From Chlorobiota bacterium (GTDB lineage Bacteria > Bacteroidota > Ignavibacteria > OLB7), in assembly GCA_021296135.1 (NCBI GenBank), contig JAGWAZ010000007.1, positions 1-50,154 of the forward strand: DNA of 50,154 nucleotides. The letters run 5' to 3'. The position numbers and the translations under genes are program-made. Below, in pieces: positions 1 through 50,154 of the stretch; positions within the stretch are counted from its first letter, which is position 1; each line of letters starts with the position of its first letter. The notes below the pieces were generated by a model that worked only from the letters and a program-made list of their open reading frames with translations, did no database searches and was not told where the DNA came from.

Positions 1-930
1 ACAGCCATTTCAAGGACTGGCAACATCAATCCATTCTGCTCAATAGAGGAGTATGGCATGCCTAAATCACGAAGCAACAGGGAACGAAGAGGGGAAAGGG
101 GGAGGAGGTTATACTCACGTCCTGAACCCTGGCCCGTGGATCATGTATCGATCAATTGGAGCGGAGTTGAGCACAACCGGTAGACCTCTTCTGCATCTTG
201 GCAGACCGACCGAACATGTTTCGCAAGGCTTGCGGGGCTGTCGTTTCTTCCATCCCTCAATTGCTGTGGATTCATCGCGGGTTGATGTAGCCTTTGAGAC
301 AGAGATGGCGTTGTTGCCGGGAGTCCCGACTCCGGTGATTGGAGAGACCGGGGTGATTACTCTTCGCTTCCGGGATTCAATAAAGGATGATGCTACACCT
401 GCAAACGCTCGTCCATGGAGGGGTCCGGTCTACTATTGGGGAGAGGCGGGAACGCGTTACGTCTGGCCATCACTGACGGAGTTTCCGATCAGCAACCGTC
501 GTGATCTGCTCTCAACTCCAGAGGGTGGACTTGTTTGGTTTGATGAGAGCGACGGATCGTCACAATGGTTCTACCGTTATGGTGAGGTCTTACTGCAGAG
601 GTTACCAGCCGGCAACTTTCCGGCGATGATGCTTGCCCAAGAGGAGACGAACAGAGCTCGACGGAAGGAGGGCTACGTGTTCGAGTGGTTCCGAATCCAG
701 CACGAGATCGGGCAGAGGTACGGGTCTTTCTTCAAGAATCGGGTGAGGTGACGGTATCGATCTGGAGTCTGTTGGGCAAGCCGTTAGCGGAGTTACCGTC
801 GATTGTTGCCGATGGAGCTGGCAGTTATGTTGTGGAGGTTGATTTGCGTGGAGTGAAGACAGGGACGTATTTGTTAAGGGCTAAATCTGGATCACAAACA
901 TCAACAGCACACTTTACAGTAGTTAGATAG
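1..930 (+). pseudogene. Broken 3' end of a T9SS-sorted secreted protein
   Basis: The last ~80 codons (frame 1, ending at TAG 928-930) encode a typical type A sorting domain: VVPNPARDRAEV near the start, a middle ending in LRGVKTGTYLLRA, and the terminal HFTVVR. Upstream coding potential switches frame. Roughly 165-640 reads well only in frame 2, with HPSIAVDSSRVDVAFET, a pattern seen in repetitive surface proteins. Frame 1 has stops at 541-546 and 583. The first ~160 bases may be coding in frame 1 up to TAG near 181-183. At least one frameshift (around 600-660) and perhaps a second (around 150-180) therefore interrupt the gene. The 5' end, where a signal peptide would be expected, lies outside the window. 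A sequencing indel could mimic this decay. The sorting-domain call is firm and the number of lesions is not. Confidence 0.7.
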
Positions 931-969
931 AGATGTAATTGCTGTTGAGCATACTTATAAAGTAATCAA

Positions 970-996
970 GCCCGAATCGAAAACCGAGATTCGGGC
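970..996. terminator. 9-bp hairpin downstream of the T9SS remnant
   Basis: GCCCGAATC (970-978) pairs perfectly with GATTCGGGC (988-996) around a 9-nt loop. There is no clear U-run. It lies between two convergent transcription units, so it may help end transcription from either side. Confidence 0.4.
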
Positions 997-1010
997 TAGT
1001 GTACAATTGA

Positions 1011-1051
1011 AAGACCCGAACACCTTCGCAACTAAAGGCTCTTCGGGTCTT
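1011..1051 (-). terminator. Hairpin downstream of the initiator tRNA
   Basis: AAGACCCGAA (1011-1020) pairs over 10 bp with TTCGGGTCTT (1042-1051). Read on the minus strand it starts a few bases after the tRNA 3' end, and its descending arm closes in a short T-rich stretch. It is the likely tRNA terminator. Confidence 0.55.
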
Positions 1052-1056
1052 TGTAG

Positions 1057-1129
1057 TAGCGGGGACAGGACTTGAACCTGTAACCTCCAGGTTATGAGCC
1101 TGGCGAGCTACCAATTGCTCCACCCCGCG
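1057..1129 (-). tRNA. Initiator tRNA-fMet (CAT)
   Basis: A 73-nt cloverleaf can be folded by eye. The acceptor is CGCGGGG/CCCCGCT with discriminator A, the D stem is GAGC/GCTC, the anticodon stem is CCAGG/CCTGG with loop CTCATAA (anticodon CAT), the variable loop is AGGTT, and the T stem is ACAGG/CCTGT with loop TTCAAGT. The 5' sequence CGCGGGGTGGAGCA, the unpaired 1:72 position (C1 against U72) and A11:U24 mark it as the initiator rather than elongator Met or Ile2. Two details differ from the usual form: position 72 is U rather than A, and the anticodon stem carries A29:U41 instead of three consecutive G:C pairs. CCA is not encoded. A hairpin follows immediately. Confidence 0.95.
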
Positions 1130-1231
1130 ATCATCCGTCTCTCTCTTGCGAGACAGGCTATAAAAGTACGGTAATTCATTGACAGAACGCAATTGGCTAA
1201 TTATTTGTCACATGAAGGATGGGAACCGGGA

Positions 1232-1954
1232 TTAGTCTTTCTCTCCATAAAACATCTCTTCGGCTTGAGTCAAGCTATGTAATCCATGTGTTAGAAGAGT
1301 ATCGCGATAAGGTTTGACAAAAGCTCTCTCTATTGAATCTACTCCTTGCCTACGTATCTCTTCAACCAGACCGAACAGATCGGGACTAGCCAATCGGTTC
1401 TTTTCCTCCTCCTCAACTTCAAACGCATACCGTTCGATGAAAGCTCTAAGAGTATCAGTTAACTCACTTTGCGATATATCCGATGCCACTATTACACGCC
1501 TCTTTACCCAGAGATACTCATCCCAGGATTTCCCCTCCTGGTTCAAATAATTGATAAGGGAGTGCCGTGCATGAAGATTCATTTGAAAGAAGAGAACTCC
1601 CAGTTCATCAAGCTCAAGCGGATCGAACATGAAGTCATCATCCGGATTGCGCGTTGCCATCATGGAATCCCAGGCTACCTTGAAGATGTCCCAGCCGACG
1701 TTGATTGAATCGAGTGCATCGATATAAAACTCCACATCGCTTTCCGTAAGCCGAGCATCAGGACCCGGAGCAGGAGCCTTGCTTTTGATAAGCTCCATTG
1801 TGCTTTCGCGTGTTGCGTACGGCTTCAACTCTTCGGGTGGAACCAGCTTGCTATAGACCTGCCACCACATGTAGAAGAGACCGGAGCCGAGCAAGACCAG
1901 GACAATCAGCCCCATCAAACATCCTCGACGCAAATTCGGTTCACCAGCATTCAT
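1232..1954 (-). CDS. Membrane-anchored protein of unknown function
   Basis: This 240-residue protein has a short basic N-terminus (PNLRRG) followed by one hydrophobic segment at about residues 12-32. The remainder is acidic, mostly helical and predicted to be soluble. I recognise no family. Composition and the single anchor suggest a protein facing the periplasm or cytoplasm with a helical domain, and no catalytic motif stands out. Its ATG overlaps the ftsY stop codon (ATGA at 1951-1954), so the two are almost certainly translationally coupled. A link to membrane-protein targeting is possible from context alone. Confidence 0.75.
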   Translation of the reverse strand: MNAGEPNLRRGCLMGLIVLVLLGSGLFYMWWQVYSKLVPPEELKPYATRESTMELIKSKAPAPGPDARLTESDVEFYIDALDSINVGWDIFKVAWDSMMATRNPDDDFMFDPLELDELGVLFFQMNLHARHSLINYLNQEGKSWDEYLWVKRRVIVASDISQSELTDTLRAFIERYAFEVEEEEKNRLASPDLFGLVEEIRRQGVDSIERAFVKPYRDTLLTHGLHSLTQAEEMFYGEKD

Positions 1955-2985
1955 CCTTCCTCCCCCTTTTCATCAAATGCAAAGAGCGCATCAACAAAGG
2001 CATTCAGCTTGAATGGCTGCAAGTCATCGATCTTCTCCCCGACGCCGATGTATCGAAGGGGTATCCTTAACTCATGGGCTATCGAGATAACAATGCCCCC
2101 TTTGGCCGTTCCATCGAGCTTTGTCAGAACAAGACCGGTAATGTCAACCGCATTGGTAAATTCCTTAGCCTGTTGTAGAGCATTCTGACCGGTAGTTGCA
2201 TCAAGGACAAGAAAGACTTCGTTTGGTGTATAGTCGCGAATTTTCCCCATGACTCTGGAAATTTTCCTCAACTCTTCCATCAGGTTTGACTTGGTGTGAA
2301 GTCGACCTGCTGTATCAATCAAGACTACGTCGGCATTGCGAGAGACGGCTGCCTGTAACGTGTCATAGGCTACCGCCGCAGGATCGGCACCCTGTTTCTG
2401 CTGAATAATCTCGACACCAGCCCGTTCCGCCCAGACCTCAAGCTGTTCGTTTGCTGCGGCACGGAACGTATCGGCGGCACCGATCAGAACCTTATAGCCG
2501 GCCTCCCGATAGTTATGCGCTAACTTCCCTATTGTCGTTGTCTTCCCCACACCGTTGACGCCCACTATCATAATCACGTGAGGTCGCTGATTTTCCGGAA
2601 TCTTGTATAGTTGATCATTCTTGGCAGAGGGAGAGTCTGCAAGCCTCGCCTCGATCTCCTGGCGAAGCAACGGCCCAAGATTTCCCGCATCCTTTAACCC
2701 TTCTTCCCGCACTCGATCGCGAATACTATCACTTATATCGATGGTCATAGTTGCGCCGACATCGGCCAGAAGCAAGGCTTCTTCAAGTTCGTCAAGCAAA
2801 GCATCATCAATTACACGCCCTTGTAGGGCAGCCAATCCTATCTTCTCACTGATTCCTTGCCGCGTCCGTTTCAGACCCTGCTTTAACCGGTCGTACTTCA
2901 GACTCTCAACGGTTTCACGAATTGAGGTCTTTGTTTCCTCAACCGTCTCACGGACTTTTTCTCTGATCTTGTTAAAGATGCCCAT
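1951..2985 (-). CDS. ftsY: Signal recognition particle receptor FtsY
   Basis: SRP GTPase that receives the SRP-ribosome complex at the inner membrane for co-translational insertion of membrane proteins. The chosen ATG at 2985 (MGIFNKIREKV) gives 344 residues. The reading frame is open 42 codons further upstream, but that stretch looks unlike FtsY and runs into an AT-rich repeat-like spacer. An N-terminal amphipathic, charged helix (about 1-50) precedes the NG domain. The G1 loop GVNGVGKTTT lies at about 142-151, the family motif DTFRAAA at about 172-178, DTAGR at about 224-228, and TKLDG near 287. The long acidic A domain of enterobacterial FtsY is absent, as in many other phyla. It is followed by a coupled membrane protein and preceded by pgsA, all on the same strand. 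Confidence 0.97.
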   Translation of the reverse strand: MGIFNKIREKVRETVEETKTSIRETVESLKYDRLKQGLKRTRQGISEKIGLAALQGRVIDDALLDELEEALLLADVGATMTIDISDSIRDRVREEGLKDAGNLGPLLRQEIEARLADSPSAKNDQLYKIPENQRPHVIMIVGVNGVGKTTTIGKLAHNYREAGYKVLIGAADTFRAAANEQLEVWAERAGVEIIQQKQGADPAAVAYDTLQAAVSRNADVVLIDTAGRLHTKSNLMEELRKISRVMGKIRDYTPNEVFLVLDATTGQNALQQAKEFTNAVDITGLVLTKLDGTAKGGIVISIAHELRIPLRYIGVGEKIDDLQPFKLNAFVDALFAFDEKGEEG

Positions 2986-3100
2986 CGAAGGGATTGCAAT
3001 TGTTTGTAGATAGTAGAAGAATGAAGAAAAGAATTTTATCGTGAATTCAATAGTGAGAGATGGTGAAGAAAGATCTCTGAAAAAATACACCTCTCCACTT

Positions 3101-3661
3101 CTAACTTCCAATGGTCTCTATCATACGCCTGGCATAGAGAAAGAGCGATAGTCCGAGCATGACGAGTGTCAGAACGACAAGCGGGTGGACCAATACTCCG
3201 TTTCCACCGAGATAGATGATCAGCAGAGTCAAAGAAAGGAAGCCTATTGCCCACTTTCCAGTCCAGTTTGATGGCAAAATCACTCCTTTGGTACGTTGGA
3301 GATAGATACCGCCGATCAGAATCAGCAGGTCACGAGCGACAACAGGAATCACCAGCCAGAGGGGAATGATATTCTGCATCAGCATGGTAACCACAACTCC
3401 GGCAACGTAGACCTTATCGGCAAGCGGATCCAATACCTTTCCCACATCAGAAATCTGATTCAGTCTCCGGGCAAGCCAGCCATCGAGGTAGTCGGTTATA
3501 GCAGCCACAACAAAGAGAACCACAGCAATCTCACGGGAACCATTCCAGACAAGAATACAGGTCGGGATAGTCAGAAGCAATCGGCTAAGGCTCAAGAGGT
3601 TTGAGATTGACCAGAATGTTTTATGGACAACCCCATTTCCATTACTTTTTTGTTGTGACAT
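3101..3661 (-). CDS. pgsA: CDP-diacylglycerol-glycerol-3-phosphate 3-phosphatidyltransferase
   Basis: Makes phosphatidylglycerol phosphate from CDP-diacylglycerol and glycerol 3-phosphate, the committed step to phosphatidylglycerol, in the inner membrane. The CDP-alcohol phosphotransferase signature is complete: DYLDGWLAR, then eight residues, G, three residues, D, three residues, D (GKVLDPLAD). Several hydrophobic helices follow. I chose the ATG at 3661 (MSQQKS), giving 186 residues. An in-frame TTG at 3697 would add 12 residues of low plausibility. Substrate choice (glycerol phosphate rather than serine or inositol) is inferred from general similarity and length. The stop codon lies at the edge of a short heptamer-like stretch before ftsY. 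Confidence 0.9.
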   Translation of the reverse strand: MSQQKSNGNGVVHKTFWSISNLLSLSRLLLTIPTCILVWNGSREIAVVLFVVAAITDYLDGWLARRLNQISDVGKVLDPLADKVYVAGVVVTMLMQNIIPLWLVIPVVARDLLILIGGIYLQRTKGVILPSNWTGKWAIGFLSLTLLIIYLGGNGVLVHPLVVLTLVMLGLSLFLYARRMIETIGS

Positions 3662-3734
3662 CACGTTCACGTTTGAACTGAAAAATTGCGCCCTCAATCA
3701 CAATCCATAGCGATTGATTATAACGATTGATTAT

Positions 3735-3770
3735 GAAAAGAAGAGAGCCGATTCCCTAACGAGAACCGGC
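3735..3770 (-). terminator. Rho-independent terminator of the HU gene
   Basis: On the minus strand a 10-bp stem (GCCGGTTCTC with GGGAATCGGC, including two G-U pairs) and a GTTA loop are followed by the T-rich tract TCTCTTCTTTTC. It lies 31 bp after the HU stop codon. Confidence 0.8.
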
Positions 3771-3800
3771 CCGATATAAGGCTCAGAAAAGCATTGCTGC

Positions 3801-4085
3801 TTACTTCTTCTTGCCATCGACGGCTTCCCTGAATGCCTTGCCCGGCGTGAACTTTGGAGCCTTCGAGGCTTTGATCTTGATCGTCTCACCGGTCTGCGGG
3901 TTGCGGCCCATGCGAGCACTACGCTTCACGATACTGAACGACCCGAATCCGACCAATTGAACAGAATCGCCCTTCTTCACGGCCTTCTTGATTGTGTCGG
4001 TTGTTGCATTCAGCGCACGCTCCGCGTCTGCCTTCGACAGCTTAGTCTGCTTCGCAATTGCTTCAATAAGTTCGGCTTTGTTCAC
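3801..4085 (-). CDS. HU/IHF-family DNA-binding protein
   Basis: Small nucleoid protein of 94 residues that bends DNA as a dimer. The sequence is the standard HU fold: the helical N-terminus [12 protein letters not shown], the conserved GFGSF turn ([11 protein letters not shown]), the DNA-binding arm beginning [10 protein letters not shown], and the closing [13 protein letters not shown]. The start is GTG at 4085, supported by one of the few strong Shine-Dalgarno sites in the window (GGAGGAGG about 7 bases upstream). It stands alone with its own terminator. A TTGACA-like hexamer occurs in the upstream gap, but I see no convincing -10 box. Confidence 0.96.
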
Positions 4086-4265
4086 CTGAACCTCCTCCGA
4101 TTGAATAATGATTGATGGATAAGATATTGACGAATACCATCGACAAGTCTGTCCTGTAGAGGGCTGTCAAGTTCTTAAAATTTAAAGCTACAAAAGATTG
4201 TCTTCACACACAAGTGAAAATCGTCTGAAAGCCTTGCAGGACAAGGGTTCCATCCAACTCAAGAT

Positions 4266-5009
4266 TTACAAACCATCTGTGGAGTTTTTCCTTCCAATAA
4301 CGGCAATCATTCTACCACTTGCTTTCCGATCACGACGCCAACTATGAAAGCGTGTATCGCAAATCGTACACCGTGGATCGATCTCAATTTTTTCGGGCCG
4401 AAGGCCGGCTTCAAGGAGCTGATCAAGAACAACACCTTTGTTATCGAAGAGAAACTTCTCATCCCCAATAGGCTTGAAACGTCTGTTATCAAAGGCTCTG
4501 AAGATATCTTCACCGACTTCATAACAACATTGTCCGGCCGATGGACCGATCCAAGCAATTAGCTCACCCGGAGCAATTCTGAACTGCTCTTCAACCGCTC
4601 TGACGGTCTTGCTCGCGACATTTTGTGCACTCCCTCGCCAGCCGGAATGAATCGCCCCGACAATGCTCTTTTCTGGCACAGCAAGCAGAATCGGAACGCA
4701 ATCCGCAGTGCTTACCCCAAGCAACCAACCTTCCTGGTCGGTAATCAAAGCATCGGATTCAGTCGGTTGATACCCCTCATCCACATAGACTACACGATCT
4801 CCATGTACCTGTTTCTGAACAGCAAGCCTTGCCGAGGAGAAGCCGAGCTTCTCCGTATACTTCTGTCGGTTGTGCCGTACCCGCTCCTCATCGTCGCCGA
4901 CATAAAAAGAGAAGTTGAAGCCAAATGGCTCTTCACCTCTGCGAAGAGTCATTGCCGCGGCAAGTTCAGGATAAGGTTTGAATATGGATGGAGTTATTGT
5001 CAATACCAT
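4266..5009 (-). CDS. pgeF: Multicopper-oxidase-like purine nucleoside phosphorylase (YfiH/PgeF family)
   Basis: Member of the DUF152/laccase-domain family of 247 residues. Members have been assigned purine nucleoside phosphorylase/adenosine deaminase activity and, in E. coli, a role in peptidoglycan editing. Metal-binding motifs are visible: the HSGWRGSAQN motif, GPSAGQCCYEVG, and the C-terminal CTICDTRFHSWRRD. Its ATG at 5009 overlaps the end of comEC by 10 bp, so both are in one transcript. A gap of about 180 bp separates it from HU. Which activity dominates cannot be told from sequence. Confidence 0.9.
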   Translation of the reverse strand: MVLTITPSIFKPYPELAAAMTLRRGEEPFGFNFSFYVGDDEERVRHNRQKYTEKLGFSSARLAVQKQVHGDRVVYVDEGYQPTESDALITDQEGWLLGVSTADCVPILLAVPEKSIVGAIHSGWRGSAQNVASKTVRAVEEQFRIAPGELIAWIGPSAGQCCYEVGEDIFRAFDNRRFKPIGDEKFLFDNKGVVLDQLLEAGLRPEKIEIDPRCTICDTRFHSWRRDRKASGRMIAVIGRKNSTDGL

Positions 5010-7012
5010 TCCACAGGTTGCCAGTCATTACGTGAATCGAGAACTATCGTTCTTAAGAGCTTCCTTTGTAACGGAATTTGAGCAAATATCTCTCTTCCTA
5101 TTTTCACTCGACCAGGGTAACGTCGTCGAGTGTTTGATAAAATAAGCCGGACAAGAGACGATCCGCACTCCGGGCCAACGGAATTTATTCTTATCAAATC
5201 ATCCGATCTATCAAGCGAATTATGGTTCAGGAGATCGGTTGTCTGAACTACAGAGGCACCTGTTCGCTGACGCAACGTCCCACTGATGTGTATCACCACA
5301 CTGCTATCTCGTGGCGTTATGCCTCCATACCACAAGGTAAGCGTATCATTGTGATGCAATGCTGCAACAAGACCTCCAGAACGTGATAGAGGAGAGATGT
5401 AAAGAAAACCGGATCGAGAATCAGCGAGAGGATCGAGTCTGCGATCAACTCCAATAACGATAGATAGAAGAAGCAGGAATGAGAAGGATCGTACAAAAAT
5501 CTGAAGAGGCTTCTGTGCTGAGACAAGCCACACCCCAGCAATTATCAAGATCAGAGCGGCGAGCGATCCTATCTGTTGAATATCGAGACTGACAATCGAG
5601 AACTCTGCCGACCATTCGACAATTGTTCGCGTACCGTTAATAGCAAGCCATGCAGCCCCACCGAACCACTTGGCAGCAAAAGGAAAGAGTACACCAGCAA
5701 CCCCAGCTCCAAGTCCGATGGTAATCAACGGTACAACCGCGACGTTGACAAGAGCCGATAGCGGAGAGAACAATCCGAAATAGTGGATCGATAACGGGAA
5801 TGTCAACACCTGCGCTCCAATAGATAACAGGAGTAGCTGTACAACGCGACCGAGGATAACCTGCCCCATACTTTTCGGGAACCTGGATTTAAGGAATGAC
5901 CATAGTCGAGGATAAGTCAGCAGGATACCGATAACTGCGCAAAAGGAGAGCTGGAATCCAACATCGAATAGAGAGTAAGGGTCTATCAAAAGCAAGAGGA
6001 GGCCAGCAATCCCAAGTGTGTTGAGCGGTCTTGCTATACGTCCCGTATTATAACTCAGTATGAAAAGCAGTGCCATTATAGCTGCACGGAGAATAGTGGG
6101 TTTTGCGCCGGTCAGATATAGGTAACCTGCAAGGGGTAGAGCAAAGAAGAGGAATCGAAACCAACGTCCCGGGATCCAAGTGACAAGGACAAAGAGTGCC
6201 AGAGCAATAATTCCGACATGCAGACCGCTGACTGCGAGCACATGCGTCGTCCCGGTCATGGCAAACGCTTTTCGTGTTGATTTGTCAATATCTCTACGTT
6301 CTCCAATCAACAACGCAAGGGCAATATCTCCTTCCTCCCCGCCGATCCACCTCTCTGTAAAGTCTCGAATCTCTCTACGAATCGAACACGCAAGCTGGCT
6401 TACCCACGCTGGTTTTTCTCTCCTTAAAACAAAGATATCAGCAGCGCGGAAGCAATAGAACATCCCAACGATTCCTTGCGAACGAAGCCATCTGCCATAA
6501 TCGAACTCACCCGGAATCCGTGGATTCGAAGGAATCTGAAATGTCCCCTTGATTGCAACGTTATAGTGGAGTAGTCCTGTGGGTATAGCCGCTTCTGTTG
6601 AATCATATACTCGGACTAACAGATCGCCACTCAACCTTGCCGATCTATTCCGCCAGAGGAGTGAGTCTGGCCTTAGCCTCAATTCAACGTATCCATCCTT
6701 CTGGACTGGTTCCGATGTAACAAGACCAACTATTTCTACGTGACGTGCCTCGACATTTCGCAACAGGATTGCCGGATCGTCAGATCGAACTTCATACCAG
6801 AGTGCTCCTGAACAAAGAACGACTGCGAGCAGAGCAAATGGTGCAAGCAAGCGGTAGTTGAACCCAGCACAAAGGAGCCAAAGCAGAGAAAGACTGATGA
6901 TGATAAAGAGAAGAGGAAGAGAAGGATCGAAGTAATAGCCTGCAACAATTCCTCCTGCAAAGATGAGGCTGATTTTAAGTGCGGGATAATATTTCCAACC
7001 GAAATCGGTCAT
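5000..7012 (-). CDS. comEC: ComEC/Rec2-family DNA uptake channel
   Basis: Polytopic inner-membrane protein that carries single-stranded DNA during natural transformation. It has an N-terminal hydrophobic pair, a DUF4131-like soluble region at about 60-200, and the competence domain with its hallmark THVLAVSGLHVGI. About eight further hydrophobic segments follow. The ~150-residue tail lacks the HxHxDH motif of the metallo-beta-lactamase domain found in many ComEC proteins; the short form is common in Bacteroidota. I start it at ATG 7012 (MTDFGWKY); GTG at 7039 is possible but lies against a heptamer repeat array (7042-7097). It overlaps pgeF. Confidence 0.93.
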   Translation of the reverse strand: MTDFGWKYYPALKISLIFAGGIVAGYYFDPSLPLLFIIISLSLLWLLCAGFNYRLLAPFALLAVVLCSGALWYEVRSDDPAILLRNVEARHVEIVGLVTSEPVQKDGYVELRLRPDSLLWRNRSARLSGDLLVRVYDSTEAAIPTGLLHYNVAIKGTFQIPSNPRIPGEFDYGRWLRSQGIVGMFYCFRAADIFVLRREKPAWVSQLACSIRREIRDFTERWIGGEEGDIALALLIGERRDIDKSTRKAFAMTGTTHVLAVSGLHVGIIALALFVLVTWIPGRWFRFLFFALPLAGYLYLTGAKPTILRAAIMALLFILSYNTGRIARPLNTLGIAGLLLLLIDPYSLFDVGFQLSFCAVIGILLTYPRLWSFLKSRFPKSMGQVILGRVVQLLLLSIGAQVLTFPLSIHYFGLFSPLSALVNVAVVPLITIGLGAGVAGVLFPFAAKWFGGAAWLAINGTRTIVEWSAEFSIVSLDIQQIGSLAALILIIAGVWLVSAQKPLQIFVRSFSFLLLLSIVIGVDRRLDPLADSRSGFLYISPLSRSGGLVAALHHNDTLTLWYGGITPRDSSVVIHISGTLRQRTGASVVQTTDLLNHNSLDRSDDLIRINSVGPECGSSLVRLILSNTRRRYPGRVKIGREIFAQIPLQRKLLRTIVLDSRNDWQPVEWY

Positions 7013-7041
7013 ACGAAAAAGTACAAAGAAATGAGACACGC

Positions 7042-7097
7042 GCTTTGAGAGCTGAGTCTTGGGCTAACAGCTTTGAGCCATGAGTGCTGAGCTTTCA
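7042..7097. repeat. Heptamer array A (upstream of comEC)
   Basis: Eight consecutive 7-nt units: GCTTTGA, GAGCTGA, GTCTTGG, GCTAACA, GCTTTGA, GCCATGA, GTGCTGA, GCTTTCA. G is fixed at position 1 and A usually ends the unit. The array lies in the divergent gap between comEC and the gene at 7350. Confidence 0.7.
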
Positions 7098-7349
7098 GCA
7101 AGAACTTTCAATACTATCCCCTCTTCCCACTCAATTCCCGCAACTTCTTACCCTTCTCCCTTCCTATTCTTCACCTCCTTATCGCCTTCAACTCCAAAGC
7201 GTGATAAATCAACAACACGACGAAACTGACTTGAATCTCTCCTTATCTCTTTCCTATCTTAAGAGATTGATTCGAGCTTTTGGGACTAAACCGTTTTCGA
7301 TGGCGTGAGTCTCTTAGTCGGTTAGGTTTGAGATAAACTAATCCGGAAC

Positions 7350-7964
7350 ATGATTCAGATGATACATCACGCGCTGAGACTGAGCATAGCCCTCTCTTTG
7401 TCTCTATGCACAGCAATCCCTCTCACTGCACAGAACTACGCACAAGAAGTCGGAGAGGCCGAAGTCGATTCCCGCACAACTGATTCTACTCTTACACAGG
7501 AATATACCGGCAATTTTGGCTGGAAGATTTTCCTGCCTGAAGAGAGCATCGCCAAGTACAACAAACTTGGTTCAAAGGTGAACGAGTCCGGGCAAAGCGA
7601 AGTCGTGAACTTCATGCTTCGTGGCAGACGTGGTGGAATAAGTATTCGCTGCTATACCGAACAGCGGATGATCCCTCTCGGATACAAGCTTCTGGACAGT
7701 ACACTGCACTTTTATGAAATCGACTCGGTTGGTCGCAATGGCAACATTTATCGCCGAACCTATGTCATGACCGACCAGGCAGTTGAGATAGAGATCATGC
7801 TGACAGAAAAGGGAGACGCTGACTTGAAGGAGAAAGTAGAGGCAATGTTTGACAGCTTCCTTCCACCTGAAACTGCTAGGATGGAACTGGAAGAATGGCG
7901 CTACGGTCGTGACCCAAGCGATTATGAAGAGGGACGGTATCCACCAGGAGGAGGTCCGGAGTGA
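7350..7964 (+). CDS. Secreted protein of unknown function
   Basis: The protein has 204 residues with a clear signal peptide: hydrophobic core LSIALSLSLCTAIPLTAQ, cleavage near residue 28. The mature part has an Asp/Thr-rich start, then a compact alpha/beta region ending MFDSFLPPE and a charged Pro/Gly tail. I do not recognise a named domain. The pattern RRTYVMTDQAVEIEIML followed by FDSF aligns with SRTYYLATRSVSIELIP followed by YNSF in the next gene. The two are probably diverged tandem paralogues exported to the periplasm or surface. It overlaps the next gene by 4 bp. Confidence 0.8.
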   Translation: MIQMIHHALRLSIALSLSLCTAIPLTAQNYAQEVGEAEVDSRTTDSTLTQEYTGNFGWKIFLPEESIAKYNKLGSKVNESGQSEVVNFMLRGRRGGISIRCYTEQRMIPLGYKLLDSTLHFYEIDSVGRNGNIYRRTYVMTDQAVEIEIMLTEKGDADLKEKVEAMFDSFLPPETARMELEEWRYGRDPSDYEEGRYPPGGGPE

Positions 7965-8548
7965 GAACAGTTCGTTTCATCCTTGGATGTAGTATTATGC
8001 TCTTTGGAATGAAAGGCATGGCTATAGCGCAAACTTCTGCGCTGCCGCCTCTCGACCCGGATTCGCTCGCAAGTGAGGTAGCAAAGGACTCAATTGTAGC
8101 TCAGTCGATTGAGAGTCGCAAGGGCTATGTTGCTAGAATCCCGAAAAGTGCTTGTCTTGACTCAACACGGAGCGGATGGAACCCAACCAAGAATTACGAG
8201 CGTCGCGTCTATGTGCTTGAAAAAGCGGGCGAGATTATCTTCACGGTGACCGTTGGCCCAACTGAGATTCCAGAGTCGGCAACGGAAACTCAAGCTTATA
8301 CCTACGTCGACCATGATACGTTGACTTCAGCAGGAACAGCATGGTCACGCACGTACTATCTGGCTACACGTTCTGTCAGCATTGAGCTCATACCTTATGG
8401 AATCGCAATGCATCCTTATACCTTAGAACGGAATCGCATATACAATTCATTTCGCTGGAAGCCGGGAGCGAACACTGATCGCATAGATGTTGATTCGGGA
8501 ACCAATGCAGTTCCTGATATCCTCCAACAGAAAGGGTTAGGAAAGTAG
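7961..8548 (+). CDS. Secreted protein of unknown function, paralogue of the preceding gene
   Basis: 195 residues from GTG 7961, which overlaps the upstream stop (GTGA) and is preceded by an AGGAGGAGG Shine-Dalgarno site 5-14 bases upstream. The signal peptide is MRTVRFILGCSIMLFGMKGM followed by AIAQ. The mature domain shares a strand-helix pattern with its neighbour (see 7350-7964). Function is unknown; the coupling implies that the two products are made together and may form a complex. The TAG stop (8546-8548) sits inside heptamer array B. Confidence 0.8.
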   Translation: MRTVRFILGCSIMLFGMKGMAIAQTSALPPLDPDSLASEVAKDSIVAQSIESRKGYVARIPKSACLDSTRSGWNPTKNYERRVYVLEKAGEIIFTVTVGPTEIPESATETQAYTYVDHDTLTSAGTAWSRTYYLATRSVSIELIPYGIAMHPYTLERNRIYNSFRWKPGANTDRIDVDSGTNAVPDILQQKGLGK

Positions 8549-8586
8549 TATGTAGGAGGTTGAAGGTAGAATATAGGCTGTATAGG
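8545..8586. repeat. Heptamer array B (at a stop codon)
   Basis: Six 7-nt units: GTAGTAT, GTAGGAG, GTTGAAG, GTAGAAT, ATAGGCT, GTATAGG. The first unit contains the TAG stop of the preceding gene. Weaker units seem to continue to about 8614. Confidence 0.65.
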
Positions 8587-8732
8587 AATCTATGTCTTCT
8601 ATCCTCTATTTCATTGAACAATGACTTGTCCGGTCATTATCTGTTCCCCCACTCCTCAGTCTGAGCCAGTAGACTTCTGCCCCAACAAAGCTGCATCTGG
8701 TTCAACACTGTATCGACTTCTGTCAGTTTAGT

Positions 8733-11700
8733 CTACTCCACAATAACCATACGCTGCACCGCACGATAGCGACCACTTCGGATTTCATAGTAGTAGAAAC
8801 CGGCAGAGAGGTACGATACATCGAACGTTATGCTATGTTCTCCTCGATCAAGAACATTATCAAGCAGCGTTGTGATGACAGTTCCTTTTGCATCGTGCAA
8901 CGATATTCGCACCCGTTCACTTCGAGCCACCTCAAAATCAATTCTCACACTACTACCAGCCGGATTCGGTACGCTCTGTTTGATAGCGTATACCCCACCG
9001 AGATCAATTGTCCCTGTTGTATCGCAGTCCAGTGCAATAAACGTACCGCCATCGAAGAGCAGTCGATAACGGGGCGGAAAAGGATTGTCTTCTTGAAGAG
9101 TCAGGGCCAGATCTGTCCGATAGGATCTTCCAAGAAGAACACGCATTGGTATTTCCAATAAAACTCCTAACCCCGTCGCTTCCGGGATCATACCACTTAC
9201 CGTCAGCTCTCCAGGAGGATCCTCCTCTCCATCCACGTTGATAGCCCCCACTTCGCGCATTGCTGTCGCTTCTGCTGGCATCAAAAGTGTAGGCTCATAG
9301 CTCAATATCAGCCGGAAGGGGATGTCTTCAGGAAGAGGAAGGCCTGTCTTCAATGACAGAGGAATCCAGATTACGGAATCTATATGCCCTCGCACCTCAG
9401 GCAGACTGAACGTCAGTATAAACTCCTCCAGTTCGCATGGCTCTGATTCGAGTTCGACCGTCGTGGTATCTTGACCACTATGTTCAATTCTTAGAAGTGC
9501 GCGAACGGTGGAATCTCGTCGCAGATATCTGATTCTATAGAATCGAGACTGATCCGGTTGAAGAATATCCGGCCTCGGAGGATCAAGCACCACAAATGCC
9601 TCCGGAGATTCTCCTTCAATTATCAATCTCTCTACTGTGAGAGGCCAGGTCCCAGCATTTGTCACCTGAACTGAGTCGATGCCATCCTTATCAGAACATG
9701 GGAACCACAACTCAAAAAGGTTTGTCTCTGCCTTCTCCAACAAACCAACGCCAGCCAGGGTAACATCGATGTGCCTTCCATCTCTGGTCGTTGCTCGAAG
9801 ACTGTCAGTCCAGGGACCTGTATCAGCAGGTGAAAAACGTAGCCTAACGGTCAACATACTATCAACAGGTGCAAGGAGCATCGGTAGCTCGGATGATAGA
9901 GAAACCACGCCGAAGAGGATGGAATCAATGATCTCAATCGTCATCACGCTATCCTCGGCAGTGCCACGATTGAAGAACCTCAATGGCCGTTCAGTATATC
10001 CTCTAACCCGGGCATCACCAAAATCGAGGAACAGTGTATCGGCTACAATTTCCGACTCAACCCCCTCAACACAGAGTAGGACAGTATCTTGCCAACCAGA
10101 AGCCGACGAAAAGATAATGCGTCCCTGTCTAGTGCCAAGCACAGCAGGGGTCATTACGAGATTGAAAGAGACAGAACTCTTTTCTGCAATATCGACTGAA
10201 CTGAGAAGACCAGTTGCTGTTATCTCACTCTCATCTGTCGGAAAAATTGCCTCTATGGCAACTTTCACATCCTTAGCAATCCCATCTCCCTGATTGACAA
10301 TAAGGATCTTACGGGGTGCCGAGTTAGTGCGAACAATCACCTCCCCAAAATCAACCTTATCGAGAACGTTCAAATCAAGTTTAGGCTTGGATTTGAAGAC
10401 CGATCCGTGTAATGCCACGGTCGTATCGAGTATACATGACCCACTGCCAAGACTCAAAAGCAACAATTGCCTGTATATCGTAGCGGTGTCGCTACCATCA
10501 ACCGTATCACCACAAAATCTGACGACAACTTCCACCTTTCCTCCCGGTGGAATCGAGGCTCCGCTACGAGGAGTGAGTACCTCAAATGAAGGTGCATCGG
10601 TTGCAATGGAATTGATCGTAAGAGGGCGTTCCGAACTACGATTTCGCAGGGTAAACGTTGCGATGCGACACGTATCATCAGCACCAATATCTCTTAGTCC
10701 CGCATTCACTGATAAAGGAATCGACACATCAGGACCGATGTCTCTTATCCGCAGAAGAATCGCACGGGATGGCAGAGGTGTAGTAGCACGAAAAGAAACT
10801 ATAAACTCTCCTCCCCCTCCTCGCAAGCAGACACGTATTCTTAGTTCCCGTTCCTCTTCCGGCTTAATAGTAATTGGCAAAGGCGGCTCAACTCTTTCCA
10901 CCTTAAGTGATTTTTCATTGGTGGCTATACCGGTTACATCGAGTGGAGCCTCTCCCTTATTGGTAAGAGTAAGAGCTGTATCACGGCAATCGCCCGGACA
11001 GAGATCGCCTAAATCAATAAGGCTATCATTCGAATGGAGTTTACCAGCTATCCCACAGCCTCGTAACCTGATTTCATATAAGCTATCCGGCTTGACATTC
11101 GTGAAAAGGCGCAAGATTGCAGAATCATTCCCAACACGAGCCGGACAGAATCGTATGAGAATAGCAGCAGTCAGTCCGGGAGCTATTTGGGGAGGTATTT
11201 GGGGAAATGCTCTGGAAGGTCGAAATCCGTAAACGACAAAGGGATTGCTTGTGCCTGCGTGAAGTATTTCGTACTCCTTAATGACCAAATCGCTCTGTGT
11301 TCCGGTATTTGTAATGAAGATGGAGGCAGTATCGCATTTGGAGTATGGAACGCATCCGTAATCAATCTCTGTGCGATCAATCCTTATGCCAGGTTGCCCA
11401 ACAATTGCCCCTCCTGCCGTTGACATAATCCATGAAGGAACGGCGGTTCTTCTGTTGCTGGAAGGATTATTGGTTTTCTGAAGCGTGGCTACATAGAGGA
11501 GGCCATTCGATACATCATTCTCCTCAAGTTGAATTGACCAGTGTCCGGCTGTATCAACAATTACCTCTTTAGGAGCACCATAAGACCATACGCCATGCTC
11601 AGGGCGTATATAGATGCGAATGGTTGTTCCCGCAACTCCAACGCCGGAAATGACAGATCCTGACTCAGCTTGAAAGGTTCCATTCATGTTGGAGGCAGGG

Positions 11701-13319
11701 CCAAAGTATTCAGCACCCAACTGTTCGAGAGTGAACGTGGAATCAATACCATCAACCAGTCCATCAACACGAACTCTCCCTTTTCCACCATCCCCTACAG
11801 GGGTATCCCCAACAGCATCTCCACCTTTTCCACCTTCTACGATAACTTGTCCTTTTGTTCCGATCACAAGTCTTCCCTGAGCGCCGAGCAGTACACCTCC
11901 TCCAGCGCCTCCCCCACCTCCACTTTTGAAACCGGAATTATCGTCGACTCCATCTGCACCCTTAGCCTCTATTCTTCCAAGCAAACGAATTGCACGATAT
12001 GAATAGAGGGCAATTGCTCCTCCTCCTCCGCCGCCTGAAGCACGTCCGTTCGCAGAGTACGCGCCGCCGCCGCCACTACCACCCGCGAGGGGAACAAGAA
12101 CCGTTGAACCGACAGAACGACCACCATTGGGAACAGTAGGCCCTCCATGATCTCCTGAAGAAGCAAAGCCTCCACCTCCACCGCCAGAGGTAATCATAAC
12201 GCTCCCTTGATCATCTCGGATAATTTTGCCCCCCGTTGCACCCCCGAATCCACCGGCGTCAACGTCGAAAGGAAATTCCTCACCATCCCTGCCATACCGA
12301 CCCGATGAACCAAATGGATGGCCCGTACCTCCTCCCGAGGGGACTCCCATCCGTGCAGCACCACCTGGTGCACCGTTGAGACTTCCCCCGGCACCAAACC
12401 TACCTGACCGACTTCCTCCTGAAGCAGGGTTTGCTCCTGAACGATTTTGAAGAAGTGAATCGCTCGGTGCACCACCGGCGGTATACCCAACGCCCCCTCC
12501 TGTTTTCAGACCAGCACCTCCTCCACCTCCTCCCGGCCCGGCCCTTCCATACTGGCTCGGTAGAAGAGAATCAAGTACAGGAGCAGAGACAGAAAGGATA
12601 GCAGTCGAATCAATGATCACTTCTCCCTTGGCCAGGATAGTCAGAGGTAACATACCCTGCTCTCCATTCGTTTCCAGATCAGGGTCGGAAACGTCAGCTC
12701 TAAACGTCCCTTCGCTCAGAATTAAGGTGTCAACAACAAGGACACCTCTACGAGAACGCCTACCATAGATCCCACCCGAACCAAGCAGACAGTCTCCCTC
12801 AAGTTTTCCAGAGCTGTCGACTCCAAGCCGTTGGGGAAGAACGATGGAAAACATCTGAGGATTGCTGATCGCGTCGCCTCGACGCACACGGAGAGGGATA
12901 GCCTGAGGCGTCGCCTCCGGATGAACAAAAAGCATCGTTGAAAGAAGACGACCTTCCCAACTCACAACCGAAGGTCCGATGATTATCTGTGAGCTGTCCT
13001 CTGGATCCACAAGCTCTAAACCAACGTTGACCGGATCGAGTGTATCAGGTCCGAACGCTCCAAACGCATCGATAGGAGCAAACGTCTCCACAACAAGACT
13101 CATACCAGGAGCAGCCGCGTCCGGAAGCATGTAGGTTGTTTCGGGAGAGAGAATCGAACGAGTGAAGAGTCCTGCACCTATACGCAACATATCCTTCTCC
13201 GGATTGTATCGTTCACCGATGATATGAACCTTCTGACCTACAAGGACAATGCGATTGGCCACACGCCACTCCCTATCAGGATTTGTGACTTCAGAATTCA
13301 GATCGTTGACAAACTGATC
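8733..13319 (-). CDS. C-terminal part of a giant T9SS surface protein (ASH/Hydin-like repeats)
   Basis: Open from just after an in-frame TAG (13320-13322) to the stop at 8733. From GTG 13262 it gives 1509 residues with no signal peptide. It begins with a beta-rich domain, followed by a very Gly-rich segment at about 235-500 (for example GPGGGGGGAGL). Then come repeated ~100-residue beta domains resembling ASH/SPD-2/Hydin or choice-of-anchor D repeats (IDYGCVPYSKCDTASIFITN, LRDIGADDTCRIATF). A type A sorting domain ends it (KQSVPNPAGSSVRIDFEV, then ...GFYYYEIRSGRYRAVQRMVIVE). Since export requires a signal peptide, this part is probably the remainder of the gene at 13320-14453, in the same frame. 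Translation from GTG 13262 would yield a cytoplasmic, non-exported product. Confidence 0.85.
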   Translation of the reverse strand, partial: DQFVNDLNSEVTNPDREWRVANRIVLVGQKVHIIGERYNPEKDMLRIGAGLFTRSILSPETTYMLPDAAAPGMSLVVETFAPIDAFGAFGPDTLDPVNVGLELVDPEDSSQIIIGPSVVSWEGRLLSTMLFVHPEATPQAIPLRVRRGDAISNPQMFSIVLPQRLGVDSSGKLEGDCLLGSGGIYGRRSRRGVLVVDTLILSEGTFRADVSDPDLETNGEQGMLPLTILAKGEVIIDSTAILSVSAPVLDSLLPSQYGRAGPGGGGGGAGLKTGGGVGYTAGGAPSDSLLQNRSGANPASGGSRSGRFGAGGSLNGAPGGAARMGVPSGGGTGHPFGSSGRYGRDGEEFPFDVDAGGFGGATGGKIIRDDQGSVMITSGGGGGGFASSGDHGGPTVPNGGRSVGSTVLVPLAGGSGGGGAYSANGRASGGGGGGAIALYSYRAIRLLGRIEAKGADGVDDNSGFKSGGGGGAGGGVLLGAQGRLVIGTKGQVIVEGGKGGDAVGDTPVGDGGKGRVRVDGLVDGIDSTFTLEQLGAEYFGPASNMNGTFQAESGSVISGVGVAGTTIRIYIRPEHGVWSYGAPKEVIVDTAGHWSIQLEENDVSNGLLYVATLQKTNNPSSNRRTAVPSWIMSTAGGAIVGQPGIRIDRTEIDYGCVPYSKCDTASIFITNTGTQSDLVIKEYEILHAGTSNPFVVYGFRPSRAFPQIPPQIAPGLTAAILIRFCPARVGNDSAILRLFTNVKPDSLYEIRLRGCGIAGKLHSNDSLIDLGDLCPGDCRDTALTLTNKGEAPLDVTGIATNEKSLKVERVEPPLPITIKPEEERELRIRVCLRGGGGEFIVSFRATTPLPSRAILLRIRDIGPDVSIPLSVNAGLRDIGADDTCRIATFTLRNRSSERPLTINSIATDAPSFEVLTPRSGASIPPGGKVEVVVRFCGDTVDGSDTATIYRQLLLLSLGSGSCILDTTVALHGSVFKSKPKLDLNVLDKVDFGEVIVRTNSAPRKILIVNQGDGIAKDVKVAIEAIFPTDESEITATGLLSSVDIAEKSSVSFNLVMTPAVLGTRQGRIIFSSASGWQDTVLLCVEGVESEIVADTLFLDFGDARVRGYTERPLRFFNRGTAEDSVMTIEIIDSILFGVVSLSSELPMLLAPVDSMLTVRLRFSPADTGPWTDSLRATTRDGRHIDVTLAGVGLLEKAETNLFELWFPCSDKDGIDSVQVTNAGTWPLTVERLIIEGESPEAFVVLDPPRPDILQPDQSRFYRIRYLRRDSTVRALLRIEHSGQDTTTVELESEPCELEEFILTFSLPEVRGHIDSVIWIPLSLKTGLPLPEDIPFRLILSYEPTLLMPAEATAMREVGAINVDGEEDPPGELTVSGMIPEATGLGVLLEIPMRVLLGRSYRTDLALTLQEDNPFPPRYRLLFDGGTFIALDCDTTGTIDLGGVYAIKQSVPNPAGSSVRIDFEVARSERVRISLHDAKGTVITTLLDNVLDRGEHSITFDVSYLSAGFYYYEIRSGRYRAVQRMVIVE

Positions 13320-14453
13320 CTAATCCCAGACTCCCGATGGATCAAGGCTATATCCAGCAAAACCTGTCTTTGGCAGATCGGCAGGGAAACGGCCTCGAAA
13401 GGTTGTCCATGCTGAGGCCATATTACCCGCACCATCGGTAGCGATATCAAATCCCATCAAGGTTGAATCAAGCGGCGGGAGCAGGGTGAGTGAGAAATTC
13501 GAGCCAGTGTTTGTCCCATAAAAGAGCGAGGGAAGAGAATCCCGCTTGTTCATTGGGATAAGCAGATGGTAACTGCCGGATGAATCCAACGCCGCGCGAA
13601 GGCGTAGATCAGTATCCCCTCTTCTAATCATCGTTTGGTCATAGAGCGGAACAGGGAGCAATTCAACGTTGCCCAGCGAATTACCATCTAATGACAGGGT
13701 GAACTGATAGATTGCACCCGAAGCATTCCGCACAAAAGCCTCCAATTGCTCCCGATGCACCTGAAGTTCCGGATCAGAGAACTGACAACTGAACGAACCG
13801 CAAGGGACCGTCTTGACAAGTTTCTTAATGCGGGATTGGCTATTCCAATAATGGACATTGATGGAATCCTCAACATTTTCAAGCCAGATAAGATGTGCTG
13901 TGCCGTTTGAGTCAACAGCCATGCTGTAACGACCAGACTCCTTGGTCAAGAGAACAGAAGGAATCTTTCGGTATGAACTATCCCGATCATTCGTGTAATA
14001 GATGCCTATCTCATAACCATTGCTGCCGAACACGTTTGCAAGAAAGGCAAGGTGTATGATCCCATCATGATCTACAAGAAAACGATACGATGTTGAATCG
14101 GCACTGAGTGAATCATAAACGGTGCCCGTATCGGTAAGAAGAAATGGCGCACCAATTTCGTTGGTTTGGTCTTGTGTGTGATAGACCTGCAGCCCGGCGC
14201 TGTTCGGATCACGTGTTACCCAGCTAAAGTGGGTGACTCCCCAGCGATCAATGGCAGTTTGTGGATTGAATGTAGGAGGAAGATCTGAACCGATTGTTGT
14301 GTTCAGTGTGTCATATCGCCAGTTCCCTACCTGAGCCGAAACGACCCCAGAACAGAGATAACTGAGGAAGCAGAGCAGAAAGCACAGTCGGCCCTTGAAA
14401 CCGAATGAACGACTTAAACTACAATGAACGATATTCTCAGAGAGAGTATACAC
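13320..14453 (-). CDS. N-terminal part of the same T9SS surface protein, ending at an in-frame TAG
   Basis: 377 residues from GTG 14453. The signal peptide hydrophobic core (LCFLLCFLSYLCSGVVSAQ) ends near residue 41. The exported region resembles a beta-propeller of the BNR/sialidase type (AIDRWGVTHFSWV, VDHDGIIHLAFLA, VDSNGTAHLIWLE). It ends at ...SGVWD and TAG, and the same frame continues without another stop for 1528 codons into the ASH-repeat protein with a T9SS sorting domain. This half has the export signal but no sorting signal; the other half is the reverse. It lies 48 bp after the barrel-OmpA gene. Nonsense mutation, read-through or a base-call error are the options. Confidence 0.85.
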   Translation of the reverse strand: MYTLSENIVHCSLSRSFGFKGRLCFLLCFLSYLCSGVVSAQVGNWRYDTLNTTIGSDLPPTFNPQTAIDRWGVTHFSWVTRDPNSAGLQVYHTQDQTNEIGAPFLLTDTGTVYDSLSADSTSYRFLVDHDGIIHLAFLANVFGSNGYEIGIYYTNDRDSSYRKIPSVLLTKESGRYSMAVDSNGTAHLIWLENVEDSINVHYWNSQSRIKKLVKTVPCGSFSCQFSDPELQVHREQLEAFVRNASGAIYQFTLSLDGNSLGNVELLPVPLYDQTMIRRGDTDLRLRAALDSSGSYHLLIPMNKRDSLPSLFYGTNTGSNFSLTLLPPLDSTLMGFDIATDGAGNMASAWTTFRGRFPADLPKTGFAGYSLDPSGVWD

Positions 14454-14501
14454 CTCACATCTTCTGTACGATCACCAGTGGTTGATTCCTTAGCTTGATA
14501 G

Positions 14502-16703
14502 TTACTCTTTTGATTGACGATTAACGGTTATGCGAACCATCCTGGAAAAAATACGTCCTTCAGGTAGATTGTTATCGAACGTGTCACTGCTCGATTCGCC
14601 CGATCCTCGAACGCTTGTTACGGAAAGTTCCGGCAGAGAGAGACTGAAGCGTACGCTCTGGAGCCTCTTCTCTACATTCCGTGCCCGTTCAAGAGCGAGC
14701 TCACGATTACGCAAGGCATCACCTACACGGTCGGTAAAACCGGTAATCTCTACCCAGGCTCCTTCTTCTGCAGCACGTGCGATCTCATAGATTTCTGCAA
14801 CATGCTGCGGTCGCAATTCCGCTTTGTTGTATGTGAAGCCAACGAGCATGTATTCTTTCACTTCCAATTCTTTCTCAGTCTTCTCTTCAGGTGTGCGAGT
14901 TACGTGCTCTAGTACACGAAATGATCCCTTATCAGCACCCTTCTGCCCATATATATCTGTTACTTCAAAACGGTAATGAATCGGTGTGAGATCACGATTT
15001 ATTCGCAAATCATTGAGAGGCCAGTACTTACTGGCAGTAGCCTGATCCGGCATAGCTGTACTATCAAAACGCAAAAGCACTTTATTCCCTTGTCGGACAG
15101 TGATATTCCAGTCTGCGACGGAAGCTGTATCATCTACCTCTGCATGGAAATTGATTGCCGGGGGGGAGGCTACGCTGGCAAGGCCCTCTACAACAACGGG
15201 CCGGAGAAGTGATTCTCCATCAAAAATAAACTCAGCACGTCGATTCTCACTCCGGCCATCAACAGTCTTTTCGCTTGACGGATTTGTCGGAGTGCCCGAA
15301 GAGACGCTCACTCGTCTTTCATCAATACCCCACACATCTGTCAAGTATGTCCGGACAGACTTGGCACGCTCCAATGCCAATTCCGGGTTCGGCTCTTCAT
15401 CCTGGGTCGCCGTTCCAACTATCGTGACAGATACTTCCGGGCGACTGCGAAGACGTTGTCCCAGGACATTAAGAAGGTGATGGTGTAGATCGATAGGCGT
15501 TATCGAAACAAGAGAATCGAAATTGAAGCGATCAGCCTCTTCACCACTCTTGAATCGAATATAACGGGAGGGGATTGTAGGGCTACCTCGATCAAAGAAG
15601 AGATGTGGTATGAATGGAATGCTTCGACTCCAGGGAGCCTCGCGAATCTCAATAATCGGGTCGGGATATTCATTGCCCGCATCATCAACCCCAACTACAC
15701 TGATACTGGCATAGAGTTCGGAAAGTATGTTGTCAACTTCAGCATCTGTGGCTGTATCCACCGACTGCGGCGGAACTATATCGACTTCAGTCACTTGTAT
15801 TTGATGTGTGTCACCGGGGTCGATTAACGAAAGCCGTGAAGGAATTGTAGCAATCAATTCTTGCTTCTTACTGCGATTCTCCCAGGTAAATCCCATCGAA
15901 GCATGAAACGTGGTTGTGTTCCATTGATATGACTTTTCGATCGACGTTGTCATCAGACTGACTCCAAGCTCCGGAATCAGAGCGAACCTGTCGCCAAGTG
16001 GCAATCGAGTTCCACCAAAGGTCGAAATCTCAAAGCCAAGATTGTTGAAATCAAGTTTCCCCCCTCGATAGATCGGTCTCTGAAAGTCGTTGGTTTCTGT
16101 ATAGGTTGCCCCGAGCGGTGAGGCAATTTGCTCATACTGACGGACATCGCTGACCGATAACAACAGCAGAGATGGAGTAAAACCGAGTCGCAGGTTCTGC
16201 ACCGGTTCCCAAAGAAGTCCCCCCGATATGCTTACTGCACTTACCGAAGCATCAAGCCTGTGTTGAGTAACTACCTGTTCGGATACCCCATCGAGATAAC
16301 GAGCAGGATTTGTGAATGTCTCGGAAAAATTGATCGGACGGTTCTGCCATCCGGCCCCTCCTGTAAGCAGAAAAGAGGGCAAACCGAGGAGAGGCATCTC
16401 GAAGAAGAGGCGCAAGGCAGTTACTCCGGTCACTTGATCTGTAAACTCTCCACAGCTTGAACTTCCATGATAAATGTCAAGCGTTGTTTGATGAGTTGTC
16501 AATCCGACAAGGCCGGCAACACCAAGTCGCCACTGGAGCTTTCTCTTATCAACTTTTGTGGAGTCGGTGAAGTGATCGTGAGCGCTCCCCTGCGAAAAAA
16601 GTGGAGTTACTGTAGGAAAAGCAAATAGAGAGAACAGGACAAGAAAGGCAAAGCCTTGCCTGCCAAGCACAGAAGGGAGACTTTTCTGCTCGGAACTTCT
16701 CAT
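14502..16703 (-). CDS. Outer-membrane barrel protein with two OmpA-like domains
   Basis: 733 residues. A signal peptide (about 1-38, core FAFLVLFSLFAFPTVTPLFSQ) is followed by a beta-barrel-like region at about 50-285, with the signature GGTRLPLGDRFALIPELGVS. Two OmpA C-terminal peptidoglycan-binding domains follow. The first (about 380-500) has ELALERAKSVRTYL and GRSENRRAEFIF. The second (about 635-730) has LVGFTYNKAELRP, ITGFTDRVGD and RNRELALERARNV. It probably tethers the outer membrane to peptidoglycan. It lies downstream of an anti-sigma-like gene, with a hairpin between them. Its barrel shares a motif with the barrel fused to the second anti-sigma-like protein (32073-33548). Confidence 0.88.
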   Translation of the reverse strand: MRSSEQKSLPSVLGRQGFAFLVLFSLFAFPTVTPLFSQGSAHDHFTDSTKVDKRKLQWRLGVAGLVGLTTHQTTLDIYHGSSSCGEFTDQVTGVTALRLFFEMPLLGLPSFLLTGGAGWQNRPINFSETFTNPARYLDGVSEQVVTQHRLDASVSAVSISGGLLWEPVQNLRLGFTPSLLLLSVSDVRQYEQIASPLGATYTETNDFQRPIYRGGKLDFNNLGFEISTFGGTRLPLGDRFALIPELGVSLMTTSIEKSYQWNTTTFHASMGFTWENRSKKQELIATIPSRLSLIDPGDTHQIQVTEVDIVPPQSVDTATDAEVDNILSELYASISVVGVDDAGNEYPDPIIEIREAPWSRSIPFIPHLFFDRGSPTIPSRYIRFKSGEEADRFNFDSLVSITPIDLHHHLLNVLGQRLRSRPEVSVTIVGTATQDEEPNPELALERAKSVRTYLTDVWGIDERRVSVSSGTPTNPSSEKTVDGRSENRRAEFIFDGESLLRPVVVEGLASVASPPAINFHAEVDDTASVADWNITVRQGNKVLLRFDSTAMPDQATASKYWPLNDLRINRDLTPIHYRFEVTDIYGQKGADKGSFRVLEHVTRTPEEKTEKELEVKEYMLVGFTYNKAELRPQHVAEIYEIARAAEEGAWVEITGFTDRVGDALRNRELALERARNVEKRLQSVRFSLSLPELSVTSVRGSGESSSDTFDNNLPEGRIFSRMVRITVNRQSKE

Positions 16704-16797
16704 CCGACTGATGTTCTTGCTTATGGCACAATCATGCGCTAATGCCTGACACGGAAAATATTAGGAGAAATTGTGACTCTATACTCTCTATAACTCG

Positions 16798-16829
16798 GAG
16801 AAGCCGGCACAATATGGCGTCGGCTTCTC
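16798..16829. other. 9-bp intergenic hairpin
   Basis: GAGAAGCCG (16798-16806) pairs perfectly with CGGCTTCTC (16821-16829). It lies between the anti-sigma-like gene and the barrel-OmpA gene and has no U-run. It could be an attenuator or an RNA-processing site that sets the relative expression of the two genes. Confidence 0.4.
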
Positions 16830-16860
16830 AAGCAGTATATGCCACCAAGGATTAAAAAGG

Positions 16861-17652
16861 TTATTCTTGATCGATATTGGTCGTGTTGGTATTCTGCGTT
16901 GACCGTCTCCCCAAAACAGGAGTGACACGAGGAGGGCCGCTACCTTCAAAAGTATTCGCATCGGCAGCAGTTGTGGTTAACCCATCCTCCATGATATCAG
17001 GGTTATCAACCAAAAATTCTGATACCACTGCCGGATCTCGTGAATTGTTTTGTCTTGATTGCATAGATCCGGCTACCGACGTACCTACTCGACTGAGACT
17101 TTCTTCTGACTTCGCTTCCTGTCCATCTAGAACGTTCTCTTCTACTGGAACGGTCTGTATCGACAGGTCACCCGTTGAAGATGGCTGTTGCTCAACAGGG
17201 ATTGATGTTGCCGGCATAAGATTTTGCACTCCCTCCTCATTTGATCCATCACCGGCATAATACCCAACAAAGAAGCTACCAACCGCAAGCAGTAGGACTA
17301 ACGGTCCTGATACCCATCGCGGAATGTGGCGGAGGATGTTGTTGGATGTACCATGGTGAAGGACAACCTCTGTTTCGAGGGGCGCTTCTTTCTGTGCGAC
17401 TGCTGCTTCTGCTGCTGTAACCGACCCAACTGCTGCAGTTACAAGCGCCGCCTCTTTCATAACGCTTGTTCTAACTCCTGAAGAGACCCGCGTCTTGTCT
17501 GCCTGTTCATTCAGAATCTTGTCCAGCATTACGTGAGATTTCAACCCAAGACGCAAGGAATCACTTGAGGCGACCGAGAGAAGAAATTGGCGCTCCTGAT
17601 CGGGCGACATCTCATTGTTGAAAAATGACGTTATAAGGTCTGCCGTGTTCAT
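16861..17652 (-). CDS. Putative membrane anti-sigma factor
   Basis: 263 residues. The N-terminal ~50 residues (FFNNEMSPDQERQFLLSVAS then a helical run to LDKILNE) resemble the short helical start of anti-sigma factors. A variable linker leads to one transmembrane segment at about 113-133 (VSGPLVLLLAVGSFFVGYYAG), then a long Ser/Thr/Asn-rich, presumably periplasmic tail to residue 263. No zinc-binding HxxxCxxC motif is present. The call rests on the layout (downstream of an ECF sigma gene) and on similarity in its first 50 residues and membrane anchor to the protein at 32073-33548, which also follows an ECF sigma gene. An IS copy now separates it from its sigma gene. Confidence 0.65.
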   Translation of the reverse strand: MNTADLITSFFNNEMSPDQERQFLLSVASSDSLRLGLKSHVMLDKILNEQADKTRVSSGVRTSVMKEAALVTAAVGSVTAAEAAVAQKEAPLETEVVLHHGTSNNILRHIPRWVSGPLVLLLAVGSFFVGYYAGDGSNEEGVQNLMPATSIPVEQQPSSTGDLSIQTVPVEENVLDGQEAKSEESLSRVGTSVAGSMQSRQNNSRDPAVVSEFLVDNPDIMEDGLTTTAADANTFEGSGPPRVTPVLGRRSTQNTNTTNIDQE

Positions 17653-17693
17653 ATTGTGTTCAATTTCATCTATCGTTCAAAAATTTTTCCGCT

Positions 17694-18369
17694 GGCTCTA
17701 GACCAGAAGATTTATGATGTTACTTCAAAGATAATCGATGTTAAGGTTGTCCGAATGTGGGTAATCCCGATCTACAACGGGATTATCCATATTTCAACAA
17801 TAACTCCCCCCTGCCTGCCGCAGGAAGGTAGTTCTCTTTTCATCTGTTCCTGGTTCTTCTTCCAGCGCCATTCATATTCCTTTCGGTGATAGGGAAAATA
17901 GCTTTTCACCCCCTTAAACTTCGAAAGCCTTCGCTTACAAAAGTTCCAGAAACTCTCTATGCCATTACTATGGATGCCTTTGCCATTGCTGAAGCCCCGG
18001 GTCTTCTTTACCCGAAAGTCTTTGTCATAACCCACATCCACAGACGGGTTGCTTTGCAATGTCCCGATCACCCCTGGGTGGCCTATTCACTTCCCGTATT
18101 CGCTTGTGGCCAAAATACGCCCCATCGAACTCCACTCCGCCATACAACTGTGTCTTATCAATGGTCTGCTTGATCTAAATGCACTCGCTGAACATCAGAT
18201 AATAGCGGTTCATCGTCTTGCGGTTACAGCCCAGTAAGATGCTCGCCTTAGTTGCATCGACATCCGCAAAAAGGAAGCGTATGATTTTTTTGGCCTTGTA
18301 ATCGCTTAGTTTGCTATATTTCATAAGGCTTTCAGACCACAGTTTAAAGTAATCTTCTGGTCTAGAGCC
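17694..18369 (-). mobile_element. Decayed IS1595-family (IS1016-like) element
   Basis: Two perfect 19-bp inverted repeats (GGCTCTAGACCAGAAGATT at 17694-17712 and its complement at 18351-18369) bound a 676-bp element. It is flanked by the direct repeat TTCCGCT (17687-17693 and 18370-18376), a target-site duplication. The family usually gives 8 bp; 7 are identical here. Size and ends fit the IS1016 group. It has inserted between the ECF sigma gene and its putative anti-sigma gene, in the same orientation. Confidence 0.88.
17772..18324 (-). pseudogene. Transposase pseudogene, ISXO2-like DDE type
   Basis: The start ATG 18324 (MKYSKLSDYKAKKIIRFLF) gives an N-terminal helix-turn-helix and then YGGVEFDGAYFGHKR, the region around the first catalytic Asp. 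The frame contains TAG at about 18178-18180 after FSECI. The middle, which normally continues past the glycine-rich turn, is missing. A second frame carries the C-terminal part GKGIHSNGIESFWNFCKRRL, the family signature. Internal stop, deletion and frame change mean that no active enzyme can be made. Confidence 0.88.
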
Positions 18370-18424
18370 TTCCGCTAATCAAGCACCCATTCTCAACTCA
18401 TCAAAAAAGGATTACGACTCCTTG

Positions 18425-19063
18425 TTACTCTTGGTTGTCATAACTCCCCATTGGATCTTCATCTTCCAACATTCCAAGCCAATTGGCAAGAAGTTTCCGA
18501 AGCGAGTGGCGTGCGCGAAATGCACGTGTCTTTGCAGCGGTCACGGAGACTCCCTGCATTTCAGCAATCTCATCGAACGCGTAGCCAAGCATGGAATGGA
18601 GAACAAAAGCCTCTCGCTGTATTACCGGCACACGCGTCAAAGCACGATTAACCAGTTCCTTCAATTCGCTGTACTGATTGTTGTCCTGTAACATCCATTC
18701 CCCTGCCGGATCGATAACATCAATCGAAACGTTCCCTTGCCTTCTTTTTCGATGCTCGATAAACTTCAACCCGGTATTTCGAGCTACTGTGAAGAGGAAT
18801 GCACGAAAATTCTCAATCTCTTTCTCTCTTCCACGACGGCACATCCTGACAATGCGCATCCAGGTCTCCTGAAACATTTCCTCAGCATCCTGATGAGTCG
18901 AGAGCAGATACTTGCAATAGATGAACAGAGGCTTTTCATAAGCTTCATAGAGCTTTCCAAATGCAAGCTCATCTCCTTGAAGAAAAGCGGAAAAAAGGTC
19001 CTCATCCCGCACGCTTCGGGCCGGAATATCCTTTCTTGATTCGTTTGTGTGGGGAGCGGTCAT
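18425..19063 (-). CDS. ECF-family RNA polymerase sigma factor (locus 1)
   Basis: 212 residues. Sigma region 2 lies at about 24-95 (FLQGDELAFGKLYEAYEKPL, DAEEMFQETWMRI, FRAFLFTVARNTG) and region 4 at about 130-190 (VIQREAFVLHSMLGYAFDEIA then VTAAKTRAFRARHSLRKLL, the helix-turn-helix binding the -35 element). It would direct polymerase to a small regulon. Downstream on the same strand come a putative membrane anti-sigma, a barrel-OmpA protein and the T9SS cargo. In P. gingivalis an ECF factor (SigP) works with PorX in T9SS control. PorX lies about 2.8 kb upstream here, so a similar link is plausible but not shown. The promoter it recognises is not evident. Confidence 0.93.
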   Translation of the reverse strand: MTAPHTNESRKDIPARSVRDEDLFSAFLQGDELAFGKLYEAYEKPLFIYCKYLLSTHQDAEEMFQETWMRIVRMCRRGREKEIENFRAFLFTVARNTGLKFIEHRKRRQGNVSIDVIDPAGEWMLQDNNQYSELKELVNRALTRVPVIQREAFVLHSMLGYAFDEIAEMQGVSVTAAKTRAFRARHSLRKLLANWLGMLEDEDPMGSYDNQE

Positions 19064-19240
19064 GTATCAGATCAAGTTGTTCGTCAACAACGCATAAGAA
19101 AAGACTCTCTCAAGGTGAAGATGTTACCGGCTTAACAGGAAAGAATCTGCTGTAGAGCGGTGGTGAGGAATAGAGCAAGGAGAGGATATAATGTTGTGTT
19201 TTCGCCATTTCGCCATTTTTAACATAATTGGGTCTATTTT

Positions 19241-20476
19241 TCAACCTTCAACCGAAGCAACAAGCCGTAAGAACTTCCTCTTTCCTACTTTTAATATTGC
19301 TTCTCCTTTCGGCTCATATACGAGCTGCGGGTTGGCCACCTTTTCGCTATCAATCGAAACCCCTCCTCCTTCGATCAATCGTCGTGCTTCTCCCTTTGAT
19401 GAGATCATCCCTGCGTCTACCATCAATTGCGTCAGAGCAATTGGTTCCGTGACACTCCAGGCATCAACATCGTCTGGAACATCTTTTTTGATGAAGATGC
19501 GATCAAACTCTTCTTCTGCTCGCTGCGCCGTCTTCTTGCTTGTGTATCGAGCCACAAGCTCTCGTGCCAGACGGCGCTTCAGATCACGCGGATGGAATTC
19601 ACCGGATTCGAATGCTTTTTTCAACTCCTCTACTTCATTATCGTTGTAGAAGAGGGTAAGGCGGAACCAATCAGGCATTAACTCATCAGGAATTGACAAC
19701 GTTTTGCCATACATCTCGTTCGGGAAATCGTTAAGGGCAACATAGTTGCTCAACGACTTCGACATCTTTTCCTTTCCGCCGGTACCGACAAGGAGAGGAC
19801 AGGTTATGATCACCTGTGGTTCCTGATCATGGGCACGTTGTAAATCACGTCCAACCAACAGATTGAACTTCTGGTCAGTTCCACCAAGCTCCACGTCAGA
19901 TTTGATGGCGACAGAATCCATTGCCTGTACAAGTGGGTAGAGAAGCTCATGAAGCGAGATCGGGACTTCGGCTTTGAATCGCTTGCTGAAATCATCACGC
20001 TCCAATATCTGCGAGACGGTATACTTGCTTGCCAGGGTAATCACATTGGCAAAGCTCATCGTCGCAAGCCATTCACTGTTGTTGGTAATCTTCAATCTCT
20101 TCGAAGAGAGAATCTTCGTCGCCTGATCGAAGTAGGTCTGCCCATTCTGTCGAGTTTGCTCAAGAGTCAGAGCCGGACGGGTTTTCGAGCCTCCTGAAGG
20201 ATCACCAATCATTGCAGTGAAATCGCCGATAATCAGAATCGCCTGATGTCCGAGGTCCTGGAAATCCCGCATTTTCTGCAAAACAACTGCGTGTCCCAGA
20301 TGCAAATCGGGCCGCGACGGATCGGCGCCCAACTTGACGTCAAGCGGTTTGCCCGTCTCGATTGACCGCTTCAGTTTGGTCTCCAGTTCCTCTTCAGGAA
20401 TGATCTCCTCGGTCCCCCGGCGAATCAGATCAATCTGCTCATTCAGCGGAGGAAAGGTAATTTTTTTATCTGCCAT
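19241..20476 (-). CDS. tyrS: Tyrosyl-tRNA synthetase
   Basis: Class I aminoacyl-tRNA synthetase charging tRNA-Tyr, 411 residues. The HIGH-type motif HLGH is at about 59-62 (ADPSRPDLHLGHAVVLQKM) and the KMSKS motif occurs in GGKEKMSKSLSNY around the middle. A C-terminal S4-like RNA-binding domain follows (SSKGEARRLIEGGGVSIDS). The start ATG 20476 is well placed. The 77-bp spacer to tsaB consists largely of two heptamer arrays. Confidence 0.97.
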   Translation of the reverse strand: MADKKITFPPLNEQIDLIRRGTEEIIPEEELETKLKRSIETGKPLDVKLGADPSRPDLHLGHAVVLQKMRDFQDLGHQAILIIGDFTAMIGDPSGGSKTRPALTLEQTRQNGQTYFDQATKILSSKRLKITNNSEWLATMSFANVITLASKYTVSQILERDDFSKRFKAEVPISLHELLYPLVQAMDSVAIKSDVELGGTDQKFNLLVGRDLQRAHDQEPQVIITCPLLVGTGGKEKMSKSLSNYVALNDFPNEMYGKTLSIPDELMPDWFRLTLFYNDNEVEELKKAFESGEFHPRDLKRRLARELVARYTSKKTAQRAEEEFDRIFIKKDVPDDVDAWSVTEPIALTQLMVDAGMISSKGEARRLIEGGGVSIDSEKVANPQLVYEPKGEAILKVGKRKFLRLVASVEG

Positions 20477-20487
20477 GAAGGTTGCGA

Positions 20488-20522
20488 GAATTCAAAATGA
20501 AAAGTTTAAAGTTAAAAAAGAG
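20488..20522. repeat. Heptamer array C (upstream of tyrS)
   Basis: Five 7-nt units: GAATTCA, AAATGAA, AAGTTTA, AAGTTAA, AAAAGAG. Its AT-rich units resemble array H at 42901. Confidence 0.6.
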
Positions 20523-20525
20523 GCG

Positions 20526-20560
20526 CCAGTCTTTAGACATCAGGCTTCAGAGGTCAGATA
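20526..20560. repeat. Heptamer array D (across the tsaB stop)
   Basis: Five units on the plus strand: CCAGTCT, TTAGACA, TCAGGCT, TCAGAGG, TCAGATA. The tsaB stop codon (minus strand, complement of 20554-20556) is the TCA of the last unit. Confidence 0.65.
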
Positions 20561-21288
20561 CTACTGTTGCTTGCATCGACACTGCCCGATGTCTGACGAC
20601 CCTTGTCCGATGTCCGTTCTCCATTGATCGAAGTTACTCCGCTGATATAGAGTGGCTTAACCTGATCGGGAGACAGAGCAACACCGCGACGAAAAAGTTC
20701 ATGCCCATACTCCGCGACAGCTACTGCCGTGAGACGCAGAGTTTCGTGTGCTATGCAATCATCGTATGCCTTTTCGATCAACTCGGCCCCGGGCCCCGCA
20801 GCAAAAACATTTTCATCAAGCAACGGAGTCAACTCCTCAATAGGAAGATTATAGGGAGCTGTAAGACAACGAAAATCAGAATGGATCTCGTAGAGAGCGG
20901 CGTAGAGATCACCTCGCCGATCCGGAATAAGAGAGAGAACTCTGTTGCGACCACCGACCTCACCAACACTTCGAGCATTCCAGGCAATCGAATCCAGCGT
21001 AGAGACAGGTGTGATCGGTACTCCGACGGCACTTGCAAAACCAATGGCGAAACTCATACCGATGCGAATGCCGGTGTACGATCCCGGGCCAACAGACAAA
21101 GCGAGGGCGTTGATCTCATCCGGTTTCAAACCACATGTATTCAACGCCCCGCGAAAAAATGATGCGAGTAGTCTGTCATGTGCTCGTGGCATCTCAGCCC
21201 GGAACTCCACAAGAAGCTTTTCTCGGTCCAAGACTGCAACGGCACAACTCTCACCGGTCGTTTCAATAGCAGCTAACATCGCCATCAC
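20554..21288 (-). CDS. tsaB: tRNA threonylcarbamoyladenosine biosynthesis protein TsaB
   Basis: Non-catalytic partner of TsaD in making t6A37 on ANN-decoding tRNAs, 244 residues. The ASKHA-type fold is visible: LAAIETTGESCAVAVLD at the start and ALALSVGPGSYTGIRIGMSF around residue 65. The VKPLYI motif is typical of the family's C-terminal end. The last ~25 residues after VKPLYISGV (roughly SINGERTSDKGRQTSG...) are extra and are largely written by heptamer array E. The gene overlaps tsaE by 4 bp, so the pair is coupled. Confidence 0.94.
   Translation of the reverse strand: MMAMLAAIETTGESCAVAVLDREKLLVEFRAEMPRAHDRLLASFFRGALNTCGLKPDEINALALSVGPGSYTGIRIGMSFAIGFASAVGVPITPVSTLDSIAWNARSVGEVGGRNRVLSLIPDRRGDLYAALYEIHSDFRCLTAPYNLPIEELTPLLDENVFAAGPGAELIEKAYDDCIAHETLRLTAVAVAEYGHELFRRGVALSPDQVKPLYISGVTSINGERTSDKGRQTSGSVDASNSSI
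20587..20621. repeat. Heptamer array E (inside the tsaB 3' end)
   Basis: Five units: CGATGTC, TGACGAC, CCTTGTC, CGATGTC, CGTTCTC. It lies within coding sequence and encodes part of the extra C-terminal tail of TsaB. Confidence 0.6.
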
Positions 21289-21767
21289 GAGAGAGCGTCG
21301 ACTGTTCCCTCAAGGACTCCGCTTCTACGGACTTCGATCTGGCGACAATTTTCCTGATCATCCAAGGGAGTGAATCGGATGTTAATTCGATTCTCCGGTA
21401 GGGCCTTCGACCCACGTTCCGACCACTCAATCAGCTTGATCCCAAGAGGATCAGCCAATACTTCGTGCACACCAATCTCTTCAAGATCTTTCTCCGATTC
21501 CACTCGATAGAGATCGATATGATAGATCGTAATCTCCTGACCGTCGTCCTGAATTCCGGCATACTGGTTCACGATTGTAAAAGTAGGACTGGAGACCAGA
21601 TCCCCAACGTTCAGACCTTCACAAACCCCCTTGATAAACTGGGTCTTTCCGGCTCCGAGGTCACCATAGAGAGCGACCGTATCTCCGGGACAAAGATCAG
21701 AGGCCATATCGAGACCAAGTCGAAAGGTCTCTTCCTCGCACAGGCTCGTATAAATTCTTGGTTCCAT
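21285..21767 (-). CDS. tsaE: tRNA threonylcarbamoyladenosine biosynthesis ATPase TsaE
   Basis: P-loop ATPase that drives the TsaB-TsaD-TsaE cycle of t6A synthesis. From ATG 21767 (MEPRIYTS) it has 160 residues, the normal family size; an upstream in-frame start at 21791 would add 8. It shows GDLGAGKTQFIKGVCEGL (Walker A), TFTIVNQY, HIDLYRVESEKDLEEIG, and LIEWSERG. It lies between tsaB (4-bp overlap) and porX. tsaD is not in the window. Confidence 0.95.
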   Translation of the reverse strand: MEPRIYTSLCEEETFRLGLDMASDLCPGDTVALYGDLGAGKTQFIKGVCEGLNVGDLVSSPTFTIVNQYAGIQDDGQEITIYHIDLYRVESEKDLEEIGVHEVLADPLGIKLIEWSERGSKALPENRINIRFTPLDDQENCRQIEVRRSGVLEGTVDALS

Positions 21768-21843
21768 AAGGACAAATATTCTCTCAATCAACCTTTTGGT
21801 GATTATAACTATTCCTACTGAGGTTTACCCTCAGCATTCTCTA

Positions 21844-23424
21844 CTACCGTGCTTTTAACTCGGCAATTGGTAGAATCATCTCCTCTAACGAGATGCCGCC
21901 ATGCTGAAAACTGTCACGATAGTGATTTAGATAATAATGATAGTCTGTTGGATAGACGAAATAGTAATCTTCTTTGGCAATGACATATTCGATGGCCGGA
22001 CCACGACGCGGCAACTTAAACTCCGCCGGATCTTTGACATAGAAGGCATGTTTCTCATCAACCTTCACGTTCCTCCCATACTTGTATCGCAGGTTTGTCG
22101 AGGTCTCACGATCGCCCAACGCCTTTGAGCCTCGCAGACAACGAACAGCACCATGATCTGTTGTTAAAATAATACGGGCATTCGGTACTTCCGAGGCCAA
22201 CGTCTTTAACATACCGTACAAACTTGAGTGGGTAAACCAGCTTTTTGTCAGAGAACGATAGGCAGATTCATCAGGGGCTATCTCTTTCAGGATTGGGTAG
22301 TCACTTCGCGAATGGGCCATCATATCGACTGCGTTGACTACAACAGCAACCATCTGCGATTGTGCATAATCAAGAATCTCTGATTCAATTTTTCGACCAA
22401 AGTCTGTGTCGATAATCTTCGCGTAGCGAACACCACTCCTGAGTGTAACGCGTCGCCGTTCAAGCAACTTGTCGAGTAACTCTTTCTCATACTTGTTCTG
22501 GGAATGGTCATCATCTTTTCCATCTCCAGTCCAGAGATCGGGATAGTGCTTTTCGATCTCCGATGGGAAGAGACCTGCAAAGATTGCATTGCGCGCATAC
22601 GTGGTTGCAGTTGGAAGAATGCTGAAGTAGTAGTTGCGGTTAATCGTGAAATCATCGGCGAGCAACTCTTCCATTGCCATCCATTGATCAAGTCGCATAC
22701 AATCGACAACAAAGAAGAAGACAGGGCCATCATCCTCTTGTAGCTTCGGAACAACGTAGCGGTCAACGATATCAGGACTGAGCGTGGGACGTTCCGGATC
22801 ATCCTTTTCCATCGTCAGCCAGTCGCGATAATTCTCCTCAACAAATTTGCCGAACTCACCGTTGGCATCCCGTTTCTGATCTCCCAACGTCTGCTCGAGA
22901 CCAATGTTATGATGCTGGTCAAACTCCAGCTCCCACTCTGCAAGACGTGCATAGAGTTCTGCCCACTCCCTGCAGACCATTGGACTCATCAGCTTCATAG
23001 CAAGCTGATTGAACTCACGGATATAATCCTGCTGAACGTAATCAGCCTTGATCTTCTTGCCATCAAGAAATTTTTTGCAGACCAGAAGTATCTGTGTCGG
23101 GTTGACCGGCTTGGTAAGATAGTCTGAGATGCGACGACCGATCGCCTCTTCCATCACCTGCTCGGCCTCGTTCTTGGTGACCATCACGACTGGAAGGTTG
23201 GAGTCGATCTCTTTGATTTCGGCAAGGGTTTCAATGCCTCCCATGCCAACCATCGACTCATCGAGAAAGATGAGATCGAATGGCTGTTCTCCTACGAGGG
23301 CGATTGCATCCTCACCGTTGGTGACTGTCTCTACATCGTAGCCCTTTGCCTGAAGGAGTTTGATATGTGGGCGGAGCAAGTCGATTTCATCATCCACCCA
23401 AAGAATATTCCGTTGATCGGACAT
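21844..23424 (-). CDS. porX: PorX-type response regulator with PglZ phosphatase-like domain
   Basis: 526 residues. The receiver domain (about 1-125) has the acidic pair D11-D12, phospho-acceptor D55 in IFLDES, and the TKP lysine near 105. A helical linker (about 130-215) leads to a PglZ domain of the alkaline phosphatase superfamily: FVVDCMRLDQW, LPTATTYARNA (candidate nucleophile Thr), DMMAHSRSD, TTDHGAVR and QHGGISLEEMILP. PorX, with the histidine kinase PorY, controls T9SS genes in Bacteroidota, and its effector domain has been reported to cleave oligonucleotides. The many T9SS cargos in the window support the assignment. No PorY is nearby. BREX/Pgl PglZ proteins lack the receiver domain. 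Confidence 0.92.
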   Translation of the reverse strand: MSDQRNILWVDDEIDLLRPHIKLLQAKGYDVETVTNGEDAIALVGEQPFDLIFLDESMVGMGGIETLAEIKEIDSNLPVVMVTKNEAEQVMEEAIGRRISDYLTKPVNPTQILLVCKKFLDGKKIKADYVQQDYIREFNQLAMKLMSPMVCREWAELYARLAEWELEFDQHHNIGLEQTLGDQKRDANGEFGKFVEENYRDWLTMEKDDPERPTLSPDIVDRYVVPKLQEDDGPVFFFVVDCMRLDQWMAMEELLADDFTINRNYYFSILPTATTYARNAIFAGLFPSEIEKHYPDLWTGDGKDDDHSQNKYEKELLDKLLERRRVTLRSGVRYAKIIDTDFGRKIESEILDYAQSQMVAVVVNAVDMMAHSRSDYPILKEIAPDESAYRSLTKSWFTHSSLYGMLKTLASEVPNARIILTTDHGAVRCLRGSKALGDRETSTNLRYKYGRNVKVDEKHAFYVKDPAEFKLPRRGPAIEYVIAKEDYYFVYPTDYHYYLNHYRDSFQHGGISLEEMILPIAELKAR

Positions 23425-23860
23425 GTGGTTTCTCCGTCTAATTCACGTTGTTGAGTTACTCTTTCCTCGATTGGTACGATGTAGCTCTTCCTCTTTGACG
23501 ATTTGTCTGAGTTTATTATGAGAAGACGGTTCTTCCAGTTACTCTCAAGAAATACACGGTCGGGATAAACGAATGAGCGACGACTTTTGTGTCTCAACGA
23601 CCAGAGATAATCGTAACTCGACCATATCCCGACTTGTCATTCGTCAAGATAGCATCCCTTTAGAGAATGAAGGTAACGAATCTTTAGCGTGATCGTTTCT
23701 TTGTCAAAGGATCTTCAGATTTTCGGTGAAATTTCGGCATTTTAGTCCCTTGGAATGCTGAGTAATAGTCAAACACGAACCTTTGTGTCCGCCACCGCAG
23801 ACCTAAAAGAAATGTCGGTAGTTCACACTATTTTCCCGCTGCTTCGAGCGCAGCGACTCG
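23425..23860. other. Divergent intergenic region between porX and a T9SS cargo gene
   Basis: No gene, RNA or insertion sequence is apparent in these 436 bases. They must hold the promoters of both flanking genes, but I see no convincing boxes. A small hairpin (CGCTGC 23837-23842 with GCAGCG 23850-23855) lies directly before the ATG at 23861, where a ribosome binding site would be, and could restrain initiation. Confidence 0.5.
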
Positions 23861-26710
23861 ATGCTATATAGAACATTCATCCAGAGTACACTGTCGGTGA
23901 TGCTCCTTCTGGGGGTGTCATGCATAAGCTCTGCTCAAACCTCAGGTTGGCTACATCCACTCGGCACGTTTGAGGGAACAAGGAGCAACCCTGCTAAGAC
24001 TGACTCCCAAGAGACGGGTGACATCCTGATTAAATGGCGGAACGACGCGTTGAAGAATGCGCCGGTACTATTGGTGGGAGCAATTCGGACCGAGGAAGGA
24101 TCGAGCGAGCAGCAAGTTGTTGGGATTGAAGAGGGGGAGAAGAGTATCATAATTTTCAAGGCAAATGGTTTCATTGATACTACCTTTTCGATTCCACCAA
24201 AAGACTCTGCGCTAAGTGTCGTGCTCACTGGCCTGTTCGACACCAATGCTTCTTCGGTTTCTATACCACCGGAAGAGAATCGTTCCTCAAAACCCAATCT
24301 GATCGGTCTGGGCCTGGAGCAGGAACAGACTACAAATACTTTTTTTTCCAGCGGTTTACTTATGAATCGATACGGGGAAGTAGACTTCAGACTTGGGATA
24401 GTCGGCGGAGTTGACGAACGGCCATTAGTAGCAAGATGCCCTCATCCATCGAATATATTAAAAATTCTTCCCGTTGCTGTATGGAAATCCGATTCCCTGG
24501 GGGTTGTCGCGTTCAGTATTGTTACGCAGGATAGTTTCAGTCATAATGACTCATGCATAATGATCAACAGTGTGAGACGATACAGACTGGATAACCTCAA
24601 GGCCGCTGCGCTTGGCGATCCGGTCTATCTTGCTCCAAAACTCTACCCCTTCCCGCCGGTCCTGAGTAGAGAAGAGGGAAAGAATTTCCTCGCCCTTTCA
24701 ACAGCCCGCTATGATTTTTCTCCTTCAATCATACGTGGACAAGGAGAACTTCAAACCGCATCGGACAAATCTTACGGACCGAGCTATGATATTTCACTTC
24801 CGCGTGCGTTCCCCGGTTCCCCCAGGCTTATCGCTAATGATTCTTCGTCAACTGCGTTGAGTGCGACCTCTCAATTTGCCAAGCTGAATCAGAACAGAAA
24901 ACTGGTAAGAATCTTTGCCGAGCAGGGAAAAGAATATCCTAAGATCAGTCTGGGTGACATGAGTAGCGGAGATACCATAGCAACGTTTGTCGATGAAGCT
25001 AACGATGATGCACATGGATGGCAGATTGTGATTGCTGATTTGGATACTGAAGCCGAGCCAGTCTCCAATCTGAAACTCCCGAACCCGGGGCCCGAAATCA
25101 TTGCAACAGCAGTCCCGGATGGCTCCAAGGAGGAGACGTGGGTCTACTTGCTGCGTTGGAATACATCTGCCGAAAAACCGGATTCCCAGACATCGGATCT
25201 CCACTACTTCGCACGACAAAGAATACGTGGAAAGATTGTTGCATCTGGTGATCTGGTAAAAGATTTTGAACACCGGAAGGAAGTAATTCTCATCAACAAA
25301 GACACACTCTCCATCCTGCAGTTAAAGCCTTATACGGAAGAGAAAGACACTTTAGAGAACAATCTTCCATTCAACACCCTGAAGTCCTTTTCACTTGAAT
25401 CGGATATCGTCTCTGTAGCCATTGCCGATCTGGAAGGGGACGGCGAGAACGACATTATCGTCAGTACGACCGAGGCAACGTATGCCATCGGGAAACTTCA
25501 ACCAGATCCGTTCCCGTTCTCTCAATGGTCTATCAACGGAAAAGTCTGCATCAATGATCCCATCTCGGTAGTTTGGGACCGCAATACTCGGGGAAGCGGC
25601 TCTGGAGTCGGAGTTCGCATTGAAGGAGATGGTGGACGATTTCGAATTGCGCAGAATCAGATTCGTAACGATACTATGCATATCCCAGCGGACACCTTGT
25701 ACACCTTGGGGATCGAAGAGCCGGGCAGATATCAAGTTGTCGTTTTTGACTCACTATACCCATGGATTCGCCAGCTCAGCGATACGTTTACGATTGCTTT
25801 TCCGGCATTAGGGCAAATCAACTTCGATCTCCCTGGCGGAACCGCTCTCTCTCCTGGAGATATCCTCCGCGATACAATTCTCTTCTGCTGTATCAACAGT
25901 GGAGACCTGACATTCGAACAAAGGCGATCATCAAATGCCAACTGGGAACAGATTCCTGCCCCAAAATCGTTCGGGGATTCACTGGCAATTATTTCTACGA
26001 CTGTTCCCTGTCCAGAGCTTAGTACCTGGGGGGAATTAGCCAACGGTGCACAGCTTCTCTATCGTCTTCGGACACTCTCGGCAGATCGCGACACGACCGT
26101 TTCGAACCCGATAACGGTCAATCTTCCGCTGGCCGGCAATATTATCGTCGAGCGTACCGATTCGGGTCGGGAACGTCTCCGGTCTGTTTTCTGGAATAAT
26201 GGGGACTTCCTCTGCGGAAACCTTGAGATCGCCATCGGTGATAAGGATTGGAACAACTTGCAACCGCTCGGCACCGTTGCGACTTCAGCCGGTCGATTTG
26301 ATTTCAAAGTGCCTCTCAGATTTATCGACACAGTCCGACTCTGCATCCGCTGCGCCGACGAATCAGAATGCGCTTTTGGCTCTGCTTCGTTCAAAATAAA
26401 CCGTGTGGGGGAATCCTTTGTCGCTCCCAACCCGTTCGATCCGGATGGACCGGACATCTCGGGACAGGGTGCAGCCATAACGTATACACTGCAGAAGCCT
26501 GGAAGGGTCACGATTACAATCTACGACGGAGCACGGACTATTGTCAGACAGGTCGTTGATTCCGAGGAACGGAGGATCGGACAAAACCGTGATTTCTGGG
26601 ATGGACGAAATTCTCGTGGCGATATAGTTGCAAATGGGACATATATTTGTGTTATTTCATCCGACTCAGGTGAACAGATAGTATTACCTATCGCAATTGT
26701 AAAAAGATAG
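23861..26710 (+). CDS. Large T9SS cargo with FlgD-like C-terminal sorting domain
   Basis: 949 residues. The signal peptide (about 1-25) has the core LSVMLLLGVSCISSAQ. The body is beta-rich and propeller-like, with one FG-GAP/VCBS-type calcium motif near residue 527 (ADLEGDGENDIIVS). Two or three Ig-like segments follow. The end is FVAPNPFDPDGP, then WDGRNSRGDIVANGTYICVI and PIAIVKR, a FlgD-type/type A sorting domain. It should cross the outer membrane by T9SS and be attached to or released from the surface. Substrate or ligand is unknown. It is followed with a 1-bp overlap (TAGTG) by a very small sorting-domain protein and then a PorV-like barrel. Confidence 0.87.
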   Translation: MLYRTFIQSTLSVMLLLGVSCISSAQTSGWLHPLGTFEGTRSNPAKTDSQETGDILIKWRNDALKNAPVLLVGAIRTEEGSSEQQVVGIEEGEKSIIIFKANGFIDTTFSIPPKDSALSVVLTGLFDTNASSVSIPPEENRSSKPNLIGLGLEQEQTTNTFFSSGLLMNRYGEVDFRLGIVGGVDERPLVARCPHPSNILKILPVAVWKSDSLGVVAFSIVTQDSFSHNDSCIMINSVRRYRLDNLKAAALGDPVYLAPKLYPFPPVLSREEGKNFLALSTARYDFSPSIIRGQGELQTASDKSYGPSYDISLPRAFPGSPRLIANDSSSTALSATSQFAKLNQNRKLVRIFAEQGKEYPKISLGDMSSGDTIATFVDEANDDAHGWQIVIADLDTEAEPVSNLKLPNPGPEIIATAVPDGSKEETWVYLLRWNTSAEKPDSQTSDLHYFARQRIRGKIVASGDLVKDFEHRKEVILINKDTLSILQLKPYTEEKDTLENNLPFNTLKSFSLESDIVSVAIADLEGDGENDIIVSTTEATYAIGKLQPDPFPFSQWSINGKVCINDPISVVWDRNTRGSGSGVGVRIEGDGGRFRIAQNQIRNDTMHIPADTLYTLGIEEPGRYQVVVFDSLYPWIRQLSDTFTIAFPALGQINFDLPGGTALSPGDILRDTILFCCINSGDLTFEQRRSSNANWEQIPAPKSFGDSLAIISTTVPCPELSTWGELANGAQLLYRLRTLSADRDTTVSNPITVNLPLAGNIIVERTDSGRERLRSVFWNNGDFLCGNLEIAIGDKDWNNLQPLGTVATSAGRFDFKVPLRFIDTVRLCIRCADESECAFGSASFKINRVGESFVAPNPFDPDGPDISGQGAAITYTLQKPGRVTITIYDGARTIVRQVVDSEERRIGQNRDFWDGRNSRGDIVANGTYICVISSDSGEQIVLPIAIVKR

Positions 26711-27126
26711 TGAACCAACGATTTTTCCTGCAAAGTACGTTCGTGGTCTCGGCAATGTTGTTCAGCATTGCCGAGGCCAAAGCTATAAGCCTGACTACTC
26801 TTCCCTACACTACTATACAGGTTGGTGAGTTCATTTCTCAGCAGGATCCGCCAGAGCAACCTGGAAAGATCACAGCAACGGTTATCAGCTCGGTTGAGAG
26901 CGAGACAATCAAACTTCGCGCATTTTTCCCTCAGGAAGCCCAGGAAGTCAAGGTTTCGCTTCATAACTTGCTGGGAAGAGAGATCAGTGTTCATCCAACG
27001 ACCTCGGTCGGCCAGGGTGAAACAACATTCCAGTTTGACACTCGGAACCTTTCAAACGGACCATACTTTGTTGTCCTCGAAGCTCTTGGTCAGAGGATCA
27101 CGAAGAAGATCATGTTAACGCGATAG
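26710..27126 (+). CDS. Very small secreted protein, mostly a T9SS sorting domain
   Basis: 138 residues from GTG 26710, overlapping the upstream stop by one base. The signal peptide ends near residue 24 (FVVSAMLFSIAEAKA). Only about 30 residues separate it from a complete sorting domain (IKLRAFFPQEAQEVKVSLHN, LLGREISVH, LSNGPYFVVLEALGQR, KKIMLTR). It has no room for an enzyme and could be an adaptor, a small surface peptide or a chaperone-like partner of the preceding cargo. The gene order implies co-expression with it. Confidence 0.8.
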   Translation: MNQRFFLQSTFVVSAMLFSIAEAKAISLTTLPYTTIQVGEFISQQDPPEQPGKITATVISSVESETIKLRAFFPQEAQEVKVSLHNLLGREISVHPTTSVGQGETTFQFDTRNLSNGPYFVVLEALGQRITKKIMLTR

Positions 27127-27146
27127 TTTTATGTTTTTTTTGTCTC

Positions 27147-27179
27147 CTTTGTGGCTTGATCGTAAGATTAACCACAAAG
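27147..27179. other. 8-bp intergenic hairpin
   Basis: CTTTGTGG (27147-27154) pairs with CCACAAAG (27172-27179), in the 84-bp gap before the PorV-like gene. It has no following U-run, so attenuation or mRNA stabilisation is as likely as termination. Confidence 0.3.
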
Positions 27180-27210
27180 CCACAAGAGCACAAAGAGATA
27201 CCAAGTAGTC

Positions 27211-28203
27211 ATGCCTCGCACATATCTAATATCACTTCTCCTTCTCATACTCTTCGCGACATCAACTCTTGCACAAGGAGGATATGCCGGAAGCGTCTTA
27301 CGTCGCGCTGACAGTCCTGCCGAGGCTTCGATGAGCGGAGCACTGAACATCTTGTCAGGGGGGGCAAGCATTCTCTTCGGCAATCCGGCTGCTCTTGTAA
27401 GGCTGGAACAACCTTCGGTTGCCTTTGCCTGGTCATTTCTGGGACCACCGCAGAAGTCATTCCAGACAGCGCTTGGAACAAACATTGGCGAGTATGCTGG
27501 CGTTGGTATCGGGGTTACCGGCTACCGTGTGAACGACATTGACCAGCGAACGATCGCTGAACAGTCGCTTGGGTTGACGAACAGTCAGGACCTTGCCGTG
27601 ACGCTTGGCGGCGGACTCGGTATTGGCCCGGGAAGTGTTGGAGGTTCGCTCCGCTATCTCCGCTATGATCTCAACGGAGTGGATGGCGGTTCCTGGGGTG
27701 TAGCGCTCGACCTCTCCGGCATGATTCTCTTCCGCGAACGCTTCGCTATCGGCTTTTCCATTAACAACATCGCCGGCACAATGAATGCCTCCTACCGAGA
27801 CGGACTTCACGAACGTATCCCAACCGAAGTACGCTTCACCTCCTCCTACATCCATCCCTTTGAAGCGCGGACCGCAACCGAGCGGACCGACCCGACCGGC
27901 ACCCTTCAACAACAACGTCTCAGACCACGGACCTACATTCTTGCCACCGGAGAGATACGCATCGGAGAGTTTGACGATGAACCGACAGCGGGCATCGCAA
28001 TCGAGGCTGTTCCTCTCCACATAGCGCCTGAAGGGGCGATCGGCTTCCGGGCCGGAGCCGACACACGAGGCGACATCTCCTTCGGCTTCTTCCTCGAAAC
28101 ACCACTCGATATTGGCGACAACCCTCGCCTCTCCTTTGCAGCACGACGAGAGTATGAACGTGGAGAGATTACATTGCATACCGGGTTGGATGTGGAGTTG
28201 TAG
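27211..28203 (+). CDS. PorV/PorQ-family outer-membrane barrel
   Basis: 330 residues with a signal peptide (LISLLLLILFATSTLAQ). The start of the mature protein matches the pattern of PorV/PorQ proteins: GGYAGSVLRRADSPAEASMS, then GGASILFGNPAALVRLEQ, then alternating hydrophobic strands to the end. In T9SS, PorV shuttles cargo from the translocon to the attachment complex, and PorQ contributes to the attachment complex. The location directly after two sorting-domain proteins supports a T9SS role. Which of the two it resembles more cannot be decided by eye; a general FadL-like barrel is the alternative. Confidence 0.72.
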   Translation: MPRTYLISLLLLILFATSTLAQGGYAGSVLRRADSPAEASMSGALNILSGGASILFGNPAALVRLEQPSVAFAWSFLGPPQKSFQTALGTNIGEYAGVGIGVTGYRVNDIDQRTIAEQSLGLTNSQDLAVTLGGGLGIGPGSVGGSLRYLRYDLNGVDGGSWGVALDLSGMILFRERFAIGFSINNIAGTMNASYRDGLHERIPTEVRFTSSYIHPFEARTATERTDPTGTLQQQRLRPRTYILATGEIRIGEFDDEPTAGIAIEAVPLHIAPEGAIGFRAGADTRGDISFGFFLETPLDIGDNPRLSFAARREYERGEITLHTGLDVEL

Positions 28204-28339
28204 ATTCGACCAGTGTTAGCTCACAAAGCAACAGCATCCACTGCAAACGGCTGGAGCACTTCTCGATTGTGTTCACTCTTCTTCGTCATCTGCTGCACCT
28301 TAGACTTGTCATGCCTATTACAAACTGGAGTCTCTCCTA

Positions 28340-28500
28340 TCAAGTAGACACGTTGAAGTTATCATAAGAGACGTTTTCGAAGTCCATCGGACTGCTCTAC
28401 CGAATGCTCGAATGCAAACGCGTGCGATCGTAGACCTGCTCAATCCAATAGCCAAAAAGGCCGGGCACTATCTGCAGACCATCTTCCCGACCGAGACTCC
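28340..28500 (-). pseudogene. IS3-family transposase C-terminal remnant
   Basis: On the minus strand the stretch reads LFGYWIEQVYDRTRLHSSI, then R, a TAG stop, and SSPMDFENVSYDNF. This matches the end of IS3-family OrfB integrases (Y-N-R-x-R-L-H-S-S-x-G-Y-x-S-P-x-x-F-E). The tyrosine codon of GY has become TAG and the glycine arginine. The catalytic core and the ends of the element are gone. The rest of 28204-28339 shows nothing recognisable. Confidence 0.75.
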
Positions 28501-28543
28501 TTACTCCCTTCTCTTCCCAAAGACATTGCTTTGCTTGACGTAA

Positions 28544-28705
28544 TTGACCCTCGACTCATGACTCTTTAACCCTCGACTCATGACTCTTTAACCCTCGACT
28601 CATCGACCCTTTGATCCTCGACTCATCGACTCTCAACTCATCGACTCTTTGACCCTTGATTCATTGACCCTTGACTCATGACTCATGACTCTTTGACCCT
28701 CAACC
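28544..28705. repeat. Heptamer array F, the largest (overlaps the arsC 3' end)
   Basis: About 21 degenerate units alternate between 7 and 8 nt, such as TTGACCC, TCGACTC, ATGACTC, TTTAACCC, with the common core GACYC. It is the longest array in the window. Its last ~23 bases encode the final residues LRVKES and the stop codon of arsC. Confidence 0.85.
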
Positions 28706-29111
28706 TCTCTCGTACGAACTTTTCAGTATAGTCGCGTATAACATCCCGTGTGTTTCGAAAGACTTCAAGAATTTCGTCTTCGGTTCCGGTAGCATCGGCT
28801 GGATCAGGAAAGCTGTGATGAATTTTTTCCGCGGTCGAAGGAAACCAAGGGCATCGTTCCCGTGCGTTATCACAGACAGTAATCACATAATCGAAATCCA
28901 TCCCCGAATAATCATCCATATGGTTTGATGTGTGCCCGGATAAATCTATCCCCGCCTCGGACATAACCTTGATAGCACGTGGGTTTACTCCATGAGCTTC
29001 CACACCGGCACTGTAAACCTTGGCATTCTCCCCTGCAAAATGTCGGAGCCAGCCTTCGGCCATCTGGCTACGGCAACTATTGCCGGTACAGAGAACAAGA
29101 ACACGATTCAT
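28683..29111 (-). CDS. arsC: Thioredoxin-type arsenate reductase or low-molecular-weight protein tyrosine phosphatase
   Basis: 142 residues in the LMW-PTP fold. The P-loop CTGNSCRSQ starts at Cys8, with Arg14. DNARERCPW near residues 81-89 supplies the second and third cysteines of the arsenate reductase relay (a Cys at about 80 before DNA, and one at 87). SFPDPADATG carries the general-acid Asp. The three cysteines favour arsenate reduction over plain phosphatase activity. No arsR, arsB or arsenite exporter is nearby, so it stands alone. Its C-terminal end is encoded by array F. Confidence 0.88.
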   Translation of the reverse strand: MNRVLVLCTGNSCRSQMAEGWLRHFAGENAKVYSAGVEAHGVNPRAIKVMSEAGIDLSGHTSNHMDDYSGMDFDYVITVCDNARERCPWFPSTAEKIHHSFPDPADATGTEDEILEVFRNTRDVIRDYTEKFVRERLRVKES

Positions 29112-29154
29112 CTGCGAACAGAATTACTGAAATGATATCACTGACATTCCGGCA

Positions 29155-29625
29155 TTACCTACACAACAACATCCGCCGGGTCTCGATGCCGGCGCTTGTA
29201 GTCAACGAATAGAAGTACATGCCGCTTGCGAGTTGTCTTTCAGGGTCAAAGACCTTCTCATAGTGGCCTTCAACCTGGAATTCATCATCGACCAGAGTGG
29301 CAATCTCGTTGTAAAACGCATCGAAGACGCGGAGGGTAACACGTGTCTCTCTATCCAATGTATAGCCAATAGTTGTCCGTTCCTGAAATGGGTTGGGGAC
29401 ATTCGGCTCGAGGAACAGAGGCTGACCGGGGGTAATCCTGATCGTATCTCCCTCAACCGAATTCAGACGAGGCATCATTACGGGAGCGATATTGTCAGTC
29501 AACCTCGAGATGTTGCGTATACAAACCGGTCCGGATTCATCAGAGCATTCCTCCATACTGTGAGTTGCCACCGTTGCGAGAACGATCGCCGGGAGGAGAA
29601 GCATGGGAGCTATGAATCGACTCAT
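29155..29625 (-). CDS. Small secreted protein with T9SS sorting domain
   Basis: 156 residues. A signal peptide (MSRFIAPMLLLPAIVLATVA) is followed by a passenger of ~45 residues with two nearby cysteines (CSDESGPVC). The sorting domain starts at about 70 (LEPNVPNPFQERTTIGYTL) and ends RRMLLCR, with an unusual Cys before the last Arg. Like 26710-27126 it has almost no passenger. Its start overlaps the stop of the upstream oligopeptide ATPase gene by 4 bp, an odd partner. Confidence 0.82.
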   Translation of the reverse strand: MSRFIAPMLLLPAIVLATVATHSMEECSDESGPVCIRNISRLTDNIAPVMMPRLNSVEGDTIRITPGQPLFLEPNVPNPFQERTTIGYTLDRETRVTLRVFDAFYNEIATLVDDEFQVEGHYEKVFDPERQLASGMYFYSLTTSAGIETRRMLLCR

Positions 29626-30644
29626 GCCGTTTCTGTCTCGGTTACGGTGATCTTCTCACCGGCGGGAAGACTCTCCGGCCAAAGGAGGCATCGTGTAGAA
29701 TGGCCTGTGTTGTCCTTACCAAGAACAGGGTGAACCCGACTGCAATCAGCAAAGGCTTTCGGACAGCGAGGATGGAAGTGGCAACCCGTCGGCAAATTGG
29801 CCGGACTTGGTACGTCGCCAGTCAGGATAATCCGTTCTGATTTCTTGCGCGGATCGGGATGCGGAACAGCCGAAAGGAGCGCCTGTGTATACGGATGTTT
29901 TGGATTGCTGTAGAGTTCTTTTGCCGGAGATATCTCGACAATTTCACCAAGGTACATCACCGCAACGCGATGACTGATATGTTCAACAACCGAGAGATCG
30001 TGTGCGATAAAGAGATAGGTCAATCCAAATTGAACCTGCAGATCTTTCAACAGATTGATGACCTGTGACTGAATTGAAACGTCAAGGGCCGATACAGGTT
30101 CGTCACTGACAATGAACTTTGGCTCCACTGAGAGAGCACGCGCTATTCCAATACGCTGCCGTTGTCCTCCGGAAAATTCATGCGGATACCGTCGGGCAGA
30201 TTCGGCACGGAGACCGACAATCTCGAGCAATTCCTCTACTCGATCTCGTACCTCGGCATCAGTTGCACGCAGCTTATGAAACTTGATAATCTCCGAAAGC
30301 ATTCCGCCAACTGTAATACGGGGATTCAGCGACGAATAGGGGTCTTGAAAAATAATCTGCATCTCCCGACGCAAATGACGCATCTGAGTGCTGTTCATCG
30401 TTGTCACCTCTTTCCCCTCAAACTTCACCGATCCCGATGTCGGTTCTATCAACCGTAGAATCGACCTTCCCGCCGTTGTCTTTCCACATCCTGATTCTCC
30501 AACCAGCCCGAGTGTCTCTCCCGGCTTGATTGTGAACGAGAGGTCGTTCACTGCTTTCACATAACCAACCGTCTTCGAGAGAAGTCCTCGCTTGATTGGA
30601 AAAAACTTCTTCAGATTGTGTACTTCAAGAAGATTATCAGACAT
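29622..30644 (-). CDS. Oligopeptide/dipeptide ABC transporter ATPase, OppF/DppF type
   Basis: 340 residues. The nucleotide-binding domain has GESGCGKTTAGRS (Walker A), FSGGQRQRIGIARAL (signature), IVSDEPVSALDVS (Walker B and D-loop) and IAHDLSV (H-loop). The C-terminal oligopeptide-transporter extension is present: HPYTQALLSAVP and the Cys motif CHFHPRCPKAFADC, which in this family can bind an Fe-S cluster. It should power peptide import, yet no permease, binding protein or OppD gene is in the window. It must work with partners encoded elsewhere. It lies next to the rsmE remnant. Confidence 0.93.
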   Translation of the reverse strand: MSDNLLEVHNLKKFFPIKRGLLSKTVGYVKAVNDLSFTIKPGETLGLVGESGCGKTTAGRSILRLIEPTSGSVKFEGKEVTTMNSTQMRHLRREMQIIFQDPYSSLNPRITVGGMLSEIIKFHKLRATDAEVRDRVEELLEIVGLRAESARRYPHEFSGGQRQRIGIARALSVEPKFIVSDEPVSALDVSIQSQVINLLKDLQVQFGLTYLFIAHDLSVVEHISHRVAVMYLGEIVEISPAKELYSNPKHPYTQALLSAVPHPDPRKKSERIILTGDVPSPANLPTGCHFHPRCPKAFADCSRVHPVLGKDNTGHSTRCLLWPESLPAGEKITVTETETA

Positions 30645-30712
30645 ACATCAATGAAACATTATACATGCAAAATTCACAATGATGATACAGTCTTCACTGA
30701 ATCAGGTCGATT

Positions 30713-30733
30713 TTTTATTGCATTTTGCATTGT
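30713..30733. repeat. Short heptamer array G
   Basis: Three units TTTTATT, GCATTTT, GCATTGT. They coincide with the point where the rsmE remnant loses similarity. Confidence 0.45.
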
Positions 30734-31276
30734 ACTCCTGCAAACGCTATTATCACTGCCGTCTCCACGCTTTGCTGTTCATGACAGAGAAGAACCGAAT
30801 CGTACAATGCCCCAATATCTGCCAATTCTGCCCAACCGATCGGCTTGCCAAACTTCGGCAACCATGTCCTTTGCGATTGCTTACGAGCGGCAACTGCCAC
30901 TCGGTAGAGACGTTCCCGATGGAAAAAACCTTCAGAGTGTTCGCTTTGCAAGGGCCAGATTTCCCTTGCTCCAAGCTCTACACTCTTTTCGATCAATCAC
31001 TCTATCCTGCTCTTATCGGAGAAGAGACCGACAGCAAGTCTAATATAATATACAGCCCTGAGTCTTCCCCTTCAAAGGCTGTATCCCGTATTCTCACGAG
31101 AAAACTGCCTGGTTCTGCTTTTTTAACGGTCCCATGCGAACGTCTCCCCACCCCGTCAAGCAACTGCACCCATCACCTCAACGGAGTCGCAATGAACGAG
31201 CATGGTGTGCTTCAACAACTCAGAGGTCGATTGTTTCATCCGGTTCGACCAATTCGGGATAGAAGAATGCTGGAAT
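30715..31276 (-). pseudogene. rsmE: Decayed 16S rRNA m3U1498 methyltransferase gene
   Basis: On the minus strand the pieces of RsmE can be read in order but not in one frame. PAFFYPELVEPDETIDL is followed by TGA (31220-31222), then VVEAHHARSLRLR and another TGA (31178-31180). A changed frame gives GTVKKAEPGSFLVRIRD, and another gives LIEKSVELGAREIWP, SEHSEGFFHRERLYRVAV and ARKQSQRTWLPKF. There is no ATG (ATT at the expected position), and the C-terminal knot with the GPEGG motif is missing. All features point to an inactive gene. The antisense open frame at 30679-31320 (+) is a shadow. Confidence 0.85.
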
Positions 31277-31423
31277 ATCAGAAAAAAGGCCTTCACGGCA
31301 CTCCCATTATTGTTGCATAAAAATATTGTTACATAAAAATCAAGGAAACACCCTATTTTTTACTAACAAAACCGTCTGTAATGTGTTAGATAGATAGCAT
31401 ACAACTGAACGCCTATTTCCGGA

Positions 31424-32032
31424 ATGCTTACGGAGACTTTGATACGATCTCGCAAGAAAAAAACGATGCGTGACGATAACGAGTTGATGCGCCGTATAGG
31501 CCGTGGCGACAAAAAGGCGTTTCAAATTCTGTACAATCGTTACAAGCGGCAGATATTTCTCTATTGTTTTCGCTTTTTAAATGATCGTGAAGCCGCCAAG
31601 GACACTCTGCAGGAAGTCTTTGTCCGCCTTTACGAGAATTCTAAAAAATACAACCCGGAATCCAATTTCGCCGCGTGGATTCACACAATTGCCCGAAATC
31701 TCTGCATTAACGTCCAGCGGAACAGCAAGAAATATGTTGATTTTACGGAGTTACGGGCAAAGGAATATGTTGATTTTACGGAGTTACGGGAAGTCGATCC
31801 GGAGGCGGAGACTTCCAACGTGCTGCTCCGTGAAAAGTTAGCCGACGCAGTGGCTGACTTGCCAGAAATCTTTCGGGAGGCATTAATCCTTCGTGAATAT
31901 GGAGATTGTTCGTACAACCAGATAGCTAAGATAACCGGACAGAATCTTGCAACAATCAAGTACCGCATCTTCAGAGGACGTGAACTGCTGCGCGAGCGTC
32001 TTGGTCATTGGCTTGATGAGTTGAATTCATAG
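31424..32032 (+). CDS. ECF-family RNA polymerase sigma factor (locus 2)
   Basis: 202 residues. Region 2 at about 25-95 has KKAFQILYNRYKRQIFLYCF, AAKDTLQEVFVRLYE and FAAWIHTIARNLC. Region 4 at about 145-195 has LPEIFREALILREYGDCSYN and GQNLATIKYRIFRGRELLRE. The linker holds an in-frame 33-bp tandem duplication (KYVDFTELRAK then EYVDFTELRE). ATG 31466 (MRDDNELM) would give a more usual N-terminus than ATG 31424; neither has a good ribosome binding site. It leads a plus-strand unit with an anti-sigma-barrel fusion, a lipoprotein and a T9SS cargo. Its TAG stop opens heptamer array K. Confidence 0.93.
   Translation: MLTETLIRSRKKKTMRDDNELMRRIGRGDKKAFQILYNRYKRQIFLYCFRFLNDREAAKDTLQEVFVRLYENSKKYNPESNFAAWIHTIARNLCINVQRNSKKYVDFTELRAKEYVDFTELREVDPEAETSNVLLREKLADAVADLPEIFREALILREYGDCSYNQIAKITGQNLATIKYRIFRGRELLRERLGHWLDELNS
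31731..31790 (+). repeat. In-frame tandem duplication inside the sigma factor gene
   Basis: A 27-bp identical segment occurs at 31731-31757 and 31764-31790, offset 33 bp (11 codons). It duplicates YVDFTELR in the linker between sigma regions 2 and 4. The near-identity shows that it is recent. Confidence 0.9.
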
Positions 32033-32064
32033 AGTTGAGAGTTTAAGATTCAAGCAGTAGAGGA
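32030..32064. repeat. Heptamer array K (starts at a stop codon)
   Basis: Five units TAGAGTT, GAGAGTT, TAAGATT, CAAGCAG, TAGAGGA. The first three bases are the stop codon of the sigma gene. The array fills the 40-bp spacer before the next gene. Confidence 0.6.
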
Positions 32065-32072
32065 TAAACGTT

Positions 32073-33548
32073 ATGGCAACACAAGATATGCAGGAAATGC
32101 AGGAAATGCTCGAAGGGATGCTCAACGATGAGCAGACCGCCGAGGTCCTGCACAGATTGTCGGTCAGCCCGGAAAAGCTGTCGGCATTCCGGCAGCATAT
32201 GGCCTTGCGCAGAGCTATTGAGCAGGATGCGCGATTTGGTGCCTTAGATGATAAAGAAGATAATGTTGTCTGGGCAGCTATACTTGGGGCAACCGGTGGT
32301 CTGGTAACCGGCGGTGCATTGGTCCGAGCAAGTGGCTGGCTGGCAAAGGCAGCAGCATTGGTTGTAGCTGGTCTTGCAGGCTTCTTCATCGGGACTGCGG
32401 TCGACGGTACGCTGTTCACTCCTGATGAAGCAACGTTGGCTGATAATTCTACACAACAGATTCAAGAGAATTCCCTCCAGGCTGCTATTCCGGTATCCTC
32501 TATCGAACCAGGACGAGTTGACACGGTAGTGCAGACCGTGATAGAGTACCATGATCGTATCAAGTACAAATATGTTGATCGTGATCCGGCTATTGTTCAA
32601 GCACCTGGCCCGGCCCCACAAGATACCGACATACAGGCCGCAGATTCTGAATCCTCAGCAGTGTTGCCCAAAACTGTATCCTTTAAGGCTATTCATGATC
32701 TTAGCGCGAAGTCAACACCGGTATCCCCCAATCACTACGGGGTGAGTCTGGATGCTATAGCTGCATTGCAGGCGCTCTCCACCAACGATCTTAATGGGAA
32801 TCCCAGCAATAGAATAGCAGAGATTACCTCTCTGTCTTCGCATTCTCCGATAGTAATAGTTCCCAATCCAAACGAATTTCTTGACCAGAAGACTTCAAAC
32901 TTATCAGCCGGCAACCGTTCACCAAAGGTGAAGGAGGACGATCCATCGCTCGAAAAATCCTCCACTGTTATTTCGCTCATGCGAAATGGTTTTGAAGTCG
33001 GCTACAACGAACGGCTTGGTCGTGTTACTCCTCCCCCGACTGTTCGCGATAATTCGGAGCCAAACTTCGGTGGTCGGTCCATTGACCTGACATGGCGGTC
33101 CCTCAACGGCAGTACCGGACTGGGTGCCCGTCTGATATACGGAACGTTCTCCACTGTCAAGTTAAGTGAGAAGATATGGGATAGACTCCGCGTAGCAGAT
33201 ACGCTTCTTGTTCCATCACTTAAATCCTCGCGGGAATTCAACGTTGAAGTCTTTGCGAATTATCGACTACCCCTCTTCAGCGATCGCTTTGCCCTCAGTC
33301 TGGAAGGATCGTTTGGTCTCTCATCAACACGATTCCAAGTCGGCGGTGACCTTTCAGTCCTCTATCTGATGACAAACTGGCTTGGAGCACAGGGAGGAAT
33401 TGGCTACGGTGGCTACCGCTACACAACGCAGCAGGAACGGGAGAACGCGTTGAAGAATTATGAGAACGTTGCAATTACCGACGACTTTATTGATGCGTAC
33501 AGTGGAACACTGCTTGAAGGACGTTATGGATTATTCTTCAGGTTCTGA
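32073..33548 (+). CDS. Anti-sigma-like membrane protein fused to an outer-membrane barrel
   Basis: 491 residues. The N-terminal ~60 are helical and soluble (GMLNDEQTAEVLHRLSVSPE, LSAFRQHMALRRAIEQ), similar to the first 50 residues of the putative anti-sigma at 16861-17652. One or two hydrophobic segments follow (about 66-85 and 90-110, ending GLAGFFIGTAVDG). A Pro/Ser-rich linker runs to about 300. The final ~185 residues alternate in barrel fashion and end LFFRF with terminal Phe, as outer-membrane proteins do. FANYRLPLFSDRFALSLEGS matches GGTRLPLGDRFALIPELGVS in the barrel-OmpA protein. A single chain would span both membranes. The anti-sigma role is inferred from position and similarity, not a known motif. 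Confidence 0.72.
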   Translation: MATQDMQEMQEMLEGMLNDEQTAEVLHRLSVSPEKLSAFRQHMALRRAIEQDARFGALDDKEDNVVWAAILGATGGLVTGGALVRASGWLAKAAALVVAGLAGFFIGTAVDGTLFTPDEATLADNSTQQIQENSLQAAIPVSSIEPGRVDTVVQTVIEYHDRIKYKYVDRDPAIVQAPGPAPQDTDIQAADSESSAVLPKTVSFKAIHDLSAKSTPVSPNHYGVSLDAIAALQALSTNDLNGNPSNRIAEITSLSSHSPIVIVPNPNEFLDQKTSNLSAGNRSPKVKEDDPSLEKSSTVISLMRNGFEVGYNERLGRVTPPPTVRDNSEPNFGGRSIDLTWRSLNGSTGLGARLIYGTFSTVKLSEKIWDRLRVADTLLVPSLKSSREFNVEVFANYRLPLFSDRFALSLEGSFGLSSTRFQVGGDLSVLYLMTNWLGAQGGIGYGGYRYTTQQERENALKNYENVAITDDFIDAYSGTLLEGRYGLFFRF

Positions 33549-33612
33549 CATAAAGAAGTTATATCCCCTTGATACATAGAAAGCAGAGTATAAATATCCA
33601 CAGAAGATCACA

Positions 33613-34281
33613 ATGAAACGGCTACAACACATACGAATGCTGAGTAACCTGGGAGCGATCCTCTGTTGCGGCATCATTCTTTCCTCATGCAACGTAACCG
33701 GACCTGATGCTGATGTCTGGGAAGATGTCAGCACCTTCAGTTGGCCGAAACAGACCGGTGTGTCGATGAAGTATCGAAGTACAGGATACGATCCTATCAG
33801 AGAGACTGATTTTACTGAAACCGAAGTAGTAACTGTCGACATTAGTGAACTAGATGGCCAGGAGATGTTTGTTCTGAGTGACCCGGACAAGTTGACTTTC
33901 CAGGAAGTTTACTACCTCCCTTCCAAAGACAGATTGATCGTAAAGCAGGAAGAATTTGGTGAAGGGATTGCTCTCTTAGCTCCGCTCGAGAAAGGACACA
34001 AGTGGTATACTTCTCAGGATTCGTCTTGGCAAGCCGAGATCATCGAACGTTTCGCATATCGAAAAGTTGACGGCAAGATCTACCAGAATGTTGTCGCCGT
34101 CAGATATCGCATGAAGTCCAACAGTTCGATCTATGAGCCTGAATACATCCGATTCTACGCACAGGGAGTAGGTGATATTCTGACAATCCGGAATGTCTAT
34201 CCCTCAACAAATGCAACATCACAACCATTGCCACAAGAGGAAGCACGAACTGAATTAATCGAGACAATTCCTGAAAGTTGA
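33613..34281 (+). CDS. Putative lipoprotein of unknown function
   Basis: 222 residues. The N-terminus holds a hydrophobic stretch and a lipobox (CGIILSSC, Cys at about 26), so it is probably lipidated and periplasmic or on the outer membrane. The mature region is beta-rich (VSMKYRSTGYDPIRETDFTE, DISELDGQEMFVLSDPDK, FYAQGVGDILTIRNVY). I recognise no family, though the pattern resembles proteins that measure or hold a periplasmic ligand. Being between the anti-sigma-barrel fusion and a T9SS cargo, it probably belongs to the same regulon. Confidence 0.75.
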   Translation: MKRLQHIRMLSNLGAILCCGIILSSCNVTGPDADVWEDVSTFSWPKQTGVSMKYRSTGYDPIRETDFTETEVVTVDISELDGQEMFVLSDPDKLTFQEVYYLPSKDRLIVKQEEFGEGIALLAPLEKGHKWYTSQDSSWQAEIIERFAYRKVDGKIYQNVVAVRYRMKSNSSIYEPEYIRFYAQGVGDILTIRNVYPSTNATSQPLPQEEARTELIETIPES

Positions 34282-34344
34282 TTGGTGACAATCATCATTT
34301 AGCGATAAAGAAAGTACTCATTTTACTTACTTATTGAAGATCTG

Positions 34345-36774
34345 ATGAAACTGCTACGACTATTGATAATAGCTTTGATCTCCCTGGGAGGATGGAAACA
34401 GACCTCTCTCCTGGGACAAGAGGAGCAGTCACGGACCTCTTCTGCTGCTCCATATTCCGGAACCGAATACTTTATCTCGTTTCCCCGGAGCGATCCTGAC
34501 CGAAGACACCATTTCATGGGATTGATGATTACCTCCGAGTTTGCAACAATCGGTACAATCGAGGTACCGATAGTTCCGGATGATCCCCTCAAGACGATCA
34601 AGAGTTTTGAGACAACATCGTTTGAGGTAGAACCAGGGAAGGTCACGATGATCCCGATCGATCGATCGCTGGAACCTGATTATCCAGGAGAGGCAAACCA
34701 TAATGGTGAAGCATCCGAACGAACAGTCCGTTTAACGTCACGCGCTCCGGTTTCAGTAACGGTAATTAATGCCCGGCAAGGCTCGAGTGGAGCCTATTCG
34801 GTCTTGCCGGTTGATCACTGGGGTAAAGAGTACATGGCAACTATTCTGCCGGCTACACCGAACCACAATGAGATCACAAACCAGGTTCTCATCACCGCTG
34901 CCTCTGATGAAACAGAGATTACTGTCTCCCCGAGCGCTAAGGTATCAAAATGGGATCCAGGAGAGAAAATCCGTTTCCAACTCAACCGTAACCAGACCTG
35001 GCTTTTGCAAGCAAATGCACTGCCGGGGACAAATGGCTCACTCGACCTGAGTGGAACAACCATTACTGCCAGCAAACCGGTCGGTGTTGTTGCAGCACAT
35101 ACACGAGCAGCTTTATCTGAGAACCCGACTGAACTCTTCGATAGCAAACGCTATGCTGCCTGGCATGCAATCATGCAGATGCCAATGGAAGCAGAAGAAT
35201 GGGGGAAAGAATATTTTGCCACACCCCTTGGAAATACTAATGATCGATTCAGAGTAATTGCCAAACAGAGTACTTCCGTGCATGTAGACCTGTACGATAA
35301 TAATGGTGGATCTATTGATCGGAGGTCTATTGAACTGAGGCCTGGCCAAGTAGTTGATGTCACAGCATCGTCAATTGGAATGCAATTGAATGGCCCAACA
35401 GGCTGGAGTTCCAACAAGCAGTTCATGCTGACTCAGATCAAAACCAGTGGTGGCGACTACCCCAATCCGGAAAACAGTCCGGAACTGATCCGCCTTGTAC
35501 CGACAAATCGTTATGCTAATCGGACCGTTTTTGGACTTCCTAATACGATTGGAGAAACATCCTTGAGCGAATTTGATCTCCGTTTGATCGCAACCGGAAA
35601 TGGGAATCCATTTGAAAACATTCTGGTTGATGGACTCAAAGTTGTCGATCTTCCAAACGGATCAATCTCGCAGATTACAGGCAACTACTGGAGCTTTAAA
35701 GGTACGATTGTCCCAGGAGGACACACAATCACAACATCGAATGGTGTGCTCTTTACAGGTAACGTTAAGGGTAATAGCGGAGATGCCGGCAGTGTGTCAC
35801 TGGGCTGGGGGCTTCCCCATTGGTCGGCAACGATAGAGGCTGATGTAACGCCCCCACGCATCCTTGCACAGACAGAGCCTTCAACGGATCAACTACAGGT
35901 CGTTGTAACCGATCGGACGCAGACATACTTCAGTGGCATCGACGAAGTGGCAGTATATAACAGTCCGGGCTGGGAACGCAACACATTCAATCGCCCGTTC
36001 GATCCAGACCTTGATGCTACTGCGCAATTCAATGTTAAGGCAGGTGTTGACCCGAGCGGACCTCTCACACTCCTTCTGCGTGATCGTGACGGGAATGAAG
36101 CAACTACTCAGGTTCATAATGGAGTCTGTCAGAAGACTGCATATGCCGCGACTGACAATGTTACTCTCTTTGTAGGCAACTCAGGACAGGACGAGAAGAT
36201 AATTCGAATAGATGCTAATCCGTGTGGTGATGAGGCCCATATTACACGGATGAAGTATGATTTGAATACAGAGGCAAACAAACATCTGGAAGCCCCGGCA
36301 TTTACTGATGGAGGATCGACTCCCTATACAATTGGGGCAAATGACTCAACCGAAATTCGTATACGTACCCACCCTAACCTAAGTGGAGAGTTTACGGTGC
36401 AGACGACGCTTGAGTTAATCATCGACGATCAACCACACAAGATTCCAATCACCCTTGTTGTTGACCGAACGGTAGGGATCGCTGATGAAAACGGCGTGGA
36501 AGGATTCCTTGCTATGCAGGTTGCACCTAATCCGTTTACGCAAAAGACATTCATCACGTTCGGAAAAATTTCCGACAAGAACAGACGTGTTGAGATCATT
36601 GATGCACTGGGTTCCATCGTCAGGACATATCAACCGTCAGAGCTTGCCGGGAACGCTCGGATCGAGTGGAATGGTAAAGACAAGAATGGCAAGAAACTTG
36701 GAGCAGGACTCTACATTGCCCGGTTGACTTCTTCGGAAGGAACGAGCCTAAGGCGCATACTGCTTGTACGATGA
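34345..36774 (+). CDS. T9SS surface protein with IgGFc-binding-type domain
   Basis: 809 residues, signal peptide MKLLRLLIIALISLGGW with cleavage near residue 25. The N-terminal half matches the IgGFc-binding-protein N-terminal domain: GTEYFISFPRSD, SVTVINARQGSSGAYSVLPV, WGKEYMATILPATPNHNEI, SKPVGVVAAHTRA. This domain is common in bacterial surface proteins despite its name. A beta-rich middle follows, and the type A sorting domain ends the protein (MQVAPNPFTQKTFITFGK, WNGKDKNGKKLGAGLYIARL, RRILLVR). The export route is T9SS. It ends a locus led by an ECF sigma factor and is followed by a strong terminator. Confidence 0.9.
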   Translation: MKLLRLLIIALISLGGWKQTSLLGQEEQSRTSSAAPYSGTEYFISFPRSDPDRRHHFMGLMITSEFATIGTIEVPIVPDDPLKTIKSFETTSFEVEPGKVTMIPIDRSLEPDYPGEANHNGEASERTVRLTSRAPVSVTVINARQGSSGAYSVLPVDHWGKEYMATILPATPNHNEITNQVLITAASDETEITVSPSAKVSKWDPGEKIRFQLNRNQTWLLQANALPGTNGSLDLSGTTITASKPVGVVAAHTRAALSENPTELFDSKRYAAWHAIMQMPMEAEEWGKEYFATPLGNTNDRFRVIAKQSTSVHVDLYDNNGGSIDRRSIELRPGQVVDVTASSIGMQLNGPTGWSSNKQFMLTQIKTSGGDYPNPENSPELIRLVPTNRYANRTVFGLPNTIGETSLSEFDLRLIATGNGNPFENILVDGLKVVDLPNGSISQITGNYWSFKGTIVPGGHTITTSNGVLFTGNVKGNSGDAGSVSLGWGLPHWSATIEADVTPPRILAQTEPSTDQLQVVVTDRTQTYFSGIDEVAVYNSPGWERNTFNRPFDPDLDATAQFNVKAGVDPSGPLTLLLRDRDGNEATTQVHNGVCQKTAYAATDNVTLFVGNSGQDEKIIRIDANPCGDEAHITRMKYDLNTEANKHLEAPAFTDGGSTPYTIGANDSTEIRIRTHPNLSGEFTVQTTLELIIDDQPHKIPITLVVDRTVGIADENGVEGFLAMQVAPNPFTQKTFITFGKISDKNRRVEIIDALGSIVRTYQPSELAGNARIEWNGKDKNGKKLGAGLYIARLTSSEGTSLRRILLVR

Positions 36775-36815
36775 AAAAATACCACTGATAGATAAAGATT
36801 CGGGTCTTTTTCAAT

Positions 36816-36853
36816 AACGGAACGTGAGCACGGGTGACTCACGCTCCGTTTTT
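36816..36853 (+). terminator. Strong rho-independent terminator
   Basis: AACGGAACGTGAG pairs with CTCACGCTCCGTT (13 positions, one mismatch) around a 9-nt loop, followed by TTTTTG. It ends the sigma/anti-sigma/cargo transcript. Confidence 0.9.
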
Positions 36854-36896
36854 GTTGGCACTACGTAATACTAATTCGAAATTGCCGTGCTGATAG

Positions 36897-37151
36897 GCCG
36901 CAAGCGGAGAAGCATCTCGAGGGATTCTATATCATCGCTTCTGCATTTTCCGTAGTCTTCTACCTGTCCACGAGGCTCTTCATCCGCCCAAGGCGGAAGA
37001 ATACCGATTCTTTGAGTTCCCGGAGGGAAGTGGTATCATCCTGGATATTGAGAACCTCGCAATAAACGTCAGACTGAACTGGTCAGATTTTGTGCATGAG
37101 TTGCCATATACAAATGATGTGATTGTCATTGAGAAGATTGAAAAGGAATGA
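36897..37151 (+). pseudogene. Remnant of an unidentified gene
   Basis: A frame without ATG is open from 36897 to TGA 37149-37151. Its last ~50 codons look like genuine protein: EYRFFEFPEGSGIILDIENL, NVRLNWSDFVHELPY, then NDVIVIEKIEKE. The part before about 36990 is weaker and may have shifted frame. I cannot name the family. It may be the end of a small cytoplasmic protein whose start was lost. The rest of the 36775-37287 gap holds only the terminator and no recognisable feature. Confidence 0.35.
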
Positions 37152-37287
37152 CTCAATAGTGTGTTTCTGTGATTACCATGCAGGTATATCAAAAGACCTA
37201 TTCAGTTGACTAAACTTTTCTCCATTTACTTGTCGTATTCCCATCTGCCATGATCGTATCCATATACCAATAAACCGCACGAGACCT

Positions 37288-38556
37288 ATGATGAAACGCT
37301 CGACGATGCTACTCTTGCTTGGATGCACTCTGCTCACCTTCGGCTACACAAGAGACCACACCGGTACCCTTGTCTCAAAAATCTATCTTCACCATACAAC
37401 ATTGATCCGCACTACACCCGGGGTTGATATTCGGTTCTATGACCTGAGCATCCCTTCGAATGTCCGAGAGGTCGGAACAATCAATATTGAGGGGAACAGC
37501 GATGTGGCGACCTACAACACGTTTATGTATGCAGATCAGGGGAATGATCTTGTGGTCTACGATATCAGCAACCCAGCACAGGCCCGACCACTCGACACCA
37601 TACCGGACATCTTCTTCCGCTCCGGTGCGGAAATTGCGAACTGGCTCAATGGAGATGACCTGAATGCGAATCAGTTCGGGGGAGCCAACGGATGTGGATC
37701 CGAAGGGTGCGATATTAACAACGAATCAAGCGATCTTGACTTCAGCGACCCATGGAGCACCACCTGGGGGACTGGTACGATCAATGGTTACCACCCTCTC
37801 AACTACAGTAATGGGTCGATCGGGATGACAAATGCAGCAACCGGTTCCTCTTCTTCGAGATCCACAAGCTCAAACTCCAACTCCGGACTGAACGGTCAGC
37901 GACGTGAGGGAACTGGCGGTTCGCTGGCTCGTTTCATAATCGTTGGCAAGCGCCTTTACTGTATTGACAACCGGAATCTGATTGTCTTTGATCTTTCGAA
38001 CGCAGCCGAACCAGACTTCCTGAAACGTACAGAGGTCAGTCAGGATATTGAGACGATCTTCTATGCGAAACACCATCTTTTCATTGGTGGGCAGCAGGGA
38101 GTCTACATCTATGATGTTGAGGATAACATTGATCCTCAGTATCGAGGGGAATTTGAACATGCAGAGCGATGTGATCCTGTCGTCGTTGATGGTGATCGTG
38201 CCTATGTCACCCTTCGTGGTGGCAGTCCATGTGGTCAATGGAGAAGCCAGATGGATATACTCGACGTAAGCGACGTGCGGAACCCTCGCCTGCTGAAGAC
38301 CTATGAAAACGTGAACAGCCCATATGGGCTTGCGGTTCGTGACGGCATCGCAATAGTCTGTGATGGAGAGTTCGGAATGCGAATACTGAACGTGGAAGAC
38401 GAGAAACGGATTCGTGAGTGTGACAGGATAAGGGAGATCACACCCTTTGATGTAATCTGGCATAACGATATGCTGATCGTCACCGCAAAGGAAGGATTCT
38501 TTCTCTATGATGCGAGCGATCCATGCAATCTGAAGAAATACTCACAGTTGTTCTGA
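37288..38556 (+). CDS. LVIVD-repeat beta-propeller protein
   Basis: 422 residues with an N-terminal signal (MLLLLGCTLLTFGYT; a lipobox-like GCTLL is possible). LVIVD repeats are visible: DIRFYDLSIPSNVREVGTIN, LVVYDISNPAQARPL, LIVFDLSNAAEPDFLKRTEV, GVYIYDVED, MDILDVSDVRNPRLLKTYEN, FLYDASDPCNLKKYSQL. They form a propeller in the periplasm or at the cell surface. A Ser/Asn/Gly-rich insertion at about 125-210 (SSSSRSTSSNSNSGL) lies between blades 2 and 3. There is no sorting domain, so it is not an obvious T9SS cargo. Its ligand is unknown. It is transcribed alone and converges on the polyferredoxin gene. Confidence 0.85.
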   Translation: MMKRSTMLLLLGCTLLTFGYTRDHTGTLVSKIYLHHTTLIRTTPGVDIRFYDLSIPSNVREVGTINIEGNSDVATYNTFMYADQGNDLVVYDISNPAQARPLDTIPDIFFRSGAEIANWLNGDDLNANQFGGANGCGSEGCDINNESSDLDFSDPWSTTWGTGTINGYHPLNYSNGSIGMTNAATGSSSSRSTSSNSNSGLNGQRREGTGGSLARFIIVGKRLYCIDNRNLIVFDLSNAAEPDFLKRTEVSQDIETIFYAKHHLFIGGQQGVYIYDVEDNIDPQYRGEFEHAERCDPVVVDGDRAYVTLRGGSPCGQWRSQMDILDVSDVRNPRLLKTYENVNSPYGLAVRDGIAIVCDGEFGMRILNVEDEKRIRECDRIREITPFDVIWHNDMLIVTAKEGFFLYDASDPCNLKKYSQLF

Positions 38557-38565
38557 AGTATATTG

Positions 38566-38603
38566 CATGCAGGACAATCCGTTGCGGCAGATTGTCCTGC
38601 ATG
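38566..38603. terminator. Bidirectional hairpin between convergent genes
   Basis: CATGCAGGACAATC (38566-38579) and GATTGTCCTGCATG (38590-38603) pair perfectly over 14 bp around a 10-nt loop. It lies directly between the convergent genes at 37288 and 38609. T-runs are weak on both sides. Confidence 0.7.
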
Positions 38604-38608
38604 AATTC

Positions 38609-40018
38609 TCATTCCTGACTAAATGCTCTTTCCCTCCACTCCTCATTCTTTGCATCTCCTCGCCTCGGCATCATGATTTCACTTTCGGGAACAAGGACCG
38701 GTTCGTTGTAACGCCCTTTGGTCGGTCCATTCTCAAGGCTCAACACGCCACGCGGACAGACGTTCGCACAAATGCCACAGCCGACACATGAAGCACGGAT
38801 AATGTTCTGTCCCCGCTGTGCATAGGCACGAACGTCAATACCCATCTCGCAATAGGTAGAGCAGTTACCACAGGAAATGCATTGTGAACTGTTCGTGGTA
38901 ATTCTAAACCGGGAGAAGTATTTCTGGATAATGCCAAGGATTGCGGCCTGAGGGCATCCAAACCGACACCAGACACGAGACCCCATGATGGGATAGAAGC
39001 CGACACCGATGACCCCGGAGAAGGCCATGCCGATAAGGAATCCATATGTCTTGTTGAAGCCATTGGAGGCCTCACGAAGAATCATGTTTCCTGAATCCGC
39101 GTTGATCCAGAGAAGTGCTGTTGTGGCAACTATAAAGACCAGAACAGAGTGAATCATCCAACGTTCAACTTTCCATGCTTTCATGCTCTTGTCGGAAAGC
39201 TGTCGCCACTGATCGCCTGCTGTTTCGGCTAATCCCCCACAACCACAGACCCAGGAACAATACCACCGTTTGCCGAAAAAGTATGTGAGTACTGGTACAC
39301 CGATAAAGGCTATCACAACTGCCCAACGTACCATGAATACACCCCAACCTCCGGCCTGCTCCAGAGAATTGAGTGTTCCTGGAAAGAAGTAATCATACTT
39401 CAGTGGCCAGAAGTAGCTGAAGTAAAACTCCGGCTGCTGGAGCATAATGAGCAATGCGGGAATCAGAAACGCGAGGAAAAGCTGGAAGAACATCACCGAG
39501 ATCGTACGAATGATCTGGTATCGGTTGTGACGATACTTCAGGATCGCACGAAACCCCATCACAAGAACAGCAACCGTATAGAACGTACCATAGAGGAACC
39601 ACTGATCGGCGGCTTTGCCTCGCAATGTGTAGCTCAAGGGATCGACAGTGCGGATAAGCCCCTCAAGAGTTCCGGGGAACCAATAGAGAAGAACATAGAA
39701 TCCGGTAATCAGAATCGCAAGATTCCACGTGAAGAAGCTCCTGCGTGTGCTTGGTGAGAACATGACTCCATTGTTATCCACACCGGGAGCATGCTGCTTC
39801 TGATAACGCTCAATACTGAAGATTACTCCACCGAGGCTAAGTAATCCAAGCGAAAGAATCAGGAAAAGGATCGGATTTGTCTGACCCGTAAACCCTGCCA
39901 CGAGCAGAAAGAGAAACCCAAGACCGGAAAGCCCGGCGCCAAGCTTTTCGGTCGAGCTCATACTGACGGTTGGGTCGCCTGCAATCTGAATTGATGGATA
40001 TGTTCTGTTGAGAGACAT
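38609..40018 (-). CDS. Membrane polyferredoxin (NapH/MauN-like 4Fe-4S protein)
   Basis: 469 residues. Several hydrophobic helices are interrupted by two CxxxC/CxxCG-type signals (WYCSWVCGCGG near 255 and VWCRFGCPQAA near 355). At the end are two 4Fe-4S ferredoxin motifs: CISCGNCSTYCEMG and CVGCGICANVCPRG. NapH-type proteins pass electrons between the quinone pool and a partner enzyme at the inner membrane. The neighbouring gene encodes a FAD/NAD(P)H oxidoreductase on the same strand with a ~90-bp gap, suggesting an electron-transfer pair. Its terminal partner is not encoded here. The start ATG 40018 lies at the edge of heptamer array J. Confidence 0.88.
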   Translation of the reverse strand: MSLNRTYPSIQIAGDPTVSMSSTEKLGAGLSGLGFLFLLVAGFTGQTNPILFLILSLGLLSLGGVIFSIERYQKQHAPGVDNNGVMFSPSTRRSFFTWNLAILITGFYVLLYWFPGTLEGLIRTVDPLSYTLRGKAADQWFLYGTFYTVAVLVMGFRAILKYRHNRYQIIRTISVMFFQLFLAFLIPALLIMLQQPEFYFSYFWPLKYDYFFPGTLNSLEQAGGWGVFMVRWAVVIAFIGVPVLTYFFGKRWYCSWVCGCGGLAETAGDQWRQLSDKSMKAWKVERWMIHSVLVFIVATTALLWINADSGNMILREASNGFNKTYGFLIGMAFSGVIGVGFYPIMGSRVWCRFGCPQAAILGIIQKYFSRFRITTNSSQCISCGNCSTYCEMGIDVRAYAQRGQNIIRASCVGCGICANVCPRGVLSLENGPTKGRYNEPVLVPESEIMMPRRGDAKNEEWRERAFSQE

Positions 40019-40052
40019 TAGTGATTGATAGTAATTAGTAGATAGTAGCAGT
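40018..40052. repeat. Heptamer array J (upstream of the polyferredoxin)
   Basis: Five units TTAGTGA, TTGATAG, TAATTAG, TAGATAG, TAGCAGT. It starts at the first base of the gene's start codon and runs upstream of it. Confidence 0.65.
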
Positions 40053-40108
40053 ACATGAACAATGTTCTTCTTCGCGTCCGCCCGGTGAATTGCGCCTTTG
40101 TGTGATTC

Positions 40109-41464
40109 TTATTCCGTGCCAACAAGTTCCAGCAGTCTCGAGCGAACTCCTCTCTTTCTCTTTAACATCACTTTTCTTCCCCAATATCGCTCATTGTATT
40201 GTTTCACAACGGCTCTTTCGAACTGTGTGTAGAACTCCGGATCGAAGTTGGCCGCGCCAAGATGTTCAAGCACATAGTCAATCGTTCTTCTCTCACGTAG
40301 CCACCTCTCCCAAACTGCCTGATTATGCCTGATACCAAAGAAATTCGAACCAATCACGACACCATCGGATGCACGATAGTTAATGCGAACTGCATGATGT
40401 CCGTCGGGATGTTCCCAGTAAAGAGACTCCTCACCATCCTGTGGCCGGCTTGCCACGAAGCCATAGGTCTGGTACTCTATGTGTAAGAACTTTGCGCTGT
40501 TGAACCAGACCCCCCGATCGTAGGCTGCTCGCTCTCCGCAGATCGTCCGTGCCACTGTCTCTCCATGCATTCTCCCGGTGTACCAGAGTTGTTCAATCGG
40601 AGGATGCCCTGAACGTGGCTCACGGAACTGCCCGCAATCGCCGATAGCATAGACATCCGGCACGTTTGTCTCGAAGTAGTTATTAATCATCACTCCGCGA
40701 CCGACTTCAACGCCAGAATCCCTAAGGAATTCGATGTTTGGCATCACGCCGGTCGTCAATCCAACAAACTGACAGGCTATCTCCTCATTCTTGTTGGTAA
40801 TGATAGCGCGTACACGGCCGGTCTCATCGGGAAGGATTTCTTTCAGTTCAGTCTCAAGCCGAAGATCGATATGATGTTCGCGAATATGACGACTAATCAT
40901 CAACCCCTCTTCGGTTGGAAGGATGTTTGTCCAGTACCCCGACTCACGCACAAGGAACGTCACCGGTATATGACGCGAATGAAGCATTTCGGCCATCTCA
41001 ATACCGATCAGTCCACCACCAACAACCACGGCTCGATTGATCCCTTGCGTGTTCTCCTCCATCAATTCAAGGTCTTGCAGGTTATAGAGACCTTGTACCC
41101 CTCTCAGGTCTTGCCCCGGCCATCCGAATTTGCGAGACTTCGAGCCTGTGGCAAGGATCAGAACATCATAGTAAACTATGTCCCCTCCCGTCAGCATCAG
41201 TCCCTTCTTTTCGGTATCGACTTTGGTCACATAACCCCGTACAAGCTCAATCCGGTTCTTCTTCCAGAACCAGTCCTCATAGGGCTTCGTGTTCTCGTAG
41301 GTCATATGCCCCATATAGATATACATCAGGGCAGTGCGGCTGTAGAAATGATCAGACTCTTCGGAGATAACAGTAATCCGATGATCGCTGAACTTGCGGA
41401 TAAACCGTGCAGCTGTAATCCCTGATATACCGTTTCCGATGATAACGACGTTTTTCTTTTGCAT
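40109..41464 (-). CDS. FAD-dependent NAD(P)H oxidoreductase
   Basis: From ATG 41464 (MQKKN) the protein has 451 residues; an upstream in-frame start at 41500 is less likely. The FAD-binding motif VVIIGNGISGITAARFIRK opens the protein, VLILATGS follows, and a second dinucleotide fold (AVVVGGGLIGIEMAEML) binds NAD(P)H. DVYAIGDCGQF marks the FAD end. It resembles the rubredoxin/ferredoxin or nitrite reductase (NirB N-terminal) reductase group. No redox-active CxxxxC motif is seen. It probably oxidises NAD(P)H and passes electrons to the adjacent membrane polyferredoxin. Its C-terminal ~120 residues (KFLHIEYQTYGFV onward) are of less clear function. Confidence 0.87.
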   Translation of the reverse strand: MQKKNVVIIGNGISGITAARFIRKFSDHRITVISEESDHFYSRTALMYIYMGHMTYENTKPYEDWFWKKNRIELVRGYVTKVDTEKKGLMLTGGDIVYYDVLILATGSKSRKFGWPGQDLRGVQGLYNLQDLELMEENTQGINRAVVVGGGLIGIEMAEMLHSRHIPVTFLVRESGYWTNILPTEEGLMISRHIREHHIDLRLETELKEILPDETGRVRAIITNKNEEIACQFVGLTTGVMPNIEFLRDSGVEVGRGVMINNYFETNVPDVYAIGDCGQFREPRSGHPPIEQLWYTGRMHGETVARTICGERAAYDRGVWFNSAKFLHIEYQTYGFVASRPQDGEESLYWEHPDGHHAVRINYRASDGVVIGSNFFGIRHNQAVWERWLRERRTIDYVLEHLGAANFDPEFYTQFERAVVKQYNERYWGRKVMLKRKRGVRSRLLELVGTE

Positions 41465-41720
41465 GCAGGTCTGTATTGACAGGTAATTCCCTTCGATCAC
41501 TGTGATGGGGAGAAAGATTCCGCTCTTACTATTCCATATAAGGGGAAAATATTCCGTAAGATATGTGTAGAACGGTTTCTGAGGTAATATACGGAAGGTC
41601 GGGTCTAACTGGGAGCGGGTATCACTATCTCCAATCTGTTTTGATCTGATCGTTAACCCAAAGACTGAACGGATTGAGCAAAGAGAGATACGGTATCATC
41701 TCGATCACATAAAAATTTTG

Positions 41721-42896
41721 TTATTTCTTCACCACCCACACGTCACGAAAGCCCATTGCCGAGGCTTTCGACTTCGCTTCGTCCTGCGATTCAAACGAAC
41801 CGAATCGTATACGATAAAGCGTCTCCCCACTCTTCTTTGTTGTTATCACCTTAACGTTAGAGCCTCCTTTCGATCGTACTCGGGCAGCAAGTCTGTCAGC
41901 TTCGGATTTATCTGGGGTTGCGCCAACTTGGATTGTATACTTTGTGCTTGATGAGAACGGCTTGATCGCCCGCTCGGTAGTTGATGATCCATCATTTTCC
42001 TTTTCAGAGGAGAGTACTGTTGTCCGATCGACTCCCTCCTTCAACTCATCTCCTTTATCCACCAATTCCGATGGTGTTGCCGACGTTCTTTCGTCAGGCT
42101 CTCTCTCGGCAGCCTCCGGCTCGGTTTTCTTTTCCTGTTTCTCTTCCTGTTCTTCGTTCACAAACCCCACATCCTCCTCGGATAACTCCTCCACCTCATC
42201 ATTAAGATTTTCCTCAGCCTCCCCAGCCTCTTCTTCAACCTGATCCGATAACTCCATCTTCTCCCCTGGCGTCAAACTTTCATCGGAATCGATCTCGGTC
42301 TCAAGCTGTGGACGATCAGTTACTAACGTCAAGTTCTCTTCTATCAGGGGTTCTTCGCTGCTGAACAGACCGGTTATGTATGCAACACTCCCTGCATAGA
42401 GTATCAGAGCACCAAAAATGCCAACGAGAAGAATTGCCGTCATACCAAGCGGTCCGATGCGTCGTTTCTTCTCGGACTCGTCTACTTTCATCGTCACCCT
42501 CTCCGATTGGGGGCTCCATATCTCCGGTCGAATTCTAAGCGGCGGGATACGTTCCGGAGAGGGGTCGCCTGGTACTGCCCGCTCCTTAGGCACATCTCTT
42601 TGTGCCCCTTCGATCTGCTCTAGAGCCTCCGGATTGATTCCACGCTCATAGCCCTTGCGCAAACGTTGATAGTCCTCAAGAGTCATGGCCCCAGAGGCAT
42701 TCCAGAGTTCGTCCCCTTCTGTTCTTTCCTTCTCATCAAGAGATGGCAGTGGAATTGAAGAATCAGCTTCTTCCCTTGAATCATTTCGCTTGTAGGCTGA
42801 AGACTCTCCCCTGTTTATCAAGCTTCCAATGCGACCAGTATCCCCTCCTTTCATTCGATTCTGGGCACTTCGCCCTTCGTGTTCGTGAGTATCCAT
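41721..42896 (-). CDS. SPOR-domain membrane protein
   Basis: 391 residues. A charged N-terminal cytoplasmic part (~1-155) precedes one transmembrane segment (about 156-180, MTAILLVGIFGALILYAGSV). A very Glu-rich linker follows (EEEAGEAEENLNDEVEELSE). The SPOR domain closes the protein (YTIQVGATPDKSEADRLAAR, ETLYRIRFGSFESQDEAKSK, VWVVKK). SPOR binds denuded peptidoglycan at the septum, so a role in cell division or envelope remodelling is likely. The start lies next to heptamer array H. Confidence 0.9.
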   Translation of the reverse strand: MDTHEHEGRSAQNRMKGGDTGRIGSLINRGESSAYKRNDSREEADSSIPLPSLDEKERTEGDELWNASGAMTLEDYQRLRKGYERGINPEALEQIEGAQRDVPKERAVPGDPSPERIPPLRIRPEIWSPQSERVTMKVDESEKKRRIGPLGMTAILLVGIFGALILYAGSVAYITGLFSSEEPLIEENLTLVTDRPQLETEIDSDESLTPGEKMELSDQVEEEAGEAEENLNDEVEELSEEDVGFVNEEQEEKQEKKTEPEAAEREPDERTSATPSELVDKGDELKEGVDRTTVLSSEKENDGSSTTERAIKPFSSSTKYTIQVGATPDKSEADRLAARVRSKGGSNVKVITTKKSGETLYRIRFGSFESQDEAKSKASAMGFRDVWVVKK

Positions 42897-42900
42897 GGTA

Positions 42901-42935
42901 TCAATTCAAAAATGATAAATGAAAAATTAAAAAAG
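42901..42935. repeat. Heptamer array H (upstream of the SPOR gene)
   Basis: Five AT-rich units TCAATTC, AAAAATG, ATAAATG, AAAAATT, AAAAAAG. It is similar in composition to array C. Confidence 0.55.
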
Positions 42936-42973
42936 CAGGGAGTGAACCCGTTGGGTTAATTCATAGCAGCACT

Positions 42974-43008
42974 CATTCTTTAATTTTCCTTTTGAATTTT
43001 TGCTTGCT
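42974..43008. repeat. Heptamer array I (at the 3' end of the barrel gene)
   Basis: Five units CATTCTT, TAATTTT, CCTTTTG, AATTTTT, GCTTGCT. It ends on the last base of the barrel gene's stop codon. With array H it makes up most of the 111-bp spacer. Confidence 0.5.
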
Positions 43009-44810
43009 TACAATCGTGTTCGTGCTCCAATCGCCAGATAGAATCCACGTTCCTCATATCCCTCCCAGAGTTGATAATCCTGAGAGAAGAGATTGCGGGC
43101 TTCCAATACAAGGTCCAAGATCTTCGCAACGTTGTATGACCATTCGAATCCGATCAAGACCACGGGATCAAGGTCTTCAGTCCCTCCTTGGCGCGAACCG
43201 ATATAACGGACTGAACCGGTAACCGCCATAGGAATGTTAAAGAGTCGGCGGGTATAGAAGAACTCGGCATCAAGTTGAGGGACATATGGAAGTTCTGTAC
43301 CATCTATGTAACGGACCAGCCCGGCAAATTCGTTGCGTGAGTCGAGCCGTACGTAGAAATCACCATTGATGATATCGACTTTTGCCTGACTATAGTTTGG
43401 CCCAAACTCTCCCTGAACAGGAGTTGCAAAGAAAAGGTAGGATGCATAGTCTCGCCGCGCCCCTGCAACCCGAACTCCCCACGATTGTGCTGGCTCCAGA
43501 TGAACGCCTATCTCATAACCGAGTTTTTCATCTTCGGGAAGGATTGGGCCGTCAAGCATCGCGTATGGATTGACACGCAACAACTCGTGGTTGGTCATCT
43601 GACGAACCCCACCAGTTGCCCTGCCAAAGAGCGTGAGGCCATCAAACGGGAAGAACCGTAACTCTACCCGGGGTGCTAGCCGTGTTGTAGTTGTACTATC
43701 GGTTCCCGCACCAAGACTCAGAGAACCTCCTGCGCAAAGAGCAAGCATCGGGGTCTCAAAGAGCGCTCCTGCTTCCAGGTCGCCATAATTGAGAGAACCA
43801 AGGGTCGTGTTTGTCAGACATAGATCGAGCTTTCCCTCCCAGCCAAACCCTAACGCTGACATCCGGCCATTCAACACTCCCTCAACCGAGGTCTCCTCGA
43901 CCGAATGAGTTTCAGGAATCGGAACAGGGACAGGACCTCTTTCATCAAGCAATGGAATAGTCTCTTTAACGGAGAATCGACGAACGCGGGCAATTCCTTC
44001 AAGGTCAACCCCGGCAACAGATGCAGTTCCTCTCCCCTCCAGGCTCCAGTTGGTGCGAGATCGTTTCGGCGAGACAGGAACGGCATAGAGTCTATAGCTC
44101 TGAGCAGCATAGTCGACCTCTCCACCCATATACCCACCACTAAAGATTCCATAGCCAAGCCCAATCACATATCCTCCTGCAAGAGTGGCACCGAACAATG
44201 AACTTTCGTTATTCTCGAGAAAGCCGTTAGAGGATAGGTAGCCTATTGAAGCGTGATAATCGAACGGCCAGGTATTCCCTGAGAGGCCTGCACGCAATGT
44301 TGCTGTTGTGTTCAGCCCAATCAACCCTTCGGCATAGAGTGATCGATTCGTTGTTGGAGGTTGATCCGGCTCAGGATAGCCACGCAAAGGAATGGCGATA
44401 TCCCCCTCTTTTCCTTGCGGGTTAATGGTGCCGAGAGTCTTTTCGTTGAGAGGCTCCGGCTCAGGAATTGGCTTTTTGGTAAAGACTGAGTTGCTTGTAT
44501 CGTTCAGTCGAAGCAACATCTCCAACGGTAAATCGATCGGCTCATCCGGTCGCAACTGCTCGAGACTGGTTCCAACTGTGGGCTGAGATTCCGACTGTGC
44601 TTGGAGCTGCACAAAACTTATTAACAGCAGGAGACCTGCTCCTACCAGATTCCTTCTCCAACAATCTTCCGAAGGAGGAGAAGAGGATCTGTCTCTTTTC
44701 CTCCTTCCCACATAGTATGTAGGATGGTGTTTTACGCATGGGAAATCACCATTCCGGGAGAAAATTGGGGTGACGGCTGCGCCCAAATAGCCGAATTGGT
44801 AGTGCCTCAT
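43008..44810 (-). CDS. TonB-receptor-like outer-membrane beta-barrel protein
   Basis: 600 residues. The ATG at 44810 overlaps the upstream stop (ATGA). It leads into an unusually long pre-signal region of ~50 basic residues before the hydrophobic segment LVGAGLLLLISFVQLQAQ, so a later start (for example GTG at YYVGRR) is possible. After a Pro-rich linker the protein is an all-beta barrel (ATLRAGLSGNTWPFDYHASI, LRFFPFDGLTLFGRATGGV). Its end, ILDLVLEARNLFSQDYQLWE followed by the terminal GARTRL, resembles TonB-dependent receptors, but no plug domain or TonB box is visible. It is coupled to a giant TPR protein; the two may form an envelope complex. Confidence 0.8.
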   Translation of the reverse strand: MRHYQFGYLGAAVTPIFSRNGDFPCVKHHPTYYVGRRKRDRSSSPPSEDCWRRNLVGAGLLLLISFVQLQAQSESQPTVGTSLEQLRPDEPIDLPLEMLLRLNDTSNSVFTKKPIPEPEPLNEKTLGTINPQGKEGDIAIPLRGYPEPDQPPTTNRSLYAEGLIGLNTTATLRAGLSGNTWPFDYHASIGYLSSNGFLENNESSLFGATLAGGYVIGLGYGIFSGGYMGGEVDYAAQSYRLYAVPVSPKRSRTNWSLEGRGTASVAGVDLEGIARVRRFSVKETIPLLDERGPVPVPIPETHSVEETSVEGVLNGRMSALGFGWEGKLDLCLTNTTLGSLNYGDLEAGALFETPMLALCAGGSLSLGAGTDSTTTTRLAPRVELRFFPFDGLTLFGRATGGVRQMTNHELLRVNPYAMLDGPILPEDEKLGYEIGVHLEPAQSWGVRVAGARRDYASYLFFATPVQGEFGPNYSQAKVDIINGDFYVRLDSRNEFAGLVRYIDGTELPYVPQLDAEFFYTRRLFNIPMAVTGSVRYIGSRQGGTEDLDPVVLIGFEWSYNVAKILDLVLEARNLFSQDYQLWEGYEERGFYLAIGARTRL

Positions 44811-47800
44811 AAATCTTGTATCTCCTCAAGTCTACGACTTGTTTCCTTACCGTATGGATCATTGCCGTGACGCTCAATAATCGCACGGTGGAGTTCACGC
44901 GCCTTCTCAACTTCCCCGCTCAATTCGTATGCTCTTGCAAGTTCAAGCTCTGTGCGTGCTCGAAGAGCAGTGTCTGATGATATTCGCTTCAGAAGCTGCT
45001 CGTATGCTCGAATAGCCTCGGTAGCTTCGTTTGCCCTGAAGTAACTCGCCCCAAGATGCAGAAGGGCGTTTGCTGCCAGAGAATCTGTTCGCTCGCTGAG
45101 TAATTTCCAACGTCCACGTGCACTCTCAAGTTCACCGTCAGCAGCCTCAAGTTCGGCCAACTCCACCAACATACGACCACCACTACGAGTCAGATGCCCA
45201 CTGATACTATCAAGCTGCTCGACTCCCTGACGCAGCACTTCCCTTGCTTCATCTCTTTGACCAATCGCAAGAAGTAGTTCCGACTCACGAATCAGCGCGA
45301 TAGCAACGGCCGCACTCTCAGAGAACTTCATCCGGACGTTCGCAAGTGTCTCGATTGCGCTGACAGTATCTGATTCCGATAAATAGAGATCGACCAAACG
45401 GAGTGCGGCTGGTGGGATAACGTTTCCTTCATCAAACCGCGTCAGAAGTGTAGCGAGGGTGTCGATTGCAGAAGCAGTATCGCCGCGGAGCAAGGCACAC
45501 TCAGCAAGGCCAAGCCAACCAACCGACAGATTACGACTGAGAGGATTGTTCTCGATAAAGGCCTGGTACTCTTTTTCAGCATCCTCAATCCGATTGGCAT
45601 CGAGAAAAATTTGTGCCCGGCGCAACTCAAGCTCATAGCTCGGACGTCCCCCAATCTCCGCAACCTGTACTGCATCGAGTTGAGAGCGATCCTTTATCTT
45701 TCCCATCGCTGCTCGAGCATAGACAATGCCGGTCTCTGCATCCTTCATGTAGGTGCTTTCCGGATATCGTTCCGTCACGATAGAATAGGCCGCCAATGCC
45801 TCATCAAACTTTCGTATCCGATAGTAGGAGTCGCCGATTGTGTAATAAGCACGAGCATGAAGACGACTCTCGGTGTAGTTATCGAGCAGACTCCGCATAA
45901 CCCGGATTGCTCCCTGATAGTCGGCAGCACGATAGTCCAACAACCCGCTCATAAAGAGAGCATCATCGGCCCAGCGGGAATCGCCATTGTTGGCAACAAA
46001 GAGCGAGAACTCACGCCTGGCACCAGCAGTATCGCCCGCCTTCCAGGTTGCCATCGCTTTTTGATAGGCTGCATATCGAGCTTCTTCAATCGTTGGATTC
46101 ATGTTCTCCACTGCTCGGTACATCTTAACAGCAGTTGGAAAATCCTTCTGTAGATAATGACAGTCAGCTCGCCGAATCTGGCTCCGTGAAGCATGGAGAG
46201 AGAGAGGATAAGCTTTTACAAGTCGACCAAAAGCTGACTCGGCTCTTTTCAGATCATTTCGTCTGAGATGTGACCAGCCAATGGTATAAAGCGCTTGATC
46301 AACCCGAGCGGAGTGCGGCCATTCTTCGATAAGCCCTTCCATTGTTCTGACAGCATTGTCGTAGTGCCCTGCAGTAAATTCAGTCTCCCCTTTTAACCAG
46401 ATGACATCCGGAATGTGTGTCGAATCGGATGTCCCCCTAAGCCACGAATCATAGGCAGCGATTGCTTCGTTATAACGTTTCCCCCACATCAACGCAACAC
46501 CACGCATTCTTGCTGAGAAATCAAGGATTACATCGCGCTCATGCATTTCACGGTCAGGAACCCTGTTTACTATCGCATCAACTCGGCCAAAGGCTTCAGC
46601 TGCATTATCAAAACGATGAAGCTCGAGATTCCCGGCCCCTATAAGGACCTGTGCGCGTGCCTTTATACGGGGGGATAGTGTCCGTTCGGCTATCCCTTGA
46701 CAGAGAAGAACTGCCTCTGCATACTTTCCATCCCGATAGGCAATCTCCCCCAAGGTCAAGGCCGCGTAATCTTTCATCATATGATCTTCGGACTCGGAGA
46801 TAAGACGCAATGCTCCGCGTGCTTCCGCTTTTTCCTGATCCGACGCGTTCGGCGCTCCAAGTAGCGTTACGGCAAGAAAGTATTCAGCTTGTATACCGGG
46901 AGAATCATATACTCCTTCATCGATAATGCGGGAATAGAGCGTAACGGCCGAATCGGGCATGCCGGCAACTCTGTACGTTTCGGCCAATCCAAGTATCCCG
47001 ACGCGACGATATCCTCCCTCAAGCCCGTACAGCAACGTCAACCAGGCTCGCTCTGCTCCCGGAAGATCATTCCGACCAATGCTGATCTCTCCTCTCAAGA
47101 GGACAAGCTCCAGATCTACCTGCTCATGGTACTGTTGCGTAGACTCAATCTTCTCAGCCTTGTACCAGGACCACATTGTCTCAGCGACCTCAAGCTCATC
47201 GAGCGCCTCGTCGCAACGGCGGAGCATATTCAACAACTGTGTTCGCCTGATCGCTGCTGCTACACGATAATCGCTCTGCGAATACTGGGTCAGCAGATCA
47301 TTGTAGAGGTTAAGGGCCTTGTCAAAATCATTACGTGCCTCAGCAAGCTGACCAAGGAAATAGAGTGCATCGTCGGCACGTGGATTTGCTGGAAAATCAG
47401 CCGCGCTCGCCTGAAAAGCTTTAATCGCCTGAGTATATCCTCCACCTCCTGATTCCATCAAATGGCTGGCGCCAATCCAGAAAAGGGCCTCACCAGCTAT
47501 ATGCTGTATTTTTTGCTCCGTACTTCCCTCTCCGTGGAGGACTGCATCGTTCAAGCTGAGTCGTGAACGGCCATAATCCTCTTTTTTCAGCTCAAGAAGC
47601 CCTATACGTAGAGAAGCAGTTGCGACATAACTCTGATTCACTCGCTCATCACGCAATTCCTGAAGCTCGCGAAGAGCTACGTGGCCCAGATCTGCATAAA
47701 TTGCGGCTTCGGCTCGAATCAGACGTTCAGATGAACTCCATGCATGTTCTTCTTCGAAATTTGCCCGAAATGCGCGATGGAACTCTCCATTACGGAAGAA

Positions 47801-47992
47801 TTGCTCATTTTTGAAGGGGAATGGTGTTGTAGAGACAGGGGCAGGCTGGGCAACCAGCAAAGGAATGCTCAGTTTAGGAACTGATAGTGTCATCAAGATC
47901 GTCGTGACTCCGAGTGCAAGAGTCAAACAACGGTGTTGATACGGGCTGTGACCGAATAACATTTGAAGCGCTACTTTAAGTAAAACTATCAA
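44807..47992 (-). CDS. Giant tetratricopeptide-repeat protein
   Basis: 1061 residues. A hydrophobic N-terminal stretch (about 22-50, LTLALGVTTILMTLSVPKLS) is probably a signal peptide. The remainder is about 25 TPR-like helix pairs, for example AIKAFQASAADFPANPRADD, ALNLYNDLLTQYSQSDYRVA, AESAFGRLVKAYPLSLHASR, ALAAYSIVTERYPESTYMKD and AIRAYEQLLKRISSDTALRA. The arrangement resembles YbgF/BamD-like periplasmic scaffolds but is far longer. It probably mediates protein interactions in the periplasm. Its stop overlaps the start of an outer-membrane barrel gene by 4 bp, which suggests that the two proteins are made in step. Confidence 0.9.
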   Translation of the reverse strand: MIVLLKVALQMLFGHSPYQHRCLTLALGVTTILMTLSVPKLSIPLLVAQPAPVSTTPFPFKNEQFFRNGEFHRAFRANFEEEHAWSSSERLIRAEAAIYADLGHVALRELQELRDERVNQSYVATASLRIGLLELKKEDYGRSRLSLNDAVLHGEGSTEQKIQHIAGEALFWIGASHLMESGGGGYTQAIKAFQASAADFPANPRADDALYFLGQLAEARNDFDKALNLYNDLLTQYSQSDYRVAAAIRRTQLLNMLRRCDEALDELEVAETMWSWYKAEKIESTQQYHEQVDLELVLLRGEISIGRNDLPGAERAWLTLLYGLEGGYRRVGILGLAETYRVAGMPDSAVTLYSRIIDEGVYDSPGIQAEYFLAVTLLGAPNASDQEKAEARGALRLISESEDHMMKDYAALTLGEIAYRDGKYAEAVLLCQGIAERTLSPRIKARAQVLIGAGNLELHRFDNAAEAFGRVDAIVNRVPDREMHERDVILDFSARMRGVALMWGKRYNEAIAAYDSWLRGTSDSTHIPDVIWLKGETEFTAGHYDNAVRTMEGLIEEWPHSARVDQALYTIGWSHLRRNDLKRAESAFGRLVKAYPLSLHASRSQIRRADCHYLQKDFPTAVKMYRAVENMNPTIEEARYAAYQKAMATWKAGDTAGARREFSLFVANNGDSRWADDALFMSGLLDYRAADYQGAIRVMRSLLDNYTESRLHARAYYTIGDSYYRIRKFDEALAAYSIVTERYPESTYMKDAETGIVYARAAMGKIKDRSQLDAVQVAEIGGRPSYELELRRAQIFLDANRIEDAEKEYQAFIENNPLSRNLSVGWLGLAECALLRGDTASAIDTLATLLTRFDEGNVIPPAALRLVDLYLSESDTVSAIETLANVRMKFSESAAVAIALIRESELLLAIGQRDEAREVLRQGVEQLDSISGHLTRSGGRMLVELAELEAADGELESARGRWKLLSERTDSLAANALLHLGASYFRANEATEAIRAYEQLLKRISSDTALRARTELELARAYELSGEVEKARELHRAIIERHGNDPYGKETSRRLEEIQDL

Positions 47993-48117
47993 CCCGCAGG
48001 CAAAGATACAATTTTCCTACATAGAATGCAATAAAAATGTTGTCTTTTTTTACGGTCACTCAATGTAGTGCTTTAAGTGTGTGGAGTTGATCTGAAAGAA
48101 GTCAAGTTAGATGATAT

Positions 48118-48345
48118 GCCCTGCGCTCCCGCACAGGGCTACCGACAGGTCGCCACTCTGTGGCGGAGGTACTCGATACAAAAGCGTGGGGGGTAGTCGC
48201 ATAGCGACGCTCCACAGATAGCCATGGGGAAGCACGGGGTAGAGGGATGAACCTCGATATCCAAGGGCCATCGGTGCGAGCCTATTCAATGGTGGATCGA
48301 TCCTACGGAGCTCATGATTGATGAGGTCATGGTATGCTCTTGTGC
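48118..48345. repeat. Palindrome-rich intergenic repeat, REP-like
   Basis: The 500-bp gap before ubiD holds several short palindromes: GCCCTG/CAGGGC (48118-48139), CGCCA CTCTG TGGCG (48151-48165) and GTCGC ATA GCGAC (48196-48208). Further G/C-rich inverted words run to about 48345. Composition is richer in G/C than the surroundings and codon structure is poor. It resembles the dispersed REP-type intergenic repeats of many genomes. Only one copy is present, so the repeat status is inferred. Confidence 0.5.
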
Positions 48346-48492
48346 TCCCGCCCGAGGGTATAAATGATCGTGAACTGTTACGCTCGCGCCGTGTACAAAG
48401 AGATAGATTGCAACTATGAATCGGAAACGTGGTAGTTTTCTTGCATGTTCTTCAGTTCAGCATCTACAACCATTTCATAACCTGTTCTTCTA

Positions 48493-50070
48493 ATGAGAGG
48501 ATACAACTCAACGTGGGAATTCATTCAGCAGATTGAAAAGGCTGGAGAACTTGTGCGGATTCAGGCAGAAGTCGATCCTGATCTGGAGGTTTCGGAGATT
48601 GCAAGTCGTGTGATGCGGGAGTACGGACCGGCTCTCCTCTTTGAACGGGTTCGTGGATCACGTATTCCTCTGCTGATTAACGCTTATGGTTCCAACAAGC
48701 GAATGGCTATGGCCCTTGGTGCCGAATCCCTCGATGAGATTTCCGAGAGAATTACGTCTCTTATCGACATCAAACCTCCAAACTCGCTGAAAGATGCTTT
48801 GAAAGTACTTCCCAACCTGGCCCAGGTCCGCAAGTTTCCACCAAGAACTGTGAAGAGAGGGGCTTGCCAGCAGATAGTGTTTCAGGGTGAAGATATCGAT
48901 CTCTTTGCGCTACCTATAATCAAGTGCTGGCCGCAGGATGGTGGACGATATATTACGCTCCCGCAGGTCATCACAAAAAATCCCGAGTCCGGGGCACAAA
49001 ATCTTGGTATGTATCGCATCCAGGTTGTGGATGAGAAAACATGTATCCTTCATTCCCAGGCACATCATGATACTGCGCGCCATCTTCGCATGTATGCAGA
49101 ACGTGGCATCACAAAAGTACCTTGTGCTGTGGCTATTGGCGGAGCCTCGGTCGCGACCTATGCGGCAACTGCCCCCATGCCCCCGGAGTTGGATGAATGG
49201 CTCCTTGCCGGATTCTTACGGGAAGAACCTGTCGAGCTTGTTAAAGCGATTGAAAGCGATCTTCGCGTGCCTGCTGAAGCCGATATAGTCCTGGAAGGAT
49301 ATATCGATATTGAAGACGTTCGCGTCGAGGGACCGTTTGGAGACCATACAGGATTCTATACGTTGAAGGATGAATATCCCGCCTTTCATATCACCACGGT
49401 CACGATGCGGAAGAATCCGGTCTATTGGACAACAATTGTCGGACAACCACCTAAGGAGGATTATTTCCTCGGAAAGGCAACAGAGCGAATCTTCCTGAAT
49501 ATCCTCAAGAAGACGGTACCGGAGATTGTTGATATGAACCTTCCGATCTTCGGTCTCTTTCACAACTTCTGCTTCGTTTCAATACGAAAAGAGTATCCGC
49601 ATCATGCTCGCAAAGTCATCTATGCTCTCTGGGGGCTTGGGCAGATGTCCTTGACCAAATGGATTGTTGTTGTCGATGCAGACGTTGATGTGCAGAACAC
49701 CGATGAAGTCCTGTTCTACGTTGGCACAAACGTTGATCCTGAACGAGATGTTCAGGTTGTACATGGGCCGATTGATGTGCTTGATCATGCATCCGATATG
49801 ACCGGACATGGAGGGAAAATCGGAATCGATGCAACGCGCAAGTGGGCAAGTGAGGGCTTTCAGAGACGTTGGCCCAAAGAACTGGAGATGAGCGATGAGA
49901 TTATTGATCTGGTGAACACTCGCTGGAGTGAATATGGCTTGTCGGAGTCAATGAAGGGAAGCCAGGTGAAACATCGAGAACCGATTCTTTATGAGTCAGA
50001 CGCGCTGAGAGCAGGAGGAGGGAAGATTGGAACAATAGAATCAGGAGAAGCAGAGAGAGGGATGCAATGA
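48493..50070 (+). CDS. ubiD: UbiD-family decarboxylase
   Basis: 525 residues. Members are prenylated-FMN-dependent (de)carboxylases, and many Bacteroidota copies act in menaquinone synthesis. Family landmarks include SEIASRVMREYGPALLFERV near the start, and GPFGDHTGFYT with DEYPAFHITTVTMRKNPVYW, the region that holds flavin and Mn. The C-terminal DVLDHASDMTGHGGKIGIDAT follows. The start ATG 48493 lacks a clear Shine-Dalgarno site. The substrate is not decidable from sequence. It overlaps the next gene by 4 bp (ATGA). Confidence 0.92.
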   Translation: MRGYNSTWEFIQQIEKAGELVRIQAEVDPDLEVSEIASRVMREYGPALLFERVRGSRIPLLINAYGSNKRMAMALGAESLDEISERITSLIDIKPPNSLKDALKVLPNLAQVRKFPPRTVKRGACQQIVFQGEDIDLFALPIIKCWPQDGGRYITLPQVITKNPESGAQNLGMYRIQVVDEKTCILHSQAHHDTARHLRMYAERGITKVPCAVAIGGASVATYAATAPMPPELDEWLLAGFLREEPVELVKAIESDLRVPAEADIVLEGYIDIEDVRVEGPFGDHTGFYTLKDEYPAFHITTVTMRKNPVYWTTIVGQPPKEDYFLGKATERIFLNILKKTVPEIVDMNLPIFGLFHNFCFVSIRKEYPHHARKVIYALWGLGQMSLTKWIVVVDADVDVQNTDEVLFYVGTNVDPERDVQVVHGPIDVLDHASDMTGHGGKIGIDATRKWASEGFQRRWPKELEMSDEIIDLVNTRWSEYGLSESMKGSQVKHREPILYESDALRAGGGKIGTIESGEAERGMQ

Positions 50071-50154
50071 AGAATTCAAACCCCACATTCAAGTCTGAAG
50101 TGCAACAGGTGGAGGAGCTTTACCACAATATACTTCCCAGGGTCTCTTCCACCC
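50067..50154 (+). CDS. Start of an unidentified gene, truncated by the window end
   Basis: ATG 50067 overlaps the ubiD stop. The first 29 codons read MKNSNPTFKSEVQQVEELYH then NILPRVSST. The closing residues resemble the start of UbiE/MenG-type methyltransferases, which would fit next to a UbiD, but the length is far too short to say. Confidence 0.4.
   Translation, partial: MKNSNPTFKSEVQQVEELYHNILPRVSST

Follow-up and report, generated by a model that had tools for sequence, protein, structure and literature searches.

Anti-sigma factors that span both membranes are known from the Dma family of Bacteroides, which is described as confined to Bacteroidota and as pairing with ECF21 sigma factors (PMC13088901). 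In Phocaeicola vulgatus, the anti-sigma factor of the M0N98_03761/03760 pair is predicted to span the periplasm and to carry a C-terminal outer-membrane barrel, its sigma factor is activated by envelope damage (PMC9308784), and the EcfO pair of B. fragilis is described as similar (cited there).

Within the window, by which we mean the whole 50,154-nucleotide stretch of DNA analysed here, an open reading frame that starts with an ATG at position 32,073 and closes with a stop codon at 33,546–33,548 encodes a 491-residue protein, hereafter the candidate (Table 1). Very probably, this is an anti-sigma factor spanning both membranes that uses a barrel as its sensor and holds the ECF sigma factor encoded upstream. 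Like Dma, it follows the order anti-sigma domain, transmembrane helix, disordered tether and C-terminal barrel, with an ECF sigma gene adjacent; its predicted layout is also that of the M0N98_03761/03760 pair, a Bacteroidales type that we set beside it by description. An earlier note on this DNA had called the anchoring of one chain in both membranes rare; rare it is, but not unprecedented, since Dma anti-sigma factors have been described with such a layout (PMC13088901, PMC9308784). The FecI–FecR–FecA system likewise connects an outer-membrane barrel to an inner-membrane anti-sigma factor and an ECF sigma factor, but does so with three proteins and a TonB-dependent receptor, whereas the candidate joins barrel and anti-sigma domain in one chain; FecR-type cell-surface signalling was rejected, as the candidate has no FecR domain match. 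RseA and the zinc-finger class I factors resemble it in their N-terminal four-helix domain, in the adjacent ECF sigma gene and through weak profile matches of some of its relatives, but they have no barrel and end in a periplasmic domain. Such factors need separate sensors (DegS, RseB). Finally, Dma3 of B. thetaiotaomicron also carries barrel and anti-sigma domain on one chain, but there the sigma factor is fused as well, which is not the case here.

Table 1. Features of the candidate, its gene cluster and the split counterpart within the window
Feature	Position	Strand	Evidence
Candidate gene, two-membrane-spanning anti-sigma candidate	32073..33548	+	ORF, homologues, AlphaFold2
Putative anti-sigma domain, residues 1-74	32073..32294	+	AlphaFold2, conservation, relatives' profile matches
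Predicted transmembrane helix, residues ~85-110	32325..32402	+	Hydropathy, model, relatives
Predicted disordered periplasmic linker, residues ~111-305	32403..32987	+	pLDDT, conservation
Predicted eight-stranded outer-membrane barrel, residues 306-491, C-terminal Phe	32988..33545	+	AlphaFold2, Foldseek
ECF sigma factor, 202 aa, presumed partner	31424..32032	+	Pfam, TIGR02937
Lipoprotein, 222 aa, Cys after 'LSS', third cluster gene	33613..34281	+	Homologue at matching place in L035-L038
Secreted IgGFc_binding-domain protein, FlgD_ig / T9SS sorting tail, fourth cluster gene	34345..36774	+	Pfam
ECF sigma factor of the split counterpart, second in the window	18425..19063	-	Sigma70_r2 1e-11, Sigma70_r4_2 1.4e-11
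Short anti-sigma candidate, 263 aa: N-terminal domain, TM 113-131, 132-residue tail, without barrel	16861..17652	-	Sequence, hydropathy
Envelope protein with OmpA domains, 733 aa, N-terminal half barrel-like (putative)	14502..16703	-	PF00691 3.6e-18, two stretches

The reading frame is not a product of chance, because full-length homologues keep its length and layout in relatives, and an ORF artefact is thereby ruled out. Such homologues, at 27–36% identity, are found in four other species of the same GTDB family, and more distant ones, mostly of about 390–520 residues and built on the shared plan, occur throughout the class. Within the candidate's family, mean pairwise identity is 61% for the N-terminal domain, 39% for the barrel together with the transmembrane region and 22% for the linker. 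The family members carry the labels Chlorobiota, Bacteroidetes and Armatimonadetes in named MAGs, of which the Armatimonadetes label is probably wrong. A search for the green-sulfur marker FMO (PF02327) gave no match anywhere, controls included, and is thus uninformative about the class of the host. Also of note, a 9-bp repeat (ATGCAGGAA) lies at the start of the gene (32,088–32,109), where the alignment places extra residues that are absent from relatives.

Two AlphaFold2 runs on the candidate, with 5 and 19 aligned sequences, respectively, gave results that agree. The N-terminus is modelled as four helices (residues 2–13, 19–31, 33–56 and 60–74), with pLDDT values in the 19-sequence run of 81–91 for residues 1–50, 61–67 for residues 51–70 and about 39 for residues 71–80. 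This is the helix layout of a class I anti-sigma domain, namely a three-helix bundle followed by a fourth helix before the membrane (PMC7406223). A long helix then spans residues 85–110 of the model; the best Kyte–Doolittle window lies at 93–111 (score 1.88), and a single transmembrane segment occupies a similar position in 19 relatives. Positive residues (R85, K92) precede this helix and acidic ones follow it, and the N-terminus is therefore predicted to lie inside by the positive-inside rule; inspection revealed no N-terminal signal peptide. There is also a weaker hydrophobic stretch at residues 66–84 (score 1.65); were it to cross the membrane too, as one arm of a hairpin, the linker would be left in the cytoplasm. 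Beyond the membrane, the model is disordered until about residue 300, with pLDDT below 50 across most of 109–298. The linker of about 195 residues contains 13% Ser, 10% Ala and 9% Pro, and is rich in these three over residues 116–300. Linker length ranges from 116 to 240 residues in all 19 relatives measured, which, extended at about 0.35 nm per residue, should always be enough for a periplasm of about 25 nm. The earlier note had read from the letters a helical start, a transmembrane segment at about 90–110, the absence of a cleavable signal and a linker long enough to cross the periplasm, all of which agree with these results, the disordered linker being far longer than required. The roughly 190 residues that it gave for the linker become about 195 (residues 111–305), and its description as Pro/Ser-rich has to be adjusted as well, the composition being Ser/Ala/Pro-rich and not strictly Pro/Ser.

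From residue 306 onwards, eight strands (306–319, 331–343, 348–368, 377–400, 406–416, 420–432, 437–451 and 475–490) are modelled as a barrel, mostly at a pLDDT of about 90 or more, with lower values in the loops. The chain ends in 'RYGLFFRF', and most relatives end in '...YRF' or '...FHF', so that the terminal Phe to which the earlier note had pointed lies inside a conserved aromatic ending. Overall pTM is only about 0.4, a value to be anticipated when a disordered tether connects two domains, and the placement of the domains relative to one another is thus meaningless in the model. A Foldseek search of the PDB returned outer-membrane barrels, namely a Legionella Dot/Icm-associated porin, OmpA, NspA, Ail, OmpW and OprH. 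The match to PF13568 (OMP_b-brl_2) is weak (E 0.04, below the gathering score), and this weakness would suit an inner-membrane anti-sigma factor of the ordinary kind, carrying a beta domain soluble in the periplasm. Such a fold is very improbable, however, given the eight long strands at a pLDDT of about 90, the outer-membrane barrels among the best PDB matches and the C-terminal signature in most relatives, and we rejected it on the barrel model and the Foldseek result. The AlphaFold-type check that had been proposed for this purpose thus yields a barrel and not a soluble beta domain, and the claim of one polypeptide in both membranes is supported computationally, as a predicted topology, by the single transmembrane segment, its flanking charges, the disordered linker and the confident barrel.

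The partnership with a sigma factor is indicated by gene order and by its conservation. The upstream ECF sigma gene is on the same strand as the candidate gene, at a distance of 40 bp, and its product matches Sigma70_r2 (1.3e-16) and Sigma70_r4_2 (3.9e-12) in Pfam and scores above the cut-off for TIGR02937 (sigma70-ECF). It is 47–50% identical to the sigma factors that precede the candidate's homologues in four relatives. An ECF sigma gene precedes essentially all of the approximately 80 homologous or related loci that were read, and the same holds for 20 of 20 extra loci examined; in the pairing table only L008 (at a contig edge), L025 and L057 are without a computed sigma gap, and the latter two do have an upstream sigma factor, being present in the sigma tree. 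The candidate itself matched no anti-sigma profile in Pfam or NCBIfam, and no strong match to such a profile was found in any single member of its own family. Among its relatives, RseA_N and zf-HC2 each matched 3 of 19 weakly (best E 7e-4 to 9e-4), and a paralogue from its own genome (C42, L033) matches zf-HC2 above the gathering score. Because of the upstream ECF sigma factor, the RseA_N and zf-HC2 matches of relatives and the four-helix domain, the most fitting role for the candidate is that of anti-sigma factor to the sigma factor encoded beside it. The sigma gene also contains an in-frame 33-bp tandem duplication (31,727–31,790), which gives YVDFTELRAKE followed by YVDFTELREVD in the linker that connects regions 2 and 4.

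The two genes open a conserved cluster. The order sigma factor, anti-sigma factor, lipoprotein and IgGFc_binding/T9SS-type protein is kept in each of the five family species that were read, where an ABC transporter gene, also conserved, adjoins these four genes on the opposite strand. The lipoprotein, which has no Pfam or NCBIfam match, is 30–36% identical to its counterparts in L035–L038, and is possibly a modulator of the sensor; its gene trails the anti-sigma gene in 5/5 species of the family. The fourth protein matches PF17517 (1.2e-34), FlgD_ig (2.8e-7) and Por_Secre_tail (6.6e-6), and is 30–34% identical to homologues at the equivalent place in L035–L038. Together, the lipoprotein and the secreted IgGFc-domain protein are plausible targets of the sigma factor. 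Upstream of the cluster, on the minus strand, lie a low-molecular-weight phosphatase/arsenate-reductase-like gene (28,683–29,111, by inspection) and a gene whose short product carries a weak T9SS sorting tail (29,155–29,625).

The candidate is one of three fused forms in its genome, the others being C42 (L033) and C113 (L069); a further one runs off the end of its contig (C68, L070), and there are two split forms. In a split form, the sigma gene is followed by a gene for a short anti-sigma factor, with a tail of about 100–136 residues, and then by one for a separate OmpA-domain protein. Split forms lie in the window at 14,502–19,063 (minus strand) and in L034, L083 and L087. For the short protein of the window, which lacks a Pfam match, the assignment as an anti-sigma factor was based on its layout and on the parallel operons in L034, L083 and L087, where the OmpA-domain gene follows downstream in matching order. 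The interval between this sigma gene and that of its short anti-sigma factor holds degraded pieces of an IS1595/ISXO2-like transposase (17,772–18,324, minus strand), which match PF12762 at E 0.0012, short of the gathering score; because of them the pair may have lost a shared transcript. In other families of the phylum (L071, L072, L078, L079, L080 and L082), a sigma factor is paired with a short anti-sigma factor of 218–240 residues that has a conserved 'FGNKNAV' or 'FGRRNA' tail, and a protein of about 410–420 residues comes next. The split forms of the class, together with a disordered linker that would be easily cut, could be taken to mean that the candidate is itself cut constitutively into an inner-membrane anti-sigma factor and a free small barrel, which would then signal by contact. 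We consider this improbable, as the halves are fused in one ORF class-wide, the barrel ending is conserved, and the minimum linker of about 116 residues is what is expected where one chain must reach across. A continuous chain between the two membranes is the reading that we prefer.

How closely this chain is related to Dma was assessed against Dma-like loci gathered from a NigD-bearing Bacteroidales-like genome family, of which seven sigma-paired forms constitute alignment A4; since these loci were found by layout and not by name, it is layout and context that identify them as Dma. They include sigma-fused, Dma3-like chains of 547–584 residues (L126, L128, L129 and L131), whose sigma domains form one clade (support 100/96). 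The candidate's host shares its GTDB phylum with the NigD-bearing genomes and belongs to a different class, and whether it breaks the confinement of Dma to Bacteroidota depends on the taxonomy used. One might regard the candidate as an orthologue of Bacteroides Dma with an ECF21 partner, and hence as a mere extension of the known range: domain order and sigma pairing match, lipoprotein genes stand beside both kinds of locus, and an AU test does not reject a single clade of the candidate's sigma factor and the Das sigma factors (p = 0.155), for which reason we dropped separate origin as a proven claim. However, profile–profile comparison detected no similarity between the N-terminal domains of the candidate and of Bacteroidales Dma (hhalign probability 0.2%), with a weak 26% for the barrel and 10% for the whole. 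In the sigma tree, the Bacteroidales Das sigma factors and two further sequences form a separate clade (support 100/99), and the branch to it leaves E. coli RpoE and FecI on the same side as the candidate's sigma factor. The Bacteroidales Dma profile found 39 genomes outside the candidate's class and one marginal match inside it, whereas the candidate's profile found barrel-fused forms in its own class only and short forms (open frames of 246 residues or fewer) elsewhere; the latter profile is not blind across classes, because it did find short anti-sigma factors there (e.g. E 2.3e-9, G324). Orthology to Dma is therefore unlikely in our judgement. The anti-sigma domain of the candidate has about 74 residues and four helices, against about 45 residues before the transmembrane helix in Dma, and the operon partners, the class within the phylum and the position of the sigma factor outside the Das clade differ as well. 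On these sequence comparisons, the candidate is Dma-like in layout yet a distinct variant with a differently built anti-sigma domain. Tentatively, and with almost as much to be said for it as against it, bridging anti-sigma factors may have arisen at least twice in the phylum: in Bacteroidia with a short N-terminus and an ECF21 partner, and in the candidate's class by fusion of a class I (RseA-like) domain to a small outer-membrane barrel. The split forms of that class, in which the OmpA-domain protein is separate, would then be ancestors or derivatives that persist beside the fused ones.

From these features we infer how the bridging factor might operate. Its N-terminal bundle would sit on region 4 of the sigma factor and its fourth helix on region 2, one helix would pass through the inner membrane with the N-terminus inside, and the disordered linker of about 195 residues would cross the periplasm to a C-terminus that the BAM machinery would fold into the eight-stranded barrel, the presumed sensor. 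The signal may be a barrel that is not inserted, displaced or ligand-bound, or a damaged envelope; by analogy, the activation of the M0N98_03761/03760 pair by envelope damage suggests a signal of this kind. A change at the outer membrane would then travel directly along the chain; in the simplest case it would expose or strain the linker, and a periplasmic cut of the linker followed by an intramembrane cut would free the sigma factor. The genome does encode an M50 intramembrane protease, which says little about this release because M50 proteases are nearly universal. As a guess, the freed sigma factor would activate the cluster to which it belongs, with the genes for the lipoprotein and the IgGFc-domain surface protein among its targets.

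Signalling from the surface to transcription in bacteria is usually a relay of two or three proteins. A single chain linking the outer membrane with the sigma factor would make the relay directly testable, with linker length, cleavage and barrel insertion separately changeable, and the presence of fused and split forms in one genome would offer a natural comparison between one-chain and two-chain designs. The candidate's class consists mostly of uncultured bacteria, distant from the gut Bacteroides in which Dma was described, and a second family with a like layout and no detectable sequence similarity would suggest that this solution can be reached more than once.
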